The position numbers and the translations under genes were made by a program. Shown piece by piece: positions 1 through 64,000 of a stretch of 64,000 nt of DNA. Positions within the stretch are counted from its first letter, which is position 1. Each line of letters begins with the position of its first letter. The notes beneath the pieces were generated by a model. It searched no databases and was not told where the DNA came from. It was given only the letters and a program-made list of their open reading frames with translations. Source of the stretch: Geothrix edaphica. Its GTDB lineage: Bacteria; Acidobacteriota; Holophagae; Holophagales; Holophagaceae. The stretch lies in contig NZ_BSDC01000001.1 of the NCBI RefSeq assembly GCF_030268045.1, positions 1,550,001-1,614,000 on the forward strand, given 5' to 3'.

Positions 1-33
1 ACTTCGAATGCAGACTCTAAGGAGGCACCTCGG

Positions 34-1929
34 ATGCCCATGAAGCACTGGACGGTCCAGGACGCCGCGACCCTGTACGGCGTGAAGGAGTGGGGGAATG
101 GCTACTTCGGCATCAACGCCAAGGGCCATCTGGAGATCACGCCCACCAAGGACGAGTCCCTCAGTTGCGACGTCTACGAGATCGTCCAGCACCTGAAGAA
201 GAAGGGCATCCGCACCCCGGTGAACCTGCGCTTCCCGCAGGTGCTGGATCATCGGGTGGTCGAGGTCAACGAGGCCTTCCGCCGCTCCATCATCGAGTTT
301 GGCTACGAGGGCAGCTACCAGGGCGTCTATCCGGTGAAGACCAACCAGACCAAGGAAGTGGTCGAGGAGATCGTCCGCTCCGGCAACAAGTACCACTACG
401 GCCTGGAGGCGGGCTCCAAGCCCGAGCTCATGATCGCCCTGAGCCTCGACCTGCACCCCGAGGCCCTGGTGCTCTGCAACGGCTACAAGGACGAGTCGTT
501 CATCCGCATGGCCCTGCTGGCCCGCAAGGCCGGGCGCAAGGTGGTCATCACCGTGGAGAAGATGACCGAGCTGCCCCTGATCCTGAAGGTGGCCAAGGAG
601 CTGAAGGTGGAGCCCCTCATCGGGCTGCGGGCCAAACTCAATGCCCAGGGCAGCGGCAAGTGGGAGACCAGCGCCGGCGATCACGCGAAATTCGGCCTCA
701 CCACCCGCGAGATCCTCGACGCCATCGAGGTGCTGGAGAAGCGCGACCTCCTGGACAGCGTCATCGAGCTGCACTTCCACATCGGCAGCCAGATCACGGA
801 CATCCGCAAGATCAAGTCGGCCATGAAGGAGGCCACCCGCATCTACGCCAAGCTCCGCAAGATGGGCGTGCCCATCCGCTACTTGAACGTGGGCGGCGGC
901 CTGGGCGTGGACTACGACGGCAGCAAGACCACCTTCAGCAGCTCCATGAACTACACCATCGCCGAGTACGCGGCGGATGTCGTGTACACCACCAAGGACA
1001 TCTGCACCCAGGAGCAGGTGCCCATGCCCGACCTGCTCAGTGAGTCCGGCCGCGCCATCGTGGCCTACCACGAGGTGGTGGTGGTGGACATCATCGGCCT
1101 CATCGACACCACCCACACCAAGTACACGGTGACCCTCACCGGCAATGAGCCCCAGATCCTCAAGGAGCTCGCCTACACCCGCGACAACATCTCCGTGAAG
1201 AACTTCGCCGAGATGTACCACGACGCCATCACCCAGAAGGACGAACTGCTCACCCTCTTCAACCTGGGCTACCTGGGCCTGGAGGATCGCAGCAAGGGCG
1301 AGACGCTGTTCTGGGAGGTCTGCCGCAAGCTCTCCCGCATCCTCAGCAGCAAGAGCCTGAAGTACGTGCCCGAGGAGTTCCAGGACCTCAACAAGAGCCT
1401 GGCCGACAAGCTCATCGCCAACTTCAGCCTCTTCCAGTCCATGCCGGACCACTGGGCCATCGAGCAGCTCTTCCCGGTGATGCCCATCCACCGGCTCAAG
1501 GAGAAGCCCGGCCTCTCCGCCACCCTCTGCGACATCACCTGCGACAGCGACGGGAAGATGGAGAAGTTCATCGACCTGAAGGACGTGCGCGACGAGCTCC
1601 CCTTCCACGAGCCCCGCGGCGGCGAGTCCTACTACGTGGCCTTCTTCCTCACGGGCGCCTACCAGGACATCCTGGGCATGCGCCACAACCTCTTCGGCGC
1701 CCCCAACGAGGCCCACATCGTGGTGGACGAGGACGACACCTTCAAGATCCAGCACCTCGTCAGAGGCGACACGGTGGATCACGTGCTCCGCAGCGTCCAC
1801 TACGACCCCGATATTCTGATCCAGGGGCCCCAGACCAAGCGGAAGGCCAGCGCCAAGAGCGACGCCGCGGAAGCTCTGCGGGCGCTGCTCACGGAAGAGC
1901 GGAAGCTCCACACGTATCTGGAAATATAG
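34..1929 (+). CDS. speA: Biosynthetic arginine decarboxylase
   Basis: Decarboxylates L-arginine to agmatine, the first step of the agmatine route to polyamines; PLP enzyme of the alanine-racemase fold (fold III). The 631-residue length is typical of SpeA. The PLP lysine is K102 in YPVKTNQ near the N terminus. The C-terminal active-site segment CDITCDSDG and the glycine-rich phosphate loop GGGLGVDYDG are present. The ATG at 34 is preceded by a strong AAGGAGG at 19-25. A short intergenic repeat begins inside its stop codon. No other polyamine gene is adjacent, so the following steps must be encoded elsewhere. Family assignment is secure. Confidence 0.96.
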   Translation: MPMKHWTVQDAATLYGVKEWGNGYFGINAKGHLEITPTKDESLSCDVYEIVQHLKKKGIRTPVNLRFPQVLDHRVVEVNEAFRRSIIEFGYEGSYQGVYPVKTNQTKEVVEEIVRSGNKYHYGLEAGSKPELMIALSLDLHPEALVLCNGYKDESFIRMALLARKAGRKVVITVEKMTELPLILKVAKELKVEPLIGLRAKLNAQGSGKWETSAGDHAKFGLTTREILDAIEVLEKRDLLDSVIELHFHIGSQITDIRKIKSAMKEATRIYAKLRKMGVPIRYLNVGGGLGVDYDGSKTTFSSSMNYTIAEYAADVVYTTKDICTQEQVPMPDLLSESGRAIVAYHEVVVVDIIGLIDTTHTKYTVTLTGNEPQILKELAYTRDNISVKNFAEMYHDAITQKDELLTLFNLGYLGLEDRSKGETLFWEVCRKLSRILSSKSLKYVPEEFQDLNKSLADKLIANFSLFQSMPDHWAIEQLFPVMPIHRLKEKPGLSATLCDITCDSDGKMEKFIDLKDVRDELPFHEPRGGESYYVAFFLTGAYQDILGMRHNLFGAPNEAHIVVDEDDTFKIQHLVRGDTVDHVLRSVHYDPDILIQGPQTKRKASAKSDAAEALRALLTEERKLHTYLEI

Positions 1930-1957
1930 CTGTCGGCCGTCAGCTCCCGGCGGTCAG
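1928..1957. repeat. Degenerate TCAGCTGTCAGC-type intergenic repeat, copy A
   Basis: Reads AGCTGTCGGCCGTCAGCTCC and continues to 1957 with GGCGGTCAG. It begins in the speA stop codon and runs into the end of the convergent deaminase gene. It resembles copies at 27580-27603 and 45300-45330 in repeat unit and in lying at a gene's 3' end. This is the most diverged of the three. Confidence 0.5.
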
Positions 1958-2436
1958 TAGGGGATCTTGTCGGTCTTCCGGTCCCAGGACTGGAAGACCG
2001 ACAGGGCCTCGTCGCGGAGCAGCTGTGTGGTGGGCAGGCTCCGCGCCTCCAGGGGCAGAGCCACTTCGCGGTAGAGCCACTCGTCGTCGAACTGGATGGC
2101 CGCGGCATCCGCCCGGCCGTTGGCGTACCAGATCCGGTCCAGCCGTGCCCAGTAGATGGCCGCCAGGCACATGGGACAGGGCTCGCAGCTGGTGTAGATC
2201 TCGCAGCCCTTCAGCTGGAAGGTGCCGAGCTTCGTGCAGGCGTGGCGGATGGCCACCACCTCCGCATGGGCCGTGGGGTCGTGGCTGGCGGTGACGCAGT
2301 TCCAGCCTTCGCCCAGGATCTCCCCGTCCTTCACGATCACCGCGCCGAAGGGTCCGCCCTCGCCCGCCTCCATGTGGATGCGGGAGAGCTCGATGGCGCG
2401 TCGCATGAAGCGCAGGGTATCCGCCTCGATCCGCAT
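1954..2436 (-). CDS. Nucleoside deaminase (guanine deaminase / tRNA-adenosine deaminase family)
   Basis: Zinc-dependent deaminase of the cytidine/deoxycytidylate deaminase superfamily, 160 residues. The zinc site is complete: HAE at residues 57-59 (ligand H57, proton-shuttle E59) and PCPMC with cysteines C87 and C90. The C terminus ends in a short aromatic tail (DKIPY), and the overall pattern GGPFGAVIVKDG resembles guanine deaminase GuaD more than TadA. The substrate remains a family-based inference. The ATG at 2436 was chosen over an upstream extension because GGGAGGA sits at the right distance. DinB lies 41 nt upstream on the same strand, so the two are probably co-transcribed. Confidence 0.88.
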   Translation of the reverse strand: MRIEADTLRFMRRAIELSRIHMEAGEGGPFGAVIVKDGEILGEGWNCVTASHDPTAHAEVVAIRHACTKLGTFQLKGCEIYTSCEPCPMCLAAIYWARLDRIWYANGRADAAAIQFDDEWLYREVALPLEARSLPTTQLLRDEALSVFQSWDRKTDKIPY

Positions 2437-2477
2437 GGGGTTCCTCCCGCCTGTGCCCGGCCTCATTCTCCCATCGC

Positions 2478-2960
2478 TCAGAGATCCCAGCGCGCCTCGG
2501 GCCGCTGTTTCCAGAGCCAGATGATGTAGTCCACGTTCTTCGGGGCGGCGCCCAGGGCCTTGAGGCGCGTCATGTTCTGGGCCCGGTGGTGCTGGGTGTG
2601 GAGGCAGGCCTGGGTCAGCGCCTCGGTCACGGTGATCAGGCAAGGCGGATCGGGAAACCACGGCACCCGCACCAGGCGCGTGAGGGAGGCCTCGTCGAGG
2701 CCCCGGCCCAGGGCCCGGAAGGCCTCATGGCTGGACCGGCACCGCGCCTTCAGGGTCTCGAAATCGGGGACGGGACGCTCCTCCAAGTCCATGGGCTCGC
2801 CCTTGAGGAGGCCAAGGAAGACCTGCTGGACATCCACCATGTGGCCCGTCCGGGTTCGCAGGTCAGGATCCTCCCGGAAGTCCGACTTGCCCCACACATG
2901 GAAGAACAGGGCGTCGGCCCATGCCTGATGGCCGAGCAGGTCCCTCAACAGGTCGGTCAT
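2478..2960 (-). CDS. DinB family protein
   Basis: Four-helix-bundle protein of the DinB/YfiT superfamily, 160 residues. Family members bind a divalent metal through three histidines and often act as thiol- or bacillithiol-dependent transferases. Candidate ligands are H11 in the N-terminal helix (LGHQAWAD) and the C-terminal HTQHHRAQ motif; the middle histidine is less certain. The start at 2960 has a GGAGG ribosome site; the upstream in-frame extension has none. It precedes the deaminase in the same direction. The actual substrate cannot be read from the sequence. Confidence 0.82.
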   Translation of the reverse strand: MTDLLRDLLGHQAWADALFFHVWGKSDFREDPDLRTRTGHMVDVQQVFLGLLKGEPMDLEERPVPDFETLKARCRSSHEAFRALGRGLDEASLTRLVRVPWFPDPPCLITVTEALTQACLHTQHHRAQNMTRLKALGAAPKNVDYIIWLWKQRPEARWDL

Positions 2961-3083
2961 GGGAACCTCCATGCAGGGCCGAATCATAGCGGAACCAACC
3001 TACCGCAGGTCATCCTCCCATGCGGCCCGCAACCGGCGGAGAATGGGGACCAGACCATCACCATTCCAACAGGGGGGCTCGCC

Positions 3084-3971
3084 ATGGACATCCAGCGCAT
3101 CGGCATCGTCGGTTGCGGACTCATGGGCTCGGGGATCGCGCAGTGCGCCGCCGAGGCGGGCTGCGAGGTCTGGGTGAAGGAGGCGGATGAAACCCTGCTC
3201 GCGAAGGGGCTGGCGCGGATCAAGGGCACCTGGGAACGGGCCGTGGCCAAGGGGAAGATCACCGAGGATCAGAAGGCCGCCTTCAGCGACCGGCTCCACG
3301 GCACCCTCGCCTTTGCCGCCCTGTCGGCCTGCGATCTCGTGGTGGAGGCCGTCCCGGAGCGCATGGACCTCAAGCTCGAGACCTTCGCCGAGCTGGACAA
3401 GGTCATGGCCCCCGGCGCCCTGCTCTGCACCAACACCTCCAGCCTCACCGTGGCCCACCTCAGCCCGGTGCTGGCGCCCGGCCGCCTGCCCCGCCTGGCG
3501 GGCCTGCATTTCTTCAACCCCGTGCCCGCCATGCCCCTGGTCGAGATCGTCCGCACCCTCGCCACCGACGAGGACACCCTCGACGCCCTGAAGGCCTTCG
3601 TCCAGCGGCTCGGGAAGACCGCCGTGCTGGCGCCGGACGCCCCGGGCTTCGTGGTGAACCGGCTCCTGGTGCCCTACCTGCTGGATGCCCTGCGCTGCGC
3701 CGAGCAGAAGCTGGCCACGGTGGAGGACATCGATACCGCCATGAAGCTGGGCTGCGGCCACCCCATGGGCCCCCTGCACCTCAGCGACTTCATCGGCCTC
3801 GACACCATGCAGAGCGTCGCCGAGGTCCTGTTCGAGGCCTTCGGGGAGCCCCGCTTCAAGGCGCCCCCGGTGCTGCGCCAGCTGGTGGCCGCCGGCCGCC
3901 TGGGCCGGAAATCCGGCGCGGGATTCTACCGCTGGGAGGGCGAGAAGCGCATGGAGGCCCTCCTGCTCTGA
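3084..3971 (+). CDS. 3-hydroxybutyryl-CoA dehydrogenase
   Basis: NAD(P)-dependent oxidation of 3-hydroxyacyl-CoA, used in beta-oxidation or run backwards in butyrate/PHB metabolism; 295 residues, the usual size for Hbd/PaaH2. The Rossmann nucleotide loop GCGLMGSG is at residues 10-17, the NTSS motif near 117, and the catalytic histidine is H142 in LHFFNPVPAM. The C-terminal dimerisation domain contains PGFVVNRLL and GCGHPMGPL. The ATG at 3084 follows a G-rich AGGGGGG site; the same frame is open further upstream but without a ribosome site. No thiolase or enoyl-CoA hydratase is adjacent. Confidence 0.93.
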   Translation: MDIQRIGIVGCGLMGSGIAQCAAEAGCEVWVKEADETLLAKGLARIKGTWERAVAKGKITEDQKAAFSDRLHGTLAFAALSACDLVVEAVPERMDLKLETFAELDKVMAPGALLCTNTSSLTVAHLSPVLAPGRLPRLAGLHFFNPVPAMPLVEIVRTLATDEDTLDALKAFVQRLGKTAVLAPDAPGFVVNRLLVPYLLDALRCAEQKLATVEDIDTAMKLGCGHPMGPLHLSDFIGLDTMQSVAEVLFEAFGEPRFKAPPVLRQLVAAGRLGRKSGAGFYRWEGEKRMEALLL

Positions 3972-3995
3972 TCCACCTGTTGTAGTCTGGCGGCC

Positions 3996-4343
3996 ATGCT
4001 GGACCTGCTGCTGATCCCCGCCGCGATCCTCCTGGCCTTCGCCCTCCGCGCGGTCCGCCGGGGAGACCACCGCCTGCACGGCCACCTCATGGTGGCCACG
4101 GTGACCGTGGTGGTGCTCCGGATCCTGCTCCAGCCCCGGGCTCTGGAGAGGCACCACCTCGCCCTCTGGCTGCTCCTCCTCGGCTCCGCGGGCGGTACGC
4201 TGCTCCTGGGCCGCGTGGCCCTGGCATGGCGCGAGGGCCGCAGCACCCGATCAGTGGCTCCGCGCCTCCACCGGGCCGCCGGCACCCTCACCCTCACCTT
4301 GGCGGCCTTCACCCTGGCGGTCTGGTTCCTGAGGAACCGGTAG
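3996..4343 (+). CDS. Small four-helix integral membrane protein, DUF420-like
   Basis: 115 residues with about four hydrophobic segments separated by basic loops. The pattern RRGDHRLHGHLM after helix 1 and RLHRAAGTLTL before the last helix resembles DUF420/CtaM-like proteins, which carry conserved histidines between helices; this is a weak resemblance. It starts 24 nt after the dehydrogenase stop in the same direction. Its 3' end meets purD convergently with only 9 nt between the stops. No cytochrome oxidase genes are nearby to support a role in oxidase assembly. Confidence 0.65.
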   Translation: MLDLLLIPAAILLAFALRAVRRGDHRLHGHLMVATVTVVVLRILLQPRALERHHLALWLLLLGSAGGTLLLGRVALAWREGRSTRSVAPRLHRAAGTLTLTLAAFTLAVWFLRNR

Positions 4344-4352
4344 GACCGGGGC

Positions 4353-5657
4353 CTACCAGGAATCCCGGACCGTCTTTCCGGCCTGGGCATGCCGCAGGGC
4401 CTTGAGTCCGATGTCATGGCGCACCTGCATGCCGAGCCAGTGGATCTGTGGCAGGGCAGCCTCGATGGCGGCGCGGGCCGCAGCGAGGTCCGGCGCGGAG
4501 GTGGCCAGGTTCATCACGCGGCCGCCGTTGGTCAGCCACTGCCCATCCTGCTTCCGCGTCCCGGCGTGGATGACAGTGACCGAGGGGGTCCCGATCTGGA
4601 TGGGCACCCCCTTCTTCGCCCCCTCGGGGTAATCCTCCGCGGCCAACACCACGGTGATGGCCGTGTGCGGTTTCAGCTTCAGCTCCCGCGAAACGAGGCG
4701 CCCCTCGGCCACCTCCAAGAGCAGGGCCGCGAGGTCCTCGTCCAGCAGCTGCATGAGCACCTGGGTCTCGGGATCCCCGAAGCGCACGTTGTATTCCAGC
4801 AGCTTCGGACCCGCCGCCGTCCACATGACGCCCAGGAACAGCACCCCGCGCGCGGGGAGGCCATCCGCCTGGAGGCCGCGCACCGTGGGCTCCACCAGCT
4901 CGACGCGCATCCTCTGGATGTCCTCGGGGCGCAGGAACGGAATGGGCCCGAAGGCGCCCATGCCACCGGTGTTGGGACCGCGGTCGCCCTCGAAAATGCG
5001 CTTGTGGTCCTGGCAGGCGGGCAGCATGGCGAACGCGGCGTGGTCGGCGTCCACGTCCACCAGCACGTGCAGCGACAGCTCCATGCCGATCAGGGGTTCC
5101 TCGAACACCACCGTCTTGCTGGCCTCCCCGAACTGCCCGGCCATGAAGGCCCGGAAGGTGGCCAGGGCCTCCTCTCCGCTTTCGGCCAGCACCACGCCCT
5201 TGCCCGCGGCCAGGCCGTCGGCCTTGAGGACGATCGGATAGCCGTGCGGCCAGGCGCGGATGAGGGCTTCTCCGGCCGCAAGGTCCTTCACGGTCTGGCT
5301 GGCGGCACAGGGGATGCGGTGCCGCTCCATGAAGGCCTTGGCGACGGCCTTGCTGCCCTCCAGCCGGGCCGTGGCGGCGTCGTGGCCGAAGACCGGGATG
5401 CCCAGGGCCCGCACCGCGTCCGCCACCCCCGCCACCAGGGGCACCTCCGGCCCGGCCACCACGAGGTCGGGGCGGGCCGTGGCGCACCAGGCGGCCACGG
5501 CGGCCGGGGCCTCCAGATCCAGCGCCACGCAGGTCCCCAGTTCCGCCAGGGCGTCACTGCCCGGCGCCGACACGAGGTCCACGGGAGTGGTTGAAGCCTT
5601 GAGCTTCAGCGCCAGCGCATGTTCCCGGCCGCCCGAGCCGAGGAGCAGGATCTTCAT
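4353..5657 (-). CDS. purD: Phosphoribosylamine-glycine ligase (GAR synthetase)
   Basis: ATP-grasp ligase that joins glycine to 5-phosphoribosylamine in purine synthesis. The 434-residue length is typical. It opens with MKILLLGSGGREHALA, the PurD N-terminal signature, followed by ATP-grasp motifs (PIVLKADGLAAGKGVV, FEGDRGPNTGGMGAFGP, YNVRFGDPETQ). The ATG at 5657 follows GGAGG. It stands alone rather than in a pur operon. The secreted-protein gene at 5925 is divergent from it. Confidence 0.97.
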   Translation of the reverse strand: MKILLLGSGGREHALALKLKASTTPVDLVSAPGSDALAELGTCVALDLEAPAAVAAWCATARPDLVVAGPEVPLVAGVADAVRALGIPVFGHDAATARLEGSKAVAKAFMERHRIPCAASQTVKDLAAGEALIRAWPHGYPIVLKADGLAAGKGVVLAESGEEALATFRAFMAGQFGEASKTVVFEEPLIGMELSLHVLVDVDADHAAFAMLPACQDHKRIFEGDRGPNTGGMGAFGPIPFLRPEDIQRMRVELVEPTVRGLQADGLPARGVLFLGVMWTAAGPKLLEYNVRFGDPETQVLMQLLDEDLAALLLEVAEGRLVSRELKLKPHTAITVVLAAEDYPEGAKKGVPIQIGTPSVTVIHAGTRKQDGQWLTNGGRVMNLATSAPDLAAARAAIEAALPQIHWLGMQVRHDIGLKALRHAQAGKTVRDSW

Positions 5658-5924
5658 GGATGCCTCCGGATCCTCCAGTATCGCCCGGGAAGTGGGCGGG
5701 TGTCGCCAGGGGCGACGCTCCGTCCCGCTGGGGACCGGAGCCGGTCCGCCCCCGGGACGATGCGCTTCACCCAGCTGAAAGCCGCTTCACCCCGAAACCA
5801 TGGCCGGGGGAGGCCCTCCTCCGCATGTTGTTGGGCGTTCCCCCGCCCGTCGGTTCTGCCGCTCCGGGCTCCCCTTCACCCGGTGCCGGGGCTGCGCCCC
5901 CACCGCCGTCCTACCGGAGGCAAC

Positions 5925-6494
5925 ATGAACCGCATCTCGACTTCCCTTGTCGTGGCCGTGGCGGCCTTCGCCGGTCTGGCCCTCCATGCGGAGGACTTCC
6001 GGCCGCTGATGAAGACCTCTCTGGCCACCTGGCCGGCGAAGCAGCACATCGGCGTGATCTGCGACTACGCCGCCAGCCGCGACGAAGTGATGGCCTTGGC
6101 CAGGGCCGCGGGCGAAGGCGCCTTCATCACCGTGGCCGACACGCGCCGCGCCGAGCACGCGACCTCCGCCGCCCACCTCATCGCCAACCAGGGCACCGAC
6201 TACCTCGTGCTCCTGCCGGGCGACCGGGTGTTCCGGGATGGGTCCTTCGGGGCCACCCAGGCGATCCTGCAGCTCGGGAAGCGGGGGGTGCCCGCCATCG
6301 GCACCACGCCCGTGGCCCTGAAGCAGGGAGCCGTGTTCAGCGTGGGCGACGGCACGAACGGCCAGCTGCTCGTGACCGACCGCCTCATCGGCACCGTGGA
6401 CGTGATCCTGCCCAGCCGGGCCATGACCGAGAAAGGCGCGCTGGTGCTCCGGGAAACGGGCATGGCCTCCATCGCCGTCATGCCGGCCGAATGA
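5925..6494 (+). CDS. Exported protein of unknown function
   Basis: 189 residues with a classical signal peptide (MNRISTS, hydrophobic core, predicted cleavage after LHA near residue 22), so it is likely periplasmic. The mature part has alternating beta/alpha character (HIGVICDYA, TDYLVLLPGD, GVPAIGTTPVALKQG), faintly like a periplasmic-binding-protein half domain, but I do not recognise the family. Start ATG with CGGAGG at 5915-5920. A perfect 16-bp hairpin follows the stop. The LytTR pair downstream is convergent, so it is a single-gene unit. Confidence 0.75.
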   Translation: MNRISTSLVVAVAAFAGLALHAEDFRPLMKTSLATWPAKQHIGVICDYAASRDEVMALARAAGEGAFITVADTRRAEHATSAAHLIANQGTDYLVLLPGDRVFRDGSFGATQAILQLGKRGVPAIGTTPVALKQGAVFSVGDGTNGQLLVTDRLIGTVDVILPSRAMTEKGALVLRETGMASIAVMPAE

Positions 6495-6505
6495 CTTCAT
6501 GGGAT

Positions 6506-6543
6506 CCAGGACAGGGCCCGGCCTGCGCCGGGCCCTGTCCTGG
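6506..6543. terminator. Bidirectional terminator hairpin, perfect 16-bp stem
   Basis: CCAGGACAGGGCCCGG (6506-6521), a 6-nt loop, and its exact reverse complement (6528-6543). It lies between the convergent exported-protein gene (ends 6494) and the response regulator (ends 6544), so it can stop transcription from both sides. It has no T-run. Confidence 0.7.
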
Positions 6544-7308
6544 TCAGAGCCACTCCCCGAACTGCTCCCGGTAGGTCCGGCTGAGGGTGAGGCGGGTGCC
6601 GTCCCGCATGATCACGAGGTGGTCTCCACCGGTCCAGGGCTGGAATTCCCGGATGCAGTCAAGGTTGACGATGGCGGAGCGGTGGATGCGCCGGAACTCG
6701 GCCGGATCCAGCCGGGCGAGCAGTCCCGTCATGGTCTGCCGCAGCAGGTACGAGGTGCCCTCCACGTGGAGCCGGACGTAGTTGTCCTCTGCCTCGATCC
6801 ACTGCAGGGCGCTCGTCCGCACCAGGATGTGCCGGTCTCCCTGCCGCACCAGCAGGCGGTCCACCCACGGCCGGTCCTGACGGAGGCTGGCCATGAGGGC
6901 CTCCAGATCCGGCCCCTGCCCCGGTCCATTCTCCGGCGTGTGGCGCTGACACCAGCGCCGGGCCCGCTCCAGGGCCTGGTGGAACCGCTCGGGCGAAAAG
7001 GGCTTCAGCAGGTAGTCCAGGGCATGCACCTCGAACGCCTTGAGGGCATGCTGGTCGAAGGCCGTGATGAAGAGGGTGAGCGGCATGCGGTCCGCCCCCA
7101 CGGCCTCCACGACGCCGAAACCATCCAGTTCCGGCATCTGGATGTCCAGGAAGACCAGGTCCGGCGAGAGTTCCTCGATGGCCTTCACAGCCTCGAGGCC
7201 GTCGGCGCACTCCCCGATCACCTCGATGTCGGTGGAACGGCGCAGAAGATGGCGGATGCGCTGGCGGGCCAGCGCCTCATCGTCCACCACCAGGGCCCGG
7301 AGATTCAC
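6544..7308 (-). CDS. LytTR-family response regulator
   Basis: 254 residues. The receiver domain (about 3-120) has the acidic pocket DD at 9-10, the phospho-acceptor D55 in LVFLDIQMPE, and the conserved T/K positions (ITAFD, LLKPF). A linker of about 30 residues leads to a C-terminal LytTR DNA-binding domain (about 150-250; FRRIHRSAIVNLDCI is diagnostic). The start codon overlaps the stop of the upstream histidine kinase by 4 nt (ATGA), which makes a translationally coupled two-component pair. The target genes cannot be read from the sequence. Confidence 0.93.
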   Translation of the reverse strand: MNLRALVVDDEALARQRIRHLLRRSTDIEVIGECADGLEAVKAIEELSPDLVFLDIQMPELDGFGVVEAVGADRMPLTLFITAFDQHALKAFEVHALDYLLKPFSPERFHQALERARRWCQRHTPENGPGQGPDLEALMASLRQDRPWVDRLLVRQGDRHILVRTSALQWIEAEDNYVRLHVEGTSYLLRQTMTGLLARLDPAEFRRIHRSAIVNLDCIREFQPWTGGDHLVIMRDGTRLTLSRTYREQFGEWL

Positions 7309-8387
7309 GAGGCTTCCGCGTCAGGTTCCGCGAGGGGCAACCGCAGCACCACCAGGGTGCCACGGCCCGGGGCGCCGATCAGGTCCAGCTGGTGCCTCCC
7401 CTTGTAGATGAGGCCCAGCCGCGCCCGCACATTGCCCAGTCCGGTGCCCTCCCGGCCGGGCTGGTAACCCTCGCCGTCGTCCCGCACCTCCAGGGTCAGG
7501 TATTCGGAGTCCCGCGAGGCCCCCAGCCGGAGCGTCCCGTTCCGTGAGCGATCCGCCAGTCCGTGCTTCAGGGCGTTCTCCACCAAGGGCTGGAGGATGA
7601 AGCTGGGCACCCGCAGGTCGAGGAGTTCCGCGGGGACCTCCATGTCCAACCGGAGGCGGTCCTGGAAGCGCACCTGCTCGATGGCCAGGTAGGCCCGGAT
7701 GAAGGCCAGCTCCTTGCGCAAGGGCACCATCTGATCCGGCGGGGCCTCCAGAGTCATCCGCAGGAAGTCGCCCAGCCGGCTGATCATGTCGTCGGCCCCA
7801 TCCGGGTCCGCATGCACCAGGGCCGAGATCGAATGGAGGGTGTTGAAGAGGAAGTGGGGCTGGAGCTGCATCCGGAGCGCCAGGTTCTGGGCCTCGGCGA
7901 ACCGGGCCTCCAGCTGGGCGGCCTCGACCTCGCGGGCCTTGTACTTCCGGTAGATCCGCAGGGCGTGGAAGGCCGCCACCACAGCCCACATGAAGAGCAG
8001 GTTCGTGTGGAAATAGGCCCGGTAGAACCGGGGCATGCCCTTGCGGAACGCCTTCAGATCGAGCGCCTTCTCCCAGCCGGCATCCACCAGGAGCGAGATG
8101 AGGTAGGCCAGGAAGAGCCCCAGGGCCGCCACGAGGACACTGGCCAGGAGGTGCAGGATCCAGGTCCGCCAGCGCGACCAGGCGAAGGATTCGATGGGAT
8201 GCCGGTCCGCCAGCCGGATGAGGTAGAGGCCCAACAGGCCCCAGACCCCGTTCTGCAACAGGTTCAGCAGGAGGAGGCGCAGCGCCGGCGAGGCGGGGTA
8301 CATGACCATGTCCCAGGTGGCCATGTAGAGCCCCATCAGGCCCCAGATGCCCCAGTACCACCGCCACTTCATCCCCGCGGTTTGCAT
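7305..8387 (-). CDS. LytS/YehU-type sensor histidine kinase
   Basis: 360 residues with about four transmembrane segments in the first 145, then a coiled-coil linker and a His_kinase domain of the LytS class. The phospho-accepting H178 lies in LQPHFLFNTLHS, and the N box is PLVENALKHGL, followed by DDGEG and GTGLGNVRARL ATP-lid motifs. There is no separate extracellular sensor domain, so the signal is probably sensed within or near the membrane. The start is uncertain: ATG at 8387 and ATG at 8372 both lack a good ribosome site. Forms an operon with the LytTR regulator. Confidence 0.92.
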   Translation of the reverse strand: MQTAGMKWRWYWGIWGLMGLYMATWDMVMYPASPALRLLLLNLLQNGVWGLLGLYLIRLADRHPIESFAWSRWRTWILHLLASVLVAALGLFLAYLISLLVDAGWEKALDLKAFRKGMPRFYRAYFHTNLLFMWAVVAAFHALRIYRKYKAREVEAAQLEARFAEAQNLALRMQLQPHFLFNTLHSISALVHADPDGADDMISRLGDFLRMTLEAPPDQMVPLRKELAFIRAYLAIEQVRFQDRLRLDMEVPAELLDLRVPSFILQPLVENALKHGLADRSRNGTLRLGASRDSEYLTLEVRDDGEGYQPGREGTGLGNVRARLGLIYKGRHQLDLIGAPGRGTLVVLRLPLAEPDAEAS

Positions 8388-8543
8388 GCCACAAGCCTAG
8401 TGGCCCGAGGGAGATCCCGCCAGCGGCCTGGGGCCAGCCGAGGGATTCCGGGGGTGGCCACCCCAGAAAGATCATCTGTGGATCGTGAACGAGCGGGCCT
8501 CTTCTCCCGAACGGGAGTAGGATGGGCCCGCCGGGAGGTCCTC

Positions 8544-9089
8544 ATGGCCACGATCACCCTGAACGGGAATCCCATCCACACCTGCGGCGAGCTGCCGGCC
8601 GTGGGTTCCGCCACCCCCGCCTTCACCCTCACCCGCACGGATCTCCGGGAAACCACCAGCGTGGACCTGGAAGGCAAGCGCGTCCTGCTGAGCATCTTCC
8701 CCAGCCTGGACACCTCGACCTGCGCGGAGAGTGTGCGGAAGTTCAACGCCCTGACAGCGGATCTGAGCGACACCGTCCTGCTGTGCGTGTCCATGGACCT
8801 GCCCTTCGCCCAGGACCTCTTCTGCGGCTCGAAGAACCTGGAGCGCGCCACCCCGGCCTCCGCCTTCCGCCATCCCGAGTTCGGCGTGGATTTCGGCGTC
8901 ACCCTCATCGACGGACCCATGCGGGGACTCCTCGCCCGCGCCGTGGTGGCGCTGGACGAGAATGGGACCGTCATCCACACGGAGCTGGTCCCGGAACTCA
9001 CGCGGGAACCCGACTACGACCTGGCCGTCCACGCCATCCGCAGCCACCACCATCCGTGCCCCGAGGATGCGCTGGAGAGCACGGAATAG
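8544..9089 (+). CDS. tpx: Thiol peroxidase (Tpx), atypical 2-Cys peroxiredoxin
   Basis: Reduces lipid hydroperoxides and H2O2 using thioredoxin. 181 residues, slightly longer than E. coli Tpx because of a C-terminal HHHP-containing tail. The peroxidatic cysteine is C60 in SLDTSTCAES and the resolving cysteine is C94 in DLFCGSKN, with the usual Tpx spacing. The ATG at 8544 has GGGAGG upstream. It is monocistronic: the divergent kinase lies upstream and a 13-bp-stem terminator directly follows the stop. Confidence 0.95.
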   Translation: MATITLNGNPIHTCGELPAVGSATPAFTLTRTDLRETTSVDLEGKRVLLSIFPSLDTSTCAESVRKFNALTADLSDTVLLCVSMDLPFAQDLFCGSKNLERATPASAFRHPEFGVDFGVTLIDGPMRGLLARAVVALDENGTVIHTELVPELTREPDYDLAVHAIRSHHHPCPEDALESTE

Positions 9090-9117
9090 GCGGAATCGCG
9101 CGAGGCGCGATTCCGCC
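9089..9117. terminator. Terminator hairpin, perfect 13-bp stem
   Basis: GGCGGAATCGCGC (9089-9101), loop GAG, and its exact reverse complement (9105-9117). It sits between convergent tpx (ends 9089) and the LeuD-like gene (ends 9131), so it probably terminates both units. Confidence 0.75.
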
Positions 9118-9130
9118 CTGGTGAACGACT

Positions 9131-9625
9131 TCAGGACTGCTTGGCCAGCAGCCGGGCGCGCGTGTACGGGATCAGCCCGCCGGCATCCATGATGCCCTTG
9201 CGCGCGGCGGGCAGCTTGACCTGCTCGTAGGCCTTGCCCGTGGTCTTGTTGAGCACCTGGTCCGCGGTGATCTCCAGGTCATCACCCTCGCCGGCCTCGA
9301 GGCCGGGACAGATCACGACCTGGAGTCCCAGGTTGATGCTGTTCTGGAGGAAGATGCGGGAGATGCTCTTGGCCACCACGGCCACGTCGTGGCCCTTCAG
9401 GGTGGAGCAGGCCTGCTCGCGGCTGGAGCCGCAGCCGAAGTTCTCACCGCCCACGATGATGGAGCCGGACGCGAAGGCCCTGGCCTTGAGCTGGGCGTTG
9501 AACTCGGTCCGGTCGAAGAAGGCGAACTGGGGGGTTTCAGTGGGCAGCACCGTGGCCATGAAGCGGCCGGGATAGATGTCATCGGTGCTGATGTCGTTGC
9601 CGAGCTTGATGATGACCTTGGACAT
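9131..9625 (-). CDS. leuD: LeuD-like dehydratase small subunit (3-isopropylmalate dehydratase family)
   Basis: Swivelling small subunit of an aconitase-superfamily dehydratase, 164 residues. This short form is shared by archaeal-type LeuD, homoaconitase and 2,3-dimethylmalate dehydratase small subunits; E. coli LeuD is about 200. Motifs: GNDISTDDIYPGRF at the N terminus and GGENFGCGSSREQA for substrate-anion binding. It starts 3 nt after the stop of the large subunit. The leucine label is by family only. The operon also holds a CoA transferase and an HMG-CoA-lyase-like enzyme, so the substrate may be citramalate/citraconate or another methylmalate. Confidence 0.85.
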   Translation of the reverse strand: MSKVIIKLGNDISTDDIYPGRFMATVLPTETPQFAFFDRTEFNAQLKARAFASGSIIVGGENFGCGSSREQACSTLKGHDVAVVAKSISRIFLQNSINLGLQVVICPGLEAGEGDDLEITADQVLNKTTGKAYEQVKLPAARKGIMDAGGLIPYTRARLLAKQS

Positions 9626-9628
9626 GGT

Positions 9629-10915
9629 TCAGCCCTTTCTCGGATCGGTGATGACGCCGGTGATCGCCGAGGCCGCGGCCACCACGGGGCTGCAGAGGTA
9701 GACTTCGCCCGTGGGATTGCCCATGCGGCCCTTGAAGTTGCGGTTGGTGGTGCTGAGGGCCTTCTCGTGGTCGCCCAGGGCGCCTTCGTGGACGCCCAGG
9801 CAGGGCCCGCAGCCGGAGTTCATCACCACGGCGCCGGCCGCCATGAGGTCGTGGACATAGCCCTTGTCCAGGGCCTGCGCGAAGATCTTGCTCGAGGCCG
9901 GGAACACCAGCATGCGCGTGCCCTGGGCCACCTTCTTGCCCCGCAGGATGTCGGCGGCGGCGGCCAGGTCGTCCAGCCGCCCGTTGGTGCAGCTGCCGAT
10001 GACGATCTGCTGGATCCGCGTGCCCACCACGTCGCCGATGGGCTTCACGTTGTCCACCATGTGAGGGCAGGCGATCTGAGGCACCAGCCTGGTCACGTCG
10101 ATCTCCACCGTCTGGACGTAGCTGGCATCCAGGTCGGGCGTGACGCAGGGGATCGGATCGGTGACTCCTGCCTCCTCCCGCAGGTAGCGCAGGGTCTCCG
10201 CGTCCCCGGGCACGATGCCCGAGGTGGCGCCGGCCTCCACGCTCATGTTGCAGATGGCGATGCGGCCGCTGGTGCTCATCTTCCGGATGGTCTCGCCGTG
10301 GAACTCCAGCACCTTGTAGTTGGCGCCCTGGGCCGTGAGCTTCCCGATGAGGTGGAGGATGAGGTCCTTGGGGCCAACGAAGGGCGGGAACTCGCCGTGG
10401 ACCACCACCTTGATGGTGGCGGGCACCTCGATGTTGACGGCGATGCCCAGGCTCCACACCGAGGCCATCTCCGTGGCGCCGATGCCGAAGCTGAAGGCGC
10501 CCATGGCCCCATGGCTGGTGGTGTGGGAGTCGGTGCCCACCACCACATAGCCCGGCCGGACGTAGCCGTACTCCGGCAGGATCTGGTGGCAGATGCCGCC
10601 CACATCGCCGCGGATGTCGTGGAACTTGGTGATGCCGTGGTCGGCCACGAAGCCGCGGATCTTCTTCTGGTTGGTGGCCGTCTTGGGCGATTCCGCCGGC
10701 ACGCGGTGATCGAAGATGATGGCGATCCGGGAGGGATCCCAGACCTTGGCGCTCAGCCCGGTGCCTTCGTACACCTCGTGGAACTGGTTGATCACCAGCG
10801 CAGCGTTCTCGTGGGACATGGCGAGGTCCACCCGCGGCTCGACCACATCCCCGACCTTCACGGACGGCAGGCCCGCCGCGCGGGCCAGAATCTTCTCGAC
10901 GACCGTCATGCCCAT
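9629..10915 (-). CDS. leuC: LeuC-like dehydratase large subunit (3-isopropylmalate dehydratase family)
   Basis: Fe-S large subunit of the dehydratase whose small subunit follows immediately. 428 residues, the short LeuC/homoaconitase/DmdA class. Cluster-binding cysteines are in GSCTNGR and GCGPCLG; GTDSHTTSHGAMG is the substrate-region signature. The ATG at 10915 is chosen over a GTG at 10936 because GAGGAGG lies just upstream of it and the GTG falls inside the CoA-transferase frame. It begins 10 nt after that gene's stop. Dehydration/hydration chemistry is secure; the physiological substrate is not. Confidence 0.87.
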   Translation of the reverse strand: MGMTVVEKILARAAGLPSVKVGDVVEPRVDLAMSHENAALVINQFHEVYEGTGLSAKVWDPSRIAIIFDHRVPAESPKTATNQKKIRGFVADHGITKFHDIRGDVGGICHQILPEYGYVRPGYVVVGTDSHTTSHGAMGAFSFGIGATEMASVWSLGIAVNIEVPATIKVVVHGEFPPFVGPKDLILHLIGKLTAQGANYKVLEFHGETIRKMSTSGRIAICNMSVEAGATSGIVPGDAETLRYLREEAGVTDPIPCVTPDLDASYVQTVEIDVTRLVPQIACPHMVDNVKPIGDVVGTRIQQIVIGSCTNGRLDDLAAAADILRGKKVAQGTRMLVFPASSKIFAQALDKGYVHDLMAAGAVVMNSGCGPCLGVHEGALGDHEKALSTTNRNFKGRMGNPTGEVYLCSPVVAAASAITGVITDPRKG

Positions 10916-10925
10916 GGGAACCTCC

Positions 10926-12125
10926 TCAGATGACACCTTTGGTTTTCAACTCAGCCAGATCGGATGTACCAAGCCCGAGATGCCCGTAGACCTCGGCATT
11001 GTGCTCGCCCAGCGCAGGCGGTGGCGCATCCACAGAACCGGGGGTCTTCTCGAACAGCGCTGTCAGGCCGAAGACCTCGATCTCACCGACACCTTCGGCC
11101 TGCACCTTCTGGAGCACGCCGCGATGTGCGATCTGCGGCTGCCGCAAGGCCTCCTCCAGCCCGAGAATCTCGCCACTCGGAACATCCTTCGCATTCAGTT
11201 CCATGACCCAGAAGCCGGTAGGTTTCTGGATCAGCCGGGCCTCCAGCAGCGGCGTCAAGGCCTTGCGGTTCTTCTTGCGGGTGTCCCGCTCCTGGAACCG
11301 GGGGTCGGCCTTCAGTTCCGGCACCTCCAGCACCTCGCAGACAGCCTCCCACTGCTCCTGCTTGTTGGCCGCGATGTTGATGTGGCCGTCCTGCGTGCGG
11401 AAAGTGCCGCTGGGGGCCGCCGTGAAGTTGTCATTGCCCATGAGCACGGGCTGCTCCCCGCCGATGAGCAGGTTCGCCGCCACCCAGCCCATGAGGGGCA
11501 TGATGCTGTCCAGCAGGGCGATGTCGATGGCCTGCCCTTCTCCCGTCCGTTCGCGGTGGAAGAGGGCCGCCATCACGGCGAAGGCCGCGTTCAGGCCGCC
11601 CACGGTGTCGCAGACGGGAAAGCCCGTGCGCAGGGGGCTCAGGCGCTCATCGCCATTCACGGCCATCTCGCCCGACAGGCCCTGGATGATCTGATCGTAG
11701 GCCGGTTTGAGGGCGTCCGGCCCCGTCTGGCCGAAGCCGGAGATGGCGCAGTAGATGAGCCGCGGGTTGAGCTCCGCCAGGCTCTTGTAGCCGATGCCCA
11801 GACGGTCCATGACGCCGGGGCGGAAGTTCTCCACCACCACGTCCGCGTCCTTCACCAGCTTCCGGAACAGTTCCTTGCCTTCGGCGGACTTGGTGTTCAG
11901 GGTGATCGACTTCTTGTTGCAGTTCTGGGCCAGAAAGCTGGTGCCCATGAGCTTCTTGTTCAGCTCGGGCACGATGCCCAGCTTGCGGGCCAAGTCCCCA
12001 TCCTTGGGGTTCTCCACCTTGATGACCTCGGCCCCGAGGAGGGCCAGGTGCAAGGTGGTGAAGGGTCCGGAGAGGACGTTGGTGAGGTCCAGGACCTTGA
12101 TGCCGTCGAGGATCTTCCTGCTCAT
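10926..12125 (-). CDS. CaiB/BaiF family (class III) CoA transferase
   Basis: Moves CoA between carboxylic acids through an aspartyl-CoA anhydride. 399 residues, the family norm. N-terminal GIKVLDLTNVLSGPF and AEVIKVENP are typical; the catalytic aspartate is expected in RTGFPVCDTVGG. Family members act on oxalate, carnitine, mesaconate, citramalate, itaconate and others. The ATG at 12125 overlaps the lyase stop by 4 nt (ATGA), so the two are translationally coupled. This suggests that the transferase and lyase handle consecutive intermediates, for example free versus CoA-bound citramalate. Confidence 0.9.
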   Translation of the reverse strand: MSRKILDGIKVLDLTNVLSGPFTTLHLALLGAEVIKVENPKDGDLARKLGIVPELNKKLMGTSFLAQNCNKKSITLNTKSAEGKELFRKLVKDADVVVENFRPGVMDRLGIGYKSLAELNPRLIYCAISGFGQTGPDALKPAYDQIIQGLSGEMAVNGDERLSPLRTGFPVCDTVGGLNAAFAVMAALFHRERTGEGQAIDIALLDSIMPLMGWVAANLLIGGEQPVLMGNDNFTAAPSGTFRTQDGHINIAANKQEQWEAVCEVLEVPELKADPRFQERDTRKKNRKALTPLLEARLIQKPTGFWVMELNAKDVPSGEILGLEEALRQPQIAHRGVLQKVQAEGVGEIEVFGLTALFEKTPGSVDAPPPALGEHNAEVYGHLGLGTSDLAELKTKGVI

Positions 12126-13030
12126 GCCGTCACCTTCGCAGTGATGGGGCCGGTCTTGTGGACGCAACCCGGCAGATCCCGGCCCAGGTGAGTGGATACA
12201 TCCTTCGCCACGCCGATGAGGGCGGCGAGGTCGATGTCCGTGCGCAGGCCCATGCGCTGGAGGCCGTGGACCAGGTCTTCAGTGGCCACGTTGCCCGCCG
12301 CCACCTTGGTGAAGGGGCAGCCGCCCAGACCGCCGAAGCTGGTCTCGATGGCCTTGGCGCCGGCGTCCATGGCGGCGTAGACGCTGGCCATGCCCAGACC
12401 GTAGGTGTTGTGGATGTGGGCCGTGATCTCTGCGGCCGGGTGGAGCTCCAGCACCTTCTGCACATAGCGCCGGACCTGGTCAGGGTGCGAGTGCCCGGCC
12501 GTGTCCGCGAGGCTGATGGAGGTGAGCCCAGCTTCCAGGTAGGCCGCCACGATGCCCATGACGCGGTCCTCGGGGATGGATCCCTCGAAGCCGCAGCCGA
12601 AGGCGCTCTGGACGCTGACCTGCACCTTGCGGCCCGCCTGCTTCGCCGCCAGCGCCGTGGCGATGATGCGCCGCTGGGCGTCCTCGGTACCCATCCCCGT
12701 GTTCTTGCGGCTGTGGGTCTCGGAGGCGGAGACGCCCAGGCAGATGAGCGGCACGCCCACCTCCAGGGCCCGCTCCAGCCCCTTCTCGTTGAGCACCAGG
12801 CCGGACAGCAGGGCGTGGTGGTCCTCCTTCACGAGGATGCGGAAGAGGTCGTCCGTGTCCGCCATCTGGGGCACCTTGTCGCCCCGCACGAAGGAGCCCA
12901 CCTGGACGATGTCCACCCCTGAATCCGCCGCGCGACGGATCCAGTCGAGCTTCACATCCGTGGGCACCACCGTGGCTTCGACCTGGAGGCCATCGCGGGG
13001 GCCGACTTCGTGGATGAGGATGCGATCCAT
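12122..13030 (-). CDS. HMG-CoA lyase-like enzyme (HMGL / citramalyl-CoA lyase candidate)
   Basis: Divalent-metal TIM-barrel lyase, 302 residues, of the DRE-TIM superfamily. HMG-CoA-lyase features: GPRDGLQ (catalytic R12, metal-linked D13), metal ligands H205 and H207 in AHIHNTYG, and the catalytic-cysteine loop GGLGGCP (C238) followed by AAGNVATED. Differences from canonical HMGL include SFVRGDKVPQM and ADTAG in place of GDTIG. The family cleaves 3-hydroxy-3-methylglutaryl-CoA, but relatives cleave or form citramalyl-CoA and similar branched 3-hydroxyacyl-CoAs. Starts 7 nt after the dehydrogenase stop. No other leucine-catabolism gene is present. Confidence 0.85.
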   Translation of the reverse strand: MDRILIHEVGPRDGLQVEATVVPTDVKLDWIRRAADSGVDIVQVGSFVRGDKVPQMADTDDLFRILVKEDHHALLSGLVLNEKGLERALEVGVPLICLGVSASETHSRKNTGMGTEDAQRRIIATALAAKQAGRKVQVSVQSAFGCGFEGSIPEDRVMGIVAAYLEAGLTSISLADTAGHSHPDQVRRYVQKVLELHPAAEITAHIHNTYGLGMASVYAAMDAGAKAIETSFGGLGGCPFTKVAAGNVATEDLVHGLQRMGLRTDIDLAALIGVAKDVSTHLGRDLPGCVHKTGPITAKVTA

Positions 13031-13037
13031 GGCTTCC

Positions 13038-14156
13038 TCAGAGCTTGCGCGCGATCGCCTCGCCCATGTCGAGGGTCGAGGCGCTGCCGCCCATGTCGTA
13101 GGTGCGCACCTGGCCTTCGGCGATGACAGCGGCCACGGCCTTCTCGAGGCGCGAGCCCTTCTCCGTCTCGCCCAGCCAGTCGAGCATCATCTTCGCGGCG
13201 AGGATGGTGGCGATGGGGTTCACCTTGTACTGGCCGGCGTACTTGGGCGCACTGCCATGGCTGGGCTCGAACACCGCCAGCTTCTCGCCGATGTTGCCGG
13301 AGCAGCCGAAGCCCAGGCCGCCCACCATCTGGGCCGCCAGGTCGCTCACGATGTCGCCGAACAGGTTCGTCGCCACCATCACGCCGTAGTTCTTCGGGTT
13401 CTTCAGCATCCACATGGTGATGGCATCCACATTGGCGTCATCCATCGCGATGCCCGGGTACTCCTTCGCGATGCGCTTGCCCGTCTCCAGGAACATGCCT
13501 TCCGTGGCGCGCACCACGTTGGCCTTGTGGATGACCGTGACCTTGGGGTAGCCGAAGGTCTTGGCGTATTCGAAGGCGGCACGGATGATGCGGTCGCAGC
13601 CCTTCTGTGTGTTCACCTTGCAGGTGATGGCGAACTGGTCTCCGGGGATGTCGGCAAAGTGGGCGAAGGGCTTGCTCAGCTTCTTCAGGGTCGCCTTCAG
13701 CTCGTCCGGAACGGGGCTGAATTCCACGCCGGCATAGAGATCCTCGGTGTTCTCGCGGAAGATCACCATGTCGATGTCTTCCTTGTAGTTCAGGGGATTG
13801 CCGAGGTAGGCCTTGCACGGCCGCAGGCAGGTGTAGAGGTCGAACATCTGCCGCATGCGGACGATGGGGCTGCGGTAGATGAGGCCCTTGCCCTTGAGCT
13901 CGGGCACAAGCTCCGCCTCGGCGTCCTTCACGGGCTTGGAGGTGATGGCACCGAACATGGCGGCGTGGCTGTTCTTCAGCAGGTCGATGGTGCGCTGGGG
14001 AAAGGACTCGCCCTCCTTGCACCAGAACTCCCAGCCGATGTCGCCGTGGGTGTAGGTGGCGTCGAACTTCAGCGCATCGAGGCAGATCCTGGCCGCCTCC
14101 ATGACCTCGACGCCCACGCCGTCGCCGGGCAACCACGCGATGTTGAACTGGCTCAT
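13038..14156 (-). CDS. Isocitrate/isopropylmalate-family beta-decarboxylating dehydrogenase
   Basis: First gene of the five-gene operon, 372 residues. NAD(P)-dependent oxidative decarboxylation of a 2-hydroxy acid bearing a 3-carboxylate (isocitrate, 3-isopropylmalate, 3-methylmalate, homoisocitrate or tartrate). The substrate loop reads IFRENTEDLYAG, the ICDH/tartrate type rather than the RELTGG type of LeuB. The catalytic lysine is in IHKANVV, and the metal-binding aspartates are in NLFGDIVSDL. The C-terminal EPSHGSAPKYAG is the nucleotide-binding loop. The ATG at 14156 has AAGGAG. Together with the LeuCD-like pair it could convert a methylmalate to 2-oxobutyrate. Confidence 0.88.
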   Translation of the reverse strand: MSQFNIAWLPGDGVGVEVMEAARICLDALKFDATYTHGDIGWEFWCKEGESFPQRTIDLLKNSHAAMFGAITSKPVKDAEAELVPELKGKGLIYRSPIVRMRQMFDLYTCLRPCKAYLGNPLNYKEDIDMVIFRENTEDLYAGVEFSPVPDELKATLKKLSKPFAHFADIPGDQFAITCKVNTQKGCDRIIRAAFEYAKTFGYPKVTVIHKANVVRATEGMFLETGKRIAKEYPGIAMDDANVDAITMWMLKNPKNYGVMVATNLFGDIVSDLAAQMVGGLGFGCSGNIGEKLAVFEPSHGSAPKYAGQYKVNPIATILAAKMMLDWLGETEKGSRLEKAVAAVIAEGQVRTYDMGGSASTLDMGEAIARKL

Positions 14157-14318
14157 GATCAGGCTCCTTCGGGCAGGGGTCTGCGGTGCGGCGCGACACG
14201 CGCCGGAACCGCCCAATCATGACCTCCCCGTTAAGTTTGAGCTCCGATCGCCATCACAAATCCGGCCGAAAAGGCGGGTTTCGACTCTCCGGACCTACAG
14301 ATCGTCAAAAATGACCGG

Positions 14319-17117
14319 TCACTTGCAGGCCAGCCAGCTGTCGCCGGTGCGCACTTCCGCTGCCAGCTTCACGCCGAGAGGACCCAGGTCATCCGCGCCT
14401 TCCATGGCCTCCTTCAGCAGGGCCGAGGCACGCTCCACTTCTTCCGGCGGCGCCTCCATGAGCAGCTCGTCGTGGACCTGGAGCAGCAGCCGCGCCTGGA
14501 GCCCCGAGGCCTGGAGGCTGCGGTGCAGGCGCACCATGGCCCGGCGCATGAGGTCGGCGGCCGTGCCCTGGACGATGGTGTTCACGGCCTCGCGCAGGCC
14601 CTGGGCCTGGAACTGCTTGTTGGGGCTCTCCAGCTCGGGGATGCGCCGGATGCGACCCCAGTGGGTGCGCACCAGGCCCTCCGCCAGGGCCTTCTCCTTG
14701 GCGCCCTCGATCCAGGCGGCCACCTTGGGCATGCGCTCGAAGTAGCGCTCGATGAAGGCCTTGGCTTCCTTCTGGCTGACGCCGATGTTGGCCGCGAGGG
14801 CGAAGGCCCCCTGGCCGTAGAGCAGACCGAAGTTGACAGCCTTGGACGCGCTGCGCTGCTCCGAGGTGACCTGGTCCATGGGCACATTGAAGACTTCCGA
14901 CGCCGTGCGGCGGTGGATGTCCTCGCCGGCCGCGAAGGCGCCCAGCAGCACCGGATCCTCGGCCAGGGCCGCCACCACCCGCAGCTCGATCTGGCTGTAG
15001 TCGGCGTCCAGCAACACCCAACCGGGCTCGGGCACAAAGGCGCCGCGGATGGCGCGACCCTCCTCCGTTCGGATGGGGATGTTCTGGAGGTTGGGATCAC
15101 TGGAGGCCAGCCGTCCCGACGCCACGGCCGCCTGATGCAGCCGCGTGTGCACCCGGCCTGTGACGGGGTTCACCATCTGGGGCAGCGCCTCCACATAGGT
15201 GCCCAGCAGCTTCACCATCTGGCGGTGGCGCAGCAGCTCCTGCGCGATCTCGGCCCCCTGTTTTTCCGCCAGTTCCTGGAGCACATCCTCGTCCGTGCTG
15301 GGCGCCTTGGTCTTGCCGGTGTACTTCACGGGCTTGAAGCCCAGCTTGCCGAAGAGGATGCCGCCCAGCTGGGTGGGGCTGTTGAGGTTGAAGGGCTCGC
15401 CGGCCAGCTCGAGGACGCGGGCCTCCGCGCGCTTGCGCTCGCCCTGCATGCGTACGGCGAGTTGGGAAAGGACATTCAAGTCCAGGCGGACGCCGTGGCC
15501 CTCCAGGGCGGCGAGCACATCCACGAGGGGCAGGTCCACCTCTTCGTAGAGCTGCTTCAGACGATCATCCGTGAGCTTTGCCCGCAGCTTGTCGCAGAGC
15601 TGCAGAGCCAGATCCGCATCCTCGGCGGCGTACTGCACCGCGTGTTCGAACTCGGCCTCATCGAAGCGCTTCTGGGCCTTGCCCTTCCCCACCACCTCCT
15701 CGAAGGCGATGGGCTTCACGTCCAGCAGGCGCACGGACAGGTCATCCAGGTTGTGGCGGACCCCGCTCTCCAGCAGGAAGCTCAGCACCATGCTGTCATC
15801 GGCCAGCCCTGCCACGGGCATCCCATGGCGGGCCAGCACCTGGAGGTCGTACTTGAGGTTCTGGCCGCACTTGCCCACGGCCGGATCGGCGAACAGCGGC
15901 GCCAGGACCCGCCGGGCCTCTGCGAACGGGATATTGCGCGGATCCAGGTGGGACGCCAACTCTGCGAAGAAGGTGCCTGCCTCCCCCCGGAGGTCCAGCA
16001 GCGAGTCCGGCAGACCCGAGTCCGGCAGGAGCCCAGGCAGGGAGCCTTCCGTATCGGCCGTGGCCGGCTTCAGGTGCGCCAGCGGGACATAGAGGCCCTC
16101 ATTGGTCGCCCAGGCCAGGCTGAGGCCCACAATGTGGCCGCGGGTGGGGTCGATGCTCGTGGTCTCCGTATCGAGGCCGAACCGCCCAGCGGCGCGGCAG
16201 GCGGCCACGGCGGCTACCAGGTCCGCCACGGTGGCCGCGGCCCGGTATTTCCGGGCGCTGCCCGCCTCCTGGGCGCTCTGGGTGAACTCCTTGGTGAGGG
16301 TCTGGAAGCCCAGGGCCTTGAAGGTCTCCCGGGCCCTGGCCTCGTCCACGCCCGGATAGACGAGATCCTTGGGGTGCAGAGGCAAGTCCAGGTCCGTCAC
16401 CACCGTGACCAGGCGCTTGGTGAGGTCCAGCCACTCCCCGGCGGCCTCGAGCCCCTCCCGCTGCTTGGGCTTCAGGTCGGCCTTGGCGGCGATGACGCCG
16501 TCCAGACTGCCGTGCTTCTCCAGCAGCAGGGCCGCGCCCTTCTCGCCGATGCCGGGGACGCCCTTCACATTGTCGGAGGCATCGCCCACCAGGCTGAGGA
16601 AGTCCACCACCTGCTCAGGCCACACACCCATGCGGCTCTTCACGCCCTCGCGGTCGTGCCAGATCTCGCCGTCCTTGGTGTTCAGCACCTGGATCTTCAG
16701 GTCGTCGTCCACCAGCTGCAGCAGGTCCTTGTCCGGGCTGACGATGACCGCCGGCAGGCCGTGGGCCGCCGATTCCCGGGCCAGGGTGCCCATGACGTCG
16801 TCCGCCTCGTAGCCCGACAGCTCCACGATGGGGATGTTCAGGGCCTCCACCAGCTGCCGGATCATGGGGATCTGCGGGCGCAGATCCTCGGGCATTTCGG
16901 CGCGGTTGGCCTTGTACTCGGGATAGAGCTCGTGCCGGAAGGTGGGCCCCGGCATGTCGAACACGCAGGCGATGTGCGTGGGCTGGTGCTTCTCCAGCAG
17001 CTGGAGCACCAGCCGCGTGAAGGTGTACGCCGCGCCGTTCTTCAGCCGGGGGTTGGCGAAGTAGGCGCGAAAAATGAAAGCGAAGGTGTCGATCAGGTAG
17101 AGGCGGTCTTCGGACAT
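14319..17117 (-). CDS. polA: DNA polymerase I
   Basis: 932 residues with all three PolA domains. The N-terminal 5'-3' exonuclease (about 1-290) contains DKDLLQLVDD and GDASDNVKGVPGIGEKGA. The 3'-5' exonuclease (about 300-520) keeps its DxE motif (FGLDTETTSID) and the later YAAEDADLALQL, so proofreading appears intact. The polymerase domain contains motif A (DADYSQIELRV), motif B (SKAVNFGLLYGQG) and motif C (LQVHDELL). It functions in Okazaki-fragment maturation and repair. It ends about 160 nt before the start of the dehydrogenase operon. Confidence 0.98.
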   Translation of the reverse strand: MSEDRLYLIDTFAFIFRAYFANPRLKNGAAYTFTRLVLQLLEKHQPTHIACVFDMPGPTFRHELYPEYKANRAEMPEDLRPQIPMIRQLVEALNIPIVELSGYEADDVMGTLARESAAHGLPAVIVSPDKDLLQLVDDDLKIQVLNTKDGEIWHDREGVKSRMGVWPEQVVDFLSLVGDASDNVKGVPGIGEKGAALLLEKHGSLDGVIAAKADLKPKQREGLEAAGEWLDLTKRLVTVVTDLDLPLHPKDLVYPGVDEARARETFKALGFQTLTKEFTQSAQEAGSARKYRAAATVADLVAAVAACRAAGRFGLDTETTSIDPTRGHIVGLSLAWATNEGLYVPLAHLKPATADTEGSLPGLLPDSGLPDSLLDLRGEAGTFFAELASHLDPRNIPFAEARRVLAPLFADPAVGKCGQNLKYDLQVLARHGMPVAGLADDSMVLSFLLESGVRHNLDDLSVRLLDVKPIAFEEVVGKGKAQKRFDEAEFEHAVQYAAEDADLALQLCDKLRAKLTDDRLKQLYEEVDLPLVDVLAALEGHGVRLDLNVLSQLAVRMQGERKRAEARVLELAGEPFNLNSPTQLGGILFGKLGFKPVKYTGKTKAPSTDEDVLQELAEKQGAEIAQELLRHRQMVKLLGTYVEALPQMVNPVTGRVHTRLHQAAVASGRLASSDPNLQNIPIRTEEGRAIRGAFVPEPGWVLLDADYSQIELRVVAALAEDPVLLGAFAAGEDIHRRTASEVFNVPMDQVTSEQRSASKAVNFGLLYGQGAFALAANIGVSQKEAKAFIERYFERMPKVAAWIEGAKEKALAEGLVRTHWGRIRRIPELESPNKQFQAQGLREAVNTIVQGTAADLMRRAMVRLHRSLQASGLQARLLLQVHDELLMEAPPEEVERASALLKEAMEGADDLGPLGVKLAAEVRTGDSWLACK

Positions 17118-17147
17118 GCCCCCAGTCTGGCAGGACTCGCCCCGGGA

Positions 17148-17972
17148 TCACCTCAGTCCATAGGCCCGGCGCAGGATCGCCTCCCACCAGGCCGCGGGCA
17201 GGAGGGCCTTCAGCTTGCCCACCCAGAAGGCGTCCCGACCGATGACCACGCGCCGCGGGGGACGCTCGGCCACCAGGGCCTTCAGGATCTTCCGGGCGCA
17301 GCGCGCGGGATCCATGGCGAAGCGCTCGCCCTGCTGCTTCCGCACCGCCAGGTAGCGGGCGAGGATGGCCTCGTAGCGCGTGCCGCGGGCCCGCCCGGGC
17401 AGGTCGCCCCAGGCCTTCGTCAGGGTTTCCCGGAATTCCGTCCGGATGGCGCCAGGTTCCACAAGCACCACGGCCACCTCCCGGCCGATCTCCAGCCGCA
17501 GGCTCTCCGCCAGGGCCACCACCGCATGCTTGGAGGCGTTGTAGGGGCCCGCCAGCGGGATGGACAGCCGCCCCAGCATGGAGGCCACCTGAAGGATCCG
17601 GGCCCCGGGTTCCCGCCGCAGCAGGGGCAGGAAGGCGTTGGTCACTTGGTGGAGGCCGATGACATTGGTCTCGAACTGCACGCGGAGTTCCTCCGCGCGT
17701 AGGAGTTCAAGGGGGCCCACCTGGCCGTAGCCGGCGTTGTTGACCAGGGCCTTGAGGGGCAGATCCGCGCAGGCGGCGGCCGCGGCGGCGACGCTGGTTC
17801 CGTCGGTGACATCGAGAGGGAGCACACGGAGGTCCTCGCCCGAAGGTAGGTCCGCCAGCGTCTCCACCCGCCGCGCCGTGGCCACCACGCCCCAGCCCGC
17901 CGCGCGGCAGAGCGGTACCAGTGCCCGCCCGATACCCGTCGAGCAACCTGTGATGAGGACCCAGTTCCGCAT
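17148..17972 (-). CDS. SDR family NAD(P)-dependent oxidoreductase
   Basis: Classical short-chain dehydrogenase, 274 residues. The cofactor loop TGCSTGIG is at 8-15 and NNAGYG at 78-83. The catalytic triad is S131, Y144 and K148 (YNASK). ARR at the end of beta-2 suggests NADP preference. The C-terminal half carries hydrophobic segments as in retinol/estradiol-type SDRs, and the substrate is unknown. The polA start lies 30 nt downstream in the same direction, so it may be co-transcribed with polA. A 16-bp hairpin upstream of its start separates it from the next gene. Confidence 0.9.
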   Translation of the reverse strand: MRNWVLITGCSTGIGRALVPLCRAAGWGVVATARRVETLADLPSGEDLRVLPLDVTDGTSVAAAAAACADLPLKALVNNAGYGQVGPLELLRAEELRVQFETNVIGLHQVTNAFLPLLRREPGARILQVASMLGRLSIPLAGPYNASKHAVVALAESLRLEIGREVAVVLVEPGAIRTEFRETLTKAWGDLPGRARGTRYEAILARYLAVRKQQGERFAMDPARCARKILKALVAERPPRRVVIGRDAFWVGKLKALLPAAWWEAILRRAYGLR

Positions 17973-17991
17973 GCAGCCATCTTTTCACACA

Positions 17992-18027
17992 CTGCAAAAC
18001 GGGGCGCGGATGCGCCCCGTTTTGCAG
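17992..18027 (-). terminator. Intrinsic terminator, perfect 16-bp stem
   Basis: CTGCAAAACGGGGCGC (17992-18007), loop GGAT, and its exact reverse complement (18012-18027). On the minus strand it follows the small exported protein (ends 18049), and the 3' arm contains GTTTTGCAG. It separates that gene from the SDR. A second small hairpin (CGCCG/CGGCG) lies just before it at about 18029-18043. Confidence 0.75.
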
Positions 18028-18048
18028 TCGCCGCCTTCGGCGGGGAAA

Positions 18049-18336
18049 CTACTTCTTCTTTGCCGGAGCCTTGGCAGCGGCTTTGGCTTCAATCTTCGTC
18101 GCCACCTGCTTGTAGGTGACGGTCACCTTGTCGCCGACCTTGAGGGCATCCTTGCCCGCGGTGCCGCCGTCGGTGTAGAACCGCCAGGCTTCCTTGCCGA
18201 GGTCCAGGGTGAAGCTGTCGGGGGCCACTTCCTTCACGGTGCCGGTCTTCTGGTAGCTGGCGGCCGCGGCGGCCCAACCGAGGGCGGCGCCCAGGATGGC
18301 CGTGGCCGAAAGGACGACAAGCGACTTCATGCGCAT
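18049..18336 (-). CDS. Small exported protein with lysine/alanine-rich tail
   Basis: 95 residues. N-terminal signal peptide (MRMKSLVVLSATAILGAALG, cleavage probably after the alanine run), then one small beta-rich domain (TGTVKEVAPDSFTLDL, LKVGDKVTVTYKQ) resembling single-domain periplasmic proteins with an OB- or DUF5666-like fold. It ends in a low-complexity KAAAKAPAKKK tail. The ATG at 18336 has AAGGAG at 6-7 nt; an upstream in-frame start does not. It lies 57 nt downstream of ispH-ubiA on the same strand. The function is not recognised. Confidence 0.75.
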   Translation of the reverse strand: MRMKSLVVLSATAILGAALGWAAAAASYQKTGTVKEVAPDSFTLDLGKEAWRFYTDGGTAGKDALKVGDKVTVTYKQVATKIEAKAAAKAPAKKK

Positions 18337-18393
18337 GAGGCTCTCCTTGAAAAGGTGCCCCAAGGCTAGCAGTCCCCCACGAAAGGGCAAGAA

Positions 18394-20115
18394 CTACACG
18401 ATGGCCAGCAAACCCACCAGCCAGAAGCTCAGGTCCACGCTCAGCTCGAAGCGGTGTTTCCCGGCGGTGAACCGCTCGTGGAACAGCCAGAGGTACAGCA
18501 TCGGATAGGCCGCGCAGACCACCAGGACCAGGGCCACAGCCAGGGGGTGCCCATGCTGGCGGTTGTCGAAGGTGAGCCAGAGGGTGCCGGCGAGCAGCGT
18601 CCCAAGGAGCCCCACCAGCACCGCCTTGGTGGCCGACTTGCCCATGAGGATCGGCAGGGTCTCCTTCCCCACGATCTGGTCGTTCTGCATGTCCCGGATC
18701 TCGTAGATCACCGTGCGGACGAAGGCCAGGACGCCCACGAGGAAGATGGCCGCGAACGCGCGGAGGTCCCAGATCCGGCCCTCCTGCCAGACGGGCATGA
18801 TGACGGCCACCGTGGCCAGGGCCAGGGCCACCACCACGTCCTTGGAACCCGGGATGTTCCGCAGGCTGAAGGTGCGCCCGCCCAGTTGGAAGCGCCGCTT
18901 GTAGCCAGCGCCCACCACGGAGGCGCCCGCCGCCACGGCCAGGGCCTTAAGGCCCAGCGTGGCCGAGAGTCCCAGGGTGAGGGCCAGGGCCACCAGGCCC
19001 GCGCCCAGCAGCACCTTGCGGTTGCGCTCCAGGAACCGCGCCCGGGCCGGGCCCTTGGCGCCGACCCCCAGCGGGTCCAGGAAGGGGGTCAGCAGGTACA
19101 TGGCCAGCACGTAGGTTCCCGCCAGGAGCGGGTAGCGCCAGCCCAGGGGCAGGCCCAGCCACTTGTGCACGCCGAGGGTCATGAAGGCCGCCCCCGTGGC
19201 CAGCAGCGACGAGCTGCCGAAGGCCGCCTGGAGGAAGCTGCGCCAGCGGCTGGGACCGTCGCCCAGCTGCTCCAGCACGTCCACCACCTCATCCACCAGC
19301 CAGGTGGGGGTGGAGGCGCCGGCCAGCACGCCCACGGTCTCGCGGCCGGTGAACGCCCGGAGATCCAGTTCCGCGGCGGTTTCGACGTACTGTACGGGCT
19401 TGCCATAGTGATGCGCCAGCTCGGCCAGGTGCTTGGTGTTGCTGGAGGCCTTGCCGCCCACGACGATGACCGTGTCGACCGTCCGGGCCAGCTCCCGAGC
19501 CTCATCCTGGCGCATCCAGGTGTCCTCGCAGATGGTGTTCTCGAACACGGCATCCACGGCGCGGGTCCGGATGTAGTCGGTGATGGTGTGGTAGTCCTTC
19601 ACCGTGAAAGTGGTCTGGGCCACCACCAGCACCTTCTTGAGCTGCTCGTCCGTCAGGGCCTCGGCCTCGGCCATGTTCGACACGATGAGGCTGCCGCTGT
19701 CCGCGAAGCTGCGGTGGGCCACACTCTCTGCATGGCCATGGCTGCCCAGGATCACCGTGAAGTAGCCCTTGGGGCTCCACTTCTTGATCTTGTGGTGGAC
19801 CTTGGCCACCTCGGGACAGGTGGCGTTGACGATCTTCAGCTCGCCCTTGGCCTGGCGCTCCTTGAGGCCCCGCAGGTCCTGGATGGGGATGCCGTGGGCG
19901 CGGATCACCACCGTGCCCGCCTGCACCTTGTCCGGCGCCTCCGCCACGGCCACACCCCGCCTGCCGATGAGCTCGAGCGCCTGGGGATTGTGGATGAGCG
20001 GACCCAGCGTCTGCACGGTGCGGCCATCGTTGCGCACCGAGGCCTCCAGCACCGCGTCCATGGCGCGCTTCACGCCCCAACAGAAACCGGCGGTCTTGGC
20101 GACGATCACTTTCAT
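18394..20115 (-). CDS. ispH: IspH (HMBPP reductase) fused to a UbiA-type prenyltransferase domain
   Basis: Two-domain protein, 573 residues; ordinary IspH is about 280-320. Residues 1-285 are IspH, the last MEP-pathway enzyme, which makes IPP and DMAPP. All three [4Fe-4S] cysteines are present: C12 (AGFCWGVK), C100 (NATCPEV) and C196 (TICEDTW), as is the TxxR/K-type region. Residues 300-573 are polytopic (about 8 helices) and resemble the UbiA superfamily. The second Asp-rich motif is clear (IRDMQNDQIVGKETLP, 473-488); the first is weakly conserved (FLDPLG near 345 with ARARFLERNR). The reading frame is continuous, with no sign of assembly error. An IscR-like site covers its promoter. Confidence 0.9.
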   Translation of the reverse strand: MKVIVAKTAGFCWGVKRAMDAVLEASVRNDGRTVQTLGPLIHNPQALELIGRRGVAVAEAPDKVQAGTVVIRAHGIPIQDLRGLKERQAKGELKIVNATCPEVAKVHHKIKKWSPKGYFTVILGSHGHAESVAHRSFADSGSLIVSNMAEAEALTDEQLKKVLVVAQTTFTVKDYHTITDYIRTRAVDAVFENTICEDTWMRQDEARELARTVDTVIVVGGKASSNTKHLAELAHHYGKPVQYVETAAELDLRAFTGRETVGVLAGASTPTWLVDEVVDVLEQLGDGPSRWRSFLQAAFGSSSLLATGAAFMTLGVHKWLGLPLGWRYPLLAGTYVLAMYLLTPFLDPLGVGAKGPARARFLERNRKVLLGAGLVALALTLGLSATLGLKALAVAAGASVVGAGYKRRFQLGGRTFSLRNIPGSKDVVVALALATVAVIMPVWQEGRIWDLRAFAAIFLVGVLAFVRTVIYEIRDMQNDQIVGKETLPILMGKSATKAVLVGLLGTLLAGTLWLTFDNRQHGHPLAVALVLVVCAAYPMLYLWLFHERFTAGKHRFELSVDLSFWLVGLLAIV

Positions 20116-20126
20116 GGAAGCCCCAC

Positions 20127-20151
20127 AATCCTGACTGAGTTGGTCAGGTTA
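20127..20151 (-). promoter_or_regulatory. IscR-type (Rrf2 family) operator candidate upstream of ispH
   Basis: On the minus strand this 25-bp dyad has half-sites CCTGAC and GTCAGG around CAACTCA. It matches about 19 of 25 positions of the type 1 IscR consensus (ATASYYGACTRWWWYAGTC followed by RRSTAT). It lies directly downstream of the -10 hexamer, over the likely transcription start, about 12-36 nt before the ispH ATG. Repression or derepression by iron-sulfur status would suit a [4Fe-4S] enzyme. The consensus comparison is from memory. Confidence 0.5.
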
Positions 20152-20154
20152 TTT

Positions 20155-20160
20155 ATCATA
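20155..20160 (-). promoter_or_regulatory. -10 element of the ispH promoter
   Basis: Minus strand TATGAT, followed by the AT-rich AAATAA and then the IscR-like dyad. No convincing -35 hexamer lies 16-18 bp upstream (the sequence there is GC-rich). Confidence 0.4.
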
Positions 20161-20211
20161 GCGCTCCCACCCCGTGGACGCACGAGGTGAGATGGCACCT
20201 GGAACCCCGGC

Positions 20212-21123
20212 CTACTTCCGGGCCGGGACCTGGATCATGGGCGTGGCGCCGCCCATGGGGGTGATGATCAGGTTGCCCTTGGCGCCGATGTCCCGCAGGG
20301 CCTGGATGCGCTGGTACTCGATGATCTGGGGCGTCAGGCTCTGGCTCACGATCTGCTGGGCCTTGGCCTGGCCTTCGGCTTCGATGCGCTTGCGCTCGGC
20401 CTCCTGCTTCTCCTTCTGGAGCACGAAGGCCATCTTCTGGGCATCCTGGTCCGCGCTGATCTTGTCGTTGATGGACTTGGTGATCTGGTCCGGCAGGATG
20501 ACATTGCGGAGCAGCATCTGCTCCAGGGAGATGCCCCGGGCCTCGAAGGCCGCCTTGAGCGTCTTCGACACCTGTTCCACGAACGCCTGGCGTTTGGAAG
20601 TATAGAGCTCGGTGGCAGACAGGCTCGCGGCGGCGTCCCGCAGGCTGGCGCGGATCTCGCTGCGCACGATCCGGTCCTCCACATCGGGTCCGATGGTGCG
20701 GTAGATCTCCGGCAGGCGCGCCTGCTGGAGCGAGTAGAAGATGGTGGCGTCCAGCTTCACGGTGAGGCCATCACTGGTGATGACCGAGATGGAATCATCA
20801 CCCCGCTTCTGGCCCTCGTCGGCAACGGTCGACATGGTGTAGTTCCGGGTGCGGACTTCCATCTCCACCACCTGGGCGAAGGGATTGATGAAGTGGAGAC
20901 CTGAAGGCAGGGGCTCATTGTTCACCTTGCCGAACAGCACCTGGATCCCCGCCTGCCCCGGGGGCACGATGACCGCCATGGAGGCCAGCAGGACGACCAC
21001 ACCCAAGCCCAGCCCCACCCACTGCACGATGATCAGACGGGCGGACAGGGGATACCCGACCTTGGTCTTCCATCGCCAAGCCAGGGCACCTACGACGAAC
21101 AGCAGCAGAGCGATGAGGACCAC
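20212..21123 (-). CDS. SPFH/prohibitin family membrane protein
   Basis: 303 residues. Two N-terminal hydrophobic segments (about 1-15 and 30-52) are followed by an SPFH (band 7) domain (about 52-220; VIVPPGQAGIQVLFGKV, GLHFINPF) and a charged coiled coil (about 220-265; QKEKQEAERKRIEAEGQAKA). It likely forms a ring-like membrane scaffold that modulates proteases or quality control, as prohibitins and HflK/C do. No protease gene is adjacent. The start is GTG at 21123 with GGAGG 6 nt upstream. The C terminus is ITPMGGATPMIQVPARK. Confidence 0.9.
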   Translation of the reverse strand: MVLIALLLFVVGALAWRWKTKVGYPLSARLIIVQWVGLGLGVVVLLASMAVIVPPGQAGIQVLFGKVNNEPLPSGLHFINPFAQVVEMEVRTRNYTMSTVADEGQKRGDDSISVITSDGLTVKLDATIFYSLQQARLPEIYRTIGPDVEDRIVRSEIRASLRDAAASLSATELYTSKRQAFVEQVSKTLKAAFEARGISLEQMLLRNVILPDQITKSINDKISADQDAQKMAFVLQKEKQEAERKRIEAEGQAKAQQIVSQSLTPQIIEYQRIQALRDIGAKGNLIITPMGGATPMIQVPARK

Positions 21124-21180
21124 GGAATACCTCCAAGGGGCGGGTCAGGTTAACAGGGCCCATTCTGCAGGCTTGCACCA

Positions 21181-21210
21181 AGAACGAAGCCCCCACCTTG
21201 CGGCGGGGGC
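21181..21210 (-). terminator. Intrinsic terminator after qNOR
   Basis: On the minus strand, a GC hairpin GCCCCCGCC / GGTGGGGGC with a 4-nt loop (one A-C mismatch) is followed by TTCGTTCTT. It lies 22 nt past the qNOR stop and before the SPFH gene, so those two genes are probably separate units. Confidence 0.65.
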
Positions 21211-21231
21211 CTCGTCTGTGGGCGGAAGACC

Positions 21232-23463
21232 TCAGTCCTCGTTCAGGGCGAAGGCAGGGGCGCCATCCACTTCTTCACGGGCGGGTCGGGTTTCCTCGGC
21301 GGTCCTCCAGTTCCAGGCGCCGATGACGGCCTTGAAGGTGAAGATGATCACGGCAAGGGCGCCGAGGCCGAAGAGCGTGTCGCCGGGCATGCGCAGCCAG
21401 GTGAAGGCGCGCATCAGGGGCGACTGCACCACCTCGGCGCTGCGGGCATACCAGGTGCCGTGCTCGAGACTCTGGGCGACCTGGTAGAAGCCGCTGGGGA
21501 TCAGGGACAGCGCCAGCATCAGGACCAGACCCAGGTTCAGGCCCCAGAAGCCCCACTTCAGCCACTTCTCGTCCCAGGCCTTGTCCGGCGTCATGCCGCG
21601 CAGGGCGAAGAGCATGAGGGAGATCGCCAGGAAGCCGTAGACTCCGAAGAGCGCGGCGTGGCTGTGGATGGGCGTGGTGTTGAGGCCCTGGCCGAAGTAG
21701 AGCACGGAGGGCGGGTTGATGAGCATGCCGAAGACGCCGGCACCCAGCAGGTTCCAGAAGCAGACCGCCGCGAAGAACTTGAAGGGCCACTCGTAGCCGC
21801 TGCCGAGGGCGCGGCCGGCCTTCAGGCTCATGGCGATCTCGAAGCCCACGATGGTGAGGGGCACGATCTCCAGGGCGCTGAACACGGAGCCCAGGGCCGC
21901 GATGGAGGCTGGCGAGCCCGTGTAGTAGAGGTGGTGGAAGGTGCCGATGACGCCGCTGCCCAGGAACAGGCCCATGGAGAGGCTCACGGCGCGCAGCGCG
22001 GTGCTCTCGCGCAGCAGGCCCATGCGGGTGGAGAGCAGCGCGATGGCGACGGTGGCGAAGACCTCGAAGAAGCCCTCCACCCAGAGGTGGACCACCCACC
22101 AGCGCCAGTATTCGGCCATGGCGATGTGGGTCTCGCGGGTGTACATGAAGCCCGCGGAGTAGAAGAGCGGAATGGCGATGGCCGACAGCACGAAGAGCTT
22201 GAGCAGGCCCAGGCGACCCTTCTCGCCCTTCAGGGCGGGCAGCAGCGAGCGCAGCACCAGCACCAGCCAGATGACCATGCCCAGGGTGAGCAGGATCTGC
22301 CAGAGGCGGCCCAGCTCCACATATTCATAGCCCTGGTGGCCCAGCATGAAGGAGCCGGAGAGCTTGCCCACGATGGCCTGGTGCGCGCCGGCGAGGGCGC
22401 CGACGACGACCACGACCAGGGCCGCCAGCAGGCCGGCGACGCCGAGCCACTGGCCCTTGGGCTCCTTGGCGCTAAGCTTGGGCCCCAGGTAGAGGCCCGT
22501 GGCCAGCCAGCAGGTGGCGATCCAGAAGACGGCCAGCTGCAGGTGCCAGGTGCGGGAGGCCGCATAGGGCAGGATGTGCGACAGATCCAGACCGTAGAGC
22601 CCGTTGCCTTCCACCGCGTCGTGGGCCGTCATGACGCCCATGCCGATCTGGACCAGGAACAGGGCCATGGCCACGGCGAAGTAGATGGCGGACCAGCGCT
22701 GGCTGGGAGTGGCCGGAGCCGGGGGAATGGGCTTGGGATCCGGGAACTCCTCAGCCGGCTGGGTGGCGTGATGCCAGACCATGAGACCCACGCCCAGGAT
22801 CAGCAGGATGATGGAGAGGATGCTCCAGAGGTGGCTGATGGGCGTGATGGTGTTGCCCACGAGGGGCTCCTGGGGCCAGTTCTGGGTGTAGCTGTGGTCC
22901 GCGCCGGGACGGCGGGCCGCGGCGGACCAGGCCGTCCACAGCCAGAAGTCGGCCACCCGCTCGCCCTCCTGCGCCGTGGGGATCCACCGGGCAGGAATGG
23001 CCGCATCCTTGTCGCCTTCCACGGCGATCTTCGCCAGCTCGGCGCGGGTCTTCAGGTAGGCGGCGGCCTGGGCGGCGCCGAGGGTCAGCGTGCCCGTGGA
23101 TGATTCATACCTATTATTCTGAAATACGGATACGGTGCTGGCCTTGGCGTCGGCCATGGAGACCCCCTGGGCCTTCACGCCGTCAAGGGTGTGCGCAGCC
23201 CACTGGTGCAGGGCCTTGGCGGACCAGTCCGGCGCCAGGTAAGCCCCGTGACCCCAGATGGAACCAATGTGCTGGCCGCCGTGGCCAAGGTAGCTCACCT
23301 GGCCTTCCAGGATCTGGCCGGGTCCCACCAGCTGGGTGCCGTCCTCCGCCACCACCCGCTGCGGGATGGGAGGCGCGTTCTGGGCGATCTGCCTGCCGCC
23401 CAATCCCAGCACGCCGAAGCCCGCGAGGAGCACCAGCAACACCAGCCACCACCTTGCTTTCAT
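21232..23463 (-). CDS. norZ: Quinol-dependent nitric oxide reductase (qNOR)
   Basis: Single-subunit qNOR, 743 residues. An N-terminal anchor and NorC-like periplasmic domain without haem c (about 1-215) is fused to a NorB-like 12-helix haem-copper-oxidase domain. Signatures: YWRWWVVHLWVEGFFEVF (metal-site Glu and His), TFHHLYYTG (two haem/FeB histidines) and THIHSHAALFGV-like PIHSHAALFGVYG. It reduces NO to N2O with menaquinol or ubiquinol. No nirS/nirK is nearby, so detoxification is as likely as denitrification. The ATG at 23463 has AAGGAGGT. Residues near the NNRYESS motif are encoded by an unusual AT-rich run of codons. Confidence 0.95.
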   Translation of the reverse strand: MKARWWLVLLVLLAGFGVLGLGGRQIAQNAPPIPQRVVAEDGTQLVGPGQILEGQVSYLGHGGQHIGSIWGHGAYLAPDWSAKALHQWAAHTLDGVKAQGVSMADAKASTVSVFQNNRYESSTGTLTLGAAQAAAYLKTRAELAKIAVEGDKDAAIPARWIPTAQEGERVADFWLWTAWSAAARRPGADHSYTQNWPQEPLVGNTITPISHLWSILSIILLILGVGLMVWHHATQPAEEFPDPKPIPPAPATPSQRWSAIYFAVAMALFLVQIGMGVMTAHDAVEGNGLYGLDLSHILPYAASRTWHLQLAVFWIATCWLATGLYLGPKLSAKEPKGQWLGVAGLLAALVVVVVGALAGAHQAIVGKLSGSFMLGHQGYEYVELGRLWQILLTLGMVIWLVLVLRSLLPALKGEKGRLGLLKLFVLSAIAIPLFYSAGFMYTRETHIAMAEYWRWWVVHLWVEGFFEVFATVAIALLSTRMGLLRESTALRAVSLSMGLFLGSGVIGTFHHLYYTGSPASIAALGSVFSALEIVPLTIVGFEIAMSLKAGRALGSGYEWPFKFFAAVCFWNLLGAGVFGMLINPPSVLYFGQGLNTTPIHSHAALFGVYGFLAISLMLFALRGMTPDKAWDEKWLKWGFWGLNLGLVLMLALSLIPSGFYQVAQSLEHGTWYARSAEVVQSPLMRAFTWLRMPGDTLFGLGALAVIIFTFKAVIGAWNWRTAEETRPAREEVDGAPAFALNED

Positions 23464-23525
23464 GGAAACCTCCTTCATGCCCGCACCGGGCGCCGGGAAG
23501 CAGTGTTCCACAATTCTCCATATTT

Positions 23526-23549
23526 AGGACCATTAATTCTTAATTGTGA
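23526..23549 (-). promoter_or_regulatory. Putative NO-responsive operator upstream of qNOR
   Basis: On the minus strand it begins TCACAATTAAGAATT and ends in TGGTCCT. It is AT-rich in a GC-rich neighbourhood. It is 19/24 identical, in the same orientation, to the element at 28802-28825 upstream of the DUF438/hemerythrin gene. Its near end is 62 nt upstream of the qNOR ATG. A TAAATA -10-like sequence directly follows. Confidence 0.5.
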
Positions 23550-23676
23550 CCTCGAGCACGCCGGCCGGGCTGGGTCGGATGCCTTGCGCCCTCTGGCAAA
23601 ACCACTGGCCCTGGAAGGCAGATTCCAAGTACCTTGGCCTAGGCACGCCTGATCTCTGAAAGGGAATTCCCGTCCC

Positions 23677-24117
23677 ATGGCCCATCCCGCCCTCCTGCCC
23701 GTCGTCCTCACCTGCAACACGGACCTGCGCTTCATCGACCTCATCCAGGTGGTGGGCGCGGAGTTCCTGAAGCACCTCAGCTTCACCCAGGAGGACGGCG
23801 AGCGACTGTGGCTGGCGATCCAGGAGGGCATCGCCAACGCCATGCGCCACGGCAACAAGCTGGACCGGGACAAGCCCGTGAAGGTGACCTTCACCCCCAA
23901 GACCGACCGCTTCGAGATCCGCATCGAGGATCGCGGCCCCGGCGTGGATCTGGAGGCCCTGCCCGATCCGAACCTGCCCGAGAACCTGCTGAAGCCGGGC
24001 GGCCGGGGCGTCTTCTTCATGCGCCAGGTCATGGACGAGGTGCACATGGAGCGCCATCCCGCGGGCTCCACCCTGGTGCTGGTGAAGGCCCGGAAAGTGC
24101 GGGAAGCCCACGCATGA
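23677..24117 (+). CDS. RsbW-like anti-sigma/serine kinase ATP-binding protein
   Basis: 146 residues, a lone HATPase_c_2 (GHKL) domain. ATP-binding motifs: N box AIQEGIANAMRHGNK, G1 IEDRGPGVD and G2 GGRGVFFMRQ, as in RsbW/SpoIIAB-type switch kinases. Such proteins bind sigma factors or phosphorylate STAS antagonists in partner-switching systems. No STAS, PP2C or sigma gene is adjacent, so the partner is elsewhere. The next gene's ATG overlaps its stop (ATGA), which couples it to the CDF-like membrane protein. Confidence 0.88.
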   Translation: MAHPALLPVVLTCNTDLRFIDLIQVVGAEFLKHLSFTQEDGERLWLAIQEGIANAMRHGNKLDRDKPVKVTFTPKTDRFEIRIEDRGPGVDLEALPDPNLPENLLKPGGRGVFFMRQVMDEVHMERHPAGSTLVLVKARKVREAHA

Positions 24118-24737
24118 ACGGCGTGGACTGGCGCCGCCGGGCGCTCTGGCTGGCGGGGTTCACGATCGCCTACAACCTGCTGGAAGGCCTGGTGTCCATG
24201 GCCTTCGGCTGGGCGGACGACTCGGTCGCCCTCTTCGGCTTCGGCGCCGACAGCTTCATCGAAGTGGCCTCGGCCCTGCTCGTGCTCTGGAAGCTGCTGG
24301 ACCACGGCAACCTCGAGCGGGAAAGGAAGGCCACGCGCGGCATCGGCCGCCTGTTCCTGGGCCTGGCCCTGGGCATCGCCGGGGGGGCCATCCTCCAGCT
24401 CACGGCCCGCACCCACCCGCCCACCACGGTGCCCGGACTCGTCATCTCGGCGCTCTCCCTGGCCTTCATGGTCTTCCTGTGGCGCGCCAAGCTGAAGACG
24501 GCCAGGGCCCTGGACAGCGCCACCGTGGCCGCCGACGCGGCCTGCAGCCGGGCCTGCATCCAGCTCTCCTTGGTGCTCTTCGCGGGCAGCCTGCTCTTCC
24601 TGCTCTTCCCCGCCCTCTGGTGGGTGGATGCGGCGGCCGCCCTGGCCCTGGCGTTCCTCATCGGGAAGGAAGGGCTTGGCATGGTCCGCGCCGCGAACAG
24701 CGACTGCTTCACCGGTGGGTGCGGCTGTGGGCACTAG
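24114..24737 (+). CDS. Cation-efflux (CDF)-like transmembrane protein lacking the cytoplasmic domain
   Basis: 207 residues with about six transmembrane helices. The first 50 residues match the CDF pattern (YNLLEGLVSMAFG, SVALFGFGADSFIEVASALLVLW), including the helix-2 aspartate. A typical CDF is about 300 residues with a C-terminal metal-sensing domain; here the protein ends just after helix 6 with a cysteine/histidine tail (CFTGGCGCGH) that could bind metal. The metal-site DxxxD of helix 5 appears as DSATVAADAACS. Coupled to the RsbW-like gene by a 4-nt overlap. It may be a transporter or a membrane sensor. Confidence 0.75.
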   Translation: MNGVDWRRRALWLAGFTIAYNLLEGLVSMAFGWADDSVALFGFGADSFIEVASALLVLWKLLDHGNLERERKATRGIGRLFLGLALGIAGGAILQLTARTHPPTTVPGLVISALSLAFMVFLWRAKLKTARALDSATVAADAACSRACIQLSLVLFAGSLLFLLFPALWWVDAAAALALAFLIGKEGLGMVRAANSDCFTGGCGCGH

Positions 24738-24740
24738 GCC

Positions 24741-25070
24741 CTAGGACCGCACCTGCTGGTTGATGAAGCCGCACTCGGCGGGCACGCGGATGTAGAACAT
24801 GGACTGCCCTTCCTGCTCGATGAAGGCGATCAGGCGCACCGCCTCTTCCTCCGTGGCCATGAAGGTCACTTCCACAGGCAGGTCGCCCGCCAGTTCGATG
24901 AAGTGGTCCGCGTGGATGAGGCCGTGGCGGCCGAAACCGGCGATGGCCTTGAAGGCGGTGCCCCCTTTGAGGCCGAGCCTGCGGGCCTCCTTCAGCAGCC
25001 ACTCATAGACCAGGATCCCGTGGTGGGTCCGGTCTTCCTGGACGAAGAAGGTCAGGTAGGTGCCCTTCAT
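24741..25070 (-). CDS. DUF190 family protein (PII-like, FluC partner)
   Basis: 109 residues. Small ferredoxin-like/PII-fold protein of the DUF190 family, often encoded beside fluoride channels (GTAFKAIAGFGRHG and HADHFIELAGDLPVEVTF are typical). It starts 9 nt after the fluC stop on the same strand, so it belongs to the same unit. A regulatory or nucleotide-binding role is suggested by the fold but is not shown here. Confidence 0.88.
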   Translation of the reverse strand: MKGTYLTFFVQEDRTHHGILVYEWLLKEARRLGLKGGTAFKAIAGFGRHGLIHADHFIELAGDLPVEVTFMATEEEAVRLIAFIEQEGQSMFYIRVPAECGFINQQVRS

Positions 25071-25079
25071 GACGCCTCC

Positions 25080-25466
25080 TCAGGCTTTCACGAACGCCTT
25101 CACCGTCAGCAGCCCCAGCAGGGTCATGGACAGGGAACCCGCCAGGTGGACGGCCATGTGGCCGGCGGCCCAGGCGTACTCGCCGCGGGTCAGCAGGTGG
25201 ACCGCCTCCGCCGAGAAGGTGGAGAACGTGGTGAGTCCTCCCAGGAAGCCCGTGATGATGAGGAGCCTCGCTTCAGGCGCCAGTCCCGGATGCTGGGTGA
25301 ACACGGCCACGGCCACGCCCACAAGGTAGCCCCCCAGCAGGTTCGCCGCCAGGGTTCCGAGCGGAAGCGACGGGAGCATGGGATTCAGCAGGGCGCCCAG
25401 GCCCCAGCGCAGCCACGCGCCCAGAGCCGCGCCGATGCCCACCGCCAGAAACGAATAGATAGCCAT
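25080..25466 (-). CDS. fluC: Fluoride efflux channel FluC/CrcB
   Basis: 128 residues, four transmembrane helices, the usual size for a Fluc monomer. Diagnostic motifs are [23 protein letters not shown] (pore asparagine) and [13 protein letters not shown] (central Na+ site and phenylalanine box). It exports fluoride as a dual-topology dimer. I found no fluoride riboswitch in the 11 nt upstream; the gene probably relies on the transcript of the upstream YibQ-like gene. Confidence 0.95.
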
Positions 25467-25477
25467 TCCCCATCATC

Positions 25478-26392
25478 TCACTTGGCGAGTTCACTCGCCT
25501 TCACGAAGCGCACCTGGCCCTTGCTGCGGGGCACCAGCTTCTCCAGGGCCTCCACGGTCTCAGGGTAGATGTGCCCGATGATGAGCACCGAACCTTCCTT
25601 CTCCGCGAGCTTGAGGGCCCGGTCCCACTGCTTCTCCATCTCGGGGAAGGCCTTGTCGTCATCCAGGAAGACCTTCCGCTGGACGGCGGGGATGCCGAGC
25701 TGCTCGGCGACGTCATAGGCCACGCTGTCCTTCTCTGTGCGGCTGTCCACGAAGAAGAGCTTGCGGGCCTTGAGCTCCTGGAGCACCCAGCCCATGCGCG
25801 TGCGGTCGGGCGTGATGCGGCTGCCCATGTGGTTGTTCACGCCCACGCGGTGGGGGATGCCGTCCAGGGCCATGCGCACGCGGCGGCGGACCTCGGGCTC
25901 CGGCAGGTTGTAGAGGATGGCGTTGGGCCCCGGATCGCGGCCCGGCCCCGGGTAGCCGATGGGCTCCATGGGCAGGTGCAGCATGACCTCCTTGCCGAGG
26001 CGATGCGCGATGTCCGCGCTGTCCCGGGTGAACTCCTGATAGGGCAGCACGGCCACACTGAAGGACACGGGCAGACTGCACAGCCGCGTCACCAGCTCCG
26101 GCTGCATGTAGCCGAGGTCGTCGATGACGAGGGCGAGGCGGGGCAACGGGCGCTCCGGTTCGGGGCTCTGAGGCCTGACGGCCTCAGAGGATGGCTTCGC
26201 CTTCGGCTCAGCAGATTTCTTTTCGGGCTTTTTGGACTCCGGAGCGGGGACTTCCCGCTTACCTGGGGCCTGGCGCCGGTCGCAGCCCTGCTGGCCCAGC
26301 ATCAGGCCGGCCCCCAACCCCAGGAGGAGGGTGAAAGTGGCCCAGCCCAGCAGGGCCAGGGTGGAGGTACGCTTCCCCTTGCCTCGCGCCAA
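25478..26392 (-). CDS. Divergent polysaccharide deacetylase family protein (YibQ-like)
   Basis: 304 residues. A signal anchor (about 14-32) is followed by a Lys/Pro/Glu-rich linker (about 38-82) and then a divergent polysaccharide deacetylase domain (LALVIDDLGYMQPELVTRL, VGVNNHMGSRIT, LFFVDSRT, IGHIYPETVEAL). It acts in the periplasm on cell-wall polymers, though catalytic activity of the YibQ group is unproven. The start is TTG at 26392, one base after the TAG of the S41 gene. In many Gram-negative bacteria envC, ctpA and yibQ are adjacent, and here the S41-YibQ pair is kept without envC. Confidence 0.88.
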   Translation of the reverse strand: MARGKGKRTSTLALLGWATFTLLLGLGAGLMLGQQGCDRRQAPGKREVPAPESKKPEKKSAEPKAKPSSEAVRPQSPEPERPLPRLALVIDDLGYMQPELVTRLCSLPVSFSVAVLPYQEFTRDSADIAHRLGKEVMLHLPMEPIGYPGPGRDPGPNAILYNLPEPEVRRRVRMALDGIPHRVGVNNHMGSRITPDRTRMGWVLQELKARKLFFVDSRTEKDSVAYDVAEQLGIPAVQRKVFLDDDKAFPEMEKQWDRALKLAEKEGSVLIIGHIYPETVEALEKLVPRSKGQVRFVKASELAK

Positions 26393-26393
26393 G

Positions 26394-27557
26394 CTAGGAG
26401 GCCTTCTGCACAGGGGCCGGCGCAGGCGCGGGAGACTGCAGGGCCGTCAGCACCTTGGCCAGGGCATCGTCCGAGTCCGCCAATTTCAGCGTCTGGTCCG
26501 GGGCCACGCCCTGGCGGTCCAGCTTCTCGCCACCGAGGCCCATCCAGCGGCGGGACACCAGCTCCACGGCCCCACCCTGCTTCAGGAGGAAGCGGCTCCG
26601 CTCCACGCCCAGGCCGGGCGTCTTCTCGCCGAAGGTCCGGACGCCGCCCTTCTTCAGGCAGGCGGCCAGCACTTCGGGAACGCCCAGGGTCGAGCGCCCC
26701 ACCAGGAGCGCCAGGCGCGCGAAGGGGGTGCCCGTGCCGACCACGGCGATGGCCCGGTCCGGTTTCCCGGCTTCCTGGAGGGTGCCGAGGGAGCCTTTGG
26801 CGCCCAGCAGGCCCGCCACGGCGGCGGCCTCCTCGACCGAGCCCTTCACGCACTGGCGCAGGTCCAGCACCAGGGTCTGGCTGTGGTCCACCGCGGCCAG
26901 CACCTTCTTCAGCTCCTCGGCGCGCCCGGGATTCAGGTCCGGCAGCGAGACCATCAGGGCGCCGGTCCCCGGCTTGAGGGCCACAGCGGGCTTCGGCAGC
27001 CGCTGCAGCTTCAGGCTGGTCTTGGTGAGGTCCCCCGTGGCGTTGTAGCGGTAGAGATCCAGCGTGGCCCCATCCAGCCCGGACAGGCGGCGCTCCAGGG
27101 CCCAGGCGCTGAGGCGGCCCACGGAATCCCCATCCACCTTGCGGATCACGTCGCCCGGCTGGATGCCCGCCTTGGCGGCGGGGCCGCTGGGCGTCACCGC
27201 CAGCACCGCGGCATAGATGCCCCGCTTCAGGACCACCAGGCCAGCCTCGGCGGGGCCGGGGTCCGGCAACCGGAGGTCCTCGGCCGACAGATAGGAATTC
27301 ATGGGGTGCGAGCGCTCCAGAACCGCCTGGATGCCGCCGGACACCACCTTCTCCATGTCGGGGGGGTCCACGTAGTTCTGCTGCACCAGGGCCAGCACAT
27401 CCTGGATGTCGGACATGCCCGCGAGGGGATCCTGGGGCGGGGCCTTCACGCCCGGTTTGGGTTGGGCCTTGGCCTGCTCCCCCTGCTGGATCACCGGCAG
27501 GGTGAAGGCGGCCACGAGGGGGAAGGAGAACACCGAGAGCCAGGTACGCGCATGCAT
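26394..27557 (-). CDS. S41-family (CtpA-like) protein with lost catalytic residues
   Basis: 387 residues: a signal peptide or anchor (1-22), an N-terminal helical region (LALVQQNYVDPPDMEKVVSGGI), a PDZ domain (about 105-190; TPSGPAAKAGIQPGDVI) and an S41 core (about 195-360). In active CtpA/Prc the nucleophile lies in SASASE and the general base in TFGKG. Here the equivalent stretches read RSTLGVPE (glycine G292 at the serine position) and TPGLG (L316 in place of lysine). It is therefore probably a pseudo-protease acting as a scaffold or adaptor. The YibQ gene follows 1 nt after its stop. Confidence 0.85.
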   Translation of the reverse strand: MHARTWLSVFSFPLVAAFTLPVIQQGEQAKAQPKPGVKAPPQDPLAGMSDIQDVLALVQQNYVDPPDMEKVVSGGIQAVLERSHPMNSYLSAEDLRLPDPGPAEAGLVVLKRGIYAAVLAVTPSGPAAKAGIQPGDVIRKVDGDSVGRLSAWALERRLSGLDGATLDLYRYNATGDLTKTSLKLQRLPKPAVALKPGTGALMVSLPDLNPGRAEELKKVLAAVDHSQTLVLDLRQCVKGSVEEAAAVAGLLGAKGSLGTLQEAGKPDRAIAVVGTGTPFARLALLVGRSTLGVPEVLAACLKKGGVRTFGEKTPGLGVERSRFLLKQGGAVELVSRRWMGLGGEKLDRQGVAPDQTLKLADSDDALAKVLTALQSPAPAPAPVQKAS

Positions 27558-27579
27558 GGTGACAGTCTACGTGGAAATG

Positions 27580-27603
27580 AGCTGTCAGCTATCAGCTGTC
27601 AGC
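27580..27603. repeat. TCAGCTGTCAGC-type intergenic repeat, copy B
   Basis: Begins AGCTGTCAGCTATCAGCTGT and ends CAGC: two near-identical 10-nt units. It lies between the ddl stop (27636, minus) and the S41 gene start, that is, downstream of ddl. Compare 1928-1957 and 45300-45330. Confidence 0.65.
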
Positions 27604-27635
27604 GGAAGCAGGCCGGTCCCGGCTCCGGAACGACC

Positions 27636-28733
27636 CTATCCCTGAGTGCTGCGGAACCAGTCGCTGCCGGACTGGAAGCCCTTCTGCTTGACGGCGGTCT
27701 GGGCGTGACGCGCCAGGGCCAGGTCGATGAGCCGCGTCAGCAGCTCGGCATAGGGCACGCCGCTGGCGGCCATCATCTTGGGATACATGGAGATGCTGGT
27801 GAATCCGGGGATGAAGTTCAGCTCGTTGAGGAAGACCCGGCCGCTGAGGCGCTCCAGGAAGAAGTCCACCCGGGCCATGCCATAGCCGTCGGAGGCGGCG
27901 AAGGCCTTTGCCGCCAGCTTCCGCACCAGGTCCGCCAGTTCCTCGGGGATGTCGGCCGGGATCTCCGTGCGGCTCTTGCCATGGAGGTACTTGTCCTCGA
28001 AGGTGTAGAACTCGTCGGCCACGATGACTTCACCTGGCTTCGACACCTGGGGCTCGTCGCCGCCCAGGACCGCCACCTCGATCTCCCGGACATCCAGGCC
28101 CTGCTCCACCAGCACCCGCCGGTCGAAGGTGAAGGCCCGGTCCAGGGCCGCGGCCAGATCCTCGGCCCGCTTCACCTTCTCCACGCCGATGCTGCTGCCC
28201 AGGTTCGCCGGCTTCACGAAGAGGGGCAGGCCCAGCTTGGCGCATTCCGCCAGACAGACGGCCTGCTCGCGCCGCCAGCGCTCCTCGGTGAGCCCGACGT
28301 AGGGCACCACGGGCAGGCCCTCGGACTCCCACAGGCGCTTGGTGATCCACTTGTCCATGCCCGCGGCCATGGCCAGGAGGCCCGCGCCCGTGTAAGGGCG
28401 GTGCAGCAGCTCCAGGTAGCCCTGGATCTGGCCATCCTCGCCGCCGGCCCCGTGCAGGGCATTGAAGAAGAGGTCCGGCAGGGCCGTCGCCTCGGCGCCC
28501 TTCTCCAGGGGCAGGAAGGGATGGGCGCTGCGTTCCGGCAGTTCGCCGGCCGCCAGCCGCGCGAAGGGGTCGCCGGTCACCGCCCACACGCCGTTCCGGG
28601 CGATGCCCATGGGCCGCACCGTGAACCGGCTGGCATCCAGGTGCTCCGCGATGGCCCGGGCCGTGACGATGGAGACTTCGTGCTCGGGGGATTCCCCGCC
28701 GAAAAGGAGGCCGACGCTCAATTTCTCGTTCAT
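27636..28733 (-). CDS. ddl: D-alanine-D-alanine ligase
   Basis: ATP-grasp enzyme that makes D-Ala-D-Ala for peptidoglycan, 365 residues. N-terminal LLFGGESPEHEVSIVTA, ATP-grasp LFVKPANLGSSIGVEKV and C-terminal RVDFFLE/LNELNFIPGFTSISMYPKM are all characteristic; the last keeps the metal-binding glutamate and asparagine. The residue at the specificity position lies in EFYTFEDKYLHGKS (a D-Ala-type Tyr/Lys loop), so D-lactate specificity is unlikely. Downstream on the same strand are the S41 and YibQ cell-envelope genes, separated by a repeat. Confidence 0.96.
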   Translation of the reverse strand: MNEKLSVGLLFGGESPEHEVSIVTARAIAEHLDASRFTVRPMGIARNGVWAVTGDPFARLAAGELPERSAHPFLPLEKGAEATALPDLFFNALHGAGGEDGQIQGYLELLHRPYTGAGLLAMAAGMDKWITKRLWESEGLPVVPYVGLTEERWRREQAVCLAECAKLGLPLFVKPANLGSSIGVEKVKRAEDLAAALDRAFTFDRRVLVEQGLDVREIEVAVLGGDEPQVSKPGEVIVADEFYTFEDKYLHGKSRTEIPADIPEELADLVRKLAAKAFAASDGYGMARVDFFLERLSGRVFLNELNFIPGFTSISMYPKMMAASGVPYAELLTRLIDLALARHAQTAVKQKGFQSGSDWFRSTQG

Positions 28734-28801
28734 GCCCCTACTCTAGCACCCGCCCCTGGCGGGTTCTCCGGCGATGGAGCCCTGGTCCAGTGCGACGAAA
28801 A

Positions 28802-28825
28802 TCACATTTAAGAATTGTTGATCAT
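28802..28825 (+). promoter_or_regulatory. Putative NO-responsive operator upstream of the DUF438 gene
   Basis: Begins TCACATTTAAGAATT and ends TTGATCAT. It is 19/24 identical to the element upstream of qNOR (23526-23549, minus strand) and in the same orientation relative to its gene. A GATATT -10-like hexamer is at 28834-28839, so the element covers the -35 region. The ATG of the target gene is 49 nt downstream. Confidence 0.5.
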
Positions 28826-28874
28826 TTTTATCTGATATTCATAGTCCCGGGGACGGCACCCCGCGGAAGCCACC

Positions 28875-30113
28875 ATGAGCGAACTCCTCAACAACCGGGA
28901 CCACCGGATCGCCACCCTCAAGGAGATCATCCTCCATCTGCACCGGGGCGAGGCCCCCGAGCAGGTCCGCGCGAGGCTGGCCCACCTGGTGGGTGAGGTG
29001 GACGCCACCGAGATCGCCGCCATGGAGCAGTCGCTCATGGCCGACGGCATGAGCCCCGAGGAGGTGAAGTCCATGTGCGACCTCCACGCGGAGGTGCTCC
29101 AGGACACCGTGACTCCGCCCAAGGCCCGGGAGCTGCCCGCGGGACATCCCGTGGACACCTTCCGCCGCGAGAACCGGGCCCTGGAAGCCGCCATCAGCAC
29201 CGCCCGGCAGCAGGTCGCCGTCCTGGAGTCCGTGGCGGACCAGACCTATCCCACCGATGAGCGCCTGGCCGTGCTGGCTGCCTTCAACGTCCTCATGGAC
29301 GTGGACAAGCACTATCAGCGCAAGGAGCACCTGGTCTTCTCCATCCTGGAGCGCCACGGCAACACGGGACCCTCCAAGGTCATGTGGGCCAAGGATGACG
29401 AGGTGCGCGAGCTGCTCAAGGGGGCCATCGAAGTGCTGCGGGAGGAGAGCCTCAGCGGCGCCGAGCTGAAGATCCTGGTCCCCACGGTGCTGCGCCCGGC
29501 CCTGGCGGCGCTGGAGTCCATGATCTACAAGGAGGAGACCATCCTCCTGCCCATGTGCCTGGGCCTCTTCACCGAGGAGGAATGGGGCGAGGCCTGGCGG
29601 GACAGCCCGCGCTACGGCTGGTGCCTGGTGGAGCCCGCCGCGGGCTATGTGCCGCCGGCGGCCACCCTGCCCGAAGATCCCATCCAGCTTCCCAGCGCCT
29701 CGGCGGTGGCCTTCCCCAGCGGGGCCCTCAGCTTCCAGCAGCTCATCGGCATCTTCTCCAGCCTGCCCGTGGACATCACCTTCGTGGACGCGGAGGACCG
29801 CGTGGCCTTCTTCAGCGAGGGGCCGGACCGGGTCTTCGCCCGCAGCCGCACCATCCTGGGCCGCGAGGTGAAGCACTGCCACCCGCCCAAGAGCGTGGAC
29901 GTGGTGGAGCGCATCCTCAACGACTTCAAGACCGGCCGCCAGACCGTGGCGGAGTTCTGGATCCAGATGCAGGGGAAGTTCGTCCACATCCGCTACTTCG
30001 CCGTGCGCGACGAGGCCGGCACCTACCTGGGCACCCTGGAGGTCACCCAGGACCTGACCCGCCTGCGCGCCCTCGAAGGCGACCGCCGCCTGCTCCAGTA
30101 CGACGAAGCCTGA
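28875..30113 (+). CDS. DUF438 / hemerythrin / PAS protein
   Basis: 412 residues: an N-terminal DUF438 domain (about 10-80), a hemerythrin HHE-cation-binding domain (about 90-235) with candidate diiron ligands in HPVDTFRREN, HYQRKEHLVF and KEETILLPM, and a C-terminal PAS domain (about 285-405; FVDAEDRVAFFSEG, TYLGTLEVTQDLT). This architecture is known in anaerobes and is related to ScdA/YtfE-type di-iron proteins of NO and nitrosative stress. Cytoplasmic. The ribosome site is weak. It shares its promoter element with qNOR and is followed 7 nt later by a DUF1858 gene. Confidence 0.9.
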   Translation: MSELLNNRDHRIATLKEIILHLHRGEAPEQVRARLAHLVGEVDATEIAAMEQSLMADGMSPEEVKSMCDLHAEVLQDTVTPPKARELPAGHPVDTFRRENRALEAAISTARQQVAVLESVADQTYPTDERLAVLAAFNVLMDVDKHYQRKEHLVFSILERHGNTGPSKVMWAKDDEVRELLKGAIEVLREESLSGAELKILVPTVLRPALAALESMIYKEETILLPMCLGLFTEEEWGEAWRDSPRYGWCLVEPAAGYVPPAATLPEDPIQLPSASAVAFPSGALSFQQLIGIFSSLPVDITFVDAEDRVAFFSEGPDRVFARSRTILGREVKHCHPPKSVDVVERILNDFKTGRQTVAEFWIQMQGKFVHIRYFAVRDEAGTYLGTLEVTQDLTRLRALEGDRRLLQYDEA

Positions 30114-30120
30114 GGCGCCC

Positions 30121-30633
30121 ATGGCCATCACGCCCGAAACGAAGATCGGCGACTTCCTGGCGGCCCACCCGGACCAGCAGGAGGCCCTCATCGCCCGCGT
30201 CCCGGAGTTCGCCAAGCTCCGCAACCCCATCCTCCGACGCACGGTGGCGAAGCTGGCCACCGTGGAGCACGCGGCCCGCATGGCGGGCCTCCCCACGGCG
30301 GAGCTGGTGCGCTTCCTCCGGGAGTTGGCCGGCGAGGCCGCTGGTCCCGTGGCGGAGGGAAGGCCGGCCCCGGCGGAGGATCCCCGGCCCGACTGGGCGC
30401 GCTCCGGCGCCGTGCGCTCCACCCTGGACGCGGAGGCCCTCATGGCGGCCGGCGAGCATCCCCTGGCCCGCGTCCGCCGGGCCCTGCTGACCCTGGCCCC
30501 CGGCGAGGCCATGCAGCTCCTGAGCCCCTTCCGCCCCGAGCCCCTGCTGGACCAGTTCCGCCAGGAGGGCACCCCTTGCTGGTGCGAGGCCGAGGGTGCG
30601 AGCCGCTTCCGAACCTGGATCCTCAAGACCTGA
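30121..30633 (+). CDS. DUF1858 + DUF2249 protein
   Basis: 170 residues. The N-terminal DUF1858 domain (about 1-65; TKIGDFLAAHPDQQEALIARVPEFAKLRNP) is the small helical domain found in ScdA-like and hybrid-cluster-associated proteins. The C-terminal DUF2249 domain (about 115-168; LLSPFRPEPLLDQFRQEG) has a TusA-like fold. A proline/alanine-rich linker joins them. It starts 7 nt after the DUF438 gene, so the two form an operon. The function is inferred from context as part of a nitrosative-stress response. Confidence 0.85.
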   Translation: MAITPETKIGDFLAAHPDQQEALIARVPEFAKLRNPILRRTVAKLATVEHAARMAGLPTAELVRFLRELAGEAAGPVAEGRPAPAEDPRPDWARSGAVRSTLDAEALMAAGEHPLARVRRALLTLAPGEAMQLLSPFRPEPLLDQFRQEGTPCWCEAEGASRFRTWILKT

Positions 30634-30635
30634 GA

Positions 30636-30824
30636 TCACTCCAGGAATTCGGAGGCCTCCCAGTGCGTGGCGCGCTCCATGTGGCGCAGCCGCACGAGCC
30701 GGAGCATCTGCTCATTCCTCAGGCGGACGCCGTCCTCCGGCAGGGCGTCCATGGTCCCGCGCCGTCGATCCGGACCGGCATAGGCAAGGTCGCGGACCCG
30801 GCGTTCACTGCCATTCCAGGCCAT
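30636..30824 (-). CDS. Small basic protein of unknown function
   Basis: 62 residues, rich in arginine. Two similar short motifs, SERRVRDLAYAG and PDRRRGTMD, stand in tandem at the N terminus, and the C-terminal half looks helical (LRNEQMLRLVRLRHMERA). A strong GGAGGTGA lies just before the ATG at 30824, which is the main reason to accept it as a gene. It ends 2 nt from the convergent DUF1858 stop. I do not recognise the family. Confidence 0.6.
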   Translation of the reverse strand: MAWNGSERRVRDLAYAGPDRRRGTMDALPEDGVRLRNEQMLRLVRLRHMERATHWEASEFLE

Positions 30825-31054
30825 GGTTCACCTCCGTCCAGGGAAGGGTAGGCCCGGCAGAGGATCCCGCCACTCGGCCATTCGGACGAGGCCGTCTCAT
30901 CCTACTGATCCGGGTATGGCGCACAGGTGCCAGCGGCTGGGTGGCGTCTGCAAAATCCCGCGAGGCACGACACCGCTGACCGATTCCCGGCGAGCTTTGG
31001 CCCGGAATGCGCCTGGGTTGCGCTAGGCTGATTCCCCATCCTGACGGAGCGCCC

Positions 31055-31537
31055 GTGCGGTCGGCCATCTATCCAGGCTCTTTCGATCCCGTGACCCTCG
31101 GCCACTGGGACCTCATCCAGCGGGCTGCCAAGCTCGTGGACCGGCTCGTGGTCGCGGTCCTCCACAACCCCGCCAAGTCCCCCGCCTTCAGCGTGGAGGA
31201 GCGGGTCGCCATGCTCAAGGAACTGACGGCCTCCCTGCCCCAGGTGGAGGTGACCACCTTCCACGGCCTGCTGGTGGATTTCGCCAAGGCCCAGAACGCC
31301 CAGTTCATCATCCGCGGCGTCCGCGCCTTCAGTGATTTCGAGTACGAGTTCCAGATGGCCCTCATGAACCGCAAGCTGGCGCCGGAACTGGAGACCGTCT
31401 TCCTCATGCCCAAGGAGAAGTACAGCGCCGTGAGCAGCCGGTTCGTCCGCGAGATCGGCAGCATGGGCGGCAACCTGACGGACCTGGTGCCGGAGGTGCT
31501 GCGGGGACGGATCGCGGAACGACTGATGAAGCCGTAG
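31055..31537 (+). CDS. coaD: Phosphopantetheine adenylyltransferase
   Basis: Transfers AMP from ATP to 4'-phosphopantetheine, the penultimate step of CoA synthesis. 160 residues when started at the GTG at 31055, exactly the family length; an upstream ATG at 31007 would add a non-conserved tail. Motifs: AIYPGSFDPVTLGHWDLI (nucleotidyltransferase T/HxGH), FIIRGVRAFSDFEYEFQMA and SAVSSRFVREI. A GGAG site lies upstream of the GTG. Single gene, followed by a 14-bp-stem hairpin. Confidence 0.95.
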   Translation: MRSAIYPGSFDPVTLGHWDLIQRAAKLVDRLVVAVLHNPAKSPAFSVEERVAMLKELTASLPQVEVTTFHGLLVDFAKAQNAQFIIRGVRAFSDFEYEFQMALMNRKLAPELETVFLMPKEKYSAVSSRFVREIGSMGGNLTDLVPEVLRGRIAERLMKP

Positions 31538-31577
31538 GGAACGCCTCCGGGCCATGGGCGGCACCGGAGGCCTTCCC
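31537..31577. terminator. Bidirectional terminator hairpin, 14-bp stem
   Basis: GGGAACGCCTCCGG (31537-31550) pairs with CCGGAGGCCTTCCC (31564-31577) with one mismatch and a 13-nt loop. It lies between convergent coaD and the decahaem cytochrome gene. Confidence 0.65.
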
Positions 31578-31588
31578 GTCTGGCTCCT

Positions 31589-34366
31589 TCACTTGAAGGT
31601 CATGTGGACCACCCGCACATCGGCGATCTTGCCGGCGGAGTGGCACAGGAAACACTGCTCCTGCCGGATGAACTTCCCGCCGGCCGTGACGCTGGCCCGG
31701 CTGCCGTAGAAGGTGCCGCCGTTGGTCTGCATGTGGGAAATGGCCAGGGGGCCGTCGTGGCAGTTGGAGCAGGCTGCGACATAGGGCGAGTTCACCAGCG
31801 TGGTGCCGGCGGCGGCCGTGGTGGCTCCCGTGTTGGCGTTGTAGCTGAAGCCGCTCCCGAAGACATAGCCGGATCCGTAGGCCGCGGCGAAGGGCGACCA
31901 GTAGACGCCCGGAATGGGCTCGGTGCCCGTGAGGATGACATTCACGGGCGTGGGCACGGTGCCGGTGGCGACCGTGGTCCAGAGCAGGTCAGGCAGCTCG
32001 CCCGCGTTGAAGGAGAGGCCGAAGTCGTAGGTTCCGGGGATGTGGCAGGCCTCGCAGTTGTTCAGCACGCCCGGATAGGTGGTCTTCCAGAAGGTGTCCC
32101 CCGCAGAGGCCTCCCAGGAGAACTTGTTCACCCGCTTGTCGGCCCCGTGGATGGCGTGGACGAAGTCCTTCATGTTCACGCCCCAGCCGCTGTTCACGCG
32201 CTGGCCGTTGTGGCAGAACTCGCAGGTCTGGGGGTCGTTGCGTTGACCCGCATGGAAGGCCTTGGTGGTGAAAACCCCCATGGCGCCGTGGCAGTCCAGG
32301 CACTTCGCATTGGCCACGATGGTGCGGCGCGGCGTGTTCGCGGGCCCCGTGGTCGTGCTCCCGGTGTTGAGGGGGAAGCCGACCGGCAGCGGGCCGCTGA
32401 TGAGCTTCGAGACGTTGGGGGCGGGCACGCTCAGGCCCCCCTGCCCCGTTCCGGGGGTGCCCGCGACCCTGGGCACGTAGGGATAGTTCGGCACGTTGGT
32501 CTGGGTCAGGGGCTGGGTGAGGGTCAGCCCGTAGGTGTACCCGATGCCACCGGTGACCATCCCGGCCGTGGTGGGAATGACCACCCCAGTCATGGTCAGG
32601 GTGTAGTAGCCGCTGGCGTCGGGCGTGGCGCTGAGGGTGCCCTGCGCTGAGGCCGCCAGGGGCGCACCGGCCATGTCGAGACCATCACCCCGCCAGATGT
32701 TCTTGAGGTACGTGCTGGCGGTGGCGTTCCAGTCCGCCGGGTTGGCGATGCCGTCCTGTGGCACGGAGAAGGCGATGTAGAAGCTGGGCCCGCCCACGAA
32801 GTTGTCCATCAGTTCCGTGACGCTCCCCGCGGCGTAGGTGTTGAAGACCACGGGTACGCCATCCTTCAGGAACCGGAAGGTGAAGACGGGCTTGGCGCTG
32901 GCGTTGAGGGTCACGCTCTTGAGGTCCCACGTCACCTGGCTGGCGCCGGCAGGCAGGTTGCCCGGGAAGGCGGCCACGGAGGAGGCGTTGGTGTTGTTGT
33001 TCGTCCCGCCGGTGTTCCAGATGTTGGCGGGATCGGGCGGAACCACGGGAAGGTGCACGAGCTTGATGCCCGCCGCGCCGTGGCAGCTGGAGCAGTTGTT
33101 GTCCGCAAAGGCCGCGCCGCCGGGATGGTTGGCACCGGTGGCCCAGTCGATGTCGTCATGGCACCCGCTGCATGCGAAGCGGCTGGGCACGTTGAACCAG
33201 TTGTCGCCCTGGGGCGTCGCGGTGCTGGCGGTATGGCACTTCACGCAGTTGCGGTGGTCCTGGGGGTAGGTGACCTCATTGAATGCGATGCCGCCGTAGG
33301 AGTAGCCGGTCCTCGCCAGCTCCTCCCCCCGGTGGATCCGGTGGATGAAGGAGGGGAAGTCCCCGGAGGCATGGCCGGCAAGCTTGCCGGTCTCCCCGGA
33401 GACCGTGGTGGCCGTCAGCGTGGCTTCGGCCCGGCCGTACTTGCGCTGGTCGTTGTGGCAGATCACGCAGTAGCGGGTGTCCTGGCGGCCGGAGCCGTGG
33501 AACTCGAACTTGGCGTGGCAGCTGAAGCAGGCGGAGACATTGACGATCTCCCGCTGGGCGTCGGTGGCCCCGACGGCTGCGCCCGTGGCGGGGATGAAAT
33601 CGTAGGCGGTGTTGGCAGGGTTCAGGATGGGCACCGCGACCTGGCCACTGCTGGACCCATCCGATGTGTTGGTCCCCGTCCCCCGGGCCGTGCCGCCCAC
33701 GAAGAGGGTCAGCCGGTGAGTGAGGCTGGGGTTGTAGCTGACGTCGCCCAGGTCGGCCCGGAGGTTGTTGCCGGAGTAGGTGGCCGCATCCAGCAGGGCC
33801 TGAGTCTGGGTGATGTCCCGGCGGAAGGTGTAGACGTAGGAACCGTCGCCGTTGTCCACCAGGGTCCCGATGTTGTCGGTGGAGGGTCGGGAGGGGGTCC
33901 AGGTCGTCGGCGCCGCGGCCGCCGGATTGGCCGTCACAACGTAATTGACCCAGGTGCTTGGGCTTCCATTGGAACCCGGGACCAGCTTCGCCAGGCCGAA
34001 GGCCATGTTGGCGTAGCTGGCATAGGCCGCCGACGAAGCCTTGGTCGTGAAGCCCAGACCCTTGACCGGCACGTTGTGGCCGTCGGTCACCTTGAAGGCC
34101 ACCACGGGAGACGAGCTGACAGTGACACTGGTGAGGGTGGCCTTCAGCGTCAGGGCCCCCCACTCATCCGCGGTGTAGGTGGTGGCGTCGATGGCGTAGG
34201 CGGGTCCAGGCGCCCCGTTGGTGCCGTTGGTCCCGTTTGTGCCGTTGGTGCCGTTGGTCCCATTGAGGCCGTTCTGGCCCGAGGAGCCCCGGCAGCCGGC
34301 GAGGGCCAGGACCACGATGATGGCGGCGGTAGCCGCCCAGAATCCCCTGAAAGTGGCGGGTTTCAT
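31589..34366 (-). CDS. OmcA/MtrC family decahaem c-type cytochrome lipoprotein
   Basis: 925 residues with ten CxxCH haem-binding motifs (CFSCH, CVICH, CVKCH, CSGCH, CSSCH, CLDCH, CEFCH, CEACH, CSNCH, CFLCH) in two groups of five separated by a beta-rich middle region, as in MtrC/OmcA. A lipobox ALAGC at about residue 24 marks a lipoprotein, probably at the cell surface. It is followed by a collagen-like Asn-Gly-Thr repeat (about residues 33-52). It likely passes electrons to metals or other extracellular acceptors. No MtrA/MtrB-type porin-cytochrome genes are adjacent. The ATG at 34366 has GGGGAGG. Confidence 0.95.
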   Translation of the reverse strand: MKPATFRGFWAATAAIIVVLALAGCRGSSGQNGLNGTNGTNGTNGTNGTNGAPGPAYAIDATTYTADEWGALTLKATLTSVTVSSSPVVAFKVTDGHNVPVKGLGFTTKASSAAYASYANMAFGLAKLVPGSNGSPSTWVNYVVTANPAAAAPTTWTPSRPSTDNIGTLVDNGDGSYVYTFRRDITQTQALLDAATYSGNNLRADLGDVSYNPSLTHRLTLFVGGTARGTGTNTSDGSSSGQVAVPILNPANTAYDFIPATGAAVGATDAQREIVNVSACFSCHAKFEFHGSGRQDTRYCVICHNDQRKYGRAEATLTATTVSGETGKLAGHASGDFPSFIHRIHRGEELARTGYSYGGIAFNEVTYPQDHRNCVKCHTASTATPQGDNWFNVPSRFACSGCHDDIDWATGANHPGGAAFADNNCSSCHGAAGIKLVHLPVVPPDPANIWNTGGTNNNTNASSVAAFPGNLPAGASQVTWDLKSVTLNASAKPVFTFRFLKDGVPVVFNTYAAGSVTELMDNFVGGPSFYIAFSVPQDGIANPADWNATASTYLKNIWRGDGLDMAGAPLAASAQGTLSATPDASGYYTLTMTGVVIPTTAGMVTGGIGYTYGLTLTQPLTQTNVPNYPYVPRVAGTPGTGQGGLSVPAPNVSKLISGPLPVGFPLNTGSTTTGPANTPRRTIVANAKCLDCHGAMGVFTTKAFHAGQRNDPQTCEFCHNGQRVNSGWGVNMKDFVHAIHGADKRVNKFSWEASAGDTFWKTTYPGVLNNCEACHIPGTYDFGLSFNAGELPDLLWTTVATGTVPTPVNVILTGTEPIPGVYWSPFAAAYGSGYVFGSGFSYNANTGATTAAAGTTLVNSPYVAACSNCHDGPLAISHMQTNGGTFYGSRASVTAGGKFIRQEQCFLCHSAGKIADVRVVHMTFK

Positions 34367-34727
34367 GACGACCTCCCCTGTGTCCGGTGCCGGTGGCTGG
34401 AATGGGTCTTTCGAATCGACTTGATTGTTAAAACAAGTAACCTCAATGCTTGATTCAACAGCAACTCGGGGGCTGGCTTCGCCCAGCCCGGCGCCTTTCA
34501 GGACATCCAGGGGTAGAGAATCCCAATGTAGGCCGAAGCCCGCTCGGCGGAAGTACTCTGATGAAAATTCCGGCAGGCCGGGTTTCCGTCAGCTGAGAAT
34601 CCGCTCGCCTCCCTCCCCTTCATCAGGACCGCGGACCCCTCTACCGAGGGGCTTCGACTTCAGCCGATCCCAGAAGGGCCTTCCGATGGGATATCCGTCG
34701 GCAGGACCCGGTGGTCGGGCATCGGCT
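34367..34727. other. 361-bp intergenic region between recG and the cytochrome gene
   Basis: No convincing gene. On the minus strand it should hold the recG 3' end and the cytochrome promoter and leader. The AT-rich part (34420-34460; TTGATTGTTAAAACAAGTAA on the plus strand) is the most likely promoter. Two hairpins are visible: GGGCTGG/CCAGCCC at about 34479-34498 and CCCCTC-TACC-GAGGGG at about 34636-34651, which might end recG transcription although there is no T-run. I looked for a c-di-GMP (GEMM) riboswitch and did not find its core. Confidence 0.5.
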
Positions 34728-36812
34728 TCAGCTGACGTCCGCCAGTTTCAGCCTCACCTGCTCCCGCCTCAGCCAGGCGGCCTGGGTTTCGCTGAGCCCG
34801 TGGGCCAGAGCCCGGTCCGCGGCTTCGCGGCAGCGGGCCAGGAGGCGGCGATCACGCACCAGGTCGGCGACCTGGAACTGGGGCAGACCGGCCTGGCGCA
34901 CACCGAAGAACTCGCCTGGGCCGCGCAGCTCCAGGTCCCGCTGGGCGATACGGAAGCCATCCTGCGTCTCCACCAGCGTCTGCAGACGCTCGGTCTCGGA
35001 GCCGCTGATCATGAGGAAGTGACTGCGGTGCGCACCGCGACCCACGCGGCCCCGCAACTGGTGGAGCTGGCTGAGGCCGAAGCGCTCGGCGTGATCCACC
35101 ACCATCACCGTGGCGTTGGGTACGTCTACGCCCACTTCGATGACCGTGGTGGCCAGCAGGATCTTCGCCTCGCCGGACACGAAGCGGCCCATGCGGGCGG
35201 CCATCTCGTCGGCCTTCAGGCGGCCATGGACCACCTCGATCCCCTCGTCGGGGAAGATCCCCCGCAGCAGGGCCTCCATGGCCTGGATGTCGCGGAGTTG
35301 CACCTTGCCCTCGTCCGACGGGTCGATGCTCGGGCTCACCACGAAGGCCTGGCGGCCCTCGGCCAGCTCGCGGCGCACCTGCTCCCAGGCCCGCTCGGCG
35401 GACTCGGGCTTGTGCAGCTTGGTGGTGATGGGTTGCCGGCCCGGGGGCAATTCGTCCAGCACGCTCTGGTCCAGATCGCCGAAGACCGCCAGGGCCAGGG
35501 AACGGGGGATGGGTGTGGCGCTCATGACCAGCCAGTGGGGATCGCCGCCTTTCTCTTTGAGGGCCTCGCGCTGCTTCACGCCGAAGCGGTGCTGCTCGTC
35601 CACCACCACCAGCTGGAGTTGGTGGAACGCGACGGCTTCCTGGAACAGGGCGTGGGTGCCCACCACATAGCGGGCCTCGCCGCTGGCGATGCGGGCCAGG
35701 GCCGCCCGCTTCTCCGCGGCCTTCATCCCCCCCAGCAGCAGCTGCATGGCACCGGCGTGCTCCCCGAGATAACGGCGGAAGCTGGCCGCGTGCTGGCGGG
35801 CAAGGACCTCCGTGGGCACCAGCAGGGCCCCCTGCCCGCCCGTCTCGGCGACCATCGCCATGGACAGCAGGGCCACCAGTGTCTTGCCGCTGCCCACATC
35901 ACCCTGGAGCAGGCGGTTCATGACGCGGCCCGACGTGAGGTCGTCCACGATCTCCTTGAAGGATCGGCGCTGGGCGCCGGTCAGATGGAAGGGCAGGAAG
36001 GACTTCAGCCGCGCCCGGAGCTCCGGCGACGTGGGCACCACCAGGCCTTTCCGCTTCAGGCGCCCGGCCCGGCGCAGGGCCACGCCCAGGGAGAAGGCGA
36101 ACAGCTCCTCGGCCGCCAGCCGCTGGTGGGCGGGGGAGGTGCCCGAGTCCAGCAGGGCGGAGTCGCTGTCGTCCGGCGGATCATGGAGGAGCCGCAGGGC
36201 CGTCATGCTGTCCGGCAGGTCCTTTGCCAGGTCCAGGGGCAGCCATTCCTCCGCCCCGTGGGCCCGACCGAGGGCCTCCTGCACCAGCTTCTGGCGCACC
36301 CGGCTGGTGAGGGGGCCCAGCTTGCGGTACAGGGGCAGGAACCGCCGGACCCAGCCAATGTCCTCGCCGCGGCCCATCACCTCGACCTGCGGCCCCCGCA
36401 TCTCCAGGCCATGGCGCCCTACGGACAGGGGTCCGAACACCAGCAGGCGGTCACCCACCTTGAGCGCGCGTGACAGGTAGGCCTGGTTGAACCAGATGAG
36501 CCGCAGGGTGCCGGTTCCGTCCTCCAGCAGGGCCTCCGTGAGGGCCATGCGCTGGACCCGGGTGGTGCTCTGGCGCAGGTCCCGCAGGGTACCCAGCACG
36601 GTCACGAGGCCGGGTTCAGCCGGCTCCAGTCCCCGCATCTCCAGGCTGCCCAGGGGTCGCAGACTGCCCCGGTCCACGTAGCGGTAGGGCAGGCTCCAGA
36701 GCAGGTCCCGCAGGCTGTCGAGGCCCGCCTCCTGCAAGGCCGCCGCCCGCGCCGGTCCCAGGCCCCGGAGGACCGTGATCTTGGAGGACAGGGGCAGGGG
36801 CGCGAGCGTCAT
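34728..36812 (-). CDS. recG: ATP-dependent DNA helicase RecG
   Basis: Remodels stalled replication forks and Holliday junctions. 694 residues, typical. The N-terminal wedge/OB domain (about 1-170) is followed by helicase motifs: Walker A GDVGSGKT, DEQH box VVDEQHRFG, MSATPIPRSLAL, and the C-terminal QLHQLRGRVGRG motif VI. The RecG-specific C-terminal TRG region (LRGPGEFFGVRQAGLPQF) is present. The ribosome site is weak. The DUF1835 gene starts 720 nt upstream of it and ends 10 nt before it, so they may share a transcript. Confidence 0.97.
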   Translation of the reverse strand: MTLAPLPLSSKITVLRGLGPARAAALQEAGLDSLRDLLWSLPYRYVDRGSLRPLGSLEMRGLEPAEPGLVTVLGTLRDLRQSTTRVQRMALTEALLEDGTGTLRLIWFNQAYLSRALKVGDRLLVFGPLSVGRHGLEMRGPQVEVMGRGEDIGWVRRFLPLYRKLGPLTSRVRQKLVQEALGRAHGAEEWLPLDLAKDLPDSMTALRLLHDPPDDSDSALLDSGTSPAHQRLAAEELFAFSLGVALRRAGRLKRKGLVVPTSPELRARLKSFLPFHLTGAQRRSFKEIVDDLTSGRVMNRLLQGDVGSGKTLVALLSMAMVAETGGQGALLVPTEVLARQHAASFRRYLGEHAGAMQLLLGGMKAAEKRAALARIASGEARYVVGTHALFQEAVAFHQLQLVVVDEQHRFGVKQREALKEKGGDPHWLVMSATPIPRSLALAVFGDLDQSVLDELPPGRQPITTKLHKPESAERAWEQVRRELAEGRQAFVVSPSIDPSDEGKVQLRDIQAMEALLRGIFPDEGIEVVHGRLKADEMAARMGRFVSGEAKILLATTVIEVGVDVPNATVMVVDHAERFGLSQLHQLRGRVGRGAHRSHFLMISGSETERLQTLVETQDGFRIAQRDLELRGPGEFFGVRQAGLPQFQVADLVRDRRLLARCREAADRALAHGLSETQAAWLRREQVRLKLADVS

Positions 36813-36822
36813 GGCGGCTGTT

Positions 36823-37533
36823 TCAGCCTAGCCGCGCCTCCATGGACTCCACCACCTTTGCCACGAAGCGGTCGCCGTACCAGGCGCCATGGCGGGGATC
36901 CTCCAGCTTCCGAAGCCCCGCCATGAGGGCCGGCAGGTCATGGACGCCCTGATCCAGCAGACCCCGGATCTGCATGCGGGTGCGACCGGGACCCTCCACC
37001 GGGTGATCCTCCGCCAGCCGTGCCAGGGCCCGGGCCAGCCAGGGCAGCGCGGGGATGCCGCAGCCCGCCAAGGCCCCCCACCCCCGCTCGAGGAACCCCG
37101 CCCAGAGGCTCCTGGCCTGGGTCAGAGTCTCCTCCTCCAGCAGGACCCGTCCGATGAACAGGCCCGGCAGGGCGGCGGGGGCGGTCTGCGCGACGCTGCA
37201 GTCCAGGGGGACCAGGTCCGAGAGTGTCCCCTCCGGCAGCTCCGCCAGCACCCACAGGAGACAGGCCTGCTCCCAGGGATCCGGCCCGAACCACAGGACG
37301 GGCTCGGCGGTGCCCCCGAGATCCGAGAGGACGGGCCGCAGGGAGCCTTCGTCCCCGGGCACGCCCCACCAGCCGGCCCGCAGCGCCGGCAGCTGCGAGG
37401 CTTCCGCCACCCAGGGGCCCACGGCCGGGGAGTCGCGGCAGATGCGCAGCGAACCGGGCAGCCCGGACCGCCGATGGACCAGCGCGGAAGCGTCACCGCA
37501 GTGGAGATGGATCAGGCTGTCATGCGAAGCCAT
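36823..37533 (-). CDS. DUF1835-like protein
   Basis: 236 residues. The N terminus SLIHLHCGDASALVHRRSG followed by LPGSLRICRDSPAVGPW fits the DUF1835 pattern (nucleotide-binding-like first strand, then a conserved aspartate and GP). The middle keeps EPVLWFGPDPWEQACLLWVL, the W/D/Q motif seen in that family, and the rest is helical. Its role is unknown; some DUF1835 proteins sit beside sigma factors, but not here. The ATG at 37533 has GGAG. It lies directly upstream of recG and downstream of the PLP enzyme. Confidence 0.7.
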   Translation of the reverse strand: MASHDSLIHLHCGDASALVHRRSGLPGSLRICRDSPAVGPWVAEASQLPALRAGWWGVPGDEGSLRPVLSDLGGTAEPVLWFGPDPWEQACLLWVLAELPEGTLSDLVPLDCSVAQTAPAALPGLFIGRVLLEEETLTQARSLWAGFLERGWGALAGCGIPALPWLARALARLAEDHPVEGPGRTRMQIRGLLDQGVHDLPALMAGLRKLEDPRHGAWYGDRFVAKVVESMEARLG

Positions 37534-37609
37534 GGATCGCTCCGAGGTGGGGCACCTCAGCATACGACCCGGGTCAATCCGTGTCGGCCATCCCGTGCGA
37601 CCGGAGCCC

Positions 37610-38824
37610 TCAGTGCGCGGAACCCACAGCCACCCGGGCCATGGCCTTCGCCAGCGCCTGCTCGAGATCTGCCCACAGGTCCCCGGGGCTCTCCAGTCCC
37701 ACGGAAAGCCGCATGAGGGACTGGGAGATGCCGGAGTGCTCGCGGGCCTCGGCATTCACCACGCGATGCGTGAGCGCGGCCGGATGCTGGATGAGCGTAT
37801 CTACGCTGCCCAGCGACACGGCGGGGGTCATGAGCTTCACCTCGGCCATGACCACGGCGGCCGCCTCGAAACCGCCCTTCAGCTCGAAGGCCATGAGGGA
37901 GCCGGGGCCCTTCATCTGGCGGCCCAGGAGGCCCTTGGGATCCTGGCCGGCGAGACCGGGGAAGTGGACGGCGGCCACCGCGGGGTGCTGGGCCAGCCGC
38001 TCGGCGATCACCTGGGCGCCGGCCTGCTGGGCCCGGACGCGCAGGGGCAGCGTGGGCAGGCCACGGTGCAGGAGGTAGGCTGCCAGCGGATGCAGCACAT
38101 TCCCCGTAATGACGCGGACCTTGCGCAGTTCCGTGGCCCAGTCGTTGTTGGTGGCCACCAACCCCGCCAGCACGTCGCCGTGGCCACCCAGGAACTTGGT
38201 GGCGCTGTGGAGGACCAGGGTCACGCCGTGCTGGATGGGATTCTGGAGGATGGGCGTGGCGAAGGTGTTGTCCACCAGCACGGGGACCTTGCCCGCCTGG
38301 CGCACCACATCCTCCAGGTCCACCATCGCGAGGGTCGGGTTGGCGGGCGTCTCCACGATGACCATGGCCGTGTCGGGCCGGATTGCGGCGGCAATGCCGT
38401 CGGCCTCGGCCCAGGTCACCTCCAGGCCCAGCATGCCGGAGGCCAGCAGGTGGTCAGTGCCGCCGTAGACGGGACGCACGGCCACGATGTGGCTGCCGCG
38501 CTGCTTGGCCGCCATGAGGCAGGCGGTCACCGCCGCCATGCCGGAGCCGAAGGCCACGGCCTCCTCGGCACCCTCCAACTGGGCCAGGGCCTGCTCGTAC
38601 CGGGCCACCGTCGGGTTGTAGAGACGGGCATAGACGGGGCTTCCGATGGGCAGGCCGCCCATGGCCATGGCCTCCAGGCTGCGCCCGCCCTCGTCCAGGT
38701 CCTGGAGGGGGTAGGTGCTGCTCAGGTCGATGGGCATCGCGTGGATGCCCTGCTCGTGCAAGACCTCGCGACCGGCGTGGACGGCCTGGGTCTCGATCGA
38801 CGTGGAGGCGATGGGCTTGGACAT
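37610..38824 (-). CDS. Trans-sulfuration-family PLP enzyme (cystathionine gamma-synthase/lyase or methionine gamma-lyase)
   Basis: 404 residues, Cys/Met metabolism PLP-dependent family. The Schiff-base lysine is K210 in LHSATKFLGGHGD. RLYNPTVARYE and GSGMAAVTACLMA form the cofactor site, and the C-terminal SLGSVDTLIQHPAALTH is the substrate-carboxylate region. Residues do not settle between synthase and lyase. It is divergent from an Lrp/AsnC regulator, which makes amino-acid-responsive control likely and favours a catabolic or methionine gamma-lyase-type role. The ATG at 38824 has CAGGAG. Confidence 0.9.
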   Translation of the reverse strand: MSKPIASTSIETQAVHAGREVLHEQGIHAMPIDLSSTYPLQDLDEGGRSLEAMAMGGLPIGSPVYARLYNPTVARYEQALAQLEGAEEAVAFGSGMAAVTACLMAAKQRGSHIVAVRPVYGGTDHLLASGMLGLEVTWAEADGIAAAIRPDTAMVIVETPANPTLAMVDLEDVVRQAGKVPVLVDNTFATPILQNPIQHGVTLVLHSATKFLGGHGDVLAGLVATNNDWATELRKVRVITGNVLHPLAAYLLHRGLPTLPLRVRAQQAGAQVIAERLAQHPAVAAVHFPGLAGQDPKGLLGRQMKGPGSLMAFELKGGFEAAAVVMAEVKLMTPAVSLGSVDTLIQHPAALTHRVVNAEAREHSGISQSLMRLSVGLESPGDLWADLEQALAKAMARVAVGSAH

Positions 38825-38849
38825 GGGGATGCTCCTGTCCACAATGTAG

Positions 38850-38891
38850 GTTTCAAAGATTCGCCAATCCCTCGAATTTATTTCGTGAAAC
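38850..38891. promoter_or_regulatory. Dyad in the Lrp / PLP-enzyme divergent promoter
   Basis: GTTTCA (38850-38855) and TGAAAC (38886-38891) flank an inner TTCG (38860-38863) and CGAA (38873-38876). The whole 68-bp region between the two divergent starts is AT-rich. It is a plausible binding site for the adjacent Lrp-family protein, controlling both genes. Confidence 0.4.
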
Positions 38892-38892
38892 A

Positions 38893-39366
38893 ATGGCATT
38901 CATGAACCTTGACCGAATCGACTGCGACATTCTGACACTTCTCCAGAAGGATGCTCGGCTGTCCAACAAGGAGCTGGCCGCCGCCGTGGGTCTGGCACCG
39001 TCCTCCTGCCTCGCGCGCGTGCAGCACCTGCGTGCCGAGGGCGTCCTCCGGGGCGCCCATGCGGAGGTGGACCCCCAGGCCCTGGGCGTGGGCCTCCAGG
39101 CCCTCATCGCCGTCCAGCTGCGCCAGCACAGCCGGGCCCAGGTGAAGGCTTTCTGGAAACACGCCCTGGGCCTGCCTGAGGTTTTGTCAGTCTTCCACGT
39201 GGCGGGCACGCACGACTTCCAGGTGCACGTGGCCGTGCGGGATGCCCACCACCTGCGCGACCTGGCCCTGGACGCCTTCACCACCCGCACCGAGGTGGCC
39301 CACATCCAGACCAGCCTCATCTTCGAGTGGGCCAAGGGCCAGGTGATGCCGAACTACCGGGCCTGA
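38893..39366 (+). CDS. Lrp/AsnC family transcriptional regulator
   Basis: 157 residues. N-terminal winged helix-turn-helix (LDRIDCDILTLLQKDARLSNKELAAAVGLAPSS in order, about 5-55) and C-terminal RAM/Lrp ligand-binding domain (about 75-145; VLSVFHVAGTHDFQVHVAV). It forms octamer-type regulators that sense amino acids. The start could be ATG 38893 or ATG 38902; neither has a clear ribosome site, and the first lies at the edge of the dyad. It is divergent from the trans-sulfuration enzyme, its likely target. Its 3' end overlaps the convergent HxlR gene by 13 nt. Confidence 0.93.
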   Translation: MAFMNLDRIDCDILTLLQKDARLSNKELAAAVGLAPSSCLARVQHLRAEGVLRGAHAEVDPQALGVGLQALIAVQLRQHSRAQVKAFWKHALGLPEVLSVFHVAGTHDFQVHVAVRDAHHLRDLALDAFTTRTEVAHIQTSLIFEWAKGQVMPNYRA

Positions 39367-39689
39367 TCCGACGACTCGGAGATCTGGGTCCCCCAGTGCG
39401 TGACGGCCTCCACCACCTGGCGGAAGCCCTGCCCCTTGCAGGTGAGCTCGTACTCGACCCGCACGGGCGTGGTGGGCAGGACGCGCCGCACCAGCAGGCC
39501 CTGGCACTCCAGCTCCTTCAAGCGGGCCGAGAGCACCTTCTCGCCGATGCCCTGCACCTTGGTGGCCAGCTCGTTGAAGCGCAGAGGCCCCTCCTGGAGG
39601 ATCCACAGGATCTGACCCGTCCAGGGCTTGCCCAGGAGGTCGATGGCCATGCGGAAGCATCGGCAACTGGCGGATTCGGGCATGTCCAT
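39354..39689 (-). CDS. HxlR family transcriptional regulator
   Basis: 111 residues. HxlR winged helix: CRCFRMAIDLLGKPWTGQILWIL, then GPLRFNELATKVQGIGEKVLSARLKELE and TTPVRVEYELTCKGQ. The cysteine pair in the N-terminal SCRCF is where redox- or aldehyde-sensing HxlR members carry their reactive cysteine. The divergent DUF3187 gene is a possible target, because the two promoters overlap at 39745-39773. Its 3' end overlaps the lrp-like gene by 13 nt. Confidence 0.9.
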   Translation of the reverse strand: MDMPESASCRCFRMAIDLLGKPWTGQILWILQEGPLRFNELATKVQGIGEKVLSARLKELECQGLLVRRVLPTTPVRVEYELTCKGQGFRQVVEAVTHWGTQISESSDQAR

Positions 39690-39744
39690 GGGCTGGTCCC
39701 CGACCCAGGGTGGGTCGCCTTAAAACTATCCCAAAGAAAGCCGC

Positions 39745-39773
39745 TTGACAAGGGGAAGTGACAACCTCAATAT
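39745..39773 (+). promoter_or_regulatory. Promoter for the DUF3187 gene, overlapping the HxlR promoter
   Basis: TTGACA at 39745-39750, a 17-bp spacer, and CAATAT at 39768-39773. On the opposite strand TTGTCA (39747-39752) with GATAGT about 16 bp further on could drive the HxlR gene. The two core promoters overlap back to back, a common layout for a regulator and its target. Confidence 0.45.
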
Positions 39774-39905
39774 TGCTTTCATAGGGAAATAGACTTCCCG
39801 AAGGAAAGCAAAGGCCGGGCCGACCCGGCTCCTGAATCCCACCATCACCCGGGCCGTGGCCCGGCGGAGTGGCTCGCCCAAACGCAGCCATCCAAGGAGT
39901 TCCCC

Positions 39906-40976
39906 ATGCGCGCCATGCTCGCGCTGGCCCTTGGCCTGTCCCTCCAGGCCCAGGACGAGCCCTACCCCGAGATGGGCCCCCTGCCCACCCGCAACATGTT
40001 CACGCTGCTTCAGGCCCCCATGACCTATCAGCCCCAGGCCCCGCGCCCCATCGGCCCCGGCCAGTGGCAGCTGACCCTCACCCATGTGCGAGCCAATGTG
40101 TTCGAGTTCTCGAACCTGATCAAGGACCATCCCCCAGCCTGGTTCCAGGGCCGCCACCGCATGGACCGCGCCTCGCTTGAGGCCCTGGCGGCCGAATACC
40201 CCACGGCGCCCTTCGTCTTCTACTTCGACGAGGAGATCGCCCGCACCACCCTCCAGGTCCGCCGGGGGCTCACCGAGCGCACGGACATCTGGATGGAGCT
40301 GCCTGTGGAGAGCCACGGCGGCGGCGACCTGGACGCACCCATCGAGACCTTCCACAAGGCCTTCGGCTTCGGCCAGTGGGGCCGCTCCGAGGTGGCCCGG
40401 AACCAAGCCGTGGTGGCCACCATCCGCTACGGACGGCTGGACTTCGTGCGAGAGGGCGCCCAGCCCACCCGCCTCCAGGATCCTCTCTTCGGCGTGGTCC
40501 ACCTGCTCCACCAGGATGCCTCCACGGGCCTGAGCGCCACCTTCACCGTGAAACCGCCCCTGGTCCGCACCTACAGCTCGTTCAAGTCCGGCTGGGATCT
40601 CGAAGGCGGGCTCAGCGGCTGGTGGCAGCCCTCGGCCACGCAGATCGTCTACGCGGGTGCCGCCTACACCCACCGGGGACGCGGCAATTCGGCCTACAAC
40701 CAGCTGGACTACACCTCGGACATCGGGGCCCACGTGACCTGGCAGGGGCGCCGCAACCGAATGGTCCAACCCTTTGTCCAGCTCTACTTCCTCAGCGGCT
40801 TCAGCACCCCCCAGCCCTTCGCCAAACTGCATGACGGCAGCCTCCAGCATGATGTGGGCCTCCACGTCTATCTGGATGCGAGGACCACGCTCACCTTCCG
40901 CTACGTGAACAACATCACCCACAACGAGAACACCGACGATGCTTCCTTCGCGGCGGGCCTCACCCACCGGTTCTGA
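39906..40976 (+). CDS. DUF3187 family outer-membrane protein
   Basis: 356 residues. A short signal peptide (MRAMLALALGLSLQA) is followed by PLPTRNMFTLLQAPMTYQPQAPRPIGPGQW, the DUF3187 opening. The rest is alternating aromatic beta strands and ends THRF, with a terminal phenylalanine as expected for an outer-membrane barrel sorted by BamA. The substrate is unknown. Monocistronic, about 130 nt downstream of a consensus-like promoter it shares with an HxlR regulator. Confidence 0.8.
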   Translation: MRAMLALALGLSLQAQDEPYPEMGPLPTRNMFTLLQAPMTYQPQAPRPIGPGQWQLTLTHVRANVFEFSNLIKDHPPAWFQGRHRMDRASLEALAAEYPTAPFVFYFDEEIARTTLQVRRGLTERTDIWMELPVESHGGGDLDAPIETFHKAFGFGQWGRSEVARNQAVVATIRYGRLDFVREGAQPTRLQDPLFGVVHLLHQDASTGLSATFTVKPPLVRTYSSFKSGWDLEGGLSGWWQPSATQIVYAGAAYTHRGRGNSAYNQLDYTSDIGAHVTWQGRRNRMVQPFVQLYFLSGFSTPQPFAKLHDGSLQHDVGLHVYLDARTTLTFRYVNNITHNENTDDASFAAGLTHRF

Positions 40977-40993
40977 CGGGTTTTCCGCCCCCT

Positions 40994-41599
40994 TCAGGGC
41001 CTGGAGCCGCCCTCCCCGGCGCCTTCGCGGGCCAGGATCCGCTCGATGCGCCGGTCCGGCACCAGCCAGATGAGGGCCACCACCCAATAGAGTGCGAAGC
41101 CGGCCCAGCGATTGGCGAAGGACAAAAGGATGGCAGAAGCATAGATCGCGATGGAGGCCTTCCCCTTGAAGTCCGCACCCACCGCAGCCTCCAGAAGCGA
41201 CCCCCGTCCGTGGTGGTGGATGAGGCACTGGCTCAGCAGGTAATAGGCCAGGGCGGCCATGAGCAGGACGAACCCGTAGAGGGCCACGGGTCGGGCCGCG
41301 AAGTTGTTGCTCCCCATCCAGGCCGTGGCGAACGGCACCAGGGAGAGCCAGAACAGCAGGTGCGTGTTGGCCCACAGGATCGGCCCGTTCACCTTCCTGG
41401 CCGCGTGGAGCATGTGGTGGTGGTTGTTCCAGTAGATGGCGATGTAGATGAAGCTCAGCGCATAGCCCACGAAGGTCGGCAGGAGGGGCCAGAGGGCCCC
41501 GAAGGCGTCGCCGCGAGGCGCCCGCAGTTCCAGCACCATGATCGTGATAATGATGGCCAGCACGCCGTCACTGAAGGCTTCCAGCCGGTTCTTGCCCAT
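40994..41599 (-). CDS. TMEM175-family (DUF1211) membrane protein, putative potassium channel
   Basis: 201 residues, six transmembrane segments. The diagnostic FSDGVLAIIITIMVLEL opens helix 1, the pore helix motif of bacterial TMEM175 channels (R/K then FSD). YIAIYWNNHHHMLHAARKV and NTHLLFWLSLVPF are also family-typical. It is expected to form tetrameric K+-selective channels. Convergent with the DUF3187 gene (17 nt between stops). Confidence 0.9.
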   Translation of the reverse strand: MGKNRLEAFSDGVLAIIITIMVLELRAPRGDAFGALWPLLPTFVGYALSFIYIAIYWNNHHHMLHAARKVNGPILWANTHLLFWLSLVPFATAWMGSNNFAARPVALYGFVLLMAALAYYLLSQCLIHHHGRGSLLEAAVGADFKGKASIAIYASAILLSFANRWAGFALYWVVALIWLVPDRRIERILAREGAGEGGSRP

Positions 41600-41645
41600 G
41601 CGTGACCTCGGATTCGCGATTGTTCCACAGCCCGAGGCCGATGGG

Positions 41646-42188
41646 TCAAGCCTTCAGGTGCTTTGCCGCCAGCCGCTGCAAGGTGCTGAAACCGCGGATG
41701 GTGCTCCGCACGCCGAGGGCCCGCTCGAAGACGGCATTGGAGAAGGTGGATTCGCTCTGCTTCACCTGACAGAGCCACCACACCTCGCGGCCGGTGGTTC
41801 GAAAGGCGTCCACCGCCGTGCCGAGGGTCTGGAGCTTCGTTTCCTGGGCCTCTGTGAGCGGCGCGGCGAGAAAAGCCACGTTCAAGGCCTTGGCGGCGGA
41901 CACCTCGACCTCACGGAAGGGGCAGCCCCCCACCAAGGCAGCCAATTCCGCCTCTCCGCGGAGAAGGACCGCCACCTCGTAGCCCAGGGCTGCCTTCAAG
42001 CCCGCTTCGATGCGTCTGGAAAGGGCCGCCTCGGTCTCCCGGCCAGTTTCGAAGATCAGGTTGCCACTGGCGATGAACGTTTCCACGCCCTGCAGACCGA
42101 AGCCCGCGAACAGCTCCCGCAGCCGTTCCATGGTGACCGTATGGCCACCGACATTGATGGCACGGAGGAAGGCGAAGGTTCGACTCAT
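41646..42188 (-). CDS. DUF1697 domain protein
   Basis: 180 residues. TFAFLRAINVGGHTVTMERLRELFAGFG and ETFIASGNLIFET are the DUF1697 signature; the C-terminal part contains the VWWLCQVKQSESTFSN region. The family has a ferredoxin-like repeat fold and no known role. The ATG at 42188 overlaps the stop of the upstream unknown gene by 4 nt (ATGA). Last gene of a four-gene minus-strand run. Confidence 0.88.
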   Translation of the reverse strand: MSRTFAFLRAINVGGHTVTMERLRELFAGFGLQGVETFIASGNLIFETGRETEAALSRRIEAGLKAALGYEVAVLLRGEAELAALVGGCPFREVEVSAAKALNVAFLAAPLTEAQETKLQTLGTAVDAFRTTGREVWWLCQVKQSESTFSNAVFERALGVRSTIRGFSTLQRLAAKHLKA

Positions 42189-43489
42189 GGCCGAGCCGCA
42201 GCCAGCGCCCGATCCGCCAGCCGCCCCAGATCCCCGCTGCCCTGGCTGTTGGCCAGGCTCTTGGCCAGGGCCGCCAGCATGGCCTCCTGCACCGGAGGCG
42301 GCAGGTCTGGCAGCAGGTCCGCGGCCGCCGCCACGGCGAACACCTGGTGGGCATGGTTGAAGGTGGGATCGTTCTGGGCCGCGGCCTCGGCCAGGGCCCC
42401 CAGGGCGGCCTCCGCGCGACCGGCCTTCGCCAGGCCGCCGGCCTGGGCCATGGCCAGGGCCGGCTCCGCATCCAGCACCGCATCCGTCAGGGCCGCGGCG
42501 TCTGGCTCGCCGATCCTGGCAGCCTGCACCCGCTCCTCCGGCTCGTCCGTGGGGAAGAGGTTCACCAGGGCCGCGGCCTGGCACCACGGCCGGGGATCCG
42601 CTGGGCGAGTGCGGGCCAGGGTGGCCAGGTACACAAAGGTCCAGGCGGTCTTGCCCTCCAGGTCGCGGCGGGCATCCAGCTGCTTCTCCGAGGCGGCCAG
42701 CACCAGGGCCGCCAGGGAGTCCCCAGCCCCCTGCCCGGCTTTCAGGCGCGCCGTGAGCTGGTCCAACAGGGCCACCAGCCCCAGGTCACACATCTCCCGC
42801 ACCTGGGAAGCCCAGTCCGCCGGCCCGAGGGCCGCCGGCGCCCAGGGCACGGCCACCTCGGCGGTCCCCAGACGCTTGGCGGCACGACGTGCCCAGAAGG
42901 TGTCCTCCGGCGAGGCCGCCACCCAGGCCGTGAGGCCGAGCAGGCGCCGGCCGGTGGCCCTGGGCCGATCCAGCCGCTCGTGGAGGTCGGCCAGGTGATC
43001 GCACAGCACGGCCTTGTGGCCCACGTTGGCCATGTCGGTTTCCGTGAGCTGCCCGAGACGCTGGAAGTCCGCGGCCTCTGGCAGCTCGAAGCCCTGGGCC
43101 TCCGCGTAGGCCAGGCCGGGCCGGCGGGACTGGATGAACGACTCCAGGTTCCGCCACTGGCCGCTGCCCTTGGCCGCCAGGACCTGGGCCAGGGCCGGCG
43201 CGGCCCGGCGCCCCTCGTGGGCCGCCATGTGCAGTTGGGTGGCCAGGGCGCGATGGAAGCTGGCCTCGCCCAGCAGCGGCTGCAGCCGCAGCACCGCCCG
43301 CAGACCCGGGATGCCATGGGGCAGATGAGGCAGATAGGCCTCCCAGTCGATGCGGGGGATGAGGGTTTTGACCGCCTCCCGCAGCCCATCGCGCAGGCCG
43401 TCAGGCTCGGCAAGCTGGGCCGCGAAGGCCTCGAAGAAGCGCTCCGAGGGCGCTTCCAGCTCCTGCGGCCAGCGGGCTTCCACGGTCAT
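42185..43489 (-). CDS. Large helical protein of unknown function
   Basis: 434 residues, alanine- and leucine-rich and almost entirely helical. No motif I can place with confidence. GIPGLRAVLRLQPLLGEASFHRALATQLHMAAHEGRR and GHKAVLCDHLADLHERL contain several histidines that could bind metal, faintly like questin-oxidase-type proteins. The ATG at 43489 follows GGAGGGC and overlaps the upstream stop by 4 nt; its own stop overlaps the DUF1697 start by 4 nt. It is therefore the middle of a translationally coupled run. Confidence 0.7.
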   Translation of the reverse strand: MTVEARWPQELEAPSERFFEAFAAQLAEPDGLRDGLREAVKTLIPRIDWEAYLPHLPHGIPGLRAVLRLQPLLGEASFHRALATQLHMAAHEGRRAAPALAQVLAAKGSGQWRNLESFIQSRRPGLAYAEAQGFELPEAADFQRLGQLTETDMANVGHKAVLCDHLADLHERLDRPRATGRRLLGLTAWVAASPEDTFWARRAAKRLGTAEVAVPWAPAALGPADWASQVREMCDLGLVALLDQLTARLKAGQGAGDSLAALVLAASEKQLDARRDLEGKTAWTFVYLATLARTRPADPRPWCQAAALVNLFPTDEPEERVQAARIGEPDAAALTDAVLDAEPALAMAQAGGLAKAGRAEAALGALAEAAAQNDPTFNHAHQVFAVAAAADLLPDLPPPVQEAMLAALAKSLANSQGSGDLGRLADRALAAARP

Positions 43490-44109
43490 GCGCCCTCCAG
43501 CGGCAGATTCCATGCAGCGGCCACGAGTCGGGCCCAGTGGTGGTTCCAGGCCCGCTTCCACACAAGGCCGTCCTCCTTCATGTCGGCGGCTTCGAGCCGC
43601 CGGCGGAGGTCGGCCCTCAGCGCCTCGGCCGCAGGCCCCAGGGCCGTTTCGGCCAGGGCCAGCAGGGCCGTGCGGGCCTCCCGCTCCCGGTCATGGTGGG
43701 TCAGATAGCCGGCGGATTCCGGCGAAGGCGCCTGGGCCCGCAGGCGCTGCCAGGCTTCAAACGCGGCCCTCGCCGCCGGGTCGTCCTGCAGGGGCGCCTT
43801 CACCTGGGCCCAGCCCTTGCCGGCATCCAGCTCGGGGCCCGCCCGGACCAGGGCCTCGCGCAGCTTCACGGCCTTGGCGACGTCCCGGTCGAGGTGCTTG
43901 AGGGCCACGAAGGTGCGTGGTTTCTCGCGCTTCTCGCGGCGGTCGAAGAAGGCATTGAGGGCCGACACCACCAGGTCCATGGGGACGCCGTCCGCCTCCC
44001 AGGCCAGCACCTGCCGGTAGTCGTCGGTGCTGAGCAGGCCCGCGCGACCCCAGGCCCGGAAGGCCCACTCGCGTTCCAGCCAGTCCTTCTCCTCGCGGGA
44101 ATAGGTCAT
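43486..44109 (-). CDS. Conserved-looking helical protein of unknown function
   Basis: 207 residues, highly charged and helical: YSREEKDWLEREWAFRAWGR at the start, then an aspartate/glutamate/lysine-rich middle. No transmembrane segment or signal peptide, so cytoplasmic. The ATG at 44109 shares its A with the TGA of the upstream lipoprotein gene (TGATG); a TTG one codon earlier is less likely. I do not recognise a family. Confidence 0.65.
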   Translation of the reverse strand: MTYSREEKDWLEREWAFRAWGRAGLLSTDDYRQVLAWEADGVPMDLVVSALNAFFDRREKREKPRTFVALKHLDRDVAKAVKLREALVRAGPELDAGKGWAQVKAPLQDDPAARAAFEAWQRLRAQAPSPESAGYLTHHDREREARTALLALAETALGPAAEALRADLRRRLEAADMKEDGLVWKRAWNHHWARLVAAAWNLPLEGA

Positions 44110-44450
44110 CAACGCGCAGCCGGAGCTTCAGGCACCAGCCAGGTGCCGTCCTTCAGATGCAGGGCCCCGTTCTCCCAGGCCAGGACCTCCTCGGGGACGA
44201 TCTTGGCCTTGGCGAAGCCCCGCAGCCGGAAGGAGCCCGACCCCAGGGAGTGGCCCTGGCGATCCCAGACCTCCAGCTGCCAGAGGGTGCTCTGATGGCC
44301 GCCGACCTTGAGGAAGAGCCCGTCCTTGGCCTCGGCGCACCACATGGCCTCGGGGGGGACGGAGGCCGGGCGGGAGGGGATGCCCCGGCAGGCCACCAGG
44401 CCCGCCGCGAGGAAGGTTGTCATCACCAGGATCGTCCAGGGTCGCGTCAT
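44109..44450 (-). CDS. Small lipoprotein
   Basis: 113 residues with a lipoprotein signal peptide: MTRPW, hydrophobic core, lipobox GLVAC (C21). The mature part is about 90 residues, beta-rich (WQLEVWDRQGHSLGSGSFRLRGF), with no recognised family. First gene of the run to 41646, coupled by TGATG to the next. Divergent from map, 46 nt away. Confidence 0.7.
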   Translation of the reverse strand: MTRPWTILVMTTFLAAGLVACRGIPSRPASVPPEAMWCAEAKDGLFLKVGGHQSTLWQLEVWDRQGHSLGSGSFRLRGFAKAKIVPEEVLAWENGALHLKDGTWLVPEAPAAR

Positions 44451-44496
44451 ACCGACATTCTACCGTCGACCCGCTAGACTGGGGATCGAGGGCAAG

Positions 44497-45294
44497 ATGG
44501 TCCTGATCCGAGAGCAGATCCGCTACAAGAGCCGCAAGGAGATCGAGAAGCTCCGCGAGGCGGGCCGCGTGGCCGCCAACGCCCTGCGCCTGGCCGCCCG
44601 GGCCGCCAAGCCCGGCGTGAGCCTGCTGGAGATCGACCGGATCGCCGAGGCCTACATCCGCCAGCAGGGGGCCTCCCCCAGCTTCAAGGGCTACCACGGC
44701 TTCCCCGCCACCCTCTGCACCTCCGTGAACGACAAAGTGGTGCACGGCATCCCCTCCAAATACGTGCTCCAGGAGGGCGACATCATCGCCATCGACTGCG
44801 GCGCCAAGCTCGACGGCTACCATGGCGACACCTGCCTGACCGTGGGCGTGGGCAAGATCAGCGACGAGGCCCGCCGCCTCATCCAGACGGCCCAGCTGGC
44901 CATGTTCGTGGGGATCGAGCACTGCCGTCCCGGCGAGCGCCTGGGCGACATGGCCACCGCCGTGCAGACCTTCGCCGAGGAACGCGGTTATTCCGTGGTG
45001 CGCGAGTACATCGGCCATGGCCTGGGCCGCGACCTGCACGAGGATCCCCAGGTGGTCTTCGCGGACCAGCGGCCGGGCACCGGCTTCCGCATGGAGCCGG
45101 GGATGACCATCACCATCGAGCCCATCCTCAACATCGGCAGCCACAGGTGCCTGGTGGAACCCGATGGCTGGACCGTCCGCACACGCGACGGCCAGCTCTC
45201 CGCCCAGTTCGAGCACGACATCGCCATCACCAAGGACGGCCCGGAGATCCTGAGCATTCCCGATCCTGAATTCGAGCTGGAGGACGGGCTGTAG
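44497..45294 (+). CDS. map: Methionine aminopeptidase type I
   Basis: Removes the initiator methionine. 265 residues, type Ia. Metal ligands are in DCGAKLDGYHGDT (two aspartates), GHGLGRDLHEDP (histidine), ITIEPI (glutamate) and SAQFEHD (glutamate). The YKSRKEIEKLREAGRVAAN opening is typical. The ATG at 44497 has only a weak AGGGC site. Its stop is followed 5 nt later by an intergenic repeat and then a terminator hairpin. It is not in the usual secY-map-infA context. Confidence 0.96.
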   Translation: MVLIREQIRYKSRKEIEKLREAGRVAANALRLAARAAKPGVSLLEIDRIAEAYIRQQGASPSFKGYHGFPATLCTSVNDKVVHGIPSKYVLQEGDIIAIDCGAKLDGYHGDTCLTVGVGKISDEARRLIQTAQLAMFVGIEHCRPGERLGDMATAVQTFAEERGYSVVREYIGHGLGRDLHEDPQVVFADQRPGTGFRMEPGMTITIEPILNIGSHRCLVEPDGWTVRTRDGQLSAQFEHDIAITKDGPEILSIPDPEFELEDGL

Positions 45295-45299
45295 TAGTC

Positions 45300-45330
45300 G
45301 GCTGTCAGCCCTCAGCTGTCAGCTCTCAGG
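45300..45330. repeat. TCAGCTGTCAGC-type intergenic repeat, copy C
   Basis: Reads GGCTGTCAGCCCTCAGCTGT and continues CAGCTCTCAGG: three diverged units. It starts 6 nt after the map stop and sits just before the terminator hairpin. Compare copies at 1928-1957 and 27580-27603. Confidence 0.65.
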
Positions 45331-45355
45331 CGCGTGAGCTGCGCTCGCGCGCCTA

Positions 45356-45379
45356 CGAAAAACGCGGACGCGTTTTTCG
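45356..45379. terminator. Bidirectional intrinsic terminator
   Basis: CGAAAAACGCG (45356-45366), a 2-nt gap, and CGCGTTTTTCG (45369-45379): a perfect 11-bp stem with an A5 and a T5 run, so it works in both directions. It lies between convergent map and the thioesterase gene (ends 45382). Confidence 0.75.
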
Positions 45380-45381
45380 CG

Positions 45382-45885
45382 CTACACCTTCGCCCATCTC
45401 CTGATCGCCTCGGGCAGTTCGGGTTGCGGTCCGTCGTACTCCATCAGGTGGAGCACCTCGGCCATGGGGACGTTGCCAGCCTTCCCTCGGAAGAGGGCCT
45501 TCACGATGCCTTCGGCGGCCAGGTCACCGCCCCGCTTCAGGAACCGCTGCTCCAGGAAGACCCACTTGTCATCCCAGCCCAGCAGCCGCGTGTGCAGCTC
45601 GTAGGACTCGAAGGGATCGAGGCTGCGGCGATAGCGCATGGTGATGGCCCCAACGAGGGGCTGCCAGCGGTTCCGCAGCATGGCCTTGCCGAGCCTGGTG
45701 CGGAAGCTGAGGTCGAAGCGGCCCAGGTCCATGATGCTGAGGAAGCGGCCGTTGTTCATGTGGACGTTCACGTCCAGGTCGTTGGGCCAGACGCGGAAGC
45801 GGAGCACCGACGTTCCCAACGGCTCCAGCCCTGGCCGGAACCAGAGGGTGAGGCCTTTCCAGAGGGTGCGGAAGAACAGAACCAT
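45382..45885 (-). CDS. Acyl-CoA thioesterase family protein (hotdog fold, THEM6-like)
   Basis: 167 residues. A hydrophobic N terminus is followed by WPNDLDVNVHMNNGRFLSIMDLGR, the hotdog-fold active-site region of 4-hydroxybenzoyl-CoA-thioesterase relatives (D-x-N-x-HMNN). Then RYRRSLDPFESYELHTRLLGWDDKW. The substrate is unknown. Single gene: a terminator lies after its stop and it is divergent from ispE, 38 nt away. Confidence 0.85.
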   Translation of the reverse strand: MVLFFRTLWKGLTLWFRPGLEPLGTSVLRFRVWPNDLDVNVHMNNGRFLSIMDLGRFDLSFRTRLGKAMLRNRWQPLVGAITMRYRRSLDPFESYELHTRLLGWDDKWVFLEQRFLKRGGDLAAEGIVKALFRGKAGNVPMAEVLHLMEYDGPQPELPEAIRRWAKV

Positions 45886-45923
45886 CCCCTGAGCCTAGCG
45901 GATGGTTGCGCTACCTTGGAGCC

Positions 45924-46757
45924 ATGGAATTCACAGTCCAGGCTCCCGCCAAGCTCAACCGCTTCCTCGCCGTGCTCGGCCGGCGGGCGGATGGCTTCCA
46001 CGAGCTGGAGCTGGTCACCACCGTGCTGGAAGGTGTGTTGGACCTGACGGATACGCTGGAGGGCGAACCTGCCTCCGCGCTGTCCCTCGCCATCTCCGGT
46101 CCCACCGGTGCGGGTCTCGTGGCCGACGCATCCAACCTGGTGATCAAGGCCTGGCGTCTGCTGGAGGAGGCCGCGAAACGGCCCCTGCCCGCGCACCTGC
46201 ACCTGGAGAAGCGCATCCCCCACGGCGCGGGTCTCGGTGGCGGCAGCAGCGATGCCGCGGCGGCCCTGCGTCTGGGCAACCGGATGTTCGACCTGGGCCT
46301 GGGCGAGGACAAGCTGCTGGGCCTGGCGGCCCGTCTGGGCAGCGATGTGCCCTTGTTCCTCCTGGGCGGGACCGTGCTGGGGCTGGGCCGCGGCGAGCGG
46401 GTGTTCCCCCTCCGGCCGGTGCCCCTGGAACCCATCCTGCTCGTCCATCCCGGCCTGCACTTGAGCACGCCCAGCGTGTACCGCGCCCTCCAGGACGTGG
46501 GCTACCCCTTCCCCGAGGCCCTGGCCTCCCAGCCCGGAGGCGCCGCGCCACCCTGGCGCAACGACCTCACGGGCGCGGCGCTGTGGGTGTGCCCGCCGCT
46601 GGCCGAGGTGCGCGACGCCCTGCGCGACAGCGGCGGCGAGCCCCTGCTCTGCGGCTCGGGGAGTTGCTGGGCGGCGCGCTACGCTTCGGTCCAGGCCCGG
46701 GACATGGCGGCGGAACAGCTGTCCGGTCACTCTGGATGGGGCGTCTGGCACGTGTAA
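45924..46757 (+). CDS. ispE: 4-diphosphocytidyl-2-C-methyl-D-erythritol kinase
   Basis: GHMP kinase of the MEP isoprenoid pathway, 277 residues. PAKLNRFLAVLGRRADGFHELE is the substrate-binding opening; PHGAGLGGGSSDAAAAL is the ATP-binding loop; SGSGS-like LLCGSGSCWAARY closes the active site. The ATG at 45924 is preferred over a TTG six codons upstream. The flavodoxin-UbiA fusion follows 33 nt later on the same strand. Genome-wide the pathway also needs IspH, which in this window is a UbiA fusion. Confidence 0.95.
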   Translation: MEFTVQAPAKLNRFLAVLGRRADGFHELELVTTVLEGVLDLTDTLEGEPASALSLAISGPTGAGLVADASNLVIKAWRLLEEAAKRPLPAHLHLEKRIPHGAGLGGGSSDAAAALRLGNRMFDLGLGEDKLLGLAARLGSDVPLFLLGGTVLGLGRGERVFPLRPVPLEPILLVHPGLHLSTPSVYRALQDVGYPFPEALASQPGGAAPPWRNDLTGAALWVCPPLAEVRDALRDSGGEPLLCGSGSCWAARYASVQARDMAAEQLSGHSGWGVWHV

Positions 46758-46790
46758 GATGTCCGTTCTCGACCTGGGCGGAGGGCGTGC

Positions 46791-48329
46791 ATGGACGATT
46801 CCAGGGAAGGCCGGCCCCGCAAGATCCTGGTGATCCTGGGCCACCCCCGCCGGGAGAGCTTCTGCGGCGCCCTGGCCGGGGCCTACCTCGAGGGCGCCGG
46901 AAGCGCGGGCCACCAGGCCCGGCGGCTGGATCTGGCGGACCTCGCCTTCGACCCGGATGTCCGGATGCCCTCGCCCCGGGACCAGGGCCTGGAACCGGAC
47001 CTGGCCCGGGCGCAGGCACTGATCCTCTGGGCGGATCATCTGGTCTTCGTCTACCCCGCCTGGTGGGGCACCCTGCCCGCCCTGCTCAAGGGATTCCTCG
47101 ATCGGGTGCTCACCCCAGGCTTCGCCTTCGCAGCGGACGAGGCGGACCCCTCGGCCTGGGCCAAGCTTCTGAAGGGCCGCTCGGCCCACCTGCTGGTGAC
47201 CATGGACACCCCGCCCTGGGTGTACCGGTTCGTCTACCGCCAGCCCGGCCACCAGGCCATGCGCCGGGCGACGCTGGGCTTCTGCGGCATCGGGCCCACC
47301 TTCATCTCCACCTTCGGGCCCGTGCTGTCCTCTTCGCCGGAGCAGCGGGCCGGGTGGCTGGAGGGTGTCCGGAGGGAGCCGCTCCGGCTCGCGGACCGGC
47401 TTCGCCGGGACGCAGTCCGGCGGCGTGCCGGGGCCTGGCTGAGGCTGCTCCGGCTGCAGTTCTACCCCATGGCCTGGGTGGCTTACACCATCGGCGCACT
47501 GCTGGCCTGGCGCCACGGGGGGACCTTCTCGCCGCAGGTCTACTGGCTCGGCTACCTCTGCCTCTTCCTGATGGAGGCGCTGACGGTCCTCAGCAACGAG
47601 TGGTTCGATCAGGGCACGGACCGGCTCAACCATCATGCAGGCCCCTTCAACGGCGGCAGCCGGGTGCTGGTCGAGGGGGAACTGGCCCCCGGCAGTGTCC
47701 GGCGGGCGATGCTCGGCCTGACCCTGCTGCTGGGCCTGGCCCTGGCGGTGCTCGCCGCCCTGCCCGGCCCCGCCGGACCCGGCCCGATGGCCATGCTCGC
47801 CCTGGCGGTGCTGGCGGTGGGCTATACCGCCCCGCCCCTGAAGCTCAGCTACCGCGGCCTGGGCGAGCTCGATGTGGGTCTCACCCATAGCTTCGCGGCG
47901 ATCCTCTGCGGCGGGCTCCTCCAGTCCGGCGTCTGGCGGGACCCGCACCTCTGGCTCATCGGGGCGCCGCTCTTCTTCGCCACCGTCGCGGCCATCACCC
48001 TGTCGGCCCTGCCGGACCACGAGGCCGACCGGATGGTGGCCAAGCGGACCCTGGCGGTCCTCCTGGGCCGCCGGGGGGCGGCGCTGACGGCCCTGGGTTT
48101 CGTGGCCGTCGCCGCCATCTGCGGTGTGGTCTGGCAGCAGCGTGGCCTCTTCGGCGGGCGGAGCGGACTCGCCGTCTTCCTGGCCATCCCCCACGGCCTC
48201 CTGCTGGTCCGGGCCATCTGGCGCTACCTGCGCCGGGGCGCGCCCTGCGAGCGGATCAACGGGATCATGGTCCTGGCCCTGACCTACCTCCTGTGGTTCG
48301 GGATCATCCCCCTGGCCGGCCTGTCTTGA
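46791..48329 (+). CDS. NAD(P)H-quinone oxidoreductase (flavodoxin fold) fused to a UbiA prenyltransferase
   Basis: 512 residues. Residues 10-200 are a flavodoxin-like NQO/KefF-type domain: KILVILGHPRRESFCGAL (FMN/FAD phosphate site) and VYPAWWGTLPALLKGFLDRV with the usual aromatic stretch. Residues about 215-512 are a polytopic UbiA/MenA-type prenyltransferase: first Asp motif NEWFDQGTDRLN (269-280) and GPFNGGSRVL, second motif LPDHEADRMVAKRTL (407-421). Both motifs are intact, so prenyl transfer should be active. The product may be a quinone that the N-terminal domain reduces; this is inference. The ribosome site CGGAGGG is good. Confidence 0.92.
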   Translation: MDDSREGRPRKILVILGHPRRESFCGALAGAYLEGAGSAGHQARRLDLADLAFDPDVRMPSPRDQGLEPDLARAQALILWADHLVFVYPAWWGTLPALLKGFLDRVLTPGFAFAADEADPSAWAKLLKGRSAHLLVTMDTPPWVYRFVYRQPGHQAMRRATLGFCGIGPTFISTFGPVLSSSPEQRAGWLEGVRREPLRLADRLRRDAVRRRAGAWLRLLRLQFYPMAWVAYTIGALLAWRHGGTFSPQVYWLGYLCLFLMEALTVLSNEWFDQGTDRLNHHAGPFNGGSRVLVEGELAPGSVRRAMLGLTLLLGLALAVLAALPGPAGPGPMAMLALAVLAVGYTAPPLKLSYRGLGELDVGLTHSFAAILCGGLLQSGVWRDPHLWLIGAPLFFATVAAITLSALPDHEADRMVAKRTLAVLLGRRGAALTALGFVAVAAICGVVWQQRGLFGGRSGLAVFLAIPHGLLLVRAIWRYLRRGAPCERINGIMVLALTYLLWFGIIPLAGLS

Positions 48330-48388
48330 GCACCTCCCTGTGCCCACAGAGATCGAACCCGGGCATGATGGTCTCTCCGGAGGTATTC

Positions 48389-49309
48389 ATGTCCGCACCA
48401 GCCCTCCGCATCCGCGGCCTGCGCAAAGCCTTCCCCAAGGTGGTCGCCGTGGCCGGGGTGGATCTGGAAGTGGCCCGGGGCGAGGTCTTCGGCCTGCTGG
48501 GCCCCAACGGGGCGGGCAAGACCACGACGCTGGAGATCATCGAGGGTCTGACCGAGGCCGACGGCGGGGACATCGAGATCCTGGGCCTGACCTGGGCGAA
48601 GCATGGACAGGAGATCCGCGCCCGCATCGGCGTGCAGCTCCAGAGCACCAGCCTCTTCAACAAGATCACGCCCCGGGAGTCGCTCGATCTCTACGGCAGC
48701 TACTACCCGAAGCGGCGGAGCACGGAGGAGCTGCTGGACCTGGTGCAGCTCCAGGAGAAGGCCGACGCCTACCACATCACCCTCAGCGGCGGGCAGCAGC
48801 AGCGGCTGGCCCTGGCGCTGGCCCTGGTCAACGATCCCGAGCTGGTGTTCCTCGATGAGCCCACCACGGGCCTCGATCCCCAGGCCCGGCGCAGCCTCTG
48901 GGACGTGGTGCGCCGCATGAAGGGCGAAGGCCGGACTGTCATGCTCACCACCCACTACATGGACGAGGCGGAGGCCCTCTGCGACCGGCTGGCCATCATG
49001 GACCACGGAAAGGTCATCGCCACGGGAACCCCGGCCTCGCTCATCGCGGACCTGGCCATTCCCAGCGTGGTGGAGCTGACGTTTGAAGGGGCGGCACCGG
49101 ATCCGGCGGCCTTCTCCGCGCGGCTGGGCCAGGCCGTGGAGTGCCGTGCGGACCTCTGGGAGATCCCCACGCCCGATCCCAAGGCGCTCCTTCCGCGGCT
49201 CCTGGAAGCCGCCGAAGCTGCGGCGGTGCCCTTCCAGCAGGTGCATGTGCGCCGGGCCACCCTCGAAGACGTGTTCCTGCACCGCACCGGGCGCAGCCTG
49301 AGGGAGTAG
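48389..49309 (+). CDS. ABC transporter ATP-binding protein (ABC-2 type exporter)
   Basis: 306 residues. Walker A GPNGAGKTTT, Q loop GVQLQSTSLF, signature LSGGQQQR, Walker B LVFLDEPTTGLD and H loop TTHYMDEAE are intact. A C-terminal extension of about 80 residues is typical of DrrA/NodI-type exporters. The ATG at 48389 follows GGAGGT; the upstream in-frame extension overlaps the fusion gene's 3' end. The permease starts 33 nt later. Confidence 0.94.
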   Translation: MSAPALRIRGLRKAFPKVVAVAGVDLEVARGEVFGLLGPNGAGKTTTLEIIEGLTEADGGDIEILGLTWAKHGQEIRARIGVQLQSTSLFNKITPRESLDLYGSYYPKRRSTEELLDLVQLQEKADAYHITLSGGQQQRLALALALVNDPELVFLDEPTTGLDPQARRSLWDVVRRMKGEGRTVMLTTHYMDEAEALCDRLAIMDHGKVIATGTPASLIADLAIPSVVELTFEGAAPDPAAFSARLGQAVECRADLWEIPTPDPKALLPRLLEAAEAAAVPFQQVHVRRATLEDVFLHRTGRSLRE

Positions 49310-49342
49310 CCATGACACCCCACTTTGAGAAGAGGCCCTAGG

Positions 49343-50398
49343 ATGCTCTGGCGGCAGTTCGTGATGGAATGGCGGCTCTACAGCCGCGACCGCGTGGCCA
49401 TGTTCTGGACCTTCGCCTTCCCGGTGATCCTCCTGCTGGGCTTCGGGACGATCTTCCGCGATGGCGGCGGCCCCAAGCTCTCCGTCGTGCGCGTGCAGGC
49501 CCCGGCGCCCAGCGCGCGGGACCTGGCCCTCGACCAGGCCCTGGCGGACCTGCAGCTCAAGGTCCAGACGCTGCCGAAGGCCGAGGCCGAGGCCCGCTGG
49601 GCCCGCGGCGAGACCGCCGCCCAGCTGGAAACGGAGGGCGCCGGCTACCGCCTCCGCCTGAACAGCTACCTCATGGCCCAGGCGGGGGCGACCGCCGGGC
49701 TGGTGAACCAGGCCTGGCTGATGGCCCAGGCGCGCTTGAACGGCGAGCCGGAGCCGCAGCGGATCCCTGTCCAGGTGGAGAGCCCCGGGCACAAGCACTC
49801 CGCCAACTACGCCTCCTTCCTGCTGCCGGGCCTGCTGGGCCTGAACCTCGTCAGCATGGGCCTCTTCAGCGTGGGCATGGTGAACGTGTCCTACCGGGAG
49901 AAGGGCAAGTTCCGCCGCCTGGCCGTGACGCCCCTCCCCAAGTGGATCTTCCTGCTGGGCCAGGTGCTGCACCGCCTCACGGTCACCGTGATCCAGGCCG
50001 GCATCCTGCTGCTGGTGGGCCGCCTGGTCTTCGGCATCCAGAACCAGGGGTCCTTCCTGGACCTGCTGCTCATCATGACCCTGGGCACCGGCTGCTTCAT
50101 GGCGTTCGGCTTCGCCCTCAGCGGCTTTGCGGAGACCTCCGAGGGCTACGCCGCCATCTCGAACCTGGTGTTCTTCCCCCTGATGATGCTCAGTGGCGTC
50201 TACTTCACCCTGGACTCGGCGCCGGCCTGGCTCCAGCACGCCGTGGCCGTGATGCCCCTGGCCCCGTTCCTGCGGGCCCTGCGGGCCGTGTTCAACGACG
50301 GGGGCACCCTGGCGGGACATGGGGTGGGACTGGCCATCGTGGCGGCCTGGGGTTGCGCGGCCTTCGCCCTGGCGGTCCGCCGGTTCCGCTGGGCCTGA
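49343..50398 (+). CDS. ABC-2 type transporter permease
   Basis: 351 residues. One N-terminal helix (about 18-40), a large extracytoplasmic domain (about 45-155), then five helices (about 160-350) with the ABC-2 membrane pattern (MVNVSYREKGKFRRLAVTP, LSGVYFTLDSAP). Pairs with the ATPase just upstream. This LolD-less, DrrB/YhfN-like exporter may move lipid, drug or peptide; the substrate cannot be told. The ATG at 49343 is preferred to a TTG six codons earlier. Confidence 0.9.
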   Translation: MLWRQFVMEWRLYSRDRVAMFWTFAFPVILLLGFGTIFRDGGGPKLSVVRVQAPAPSARDLALDQALADLQLKVQTLPKAEAEARWARGETAAQLETEGAGYRLRLNSYLMAQAGATAGLVNQAWLMAQARLNGEPEPQRIPVQVESPGHKHSANYASFLLPGLLGLNLVSMGLFSVGMVNVSYREKGKFRRLAVTPLPKWIFLLGQVLHRLTVTVIQAGILLLVGRLVFGIQNQGSFLDLLLIMTLGTGCFMAFGFALSGFAETSEGYAAISNLVFFPLMMLSGVYFTLDSAPAWLQHAVAVMPLAPFLRALRAVFNDGGTLAGHGVGLAIVAAWGCAAFALAVRRFRWA

Positions 50399-50446
50399 CC
50401 CCCTCCGGAACTTGTGCGGACAGGGGACCGGCCCGATAACAGGTTC

Positions 50447-53242
<2,796 letters not shown>

Positions 53243-53280
53243 GCCGGATCCCAAGCTAAACTGGTCGGCTGGAGAACCTC

Positions 53281-54543
53281 ATGCCGTCTTCCAAGCGCGC
53301 CAGGCTGGCCATCTTCCTCACCGTGTTCGTCGACCTGCTCGGCTTCGGCATCGTCATCCCGATCCTGCCCCTCTACGCCAAGGAGATCGCGGATCATCCG
53401 AGCGCCTGGATGGAGAGCGTCAACCACTTCCTGGGCCTCGGCGGGGCGGGCACCACGCCGGGCGCGTTCTGGGCGGGCGTGGGCTTCCTCAGCTTCAGCC
53501 TCATGCAGTTCATCGCCTCCCCCATCCTGGGGCGCACCTCGGACAAGATCGGCCGCAAGCCGGTGCTGTGGATGAGCCTGGTGGGCTCGGCCATCGGCTA
53601 CCTGATGCTGGCCCTCACCAGCCGCTTCGAGTGGATGCTCGCCGCCCGGATCCTGGATGGCATCACCGGCGGCAACATCTCCGTGGCCCAGGCGGCCATG
53701 GCGGACAGCTCGGCCCCGGAGGAGCGCTCCAAGGCCATGGGCATGATCGGCGCCGCCTTCGGCCTGGGCTTCGTGCTGGGACCGGCCATGGCCGGTGTCC
53801 TCAGCGGCAGTGCCTTCGGGCATCACCTGCTGGCGACCCGCGGCTGGCATCTACCCTTCTTCGTGGCGGCGGGTCTCTCCCTGGCCGCCTCCCTCCTGGT
53901 GGCGCTGTGGGTGCCTGAGACGCTCGACCAGGAAGCGCAGGCCCGGTCCCGCGAAACCCGTGGCCACGCCCTGGTGAAGGCCTTCAAGCGCCCCGGCATG
54001 CCCCAGCTCCTGGGGGTCTCCATGCTCGCCATGGCGGGCTTCGCCATGATGGAAGGCACCTTCGCCCTCATGGTCCATCAGCGCTTCGACTTCCATCAGC
54101 GGGAAGTGGGCTACCTCTTCGCCGGCATCGGCGTACTCATGGTGATCTACCAGGGTGGCCTCGTCCGCGTCGTTTCCAAGCGCGTCCCGGAGCGGGTGGC
54201 CCTCATCGCAGGCCTAATCCTGATGGGCCTAGCTCTGCCTTTGATGCCTCTGGCGGCCTGGATGTGGCCATTCCTCCTCCTCCTCATCCCCCTGGCCTGG
54301 GGCAGCGGCATGGGCAACACCGCCGGCTCGGCGCTGGCCAGCCGGCTGACCCCGCCGGAAGACCAGGGCAGTCTCTTCGGCGTGCTGAATGCCATGACCG
54401 GCCTGGGACGCATCATCGGCCCTGCGGTGGGCACCTTCACCTTCGCCCGCTGGGGCGGCCAGACCTCCTACACCGTGGCCGGACTCACCCTTGCCCTGGC
54501 CCTCTGCCTCGCCCTCACCCTCTCCCGCAAGGTGCCTGCATGA
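53281..54543 (+). CDS. MFS transporter (TetA/DHA1-like)
   Basis: 420 residues, 12 transmembrane helices. Major-facilitator motif A is GRTSDKIGRKPVLW in the loop between helices 2 and 3, and FGLGFVLGPAMAGVLSG resembles the DHA1 antiporter motif C. An unusually long first periplasmic loop (about 36-62, SAWMESVNHFLGLGGAG) precedes helix 2. The hutH ATG overlaps its stop by 4 nt, so it could move histidine, urocanate or a related compound; the substrate is only inferred from context. Confidence 0.9.
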   Translation: MPSSKRARLAIFLTVFVDLLGFGIVIPILPLYAKEIADHPSAWMESVNHFLGLGGAGTTPGAFWAGVGFLSFSLMQFIASPILGRTSDKIGRKPVLWMSLVGSAIGYLMLALTSRFEWMLAARILDGITGGNISVAQAAMADSSAPEERSKAMGMIGAAFGLGFVLGPAMAGVLSGSAFGHHLLATRGWHLPFFVAAGLSLAASLLVALWVPETLDQEAQARSRETRGHALVKAFKRPGMPQLLGVSMLAMAGFAMMEGTFALMVHQRFDFHQREVGYLFAGIGVLMVIYQGGLVRVVSKRVPERVALIAGLILMGLALPLMPLAAWMWPFLLLLIPLAWGSGMGNTAGSALASRLTPPEDQGSLFGVLNAMTGLGRIIGPAVGTFTFARWGGQTSYTVAGLTLALALCLALTLSRKVPA

Positions 54544-56030
54544 TCCGCCTCGATGGACAGTCCCTCACCGCCCCCCTGCTGGCGCGCATCGCCGCCGGCG
54601 AGGGCGTCGTCCTGGACGAGGGCGCCCTGGCCCTGGTGGCCGAGAACCGGTCCGTGGTGGACCGCATCGTGGCCGAGGGCCGCACGGTCTACGGCATCAA
54701 CACGGGCTTCGGCCAGTTCGCCACCGTGGTCATCGCCCCGGACCAGCTCCAGCAGCTCCAGCTCAACCTGATCCGCAGTCATGCCGCCGGCGTGGGCGAG
54801 CCCCTGCCGAAGGACCAGACCCGCGCCCTCATGGCCGCCCGCATCAACTGCCTCCTGAAGGGCCACAGCGGCATCCGGCCCGAGCCCATCCGCCTGCTGA
54901 CGGACTGCCTGAACCGCGACGTGGTCCCCGTGGTGCCCAGCCAGGGCAGCGTGGGCGCCAGCGGCGACCTGGCCCCCCTGGCCCACATGGCGCTCCTGCT
55001 GGTAGGAGAAGGATTGGCATGGGGCAGCGATGGGCAGGTCCCCGGCGGGGAAGCCCTGGCCAAGGCCGGGCTGAAGCCCGTGACCCTGCAGGCCAAGGAG
55101 GGCCTCGCCCTCATCAACGGCACCCAGCTCATCACGTCTCTGGGCAACCTGGCGGTCGAGAAGTTCACCCGCCTGGCCGCCTTGGTGGATGAAATCGCGG
55201 GCCTCAGCCTGGAAGCTCTGCGAGGCACCCGCGCGGCCTTCGATCCGCGCATCCACGCCGCCCGACCCCACCCCGGGCAGATCGCCGTGGCCGAGCGCAT
55301 GCGAGGAATCCTGGGTACCTCCAGCGAAATCTCGGAAAGCCACAAGGACTGTCACCGCGTGCAGGACGCCTACAGCCTGCGCTGCATCCCCCAGGTCCAC
55401 GGCGTGACCCGCGACGCGCTCCAGTTCGCCGGCGCCATCCTCGAGCGGGAACTCAACAGTGCCACGGATAATCCGATGATCTTCACAGATACTCAGGAGT
55501 CCCGTTCCGGTGGCAACTTCCATGGCCAGTACCCCGCTTTCGCCTGTGACGTGCTCGCCATCGCGGCGGCGGACCTTGCCAGCATCTCCGAGCGCCGCCA
55601 GGAGCGCCTTGTGAACCCGGCCTACAGCGACCTCCCGGCCTTCCTCACCCAGAACGGCGGACTCGAATCCGGCTTCATGATGGCCCACGTCACCTCCGCC
55701 GCCCTGGTCAGCGAGATGAAGGGCCTGGCCCATCCCGCCTGCGTGGACACCATCCCCACCAGCGCCGGGAAGGAGGACCACGTCAGCATGGGTCCCATCG
55801 CCGCGCGGAAGCTGCTGCGCGCCGTGGAGGCCCTGGAGCAGGTGCTGGCCATCGAAGCCCGCATGGCGCTCGAAGGCCTCCGCATCATCGGGCTGGCCCC
55901 CGCGGCCGGACTTCAGCCGCTGGTCGCCCGGCTGGCGGAGGCCTGCGCCCCCTGGACCGACCGGGTGATGTACGAAGAGCTCAACGCCACCCTCGGCGCC
56001 CTCCGGGCCCATCAGGAAGCCTGCCCATGA
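54540..56030 (+). CDS. hutH: Histidine ammonia-lyase
   Basis: Deaminates L-histidine to trans-urocanate and ammonia through the MIO prosthetic group. 496 residues. The MIO triad Ala-Ser-Gly is at 140-142 in GSVGASGDLAPLAH. The SHAAG histidine (H81) and the EDHVSMG region are of HAL type, not tyrosine/phenylalanine ammonia-lyase type. No hutU, hutI or hutG is present in the window. Overlaps by 4 nt with both the MFS gene upstream and the HD gene downstream. Confidence 0.94.
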   Translation: MIRLDGQSLTAPLLARIAAGEGVVLDEGALALVAENRSVVDRIVAEGRTVYGINTGFGQFATVVIAPDQLQQLQLNLIRSHAAGVGEPLPKDQTRALMAARINCLLKGHSGIRPEPIRLLTDCLNRDVVPVVPSQGSVGASGDLAPLAHMALLLVGEGLAWGSDGQVPGGEALAKAGLKPVTLQAKEGLALINGTQLITSLGNLAVEKFTRLAALVDEIAGLSLEALRGTRAAFDPRIHAARPHPGQIAVAERMRGILGTSSEISESHKDCHRVQDAYSLRCIPQVHGVTRDALQFAGAILERELNSATDNPMIFTDTQESRSGGNFHGQYPAFACDVLAIAAADLASISERRQERLVNPAYSDLPAFLTQNGGLESGFMMAHVTSAALVSEMKGLAHPACVDTIPTSAGKEDHVSMGPIAARKLLRAVEALEQVLAIEARMALEGLRIIGLAPAAGLQPLVARLAEACAPWTDRVMYEELNATLGALRAHQEACP

Positions 56031-56707
56031 ACCAGCCCACCCCCTGGCGGCCCGCCTGCGAACTGGCGCTCCGGCAATTCTCCGATGCCGACGCCATCCG
56101 GTTCTGGGGCATCGGCCACCAGGTGGACGGTGAGTACCAACCCATCTTCAACTACCGCTTCGAGCACACCTACGCGGCGGTGCTCCTGGCCCGATGGCTG
56201 GCGCCCCTGGTGGGCGCGGACGCGGAGGTGGTGGAGTGCGCGGCCTGGCTGCATGACGTGGCCAAGCGCCTGAAGGACCCCCAAGCCAAGGACACCCACG
56301 CCCAGGATGCCTCGGCCCGGGTGGAGGAGATCCTCTCGGGCACAGACTTCCCGCCGGAGAAGATCCCCGCCGTGCGCCATGCCATCGAGCACCACGTGGG
56401 CCTCAAGCTCACGAAGCGGCTGGAGCCCCTGGAGACCGCCTGCCTCTGGGACTGCGACAAGCTCAGCAAGATCGGCGCCGCGAGCCTCATCCACTTCGGC
56501 TGCATCAGCGGCGCCTTCCAGCCCATCACCACCGAGGAGATCCTGCGCCGCGGCGAGGCCTGGCTGGACCTGGCCCGGGGCATCACCGCCAGCTTCAACA
56601 CCGAACCGGCCCGGGAGGAGGGCGCGCGGCGCCTGGCCTTCCTGGAGGCCCACTACGCCCAGCTGCGCCGGGAATGGTCCGATCCCATGAAGGCGACTCC
56701 GGCATGA
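56027..56707 (+). CDS. HD-domain protein
   Basis: 226 residues. HD-superfamily metal-dependent phosphohydrolase: FEHTYAAVLLARWLA (first His), AAWLHDVAKRL (HD pair) and IEHHVGLKL (following His), with CLWDCDKLSKIG supplying the terminal aspartate. Relatives hydrolyse nucleotides or (p)ppGpp-like compounds; the substrate is unknown. Translationally coupled (ATGA) to hutH and to the HEAT-repeat gene. Confidence 0.87.
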   Translation: MNQPTPWRPACELALRQFSDADAIRFWGIGHQVDGEYQPIFNYRFEHTYAAVLLARWLAPLVGADAEVVECAAWLHDVAKRLKDPQAKDTHAQDASARVEEILSGTDFPPEKIPAVRHAIEHHVGLKLTKRLEPLETACLWDCDKLSKIGAASLIHFGCISGAFQPITTEEILRRGEAWLDLARGITASFNTEPAREEGARRLAFLEAHYAQLRREWSDPMKATPA

Positions 56708-58980
56708 GCGATTCCCTCCAGTTCGCGCAGACCCTGGCCGTGGCCTTCCGGTCCATGCAGATGTACACCGCGGCCCATCCCCGCTCCAAGGACGCCGTGG
56801 CCACGGCCTACGCCATCCTGCAGGAGCAGCTGGAGGAGCGCCCGCGGATCCAGTTCGTGGTTTCGGGGGCGCGGTCCTTCTTCAACGGCGAGGCCCAGGA
56901 GGACCGGAGCCCCCACCTCGCCGCCCTCGTCCGCCAGGTGACCGAGCGGGGCGTGAGCGGGTTCATCATCGAGCGCGGGGCCACCCCGGACGAGTTCGCG
57001 GCCTTCCTGGAGGCCCTGGGAACCCGGCCTCCGCGGGTCCAGGAGCTGGGCGGGCTGGAGAGCATGCTGCTGGCCGCCGGCGTGAAGCGCATCCAGATCA
57101 CCCAGGTCCGCTACCAGGTGGTGCTGGAAGGCGACGAGGCCGAGGAGGCCGGCCGGGAGTTGAACCGCGCCCCCTCGGTGCAGGCGCCGCCCGCAGAGGA
57201 CCCGCTGGTGAAGGCCATCCTGGAGGCCCTCCTGTTCTCCCTCCCCCTCGGCCAGGGTGCGGATCCCGGCGGGCACGGGGACGGTCCGGCCCCCGCCGAG
57301 GCCGACGAGCTGGCCTTCCTCAAGGACTTCCAGCCCCTCCAGCTGGGGGGCCTGGGGCCCCTGGGCGCCGAGTTGGGCTTCGGGCCGGACCAGCCCTCCG
57401 GTGACCAGGTGGACACCCTTCGCCAGGTGCTCTCGGGCCTGGGCCCGGGGATGTTGCTCCGCCTGCTGGCGGGCCTCGACACCCTGCCCCAGGAGCCCGC
57501 CGGCCTTGCGGTCGGGGTCCAGGGCCTGGCGGGCGGCCTCCTGCAGCAGGCGGTGACTGGGCTCCTCGGGCAGGGGGCGACCTGGGACCAGCTGGCCGGC
57601 CCCGTGCAGGGCATCCTGAATCGCCTGTCCGACCGGGACCAGGTGCGGGGCGGCCTTGGCGACTTCCTGCGTGGCCAGGGGCACGACCCGAGCAAGATCG
57701 GCCTCCTCCTGCGGCGGGTCACCTGGGAAGACCTCAGCCTCGAAGCCCGGCTCGTGAAGGTGCTCGAGGAGGGGTGCCTCTTCGACCTCACGCTGGATGA
57801 GCGGCTGGCCTTCCTGAGAGAGCTCCTGGACCTCGGCAGGATCGACGATTTCATCCGGGTGCAGGAGCTGCTGCTGGACGCCCTCCGCCAGGAGCGCCTG
57901 CTCCGCCTGCAATCCGCCCAGACCCTGGCGGGGATCGCCCGGTGGGCCCACGCCCCGGGCCTTCCCCCGGACATCGAGGCCCCCCTGACCGAGGGCCTCA
58001 AGGCCAACTTCCCCTGGGAGCCGGACCCCCCGACCCACCGCTGGACCACGGAGGCGCTGGAGACCCTCCTTCGCGCCCACGTCAGCCGCGGCCACCTCAA
58101 CCAGGTCATCTCCGACGTCCGGGAACTCGAAGAGGTCTGTGCCTTCCTGGACCATCCCCAGCCCTGGCGGCAGGAGGCCTACGACCGGCTCCTGGAGCCC
58201 CTCCGCCGCCCCGGCGTCCTCGACGAGGTGGTGGCCCACCTTTACGGCATGGACCGCGCCCACCTCGCCTCGGAGGTATTCCCGTACCTGGAGTTCATCG
58301 GCGTCCCCATGGTCCACCACCTCATGGCCTGCCTGGGCCACGAAGAGGACCGGGTGAAGCGCGGGCGGCTGGTGGAGGCCATCCGGCAGATGGGCCCGAC
58401 CGCCCTCCCGCCCATCCTGCAGGCCCTGGAATCGCCGACCTGGTACCTGGTGCGGAACGCCCTCAACCTGCTCACGGACATCGGTGATGCGGGCCTCATC
58501 CACGCCATCGCGCCCCTGCTCCGACATCCGGAGCCCCGGGTCCGCCGGGTGGCCATCCGCTCCCTGTGGCGGCTCTGCGGGCCGGCCTCCGAGCCGTACC
58601 TCATCCCCCGGATGAAGGAGACCGATCCGGGCGCGCTGGAGGAAGTCCTCTTCGCCCTGGGCCAGCTCAAGTCCGTGGCGGGCCTCCCGGCCATCGCCGA
58701 GTTCGCCCAGGACCGCCGGGCCATGGAGAAGCTCCGGATCAAGGCCATTGAGACCCTCGGCGCCATCGGTTCCCCGGAGGCCCTGGCCCCGCTGGCGGAG
58801 TTGACGCGGCGGCGGGGCTTCTTCGCGGGCACGGAGTCCACCCCGATCCGGCTGGCGGCCGCCCGGGCCCTCATGGACCTCGGAACCCCCGCCGCCATGG
58901 CGTTCCTGAAAGGCGTCCAGGAGGCGGAGCCCCGGGGGGAGTTCCGCGAGGCCCTGATGGGGCTGAGGGGAATGGCCTGA
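56704..58980 (+). CDS. HEAT-repeat protein
   Basis: 758 residues, cytoplasmic. An N-terminal region (1-140; FAQTLAVAFRSMQMYTAAHPRSKDAVATAY in order) looks like a family-specific head. A linker rich in Gly/Pro/Leu (about 155-290) follows, then helical repeats from about 320. The last 280 residues are clear HEAT/armadillo repeats (LPPILQALESPTWYLVRNAL, EPRVRRVAIRSLWRLCGPA, LEEVLFALGQLKSVAGLPAI). Scaffold or interaction function; the partner is unknown. Its ATG overlaps the HD stop by 4 nt. Confidence 0.85.
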   Translation: MSDSLQFAQTLAVAFRSMQMYTAAHPRSKDAVATAYAILQEQLEERPRIQFVVSGARSFFNGEAQEDRSPHLAALVRQVTERGVSGFIIERGATPDEFAAFLEALGTRPPRVQELGGLESMLLAAGVKRIQITQVRYQVVLEGDEAEEAGRELNRAPSVQAPPAEDPLVKAILEALLFSLPLGQGADPGGHGDGPAPAEADELAFLKDFQPLQLGGLGPLGAELGFGPDQPSGDQVDTLRQVLSGLGPGMLLRLLAGLDTLPQEPAGLAVGVQGLAGGLLQQAVTGLLGQGATWDQLAGPVQGILNRLSDRDQVRGGLGDFLRGQGHDPSKIGLLLRRVTWEDLSLEARLVKVLEEGCLFDLTLDERLAFLRELLDLGRIDDFIRVQELLLDALRQERLLRLQSAQTLAGIARWAHAPGLPPDIEAPLTEGLKANFPWEPDPPTHRWTTEALETLLRAHVSRGHLNQVISDVRELEEVCAFLDHPQPWRQEAYDRLLEPLRRPGVLDEVVAHLYGMDRAHLASEVFPYLEFIGVPMVHHLMACLGHEEDRVKRGRLVEAIRQMGPTALPPILQALESPTWYLVRNALNLLTDIGDAGLIHAIAPLLRHPEPRVRRVAIRSLWRLCGPASEPYLIPRMKETDPGALEEVLFALGQLKSVAGLPAIAEFAQDRRAMEKLRIKAIETLGAIGSPEALAPLAELTRRRGFFAGTESTPIRLAAARALMDLGTPAAMAFLKGVQEAEPRGEFREALMGLRGMA

Positions 58981-59034
58981 GCTCGTGACGGACGTCACAG
59001 GGCATGCGAAAATCGAGGTCTTCGCGGAGCGCCC

Positions 59035-59559
59035 ATGTCCTTGGTCCACCTTGATCCCGGCAAACAGGCGCCTGAAATCGTCAACGCCATCATCGAGATC
59101 CCCACGGGATCCCGCATCAAGTACGAGATCGACCACCACACGGGTCTGGTCCATGTGGACCGCGTGCTCTTCTCGCCCTTCCACTACCCGGCGGAGTACG
59201 GCTTCATCCCGGGCACCCTGGCGGAGGACGGCGATCCGGCGGACGTCCTCGTGCTCATCAACGGCTCGACCTATCCGGGCGTGGTGATCCGTGCCCGCCC
59301 CATCGCCCTGCTGCGCATGCGGGACGACAAGGGCCTGGACTCGAAGGTCCTGGCGGTGGCCACGGACGACCCCACCTATGCCCACGTGACCTCCCGCAGC
59401 GACCTGCCGCCGCACTTCCTCCTCGAGGTGGAGCACTTCTTCCTCACCTACAAGGACCTCGAGCGCAAGAGCGTGTCCAGCGACGGCTGGGGCGGCAAGG
59501 ACGAGGCGCACGCGTTCGTCCGGTCCTCCATCGAGGCCTACAACCGGCAGAAGAAGTAG
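59035..59559 (+). CDS. ppa: Inorganic pyrophosphatase (family I)
   Basis: 174 residues, hexamer-type soluble pyrophosphatase. IIEIPTGSRIKYEID, FHYPAEYGFIPGTLAEDGDPADVLVL (the DxDPxD motif) and FFLTYKDLE are diagnostic. Drives biosynthetic reactions by removing PPi. It follows the HEAT gene by 54 nt and the HAD phosphatase starts 6 nt after it. Confidence 0.97.
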   Translation: MSLVHLDPGKQAPEIVNAIIEIPTGSRIKYEIDHHTGLVHVDRVLFSPFHYPAEYGFIPGTLAEDGDPADVLVLINGSTYPGVVIRARPIALLRMRDDKGLDSKVLAVATDDPTYAHVTSRSDLPPHFLLEVEHFFLTYKDLERKSVSSDGWGGKDEAHAFVRSSIEAYNRQKK

Positions 59560-59565
59560 GGGCCG

Positions 59566-60270
59566 ATGGCATCACCGGAGGCCCCGGGCCTCGTCTGCTT
59601 CGACCTGGACGGAACCCTCGTGGATCCCCTGCTCGGGGTCCGGAATGGCGTGCGGAAGACCTGCGAGAAGTTCGGCCTCCAGATGCCGGACGAGGCCACA
59701 GTCCGCGCCTGGATCGGCTTCGGCATGCGCGAGTCCCTGGCCACCGTCCCGGGCCTGGAGGATCCGGAGCGGCTGGAGGAGGCCCTGGACTTCTACTGGG
59801 AGCGCTACCGCGAGGACGGCGTCTTCGAGCACGAGCTGTACCCGGGCGTCTTCCACCTCCTGCACCGCCTGAAGCGCCAGGGGCACCGCATCTACATCGT
59901 ATCCGCCAAGCCCAGCCTCTTCGCGCGCCGCATCGCCTACCAGTTCGACCTCAACCTCGTCTTCGACGAGATCTTCGGCAGCACGCTGAAGGGCCGCTGG
60001 CAGCCCAAGACCGAGGTGCTGGCGGGCCTGGCGGAGCGGGGCACCGTCTGGCCCGGCGGCGTGTTCATCGGCGACCGGGGCGTGGACATGGAAGCCGCCC
60101 GGGACCATGGCCTCGAGGCCATCGGCGTGGGCTGGGGCTACGGCAGCCGCGGGGAGCTGGAGCAGGCCGGGGCGGAGCACATCTTCGACACGGTGCCGGA
60201 CCTGGACGCCTGGCTGCGCGTCCGCTTCCCGCAGCCTGAGGTGTTCGACGCCTTCAGCCGTTCGGAGTAG
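59566..60270 (+). CDS. HAD-family phosphatase (phosphoglycolate phosphatase-like)
   Basis: 234 residues. HAD motif I CFDLDGTLVDP (nucleophile D13, acid D15), motif II IVSAKPS, motif III lysine in GRWQPKTEVL and motif IV FIGDRGVDMEAARDHG. The helical cap is of the Gph/PpaX type. Phosphoglycolate or PPi are possible substrates; adjacency to ppa favours a house-cleaning role. The 3' end is part of a 20-bp imperfect tandem duplication. Confidence 0.9.
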   Translation: MASPEAPGLVCFDLDGTLVDPLLGVRNGVRKTCEKFGLQMPDEATVRAWIGFGMRESLATVPGLEDPERLEEALDFYWERYREDGVFEHELYPGVFHLLHRLKRQGHRIYIVSAKPSLFARRIAYQFDLNLVFDEIFGSTLKGRWQPKTEVLAGLAERGTVWPGGVFIGDRGVDMEAARDHGLEAIGVGWGYGSRGELEQAGAEHIFDTVPDLDAWLRVRFPQPEVFDAFSRSE

Positions 60271-60292
60271 GCCTTCAGCGGTTCGGAGTCGC
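60252..60292. repeat. Imperfect 20-bp tandem duplication across two convergent stops
   Basis: GCCTTCAGCCGTTCGGAGTA and then GCCTTCAGCGGTTCGGAGTC, differing at two positions. It spans the HAD stop (60268-60270) and the start of the convergent LolA-like 3' end (stop at 60275). Probably a recent local duplication. Confidence 0.6.
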
Positions 60293-60868
60293 CCAGCGCG
60301 TGCCCGCGGGCACCTGGGCCTTGAAGGCGGCCGGGCCCGGGGCCGGTGGCTTCTTCGCGTCCAGGAGCTCCAGCCGCTGGCGCGCGCCGGTGGGATCGGT
60401 CCACTCGAGGCCGTGGAGCAGGCCCCTGCGTCCGGTGGCCTTGAGGGCCGGAACGTCGGGCGTCCTCGGAACCAGCCTCACCGCGTCGCCCCCCAGCGCC
60501 TCGACCCGGTAGAGGGCCTCGATCCGCGACGGATCCAGCAGGATTCCCAGCAGGGGGAAGTCGCGCACGGCCCGCGCCAGCTCCACGCGCTGCGCCGTGC
60601 GGGTGTCCGGATCGTACTGCACGAGCTGGCGGCCGTCGGAGGTGACGGTGAGCCCCGAATCGTAGGTCACCTTCAGCCGTCCGCCCCGGGCCACCAGCAG
60701 GTTCCCCTCGCGCGCCATCTTTCCGAAGACGGCGCTGTCGCTCTCCTGGCGGAAGCGGCTGGCGAGGGCGGGCACCTTGGGAAAGGCAGTCCACCAGCTC
60801 GGCAGGGCCGCTGACAGGGGCACCGCCAGCAGCGCCAGGAAACCGATGCCGCAGGAGGGGACGCGCAC
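60275..60868 (-). CDS. LolA-like outer-membrane lipoprotein carrier family protein
   Basis: 197 residues. A signal peptide (about 1-21) is followed by the LolA/LppX-like fold: FRQESDSAVFGKMAREGNLLVARGGRLKVTY, DGRQLVQYDPDTRTAQRVEL, and a C-terminal LEWTDPTGARQRLELLD. The match is by pattern only. Periplasmic. The start is GTG at 60868, 1 nt after the MglA-like stop, with GGAG upstream, so it is co-transcribed with the MglA-like gene. Confidence 0.75.
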   Translation of the reverse strand: MRVPSCGIGFLALLAVPLSAALPSWWTAFPKVPALASRFRQESDSAVFGKMAREGNLLVARGGRLKVTYDSGLTVTSDGRQLVQYDPDTRTAQRVELARAVRDFPLLGILLDPSRIEALYRVEALGGDAVRLVPRTPDVPALKATGRRGLLHGLEWTDPTGARQRLELLDAKKPPAPGPAAFKAQVPAGTRWATPNR

Positions 60869-60869
60869 G

Positions 60870-62171
60870 TCAGCTCCGCTTCAGCTCGACGCTGAGCTTG
60901 GCGGTGCTGCCCTTGGCCGGCGCCGGGCGGTGGACCTGCCCCTCGGCCAGCACCACCCCCTTGTGACGCAGCTGCACGAAGACCTCGACCTCCTGGCCGT
61001 CCATCTCCGCGGGCACGTCGAGGCGGAGCACGGAGGGCGCGCCCTGGCGCCCCACCTGGGTCAGCTCGCCCAGCAGGGAAGAGATGGCGTCCTTGGAATC
61101 CACACTCCTGGGGCGCAGGGCCGGGCGCTTGCCTTCCACTTTCAGCGAGGCCAGTGCGGCCAGGGGGTCGGCCTTCGCGGCCGGCCTGGGTCCAGGGGAA
61201 GGTTCCGAGGCCTTGGGCTCCTCCCAGGGTGCCGGGGCCTCCGGGACTGGCAGCTGGCTCTCCGCAGGTTCATCGGCCTGGAATGCGGAGAACGCCTCCG
61301 CGTCGAAGGGCCCCACACCCTCCTCCATGAGGAAGGAGAGGGTTCCGTCCTCGGATGGCGGTTCCGGCAGGTGGGGCGCCTCGATGAAAATGCCCGTGTC
61401 GTCGTCCAGATCGGGCAGCGGGGCGACTCCAGAAGCCTGGGCCGAGGAGCCTTCCATGTCGAGCAGATCGGTGACGGAAGGCAGGTCCGACAGGGTGAGG
61501 GCCCCTCCTCCCGTCGGGGCCTGCTCCCGGGGGGCGGGTGCGCTGGGAACTGGAGGGACGGGGGCGGCTGCCTGGGGTTCTCCGAGCACGTGGGTCTTGA
61601 TGTGCGACAGGGCGAGCTTGGTGATGCCGCGCAGGGTCTCGAAGACCCCCGTGCCATCCGAGGCCACGGACTGGAAGCTGGGGACACCCCGGGCGTTGAA
61701 GACCGCCTCGAGCTCCTCGACGGCGACCACGTTCTTCAGGTCCCGCTTGTTCCACTGGAAGACCACGGGGATGTCCTGCAGGTTCAGGCCCAGCTCCCGC
61801 AGGTTCTCGTCGAGGTTCAGCCAGCTCTCGCGGCAGGCGTCCAGCATGGGCACCTGGCTGTCCACCACGAACACGATGCCGTCCACACCCTTGAGCACGA
61901 GCTTGCGGGTGCTGTTGTAGAACACCTGGCCCGGCACGGTGTAGAGCTGGAGCTTGGTCTTGAAGCCGCCCACCATGCCCACATCCATGGGCAGCAGGTC
62001 GAAGAAGAGGGTGCGGTCCGTCTCCGTGTTGAGGCTCACCATCTCGCCGCGGGCTTTCTGGCTGGTCTTGCCGTAGATGGTGTTGAGGTTGGTGGTCTTC
62101 CCGCACAGACCCGGCCCGTAGTAGACGATCTTCGCCGTCATCTGCCGGGTGGCGTGGTTGAAGAACACCAT
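60870..62171 (-). CDS. mglA: MglA-like Ras-type GTPase with long C-terminal extension
   Basis: 433 residues. Residues 1-195 are an MglA-class small GTPase: P-loop GPGLCGKTT at 19-27, switch II VPGQVFYNSTRKLVLKGVDG and NKRD for guanine recognition, with MglA-specific sequence. MglA proteins set cell polarity and control motility with an MglB GAP. The extension (200-433) has a Pro/Ala/Glu-rich disordered part with short acidic segments (LPDLDDDTGIF), and a small C-terminal beta domain (LRLDVPAEMDGQEVEVFVQL). No mglB is adjacent. The start is ATG 62171 with AAGAGG. Confidence 0.9.
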   Translation of the reverse strand: MVFFNHATRQMTAKIVYYGPGLCGKTTNLNTIYGKTSQKARGEMVSLNTETDRTLFFDLLPMDVGMVGGFKTKLQLYTVPGQVFYNSTRKLVLKGVDGIVFVVDSQVPMLDACRESWLNLDENLRELGLNLQDIPVVFQWNKRDLKNVVAVEELEAVFNARGVPSFQSVASDGTGVFETLRGITKLALSHIKTHVLGEPQAAAPVPPVPSAPAPREQAPTGGGALTLSDLPSVTDLLDMEGSSAQASGVAPLPDLDDDTGIFIEAPHLPEPPSEDGTLSFLMEEGVGPFDAEAFSAFQADEPAESQLPVPEAPAPWEEPKASEPSPGPRPAAKADPLAALASLKVEGKRPALRPRSVDSKDAISSLLGELTQVGRQGAPSVLRLDVPAEMDGQEVEVFVQLRHKGVVLAEGQVHRPAPAKGSTAKLSVELKRS

Positions 62172-62187
62172 TCTCGAACCTCTTGGG

Positions 62188-62220
62188 AAGAAAAAGTTTA
62201 GCCCGGAAAACCTCCCGGGC
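62188..62220 (-). terminator. Intrinsic terminator after bcp
   Basis: On the minus strand GCCCGG and CCGGGC enclose an 8-nt loop and are followed by TAAACTTTTTCTT. It lies between the Bcp stop (62266) and the MglA-like start (62171), so the two are probably separate units. Confidence 0.7.
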
Positions 62221-62265
62221 TCAATGCAAATGCGGGTGTTCCCCCGCCAGGGTTGGTGTCCGGAC

Positions 62266-62778
62266 TCAGGGCAGGGCCTTTAGGAGCGCCAGCACCTGCT
62301 GGTCGTGATCCTTGGTACGGACATCCCGGATGATCTTCCGGATGATGCCTTGCCGGTCGATGAGGACGGTGGTCCGCTTCGCGAAGCCCAGCAGGGGCAT
62401 CTTCACCCCGTAGGCCTCGATGATGCGCTTGTCCGGATCCGCCAGGATGCTGAAGGGCAGGTGGAACTTCTCGGCGAAGGCCTTGTGGCTCTGGGTGGTG
62501 TCCGCGCTCACGCCGAGGATCACCGCATCCGCGGCCTGGATCGCCGCGAACCCATCCCTGAGGCTGCAGGCCTCGGCGGTGCATCCCGGCGTATCGTCCT
62601 TGGGATAGAAATAGAGCACCACCCTCGATTTCCCCTGAAAATCCGCCAGGCGGATCAGGGCGCCGTGCTGGTCCCGGGCCTCGAAGGCCGGGGCCTTCGC
62701 GCCCTCCGCGATCTCCCCTGCGGAAGCCAGCCCCATGATCGACAGAATCCCCATCGCCACCCTCCAGTTCCGGCCCAT
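62266..62778 (-). CDS. bcp: Exported Bcp/PrxQ-type peroxiredoxin
   Basis: 170 residues. The core PrxQ domain has peroxidatic C66 and resolving C71 (TPGCTAEACSL), with LYFYPKDDTPG ahead of it. Residues 1-21 are a signal-peptide-like segment (MGRNWRVAMGILSIMGLASA), so this copy probably works in the periplasm; most Bcp proteins are cytoplasmic. The ATG at 62778 follows GGGAGG. Divergent from the dehydrogenase at 62849, with 70 nt between them. Confidence 0.9.
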   Translation of the reverse strand: MGRNWRVAMGILSIMGLASAGEIAEGAKAPAFEARDQHGALIRLADFQGKSRVVLYFYPKDDTPGCTAEACSLRDGFAAIQAADAVILGVSADTTQSHKAFAEKFHLPFSILADPDKRIIEAYGVKMPLLGFAKRTTVLIDRQGIIRKIIRDVRTKDHDQQVLALLKALP

Positions 62779-62848
62779 GGTCGCCTCCCGAGGGGTGGGA
62801 GTGTGGCACCATCGGCTGGAACTGGAAACAGAAACGGAGCAGGACATC

Positions 62849-63877
62849 TTGGACCACATCACTCGCATCGCCCTCATCCCCGGGGACGGGGCCGGCCCCG
62901 AGGTCATGGCGGAAGCCGAGCCACTGCTGGAATGGGCCCGGGCCCGGGGGCGCCGCCTGGAGGCCGAGCGCCTGCCCTATGGGGCGGACCACTTCCTCGC
63001 CACGGGCGAGACCCTGCCCGAGGCGGCCTACGCGGACCTCCGGGACCGGTTCGACGCCATCCTCTTCGGTGCCGTGGGCGACCCCCGGGTGCCGGACGGG
63101 CGCCATGCCGAGGAGATCCTCCTGCGCCTGCGCCAGGGCCTGGAACTGACCGTGAACTTCCGGCCCTGCCGGCCCCTCCCGGGAACCCGCATGGCGGGCC
63201 TCCACCTCGAGGTCTTCCGCGAGAACACCGAGGGGGCCTACTGCCTCCAAGGCTCCTCCGAGCCCGGTCGAGCCGTGGACCTGGCTGTGCATACCGAAGG
63301 AGCGGTGCGCCGCCTGCTGGAAGCGGCCTTCCTCCGGGCGCGGGCCCGGGGCTGCACGCTGACCCTGGCCCACAAGGCCAATGTCCTGAAGCACGGCCAC
63401 GGGCTCTGGCTCCGGGTGTTCCAGGATCTCCGCGCCGCGCACCCGGAGGTGCCTGCCCGCGGCATGCATGCGGATGCCCTCCTCTGCGCCCTGGTGCAGG
63501 ATCCGGCTCCCTTCGGCGTCATCGCCGCCGACAACTATCTGGGCGACCTCATCAGCGACCTCACGGCGGCCTTCGCCGGCGGCATGGGCACCGCGCCCTC
63601 CCTGAGCTGGGCGCCGCACCGCCCCTTCCGCTGCGCGGTCCTGGCGGAACCCGTGCATGGCTCCGCGCCGGACATCGCCGGGCAGGGCCTGGCCAACCCC
63701 GTGGGCATGATCCTCAGCACCGCCCTGCTCTTCCGGCATCTGGGCTGGGAGACCGAAGCCCGGGCGGTGGAAGAGGCCGTGGCGGCCACCCTGCGTGACG
63801 GAGCCAGAACCAGCGACCTGGGCGGCAACCTGAGCACCGGGGAGATGGGAACGGCCATCCGCGAACAGTTGCCCTGA
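62849..63877 (+). CDS. Isocitrate/isopropylmalate-family dehydrogenase, second copy
   Basis: 342 residues. HITRIALIPGDGAGPEVMAEA opens the fold; the substrate loop is VFRENTEGAYC (ICDH/tartrate type rather than LeuB's RELTGG), the catalytic lysine is in LAHKANVLKHG, metal ligands are in NYLGDLISDL, and HGSAPDIAGQGLANPVGMI is the NAD loop. The most likely start is TTG at 62849 with GGAG upstream; an extended frame upstream lacks one. A paralogue of the enzyme at 13038-14156. The substrate is uncertain, and leucine biosynthesis is only one option. Confidence 0.85.
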   Translation: MDHITRIALIPGDGAGPEVMAEAEPLLEWARARGRRLEAERLPYGADHFLATGETLPEAAYADLRDRFDAILFGAVGDPRVPDGRHAEEILLRLRQGLELTVNFRPCRPLPGTRMAGLHLEVFRENTEGAYCLQGSSEPGRAVDLAVHTEGAVRRLLEAAFLRARARGCTLTLAHKANVLKHGHGLWLRVFQDLRAAHPEVPARGMHADALLCALVQDPAPFGVIAADNYLGDLISDLTAAFAGGMGTAPSLSWAPHRPFRCAVLAEPVHGSAPDIAGQGLANPVGMILSTALLFRHLGWETEARAVEEAVAATLRDGARTSDLGGNLSTGEMGTAIREQLP

Positions 63878-63926
63878 CCCTGCATTCCGCCGCTTAGTGG
63901 GGAAGGCGTTGATAAGCGGAGGTCTG

Positions 63927-64000
63927 CGGAGGAGCAGAGGAAAGCGGAGAACAGAACGGATTCTTTTCTCCGCTTTTCTCAGCGACTCAGCTCTCCTCCG
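63927..64000. repeat. Imperfect inverted repeat of the GCGGAG/CTCCGC intergenic type
   Basis: Nested inverted arms: outer CGGAGGAG (63927-63934) with CTCCTCCG (63993-64000), inner AGCGGAGAA (63943-63951) with TTCTCCGCT (63966-63974). It lies 50 nt past the dehydrogenase stop and runs to the window edge, so its full length is unknown. The composition (AGCGGAGG, CTCCGC, TTTTCTC) differs from the surrounding coding DNA. Confidence 0.55.

Follow-up and report, generated by a model that had tools for sequence, protein, structure and literature searches.

A five-gene set of Geothrix edaphica that probably breaks down a six-carbon acid from lysine by CO2 addition and splitting

The window analysed here is a 64-kb stretch (64,000 nucleotides) of Geothrix edaphica DNA, in which five ORFs occupy positions 9131-14156 of the minus strand, next to an intergenic region that separates them from polA:

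14157-14318, minus strand: polA-DH intergenic region, likely operon leader on the basis of an alignment of 17 loci
13038-14156, minus strand: DH, 372 aa, Pfam Iso_dh, proposed homoisocitrate dehydrogenase acting as 2-oxoadipate carboxylase
12122-13030, minus strand: LY, 302 aa, Pfam HMGL-like, proposed homocitryl-CoA lyase
10926-12125, minus strand: CT, 399 aa, Pfam CoA_transf_3, class III (CaiB/SUGCT-like), proposed acyl-CoA:homocitrate CoA transferase
9629-10915, minus strand: LC, 428 aa, Pfam Aconitase, LeuC/HacA-like, proposed homoaconitase large subunit
9131-9625, minus strand: LD, 164 aa, Pfam Aconitase_C, LeuD/HacB-like small subunit

The tight packing of the genes in one direction, as described in the first-pass annotation, was borne out, and its spacings of 7, -4, 10 and 3 nt between successive genes from DH to LD match the sequence exactly, with CT and LY overlapping by 4 nt. 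The module is present in at least seven phyla and the order DH-LY-CT-LC-LD is repeated across them, with 52-98 % identity depending on the gene and genome; the grouping is thus not a product of chance. G. fermentans DSM 14018 is another carrier of the operon (locus L045). Sequence blocks of the leader are retained among Geothrix (17 aligned loci). The leader gave no match in an Rfam search, which likewise showed no lysine riboswitch upstream of DH, and a promoter scan, in itself uninformative, identified no sigma-70-like site in it.

The dehydrogenase falls with the isocitrate/homoisocitrate group rather than with the isopropylmalate dehydrogenases. Its profile scores ~283 bits against solved IDH/HICDH structures, as compared to at most 215 bits for IPMDH and 186 bits for the tartrate enzyme TDH, and its matches in the PDB and by fold are likewise to IDH/HICDH and not IPMDH. 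The best NCBIfam match is AksF2_Meth (329.8 bits; cut-off 540), and the scores against the homoisocitrate dehydrogenase equivalogs AksF/AksF2 (329.8 and 289.2 bits) lie below the membership cut-offs of 500-540, as do those against every other equivalog below theirs. An isocitrate dehydrogenase-type substrate loop had been suggested for this protein, of which one part stood: the loop YRSPIVRMRQ carries the Ser of the isocitrate dehydrogenases but lacks their Asn. The SPIV element is common to the fungal homoisocitrate dehydrogenase 3ty3, and the SPIV[R/K] recognition motif is conserved in DH.

LC and LD are of the archaeal/DmdAB-type short form (NF001614, 539.6 bits, cut-off 385), in agreement with the short LeuC/LeuD forms noted previously. 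LC belongs to the homoaconitase family TIGR01343 (hacA_fam; 499.1 bits, cut-off 385.7) and also passes TIGR02086 (isopropylmalate/homoaconitate), and family membership therefore leaves its substrate undecided. The nearest PDB match of LC/LD is the isopropylmalate/citramalate isomerase of M. jannaschii, marginally ahead of homoaconitase (385 versus 367 bits for LC), while the LD substrate loop YPGRFMATVLPTETP is near-invariant. Neither this loop nor the PDB matches were decisive and substrate assignment on their basis was dropped; taken alone, LC/LD is equally close to homoaconitase and citramalate isomerase.

LY is a member of the HMG-CoA lyase family, scoring above the cut-off of NF004283 (265.4 bits; cut-off 246) and retaining the catalytic R-D, HxH and G-loop Cys, with R12, D13, H205, H207 and C238 invariant among 18 module sequences. 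Its AlphaFold model (pLDDT 93) has 6nds as the top fold match. The AlphaFold models bear out the expected folds. No leucine-degradation genes occur beside LY in Geothrix, and an LY ortholog was found in another cluster in Elusimicrobia. CT is a class III CoA transferase, as indicated by its CoA_transf_3 domain (408.7 bits) and the catalytic Asp motif PAYDQIIQG, which is conserved among 52 sequences. The closest NCBIfam family is succinate-glutarate CoA-transferase (NF052585; 301.8 bits, below the equivalog cut-off of 750), and human SUGCT (9br6) is among the top PDB matches.

The first-pass annotation viewed the operon as a complete lyase, CoA transferase, isomerase and dehydrogenase set for a non-leucine substrate, operating either in a CimA-independent supply of isoleucine precursor through citramalyl-CoA or in degradation. 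This interpretation is partly supported. The complete set and the degradative option agree with the present results, as does the non-leucine substrate, given that true leuA, leuB, leuC and leuD genes are located elsewhere (C1:884-891 kb) and the operon is not the only leuBCD set of the genome. The route through citramalyl-CoA and 2-oxobutyrate is not supported: the genome encodes a full biosynthetic IlvA (TIGR01124, 812.8 bits, cut-off 411.3), and no CimA could be recognised among its four HMGL-family proteins. With a separate leuABCD set and IlvA in the genome, the operon is explained by neither leucine nor isoleucine supply.

The genomic context of the module and its relatives points to lysine catabolism. 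Two unrelated genomes carry the module joined to a gene for L-piperideine-6-carboxylate (P6C) dehydrogenase: at locus L098 a single gene run comprises P6C dehydrogenase (NF050084, 776.6 bits, cut-off 730), a class III aminotransferase and DH-LY-CT-LC-LD, and at locus L091 the P6C dehydrogenase gene (753.9 bits) is directly upstream of DH. In three Verrucomicrobiae genomes (G297, G092 and G182), an orthologous DH (57-59 % identity) adjoins a homoaconitase-sized gene and an ATP-citrate-lyase-like pair, consisting of ATP-grasp and SucD/citryl-CoA-lyase proteins. The homoaconitase of G297, the only one of the three scanned, exceeds the TIGR00139 cut-off (745.7 bits; cut-off 529.9), and in G297 and G092 lysine 6-transaminase and P6C dehydrogenase genes lie ~20 kb or less from DH. 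Among 236 Verrucomicrobiae, P6C dehydrogenase occurs in 23 and DH in five, all within those 23 (Fisher 6e-6, rising to 6e-5 when the ascertained genome is left out and to ~0.007 when the three related genomes are counted once). The module DHs and the homoaconitase-linked DHs form one clade (100/99), with the L098 DH falling among the latter, in a tree whose few references and long outgroup branches place HICDH versus IDH affinity beyond its resolution.

Both markers of lysine catabolism via 2-aminoadipate are encoded in the Geothrix genome as well, at sites unlinked to the operon: lysine 6-transaminase scores 627 bits (cut-off 520.8) and P6C dehydrogenase 745 bits (cut-off 730). One or both are above cut-off in 13/24 other module-bearing genomes, two more have a fragmented transaminase, and neither is above cut-off in 9/24. 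Both are also common in Acidobacteriota that do not carry the module.

As relatives of the operon are linked to lysine-degrading genes, the chain-elongation steps of the alpha-aminoadipate (AAA) pathway are proposed to run backwards in lysine breakdown, a reading to which we assign, on sequence grounds, a probability of about two in three. The gene content, its conservation, the linkages and the family assignments are observed; we infer the substrates, CoA donor and direction of the following steps. Lysine 6-transaminase and P6C dehydrogenase, encoded elsewhere, would convert lysine to 2-aminoadipate and then 2-oxoadipate, which DH would reductively carboxylate to homoisocitrate. LC/LD would isomerise this via homoaconitate to homocitrate, CT would transfer CoA to homocitrate from an acyl-CoA (succinyl-CoA or acetyl-CoA), and LY would cleave homocitryl-CoA to acetyl-CoA and 2-oxoglutarate. 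On this scheme C1 and C2 of lysine would end up in acetyl-CoA and C3-C6 would form C2-C5 of 2-oxoglutarate, whose C1 would derive from the added CO2. Weighing against the proposal are the unlinked position of the lysine genes in Geothrix and their frequency in Acidobacteriota lacking the module, the nine module genomes with neither marker above cut-off, the scores of DH below all equivalog cut-offs, the marginally nearer isopropylmalate/citramalate match of LC and LD, the LY ortholog in Elusimicrobia and a possible second exit for 2-oxoadipate. It is rather likely that this represents an undescribed, O2-independent form of lysine catabolism by 2-oxoadipate carboxylation and homocitryl-CoA cleavage, occurring in two versions, one with a CoA transferase and HMGL lyase (Geothrix) and one with an ATP-homocitrate-lyase-like pair and homoaconitase (Verrucomicrobiae). 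In the open PMC papers that the search covered, 'homocitryl-CoA' does not appear and no lysine degradation or catabolism via homocitrate or homoisocitrate was found.

The proposed route differs strongly from the isoleucine pathway first suggested, in which 2-oxobutyrate and CO2 would be interconverted with pyruvate and acetyl-CoA via 3-methylmalate, citramalate and citramalyl-CoA, either to supply isoleucine or to degrade propionate/2-oxobutyrate. The PDB match of LC/LD to the M. jannaschii enzyme agrees with such substrates, as does 6nds, the solved lyase nearest to LY, which was crystallised with 3-methylmalate, and a VorB/KorA-type 2-oxoacid oxidoreductase encoded near the module in several phyla could turn propionyl-CoA into 2-oxobutyrate. 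However, DH groups by score with tricarboxylate rather than LeuB-type dehydrogenases, IlvA is present with CimA not recognised, and the curated-level linkages of the operon or DH, to P6C dehydrogenase, lysine transaminase and homoaconitase, would be left unexplained, making the citramalyl-CoA pathway a weaker and doubtful rival to the reversed AAA steps.

A citrate cleavage resembling that of the reductive TCA cycle appears more improbable still. Here CT and LY would replace ATP-citrate lyase in a sequence from 2-oxoglutarate and CO2 through isocitrate, citrate and citryl-CoA to oxaloacetate and acetyl-CoA. In its favour, DH is equally near to isocitrate dehydrogenases, the Verrucomicrobiae relative has an ATP-citrate-lyase-like pair, and some phyla have KorAB-type genes close to the module. 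Against it, DH is without the Asn of isocitrate dehydrogenases, the aconitase-family gene of the Verrucomicrobiae is a homoaconitase above cut-off, and ordinary aconitases are already encoded in the Geothrix genome, AcnB-type and mitochondrial-type genes among them. The least probable option is the synthetic direction, with LY condensing acetyl-CoA and 2-oxoglutarate towards 2-oxoadipate/2-aminoadipate. CoA-lyases are reversible in principle and, as described in PMC3556520 and PMC3356886, fungal and Thermus lysine synthesis makes 2-oxoadipate with the same isomerase and dehydrogenase classes. Against this, the linked enzymes, P6C dehydrogenase and lysine 6-transaminase, work in the direction of lysine to aminoadipate, and condensation would have no driving force because the CoA transferase would conserve the thioester.

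Homocitrate, homoaconitate, homoisocitrate and 2-oxoadipate, as proposed here for the reversed AAA steps, are also the intermediates of lysine biosynthesis in fungi and Thermus, which draws on the same isomerase and dehydrogenase superfamilies, while the operon is without homocitrate synthase and has a CoA transferase and HMGL lyase in its place. The citramalate, itaconate and citramalyl-CoA pathways also employ a CaiB-type transferase and CoA-lyase to yield acetyl-CoA and a 2-oxoacid, but share no linkage found here with the operon; the itaconate routes are not known to include an isomerase or a decarboxylating dehydrogenase. In the ATP-citrate lyase branch of the reductive TCA cycle, a carboxylating dehydrogenase and an aconitase-type isomerase likewise precede a CoA-dependent step that splits the product into acetyl-CoA and a 2-oxoacid, whereas the Geothrix substrates would be one carbon longer and cleaved by CoA transferase and HMGL-type lyase. 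If true, the proposal would provide a C6-C7 acid parallel of the reversed oxidative TCA cycle, and functions for conserved genes of at least seven phyla that would otherwise be annotated as leucine, citrate or HMG-CoA enzymes.

Lysine breakdown past 2-oxoadipate is known via O2-dependent and glutaryl-CoA routes, to which a CO2-consuming reversal of biosynthesis would, if true, add a third that anaerobes, iron-reducing Geothrix among them, could use. In D-lysine and plant lysine catabolism, the iron(II) oxygenase HglS (DUF1338) decarboxylates 2-oxoadipate to 2-hydroxyglutarate (PMC7286885). This likewise brings lysine-derived 2-oxoadipate to the 2-oxoglutarate level, with C1 lost as CO2, while the Geothrix set would work without O2, incorporate CO2 and also give acetyl-CoA. 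The route via 2-oxoadipate dehydrogenase and glutaryl-CoA dehydrogenase also leads from 2-oxoadipate to acetyl-CoA, with C1 and C6 lost as CO2, and requires a glutaryl-CoA dehydrogenase, which is absent from five module genomes that contain P6C dehydrogenase, a point in favour of the proposed route (PDB matches confirmed the identity of the query sequence). The contrast between module and glutaryl-CoA dehydrogenase appears only outside Geothrix. A complementary distribution within the genus was rejected, as all tested Geothrix encode a protein with 51-53 % identity to this enzyme. The gene in the present genome (51 % identity) suggests that 2-oxoadipate may have a second exit.

The five-gene operon of the first-pass annotation, with spacings of 7, -4, 10 and 3 nt, was confirmed on the minus strand, ORF and domain calls agreeing for each gene:

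13038-14156, minus strand, dehydrogenase (DH)
12122-13030, minus strand, HMG-CoA-lyase-family protein (LY)
10926-12125, minus strand, class III CoA transferase (CT)
9629-10915, minus strand, LeuC-like protein (LC)
9131-9625, minus strand, LeuD-like protein (LD)

Upstream of DH, polA ends at 14319 on the same strand, and the 162 nt gap (window 14157-14318) has no Rfam match. Alignment among Geothrix (Acidobacteriota, Holophagaceae), the genus of the window genome, distinguished conserved blocks in this spacer, including TTTGACA..TTTGTCGGG and TTAACGGGGAGGTCATGATTGG, possibly a regulator site or leader.

The operon is real and conserved, and is not a leucine operon. Scanning one genome per species yielded 80 loci, with named Geothrix species as top matches; LY is full-length or nearly so, at 76-90% identity, in most of the 36 other Geothrix genomes. 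Loci with LY of at least 52% identity mostly also carry DH, CT, LC and LD, usually ordered DH-LY-CT-LC-LD (LC-LD-DH-LY-CT at L083), and occur in Acidobacteriota, Elusimicrobiota, Ignavibacteriota/Chlorobiota, Bacteroidota, Eiseniibacteriota, Verrucomicrobiota and Gemmatimonadota (mostly MAGs). Identity to the window proteins in the more distant phyla is ~70-76% for DH, CT and LC and ~55-65% for LY. Catalytic residues are retained across the module sequences. The LD loop YPGRFMATVLPTETP is kept too, a pattern that points to one common substrate. Some loci are variants. In Zixibacteria (L088:5148-6125) a PEP-mutase/isocitrate-lyase-family gene sits between CT and LC, with no DH in the 10.5 kb examined, and a different lyase may split the isomerised acid there. 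An aspartase/fumarase-like gene replaces DH upstream of LY-CT-LC-LD in genome G057 (L218:10336-11766). In Elusimicrobia (L093, L094, L097), an LY ortholog (52-56%) occurs where DH, CT, LC and LD are missing; its cluster includes genes for a carboxylase, an acyl-CoA dehydrogenase, PrpB-like and PrpD-like proteins and a second HMGL protein.

The best fit for the operon, with a probability of about two in three, is lysine breakdown through a homocitrate route run in reverse. DH would convert 2-oxoadipate, CO2 and NAD(P)H to homoisocitrate, LC/LD would convert this to homocitrate, CT would form homocitryl-CoA using an acyl-CoA, and LY would release acetyl-CoA and 2-oxoglutarate; we infer the direction, CoA donor and substrates. 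Several genomes encode a 2-oxoacid:ferredoxin oxidoreductase near the module which, if it converts 2-oxoglutarate to succinyl-CoA, would regenerate CO2, and the succinyl-CoA so formed could act as CoA donor. Reversed TCA cycles offer known examples of reductive carboxylation by the enzyme class of DH. The open-access papers searched yielded no account of homocitryl-CoA cleavage; known onward routes of 2-oxoadipate are the oxygenase HglS and the glutaryl-CoA route (PMC7286885).

Piperideine-6-carboxylate (P6C) dehydrogenase, which together with lysine 6-transaminase yields 2-aminoadipate, is linked to the module or to DH in several genomes. At locus L098, a TrmB-type regulator, P6C dehydrogenase (NF050084, 776.6 bits; cut-off 730), class III aminotransferase and DH-LY-CT-LC-LD form a head-to-tail run, and P6C dehydrogenase (753.9 bits) immediately precedes DH at L091. 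Among 236 Verrucomicrobiae, P6C dehydrogenase occurs in 23, including all five genomes in which the DH search found DH. In three of these five (G092, G182 and G297; DH identity 57-59%), DH is accompanied by a 670-aa aconitase-family protein, classified in G297 as homoaconitase (TIGR00139, 745.7 bits; cut-off 529.9), and by an ATP-grasp protein and a SucD/citryl-CoA-lyase fusion (L178, L179:1321-5372, L180), a candidate ATP-dependent homocitrate lyase. In G297, one 19-kb stretch carries DH together with lysine 6-transaminase (571 bits; cut-off 520.8) and P6C dehydrogenase (785 bits; cut-off 730); the two lysine genes lie ~20 kb away in G092 and on a different contig in G182. On the DH tree, the DHs of the three branch within the clade of module DHs (100/99), with the L098 DH as their sister (100/99). 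The three genomes are closely related, thus representing fewer independent events than the P value for DH/P6C dehydrogenase co-occurrence suggests.

The window genome encodes both lysine enzymes over cut-off (transaminase at C1:1694813, 627 bits; P6C dehydrogenase at C2:115121, 745 bits), neither adjoining the operon. One or both exceed the cut-off in 13/24 other module-bearing genomes, with a fragmented transaminase in two more. The transaminase adjoins a semialdehyde-type dehydrogenase in three Ignavibacteriota/Chlorobiota genomes and, by search coordinates, in a fourth (G069). The Elusimicrobia module genomes contain neither enzyme; there, a class III aminotransferase gene immediately follows LD. 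P6C dehydrogenase occurs without glutaryl-CoA dehydrogenase in five module genomes; all P6C-dehydrogenase-positive module-free genomes tested have the latter. Geothrix has both dehydrogenases, and the module is therefore not the sole possible exit there.

The DH profile scores best against isocitrate and homoisocitrate dehydrogenases (~283 bits), above isopropylmalate (<=215 bits) and tartrate (186 bits) dehydrogenases, and fold matches agree with this ranking. The recognition helix of DH, SPIV[R/K][M/L]RQ, shares SPIV with the Schizosaccharomyces pombe homoisocitrate dehydrogenase and lacks the Asn of isocitrate dehydrogenases; the basic residue would suit an additional carboxylate. The best-scoring family for CT is succinate-glutarate CoA-transferase (under cut-off), and its nearest relatives of solved structure include human SUGCT. 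The first-pass annotation had proposed that the operon might make or break 2-oxobutyrate through citramalyl-CoA, a possible but weaker reading for which the strongest sequence evidence is that LC and LD both score slightly higher with isopropylmalate/citramalate isomerase than with homoaconitase. Isoleucine synthesis need not depend on the operon, since IlvA is present (TIGR01124, 812.8 bits; cut-off 411.3). No CimA is recognisable among the four HMGL-family proteins of the window genome (LeuA, a 399-aa LeuA-like protein with no specific family match, a second HMG-CoA lyase and LY). True leuC, leuD, leuA and leuB are grouped at C1:884-891 kb, and leucine synthesis thus has no need of the operon.

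Further related genes occur in the window genome. The second HMG-CoA lyase (320 aa; absent from the matches in many other Geothrix) and a CaiB-type transferase (397 aa) are encoded 8 nt apart at C2:612.4-614.6 kb (L003, L183), with 40% identity to LY and 31% to CT, respectively. An odd 650-aa aconitase-family protein, below every curated cut-off, has a LeuC-like second half (C1:1677793-1679022, L011; also L214:9894-11990). Distant from the operon, an isocitrate/isopropylmalate-dehydrogenase-family gene at window 62639-63877 (plus strand, L008) encodes a product under all curated cut-offs and on a long branch.

What the first reader, a model, noticed from the sequence alone, without database searches (positions are those of the whole stretch)
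18394..20115. IspH fused in frame to a UbiA-like membrane domain
Seen: one uninterrupted frame of 573 residues with all three IspH cluster cysteines, then about eight transmembrane helices with a clear second Asp-rich UbiA motif (IRDMQNDQIVGKETLP). The first Asp motif is degenerate. Inference: the enzyme that makes IPP/DMAPP is held at the membrane next to a prenyl-transfer domain, which could channel isoprenoid to a quinone or lipid.
Basis: partly seen in the sequence, partly recalled or inferred. Interest (0 to 1): 0.7.

Follow-up and report, generated by a model that had tools for sequence, protein, structure and literature searches.

The report
IspH anchored by eroded UbiA-like domain
A bacterium's only IspH, the last enzyme making isoprenoid building blocks, is permanently joined to a membrane domain related to prenyl-transferring enzymes; such joins have been known since 2015, but in this phylum the membrane half has repeatedly lost metal-binding residues of its active site, which points to a membrane anchor or sensor more than to a second working enzyme.

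Summary
The fusion is real. It lies on the minus strand (18394-20115, 573 aa): IspH (1-284) plus a nine-helix UbiA-fold domain (about 289-573). It is the genome's only IspH. Every sampled Geothrix/Holophagaceae genome with a match has the fusion, as do one other family of the class and four more distant families of the phylum. The join keeps the same length in 60 of 66 sequences, so a frameshift or assembly artefact is excluded. The architecture is not new: Rao et al. 2015 (PMC4746011) described 47 IspH-UbiA fusions, all from sulfate reducers, with two DXXXD motifs. New here is the state of the UbiA half. All 11 IspH catalytic positions checked are intact in 66/66 fused proteins, but the four UbiA metal ligands (N68/D72/D198/D202 of AfUbiA) are all kept in only 6/66, and different lineages lost different ones; a control family (MqnP-type UbiA) keeps them in 15/15. 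The window has T-D-D-D. Most likely it is a membrane-tethered IspH whose UbiA half is a degenerate prenyltransferase with a still-conserved pocket (Tyr405, Lys425, Asp479). Direct channelling to a quinone is not supported: MqnP-like and MenA-like genes exist separately.

The parts
19264..20115 (-). IspH (LytB) catalytic domain, residues 1-284 of the 573-aa protein; sole IspH of the genome
   Evidence: Pfam LYTB 3-281 and TIGR00216 over cut-off; one match in the genome; fold match to 3szu, Z 33; all 11 catalytic positions checked invariant in 66/66 fused proteins
19249..19263 (-). join, about residues 285-289 (GDGPS), same frame and codon bias on both sides
   Evidence: third-position GC 0.92 / 0.94 / 0.96 before, across and after the join; W272-Y335 spacing is 64 residues in 60 of 66 homologues
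18397..19248 (-). UbiA-fold membrane domain, residues 290-573, nine helices
   Evidence: Pfam UbiA 47.7 bits; fold match to 4od5, Z 18.2; median dN/dS 0.21 within Geothrix against 0.11 for the IspH half
19063..19089 (-). degenerate first Asp-rich motif, residues 343-351 TPFLDPLGV (AfUbiA N68 -> T343; D72 -> D347; third Asp lost)
   Evidence: alignment with other UbiAs; state counts N68: S 27, T 16, N 15, A 5, other 3 of 66
18901..18912 (-). residues 402-405 (GAGY), Y405 equivalent to AfUbiA Y139
   Evidence: Y in 64/66; rank 3 of 284 columns by conservation
18838..18855 (-). IPGSKD, residues 421-426, with K425 equivalent to AfUbiA K146
   Evidence: K in 63/66; invariant in 50 Holophagaceae sequences
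18652..18699 (-). second Asp-rich motif and following loop, residues 473-488 IRDMQNDQIVGKETLP (D475, D479)
   Evidence: D479 kept in 64/66, D475 in 58/66

Best explanation
The gene encodes the cell's only IspH, permanently tethered to the cytoplasmic membrane by a C-terminal UbiA-fold domain. That domain descends from a prenyltransferase but has lost part of its metal and diphosphate site, so it most likely serves as a membrane anchor and docking module, with a still-selected and probably weakened prenyl-diphosphate pocket, and not as an efficient second enzyme. IspH would then release IPP/DMAPP, or take electrons, at the membrane surface. Shown here: the fusion, its conservation, sole IspH, intact IspH residues, UbiA fold, purifying selection, recurrent ligand loss. 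Inferred: membrane localisation, loss of transferase activity, benefit of tethering.
For: Single IspH in a 99%-complete genome, with IspG also present. Fusion in all sampled Holophagaceae with a match and in families f2, f9, f20, f27 and f28; the fused IspH domains lie together on one side of a branch (support 93/88). IspH residues 66/66 intact; the four UbiA ligands all kept in only 6/66, with different losses in different lineages: N68 in most Holophagaceae, D72 in f2/g2, D198 in f9, both D198 and D202 in f20, D72 and D198 in f27 and f28; on the dereplicated tree the minimum numbers of changes are 4, 6, 3 and 1. Control: MqnP-type UbiAs of the same phylum keep all four in 15/15. In AfUbiA, N68A and D72A abolish GPP binding and the equivalents in EcMenA abolish function (PMC4106721); UBIAD1 N102S, the same position as the window's T343, lowers GGPP affinity (PMC9314443). 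In L155, L165 and the paralogue L087 the UbiA half is no longer detected by Pfam (below cut-off in L157) while IspH stays strong, and L165 still folds like UbiA (Z 11.6). Two second copies (L087, L157) end after about the seventh helix and keep a full IspH.
Against: The pocket is not random: Y405, D479 and K425 rank 3, 4 and 15 of 284 UbiA columns, and the conserved columns cluster in the cap loops, more than a bare anchor should need. The window itself loses only one of four ligands (T for N), and family f2/g4 plus two Holophagaceae (L070, L089) keep all four. The dN/dS of about 0.21 means selection, not decay. No activity or localisation was measured.
Confidence: 0.5

Rival explanations
1. 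True bifunctional enzyme (the 'Rosetta stone' reading): the UbiA half is an active prenyltransferase with a relaxed first motif, and the fusion raises local IPP/DMAPP for a lipid or quinone product.
For: Second motif, D347, Y405 and K425 are kept in the window and nearly all Geothrix; all four ligands kept in f2/g4, L070 and L089; human UBIAD1 is active although its first motif is NTYYDFSKG (PMC9314443), so the third Asp is dispensable; Rao et al. 2015 preferred this reading for the sulfate-reducer proteins.
Against: Loss of ligands that are essential in AfUbiA/EcMenA in 60/66 proteins; both second-motif Asp lost in f20; UbiA half undetectable by Pfam in L155, L165 and L087; quinone and heme O roles already covered by other UbiAs.
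Confidence: 0.28
2. Prenyl-diphosphate sensor: the UbiA-fold pocket binds a long prenyl diphosphate without turning it over and changes IspH activity or stability, as human UBIAD1 senses GGPP for HMG-CoA reductase.
For: Diphosphate-binding Lys and the Tyr near the scissile bond are the best kept pocket residues while metal ligands drift; fixed spacing between the halves; the UBIAD1-HMGCR precedent couples a UbiA-fold protein to a rate-limiting isoprenoid reductase (PMC9314443).
Against: No ligand or regulation data; in AfUbiA, GPP binding needs Mg2+ and the first motif, which is what is eroded; the precedent works by protein degradation in eukaryotes.
Confidence: 0.14
3. Passive fusion: an ancient gene joining kept only because it is harmless, with no functional link.
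For: Other IspH fusions (S1, helicase, kinase) share no obvious pathway (PMC4746011); the UbiA half evolves faster than IspH.
Against: Kept across at least six families with constant spacing and purifying selection on the UbiA half.
Confidence: 0.08

Closest known systems
IspH-UbiA fusion proteins of sulfate-reducing bacteria (Rao et al. 2015, PMC4746011)
   Same: IspH followed by a C-terminal UbiA-like domain in one chain; separate quinone prenyltransferase elsewhere in the genome
   Different: The 2015 set is reported only from sulfate reducers and with two DXXXD motifs; here the host is Holophagaceae/Acidobacteriota, the first motif is T-P-F-L-D, and ligand loss recurs across the phylum
IspH-RPS1 fusions (Clostridia, Fusobacteria; PMC4746011)
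   Same: Long IspH with an intact catalytic half and a fused C-terminal module
   Different: Partner is ribosomal protein S1, soluble, not a membrane domain
UbiA-superfamily prenyltransferases AfUbiA (4tq3) and ApUbiA (4od5)
   Same: Nine-helix fold (Z 18.2 to 4od5); Tyr, Lys and second-motif Asp equivalents kept
   Different: First motif Asn replaced by Thr; about 11% identity; no activity known
UBIAD1-HMGCR complex (PMC9314443)
   Same: A UbiA-fold membrane protein physically coupled to a key isoprenoid-pathway reductase; works-like analogy only
   Different: Two separate eukaryotic proteins, regulated degradation, mevalonate pathway

Membership tests
IspH / LytB reductase | family profile over curated cut-off | tested here: met
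   PF02401 266.4 bits (cut-off 24.5), TIGR00216 252 bits (cut-off 187.85)
IspH / LytB reductase | three cluster Cys and HMBPP-site His/Glu/Thr/Ser/Asn | tested here: met
   C12, H42, H74, C100, H128, E130, T169, C196, S224, N226, S268 present, invariant in 66/66; alignment to 3dnf
IspH / LytB reductase | HMBPP reduction with a 4Fe-4S cluster | not testable with these tools
   needs biochemistry
UbiA superfamily (fold) | Pfam UbiA over cut-off and nine-helix UbiA fold | tested here: met
   47.7 bits (cut-off 34.2); 4od5 Z 18.2, 248 of 274 aligned, rmsd 3.2
UbiA prenyltransferase (enzyme) | first Asp-rich motif NDxxDxxxD, at least the Mg2+ ligands N68 and D72 | tested here: not met
   T343 replaces N68; D347 keeps D72; third Asp lost
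UbiA prenyltransferase (enzyme) | second Asp-rich motif DxxxD | tested here: met
   D475-MQN-D479
UbiA prenyltransferase (enzyme) | Mg2+-dependent prenyl transfer | not testable with these tools
   needs biochemistry
IspH-UbiA fusion of Rao et al. 2015 | IspH N-terminal, UbiA domain C-terminal, one chain | tested here: met
   paper
IspH-UbiA fusion of Rao et al. 2015 | two DXXXD motifs in the UbiA domain | tested here: not met
   only the second motif reads DXXXD in the window
IspH-UbiA fusion of Rao et al. 2015 | host is a sulfate-reducing anaerobe | not tested
   relatives named by record titles are Geothrix/Holophagaceae; their metabolism was not examined here
IspH-UbiA fusion of Rao et al. 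2015 | CDD subgroup PT_UbiA_5 | not testable with these tools
   CDD is not among the libraries; closest NCBIfam models are PRK13591/PRK12872/MenA-like, far below cut-off

The most novel reading that the evidence does not exclude
The UbiA half is a pseudo-prenyltransferase that binds long prenyl diphosphates and feeds this back on IspH: a bacterial, single-chain counterpart of UBIAD1 sensing GGPP for HMG-CoA reductase, giving product feedback on the last step of the MEP pathway at the membrane.
Probability: 0.12. Interest if true: 0.8.

Novelty: new variant of a known kind. Interest (0 to 1): 0.4.

Why it matters
IspH-UbiA fusions have had no known function since 2015, and the standing idea is a two-enzyme 'Rosetta stone'. 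A phylum in which the join is fixed while the UbiA metal site is lost repeatedly separates tethering or sensing from catalysis, and supplies natural variants (all ligands kept, one lost, several lost, truncated) to test it. IspH is usually treated as a soluble drug target; a membrane-bound form changes how it should be expressed and assayed.

Tried and rejected
Artefact/frameshift/two genes: rejected, because the same open frame is found in dozens of independent genomes. Main quinone prenyltransferase role: judged unlikely, since an MqnP-like gene (TIGR01475 282 bits, cut-off 180.8) and a MenA-like gene are separate. Complete loss of the first motif: too strong, since D347 (the D72 ligand) is kept. 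Pure neutral decay of the UbiA half: not favoured, given dN/dS about 0.21 and pocket columns among the most conserved. PDB sequence search with the UbiA profile found only chlorophyll synthase weakly; structure comparison was needed. One search used the wrong strand by mistake and is not used. A search for Geothrix menaquinone papers gave nothing useful.

Full report
WHAT IS THERE. The protein has 573 residues. Pfam finds LytB/IspH at 3-281 and UbiA at 369-546, both over their cut-offs; NCBIfam's IspH equivalog is over its cut-off, while UbiA-type equivalogs are far below theirs. Codon-position composition is continuous across the join, and no start codon near the join has an obvious ribosome site. 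The AlphaFold2 model (26-sequence alignment, mean pLDDT 84.8, pTM 0.72) has an IspH fold followed by nine helices. It matches solved IspH at Z 33.0 (3szu, 281 residues) and solved UbiA at Z 18.2 (4od5, 248 of 274 residues, rmsd 3.2).

WHERE IT COMES FROM. The window lies in a 3.16 Mb genome; its closest named relatives are Geothrix (Holophagaceae, Acidobacteriota). There is one IspH match in the genome and an IspG, so this fused protein is the only IspH found.

HOW CONSERVED IT IS. Of 41 genomes 39 had a match. All Geothrix genomes with a match, and family f2 of the same class, give a fused frame; the third family of the class (f3) has IspH alone. A phylum sample shows the fusion also in families f9, f20 and f27 and f28. 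The spacing between the last IspH landmark (W272) and the second membrane helix (Y335) is 64 residues in 60 of 66 sequences. On a tree of IspH domains (49 rows) all 26 fused ones fall on one side of a branch (93/88, not starred), with f1+f2 as a starred clade; f3 IspHs are of another type, near that of E. coli. The nearest single-domain IspHs (L172, L175, L176) are directly followed by, and overlap, an S1-domain gene.

ALREADY DESCRIBED. Rao et al. 2015 (PMC4746011) reported 47 IspH-UbiA fusions, all in sulfate reducers, with two DXXXD motifs and no known function, and proposed that IspH supplies a UbiA-like prenyltransferase. Acidobacteria, Geothrix and Holophaga do not occur in that paper's main text. 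I found no later study of these fusions in the held library.

WHAT IS DIFFERENT HERE. In AfUbiA the Mg2+ ligands are N68 and D72 (first motif) and D198 and D202 (second); N68A and D72A abolish GPP binding, and the equivalents are needed for EcMenA function; K146 binds the diphosphate and Y139 sits at the scissile bond (PMC4106721). An alignment with UbiAs of the same phylum places these at T343, D347, D475, D479, K425 and Y405 (the two motifs by their sequence, Y405 and K425 by position before and after the fourth-to-fifth-helix loop, so these two are less certain). Over 66 non-identical fused proteins, N68 is kept in 15, D72 in 54, D198 in 58, D202 in 64, Y139 in 64 and K146 in 63; all four metal ligands are kept in 6. 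Losses are lineage-specific: Asn to Ser/Thr/Ala in most Holophagaceae; D72 in f2/g2; D198 in f9; D198 and D202 in f20; D72 and D198 in f27 and f28; in L165 N68, D72 and D198. On the dereplicated tree at least 4, 6, 3 and 1 changes are needed for the four ligands. In contrast all 11 IspH catalytic positions are invariant in 66/66, and 15/15 MqnP-type UbiAs from the same phylum keep both motifs. The counts of sequences are dominated by Geothrix; the tree counts are the fairer measure. In L087, L155 and L165 Pfam no longer finds UbiA and in L157 it is below cut-off, while LytB stays at 252-291 bits; a model of L165 (UbiA half about pLDDT 60, so less certain) still matches UbiA best among membrane folds, Z 11.6. 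Two genomes hold a second fused copy that ends after about the seventh helix (L157 in a one-contig genome, L087).

BUT THE POCKET IS NOT DEAD SEQUENCE. Within Geothrix the median dN/dS is about 0.21 for the UbiA half and 0.11 for IspH. The most conserved UbiA columns include Y405 (rank 3 of 284), D479 (4), Q477 (6), G402 and K425 (15), in the loops that cap the pocket on the cytosolic side (placement of the cap from PMC9314443).

MECHANISM. I favour a tethered IspH: the UbiA fold fixes the enzyme at the inner face of the membrane, where prenyl synthases and their lipid products are handled, and its own transferase chemistry is weak or lost (0.5). Next is a working bifunctional enzyme (0.28), then a prenyl-diphosphate sensor on the UBIAD1-HMGCR pattern (0.14; PMC9314443), then a passive fusion (0.08). 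The window's T343 sits at the same position as UBIAD1 N102S, which lowers GGPP affinity; this makes weak activity more likely than none in Geothrix, and loss more certain in f20, f27 and f28.

QUINONES. The genome has four other UbiA-family genes: one MqnP/UbiA-like, one heme O synthase-like, one MenA-like (in the window at 47487-48236, plus strand) and one unnamed. Every genome with the fusion that was searched for UbiA has at least one other UbiA. The fused domain is therefore unlikely to be the quinone prenyltransferase.

VERDICT. Observation confirmed, with the strand added. Interpretation partly supported. Not a new architecture; a new taxonomic range and a new state of the UbiA half.

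Noticed in passing
L172 1465-3814, L175 1480-3814, L176 1210-3814: The closest single-domain IspHs of the phylum are followed by an overlapping gene with five S1 domains (Pfam run on L172 and L175): the two partners of the known IspH-RPS1 fusion as adjacent genes.
   Followed up: partly
L157 6418-7968 (minus) and L087 5027-6601 (plus): Second IspH-UbiA copies in two Holophagaceae genomes (one a single-contig genome): IspH residues intact, UbiA half shortened after about the seventh helix and weak or undetectable by Pfam.
   Followed up: partly
L071-L076: Family f3 of the same class has a single-domain IspH of another type, grouping near that of E. coli, suggesting replacement by transfer.
   Followed up: partly
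L165, L166 (IMG/VR contigs): Contigs filed as viral carry an IspH fused to a UbiA-fold domain with most metal ligands lost; neighbours of L165 look bacterial, so they are probably host DNA.
   Followed up: partly
L063 8587-10520 (minus): In family f2 a ketoacyl-ACP synthase III-like gene and a xylose isomerase-like TIM-barrel gene lie directly upstream of ispH-ubiA.
   Followed up: no
window 47487-48236, plus strand: Another UbiA-family gene (MenA-like by NCBIfam, far below cut-offs) lies in the same window, 27 kb away.
   Followed up: partly
G000:C1:72729-73466 (L023): The Geothrix heme O synthase-like UbiA has an unusual second motif (LHAEGYEKAG) without the usual Asp pair.
   Followed up: no

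Follow-up and report, generated by a model that had tools for sequence, protein, structure and literature searches.

A conserved and apparently undescribed protein family joining an NQO-type oxidoreductase domain to a UbiA prenyltransferase in bacteria and haloarchaea

The acceptors of UbiA enzymes are electron-rich, either phenols or hydroquinones, and quinones are not prenylated. Short, soluble quinones are the usual substrates of NQO-type domains; in NQO1 the catalytic pair is Tyr155 and His161. UBIAD1, the vertebrate MK-4 synthase, did not synthesize MK-4 when DTT was omitted, from which its authors inferred that menadione is reduced beforehand (PMC4398444). The Ubi-297 or ebo-cluster UbiA takes an unusual aromatic acceptor and is encoded in a conserved operon (PMC9235831). 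Here we describe a gene that unites both kinds of domain, found in a window of 64,000 nucleotides of the Geothrix edaphica genome (the whole stretch of DNA analysed). The preliminary description of this gene had allowed that the architecture might already be well documented; we found no published description of an NQO-UbiA fusion in the open-access literature. The fused family is real, conserved and apparently undescribed.

The gene is a single uninterrupted open reading frame at 46791-48329 (+), which encodes a 512-aa protein with an NQO (Flavodoxin_2) domain followed by a UbiA domain. Its features are as follows.

46791-48329, + strand: fusion gene; open reading frame with full-length homologues in other genomes
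46780-46785, + strand: GGAGGG, Shine-Dalgarno-like, read directly, 5 nt 5' of the ATG
46821-47300, + strand: Flavodoxin_2/NQO-type domain, aa 11-170 (Pfam PF02525, AlphaFold2 model, Foldseek)
46842-46859, + strand: presumed flavin phosphate loop H18-P-R-x-x-S23 (invariance; alignment with 3lcm, 4r81 and 4gi5)
47055-47105, + strand: isoalloxazine-site motif P89-A-W-W-G-T-L-P-A-L-L-K-G-F-L-D-R105 (invariance; NQO2 alignment)
47337-47450, + strand: long helix, aa 183-220, connecting NQO core and membrane domain (AlphaFold2 model)
47451-47471, + strand: family signature R221-L-Q-F-Y-P-M227 at the start of TM1 (invariant in 37 fusions)
47487-48236, + strand: UbiA prenyltransferase domain, aa 233-482 (Pfam PF01040; PDB match UBIAD1 8djk)
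47595-47621, + strand: first Asp motif N269-x3-D273-x3-D277 (N269, D273 and D277 invariant in 37 fusions)
47652-47663, + strand: GGSR motif, aa 288-291 (invariant in 37 fusions)
48015-48029, + strand: second Asp motif D409-x3-D413 (invariant; aligned with UBIAD1 D236/D240)

Both domain assignments clear their curated Pfam cut-offs: Flavodoxin_2 (PF02525, aa 11-170) scored 126.4 bits (E 1.5e-36) against 27, and UbiA (PF01040, aa 233-482) scored 78.2 bits (E 7.9e-22) against 34.2. Both Asp-rich motifs are invariant among 37 homologues. The order of domains given in the preliminary description is borne out. In the AlphaFold2 model (mean pLDDT 87.5, pTM 0.77), residues 11-175 adopt an alpha/beta fold and a long helix of residues 183-220 connects the NQO core with the first membrane helix. 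The solved proteins nearest to the NQO half by sequence were Smu.1420 (3lcm/4f8y, 2.9e-36), NQO2 and NQO1, and a Foldseek search with the NQO half of the model likewise placed 3lcm, NQO2 and NQO1 at the top; of the earlier label "NQO/KefF-like", the first part stands and the second is loose. For the UbiA half, a profile search against PDB chains returned UBIAD1 8djk as the best match (E 3.5e-19).

Active-site conservation was read from an alignment of 37 fusions sharing 45-80% identity. In the H18-P-R-x-x-S23 segment, which we take from knowledge of the NQO family to be the flavin phosphate loop, H18, R20 and S23 are unchanged throughout. The same holds on the isoalloxazine side for P89, W91, W92, G93, P96, A97, K100, G101, D104 and R105, in a motif that aligns with NQO2 PLYWFSVPAILKGWMDR, and for T137, D139 and P141. 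The region matching Tyr155/His161 of NQO1 has diverged (MDTPPWVYRFVYRQPGH); in the sequence alignment the pair is not recognisable and has no sure counterpart. Judged by their sequences, both domains look catalytically intact, and the conserved flavin-site loops argue against the loss of flavin binding that the preliminary description had considered.

The domain-architecture search that had been suggested for NQO-UbiA fusions recovered full-length examples in many phyla. In a scan of genome contigs with the UbiA domain, a sharp break separated close relatives (39-83% identity) from generic UbiA proteins near 30%, and nearly all of the close relatives had an NQO domain in frame with UbiA; it was missing from three Holophagaceae loci (L082-L084) and from a Euryarchaeota MAG (L114). 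Bacterial carriers include Halomonas, Thioalkalivibrio, Thiobacillus, Aromatoleum, Lysobacter and Polaromonas, together with MAGs of Gemmatimonadota, Planctomycetota and Bacteroidota, and Halovivax is an archaeal one; many of the carriers with a name are halophilic or alkaliphilic. Among sampled genomes, the fusion was present in 14 of 195 from the haloarchaeal class, in 10 of 90 from the genus Halomonas and in 5 of 369 from the class that includes Thioalkalivibrio; the Roseinatronobacter copy lies on a 613-kb plasmid. Searches of viral and phage collections yielded no relatives. The fusion is a widespread and apparently horizontally spread family, not a Geothrix peculiarity. Variants of the arrangement also occur: a MAG labelled Woesearchaeota encodes NQO and UbiA as overlapping separate genes, an unfused counterpart (L126:3145-4675, +); in Vreelandella rituensis (L094:929-3855) the NQO part contains a stop and an insertion of more than 1 kb separates the two domains; and the UbiA-only relative in the Euryarchaeota MAG (L114:2999-6897) is divergently oriented to a LuxE-LuxC pair.

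That gene calling or assembly had merged two adjacent genes is a general possibility for which we found nothing further, and the recurrence of the same unbroken frame across many independent genomes and phyla rules it out, leaving this explanation a negligible probability. Because stop-free full-length homologues recur and both halves are under purifying selection, the fusion is neither a chance product nor an artefact. Among Geothrix fusions, dN/dS of the two halves was 0.20-0.33 and 0.17-0.28, and the UbiA-only genes gave 0.27-0.41, a moderate and somewhat weaker constraint.

Separate maximum-likelihood trees of the UbiA and NQO domains grouped the same 60 fusions into one clade (support 99/97 and 99/93, respectively), and the two halves are inherited as a unit. 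Since a single clade appears in each tree, the simplest reading of these phylogenies is that one fusion event probably took place and was followed by horizontal spread. The fusion clade of the UbiA tree also includes the UbiA-only Holophagaceae genes and the broken Vreelandella gene, and just outside it lie stand-alone UbiA proteins of G383 and a Euryarchaeota MAG; stand-alone NQO genes hold a like position. A sample of the phylum Acidobacteriota, to which Geothrix and the other Holophagaceae belong, yielded 11 Geothrix-group genomes with a full-length fusion, and G383 with a single fusion of a distant type (L191:7070-8662, +). The latter shares the domain order and spacing and can be aligned over 445 aa, but it is only 28% identical and falls outside the main clade on long branches in both trees, so it may be independent in origin. 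It adjoins a DUF3108 gene and a stand-alone UbiA gene (L191:8659-9459, - and 9420-10445, -), the product of which is the closest stand-alone relative of the UbiA half of the main fusion.

The three UbiA-only Holophagaceae genes nest among the Geothrix fusions (96/95), which indicates that NQO was lost there. This ability of the NQO half to disappear alone would suit a protein in which the two activities are uncoupled, the UbiA half being mainly a membrane anchor for NQO or acting on a non-quinone acceptor. We regard such an arrangement as quite unlikely, because both Asp motifs and GGSR are invariant, the UbiA half has dN/dS values as low as the NQO half, and the UbiA-only state marks UbiA as the part that is retained.

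Synteny in Geothrix reveals a slot for the fusion gene that is flanked by ispE on one side and by a pair of ABC-transporter genes on the other. The ispE stop at 46757 agrees with the preliminary description, which had put the start of the fusion 33 nt further on.

45924-46757, + strand: ispE, left border of the slot (synteny in congeners)
48386-49309, + strand: ABC transporter ATPase, right border of the slot (directly after ispE in congeners without the fusion)
L046 about 5868-6210 and L017:1447-1842: remnant of the fusion in the Geothrix genome G018, with an internal deletion

Of 36 congeners, 7 encode a full-length, stop-free fusion that is 70-80% identical to this one. Among the 30 ispE loci read, the slot contains the fusion in 8 (own genome included), a UbiA-only gene in 2 and, in 1, the remnant, a 131-aa frame in which NQO residues 1-107 run in frame into the last 15 UbiA residues; at least 14 have the ABC gene less than 400 nt after ispE, the slot being empty. 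Several near-complete congeners lack the fusion anywhere in their genomes, and from this patchy distribution we conclude that the gene is dispensable. In congener G250 the fusion occupies another place, 78 nt downstream of an mqnC-type gene (L193:6957-9670, +). A functional link with ispE was rejected on the strength of the empty slots and of the G250 copy, and the linkage is local to Holophagaceae and unconserved outside.

The 3.16-Mb genome was searched family by family, which located UbiA domains in five places, the present fusion among them. One of these, at G000:C1:1351779, is MqnP-like (TIGR01475, 281.8 bits against a cut-off of 180.8), so that the separate menA/ubiA gene the preliminary description had asked about exists elsewhere in the genome. 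A heme O synthase-like UbiA adjoins a coxB-like gene (cyoE_ctaB, 183.9 bits, just below the cut-off of 210.3), and the second UbiA fusion that had been noticed within the window, at 18394-20115 (-), consists of IspH (TIGR00216, 252 bits, cut-off 188) joined to UbiA (PF01040, 50 bits). Another UbiA gene (L004:1432-2655, -) matches no NCBIfam family and stands beside a possible DUF116-type gene. MqnC scored 425.8 bits, just below its cut-off of 428.1, and MenD was not found over its cut-off in this genome (best 55.7 of 244 bits). The enzymes of the main quinone are encoded separately from the fusion: by these profile scores the main pathway is likely futalosine-type menaquinone synthesis, served by a prenyltransferase of its own, and the presence of the MqnP-like UbiA and MqnC together with the absence of MenD makes the fusion an extra enzyme.

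Other hosts were compared by the same profiles. MenD stayed below its cut-off in 7 of 8 other fusion hosts, passing it solely in Halovivax, and MqnC reached its cut-off in none of the 8. Aromatoleum is ambiguous, with a 294-bit MqnC match within a 1011-aa frame that may be an F420-pathway CofGH-type protein. In six proteobacterial hosts (Thioalkalivibrio, three Halomonas/Vreelandella, Lysobacter and Thiobacillus) the MenD and MqnC profiles detected neither menaquinone route, and DHNA from a host pathway therefore appears unlikely as the usual acceptor.

These searches also bear on whether the fusion could be the regular prenyltransferase that the host uses for menaquinone or ubiquinone, NQO being an accessory. 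In favour of such a role, NCBIfam models give the UbiA half a weak resemblance to MenA (54 bits), and the fusion follows mqnC in one congener. However, every MenA model remains far under its cut-off (TIGR00751, 31.9 of 102 bits; PRK06080, 34.5-54.5 bits against 264-555), TIGR01475/MqnP gives 15.7 bits against 180.8, and the genome's own MqnP-like UbiA does pass this subfamily cut-off, so that the fusion is probably not the menaquinone prenyltransferase. The empty slots in at least 14 congeners, the near-complete genomes without the gene and the proteobacterial hosts without MenD and MqnC point the same way, and we reject this role as very unlikely.

Our preferred reading, to which we give an even chance, is that the protein is a self-contained bifunctional membrane enzyme whose NQO domain reduces a quinone and whose fused UbiA domain prenylates the resulting hydroquinone. 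We infer its cofactor, topology, direction of coupling, acceptor and chain length. NAD(P)H would reduce the flavin of the N-terminal NQO domain, predicted to lie on the cytoplasmic face, and the flavin would pass its electrons to a quinone to give the hydroquinone. The UbiA domain, tethered by the one long helix, would then prenylate the hydroquinone with a polyprenyl diphosphate, and the product would be a quinol or quinone with a lipid anchor, distinct from the main menaquinone of the cell. The logic would be that of a one-protein version of the vertebrate route of menadione reduction plus UBIAD1, and we favour reduction of the acceptor because UBIAD1 needs reduced menadione, the step that a fused NQO would supply. 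Against an NQO requirement, the Holophagaceae of L082-L084 keep the UbiA half without NQO and under moderate constraint, so NQO is not strictly required for the role of UbiA; in these three lineages reduction can be supplied elsewhere, or UbiA can act alone.

The preliminary description had proposed that the N-terminal domain reduces either the acceptor or the prenylated product. Acceptor reduction is the most economical mechanism, and the sequence is compatible with either. In the main rival model, NQO would act after prenylation and hold the product made by the UbiA half, or the general quinone pool of the membrane, in the reduced state as an antioxidant quinol. Gene neighbourhoods and habitats lend this some colour: the plasmid copy of Roseinatronobacter sp. 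S2 (L187:11998-13491, +) is surrounded by genes for catalase, SOD, PRC-barrel and ECF sigma proteins, a Planctomycetota MAG carries the fusion near catalase and DUF4142, and many named carriers are halophilic or alkaliphilic. Stress genes are nevertheless uncommon as a rule, catalase accounting for 2 of 139 neighbours of fusions in an uncontrolled count, and the soluble short quinones usually taken by NQO-type domains fit poorly with a prenylated substrate. We consider product reduction unlikely. The idea of a "stress island" was likewise set aside, since it is suggestive at single loci and the uncontrolled counts do not back it.

A conserved partner gene was looked for around the fusions across phyla and none was found, which suggests that the protein probably acts alone. 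Only one neighbour recurs, a small Cupin_2 gene that immediately precedes the fusion in 5 of 14 haloarchaea. These 5 belong to a single clade, and the gene possibly encodes an aromatic-ring enzyme or a sensor.

L232:6826-7248, + strand: Cupin_2 neighbour; the same in L236, L237, L238 and L239

Returning to the acceptor-reduction model, we tentatively extend it to a mobile quinone-capture enzyme of bacteria and haloarchaea, a proposal that we place on the doubtful side. Such an enzyme would reduce and then prenylate an exogenous or non-canonical quinone outside the respiratory pathway of the host, giving an undescribed lipid quinone or quinol. Soluble redox shuttles have reportedly been described for Geothrix fermentans, a possible tie to the fusion.

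Both halves correspond to known enzymes, here joined in one protein for quinone reduction and prenylation. That this protein is found in bacteria and archaea alike, and both in hosts that make menaquinone and in hosts that do not, suggests that current pathway maps lack a step by which prenylquinones are formed. The one annotated record consulted, that of Roseinatronobacter sp. S2, calls the protein only "NAD(P)H-dependent oxidoreductase", a name that gives no hint of the prenyltransferase half. The natural NQO-less versions and the Geothrix deletion remnant are ready-made comparisons, and cultured hosts (Halomonas, Thioalkalivibrio and Geothrix) make the substrate question directly testable.

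Compared with described systems, the N-terminal half shares the Flavodoxin_2 fold and the flavin-site loops with Smu.1420 (3lcm/4f8y, an NADPH:quinone oxidoreductase by its PDB title), NQO2 and NQO1, whereas these are soluble stand-alone enzymes and the NQO1 pair is not evident in the fusion. MenA and MqnP belong to the UbiA superfamily like the fusion, and MenA-like models are among its top NCBIfam matches; both are menaquinone prenyltransferases, while most of the non-Geothrix fusion hosts tested are without a menaquinone pathway. The Ubi-297 or ebo-cluster UbiA offers a precedent outside the classic quinone roles, but it stands alone and has no reductase domain. UBIAD1 has the same UbiA fold and the same two Asp motifs, yet it carries no fused reductase and works with a separate reductant of menadione. 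At the start of TM1 the fusion has RLQFYPM where UBIAD1 has RPWSFSA at the aligned place, and this dissimilarity suggests that the acceptor may differ and may not be a naphthoquinone.
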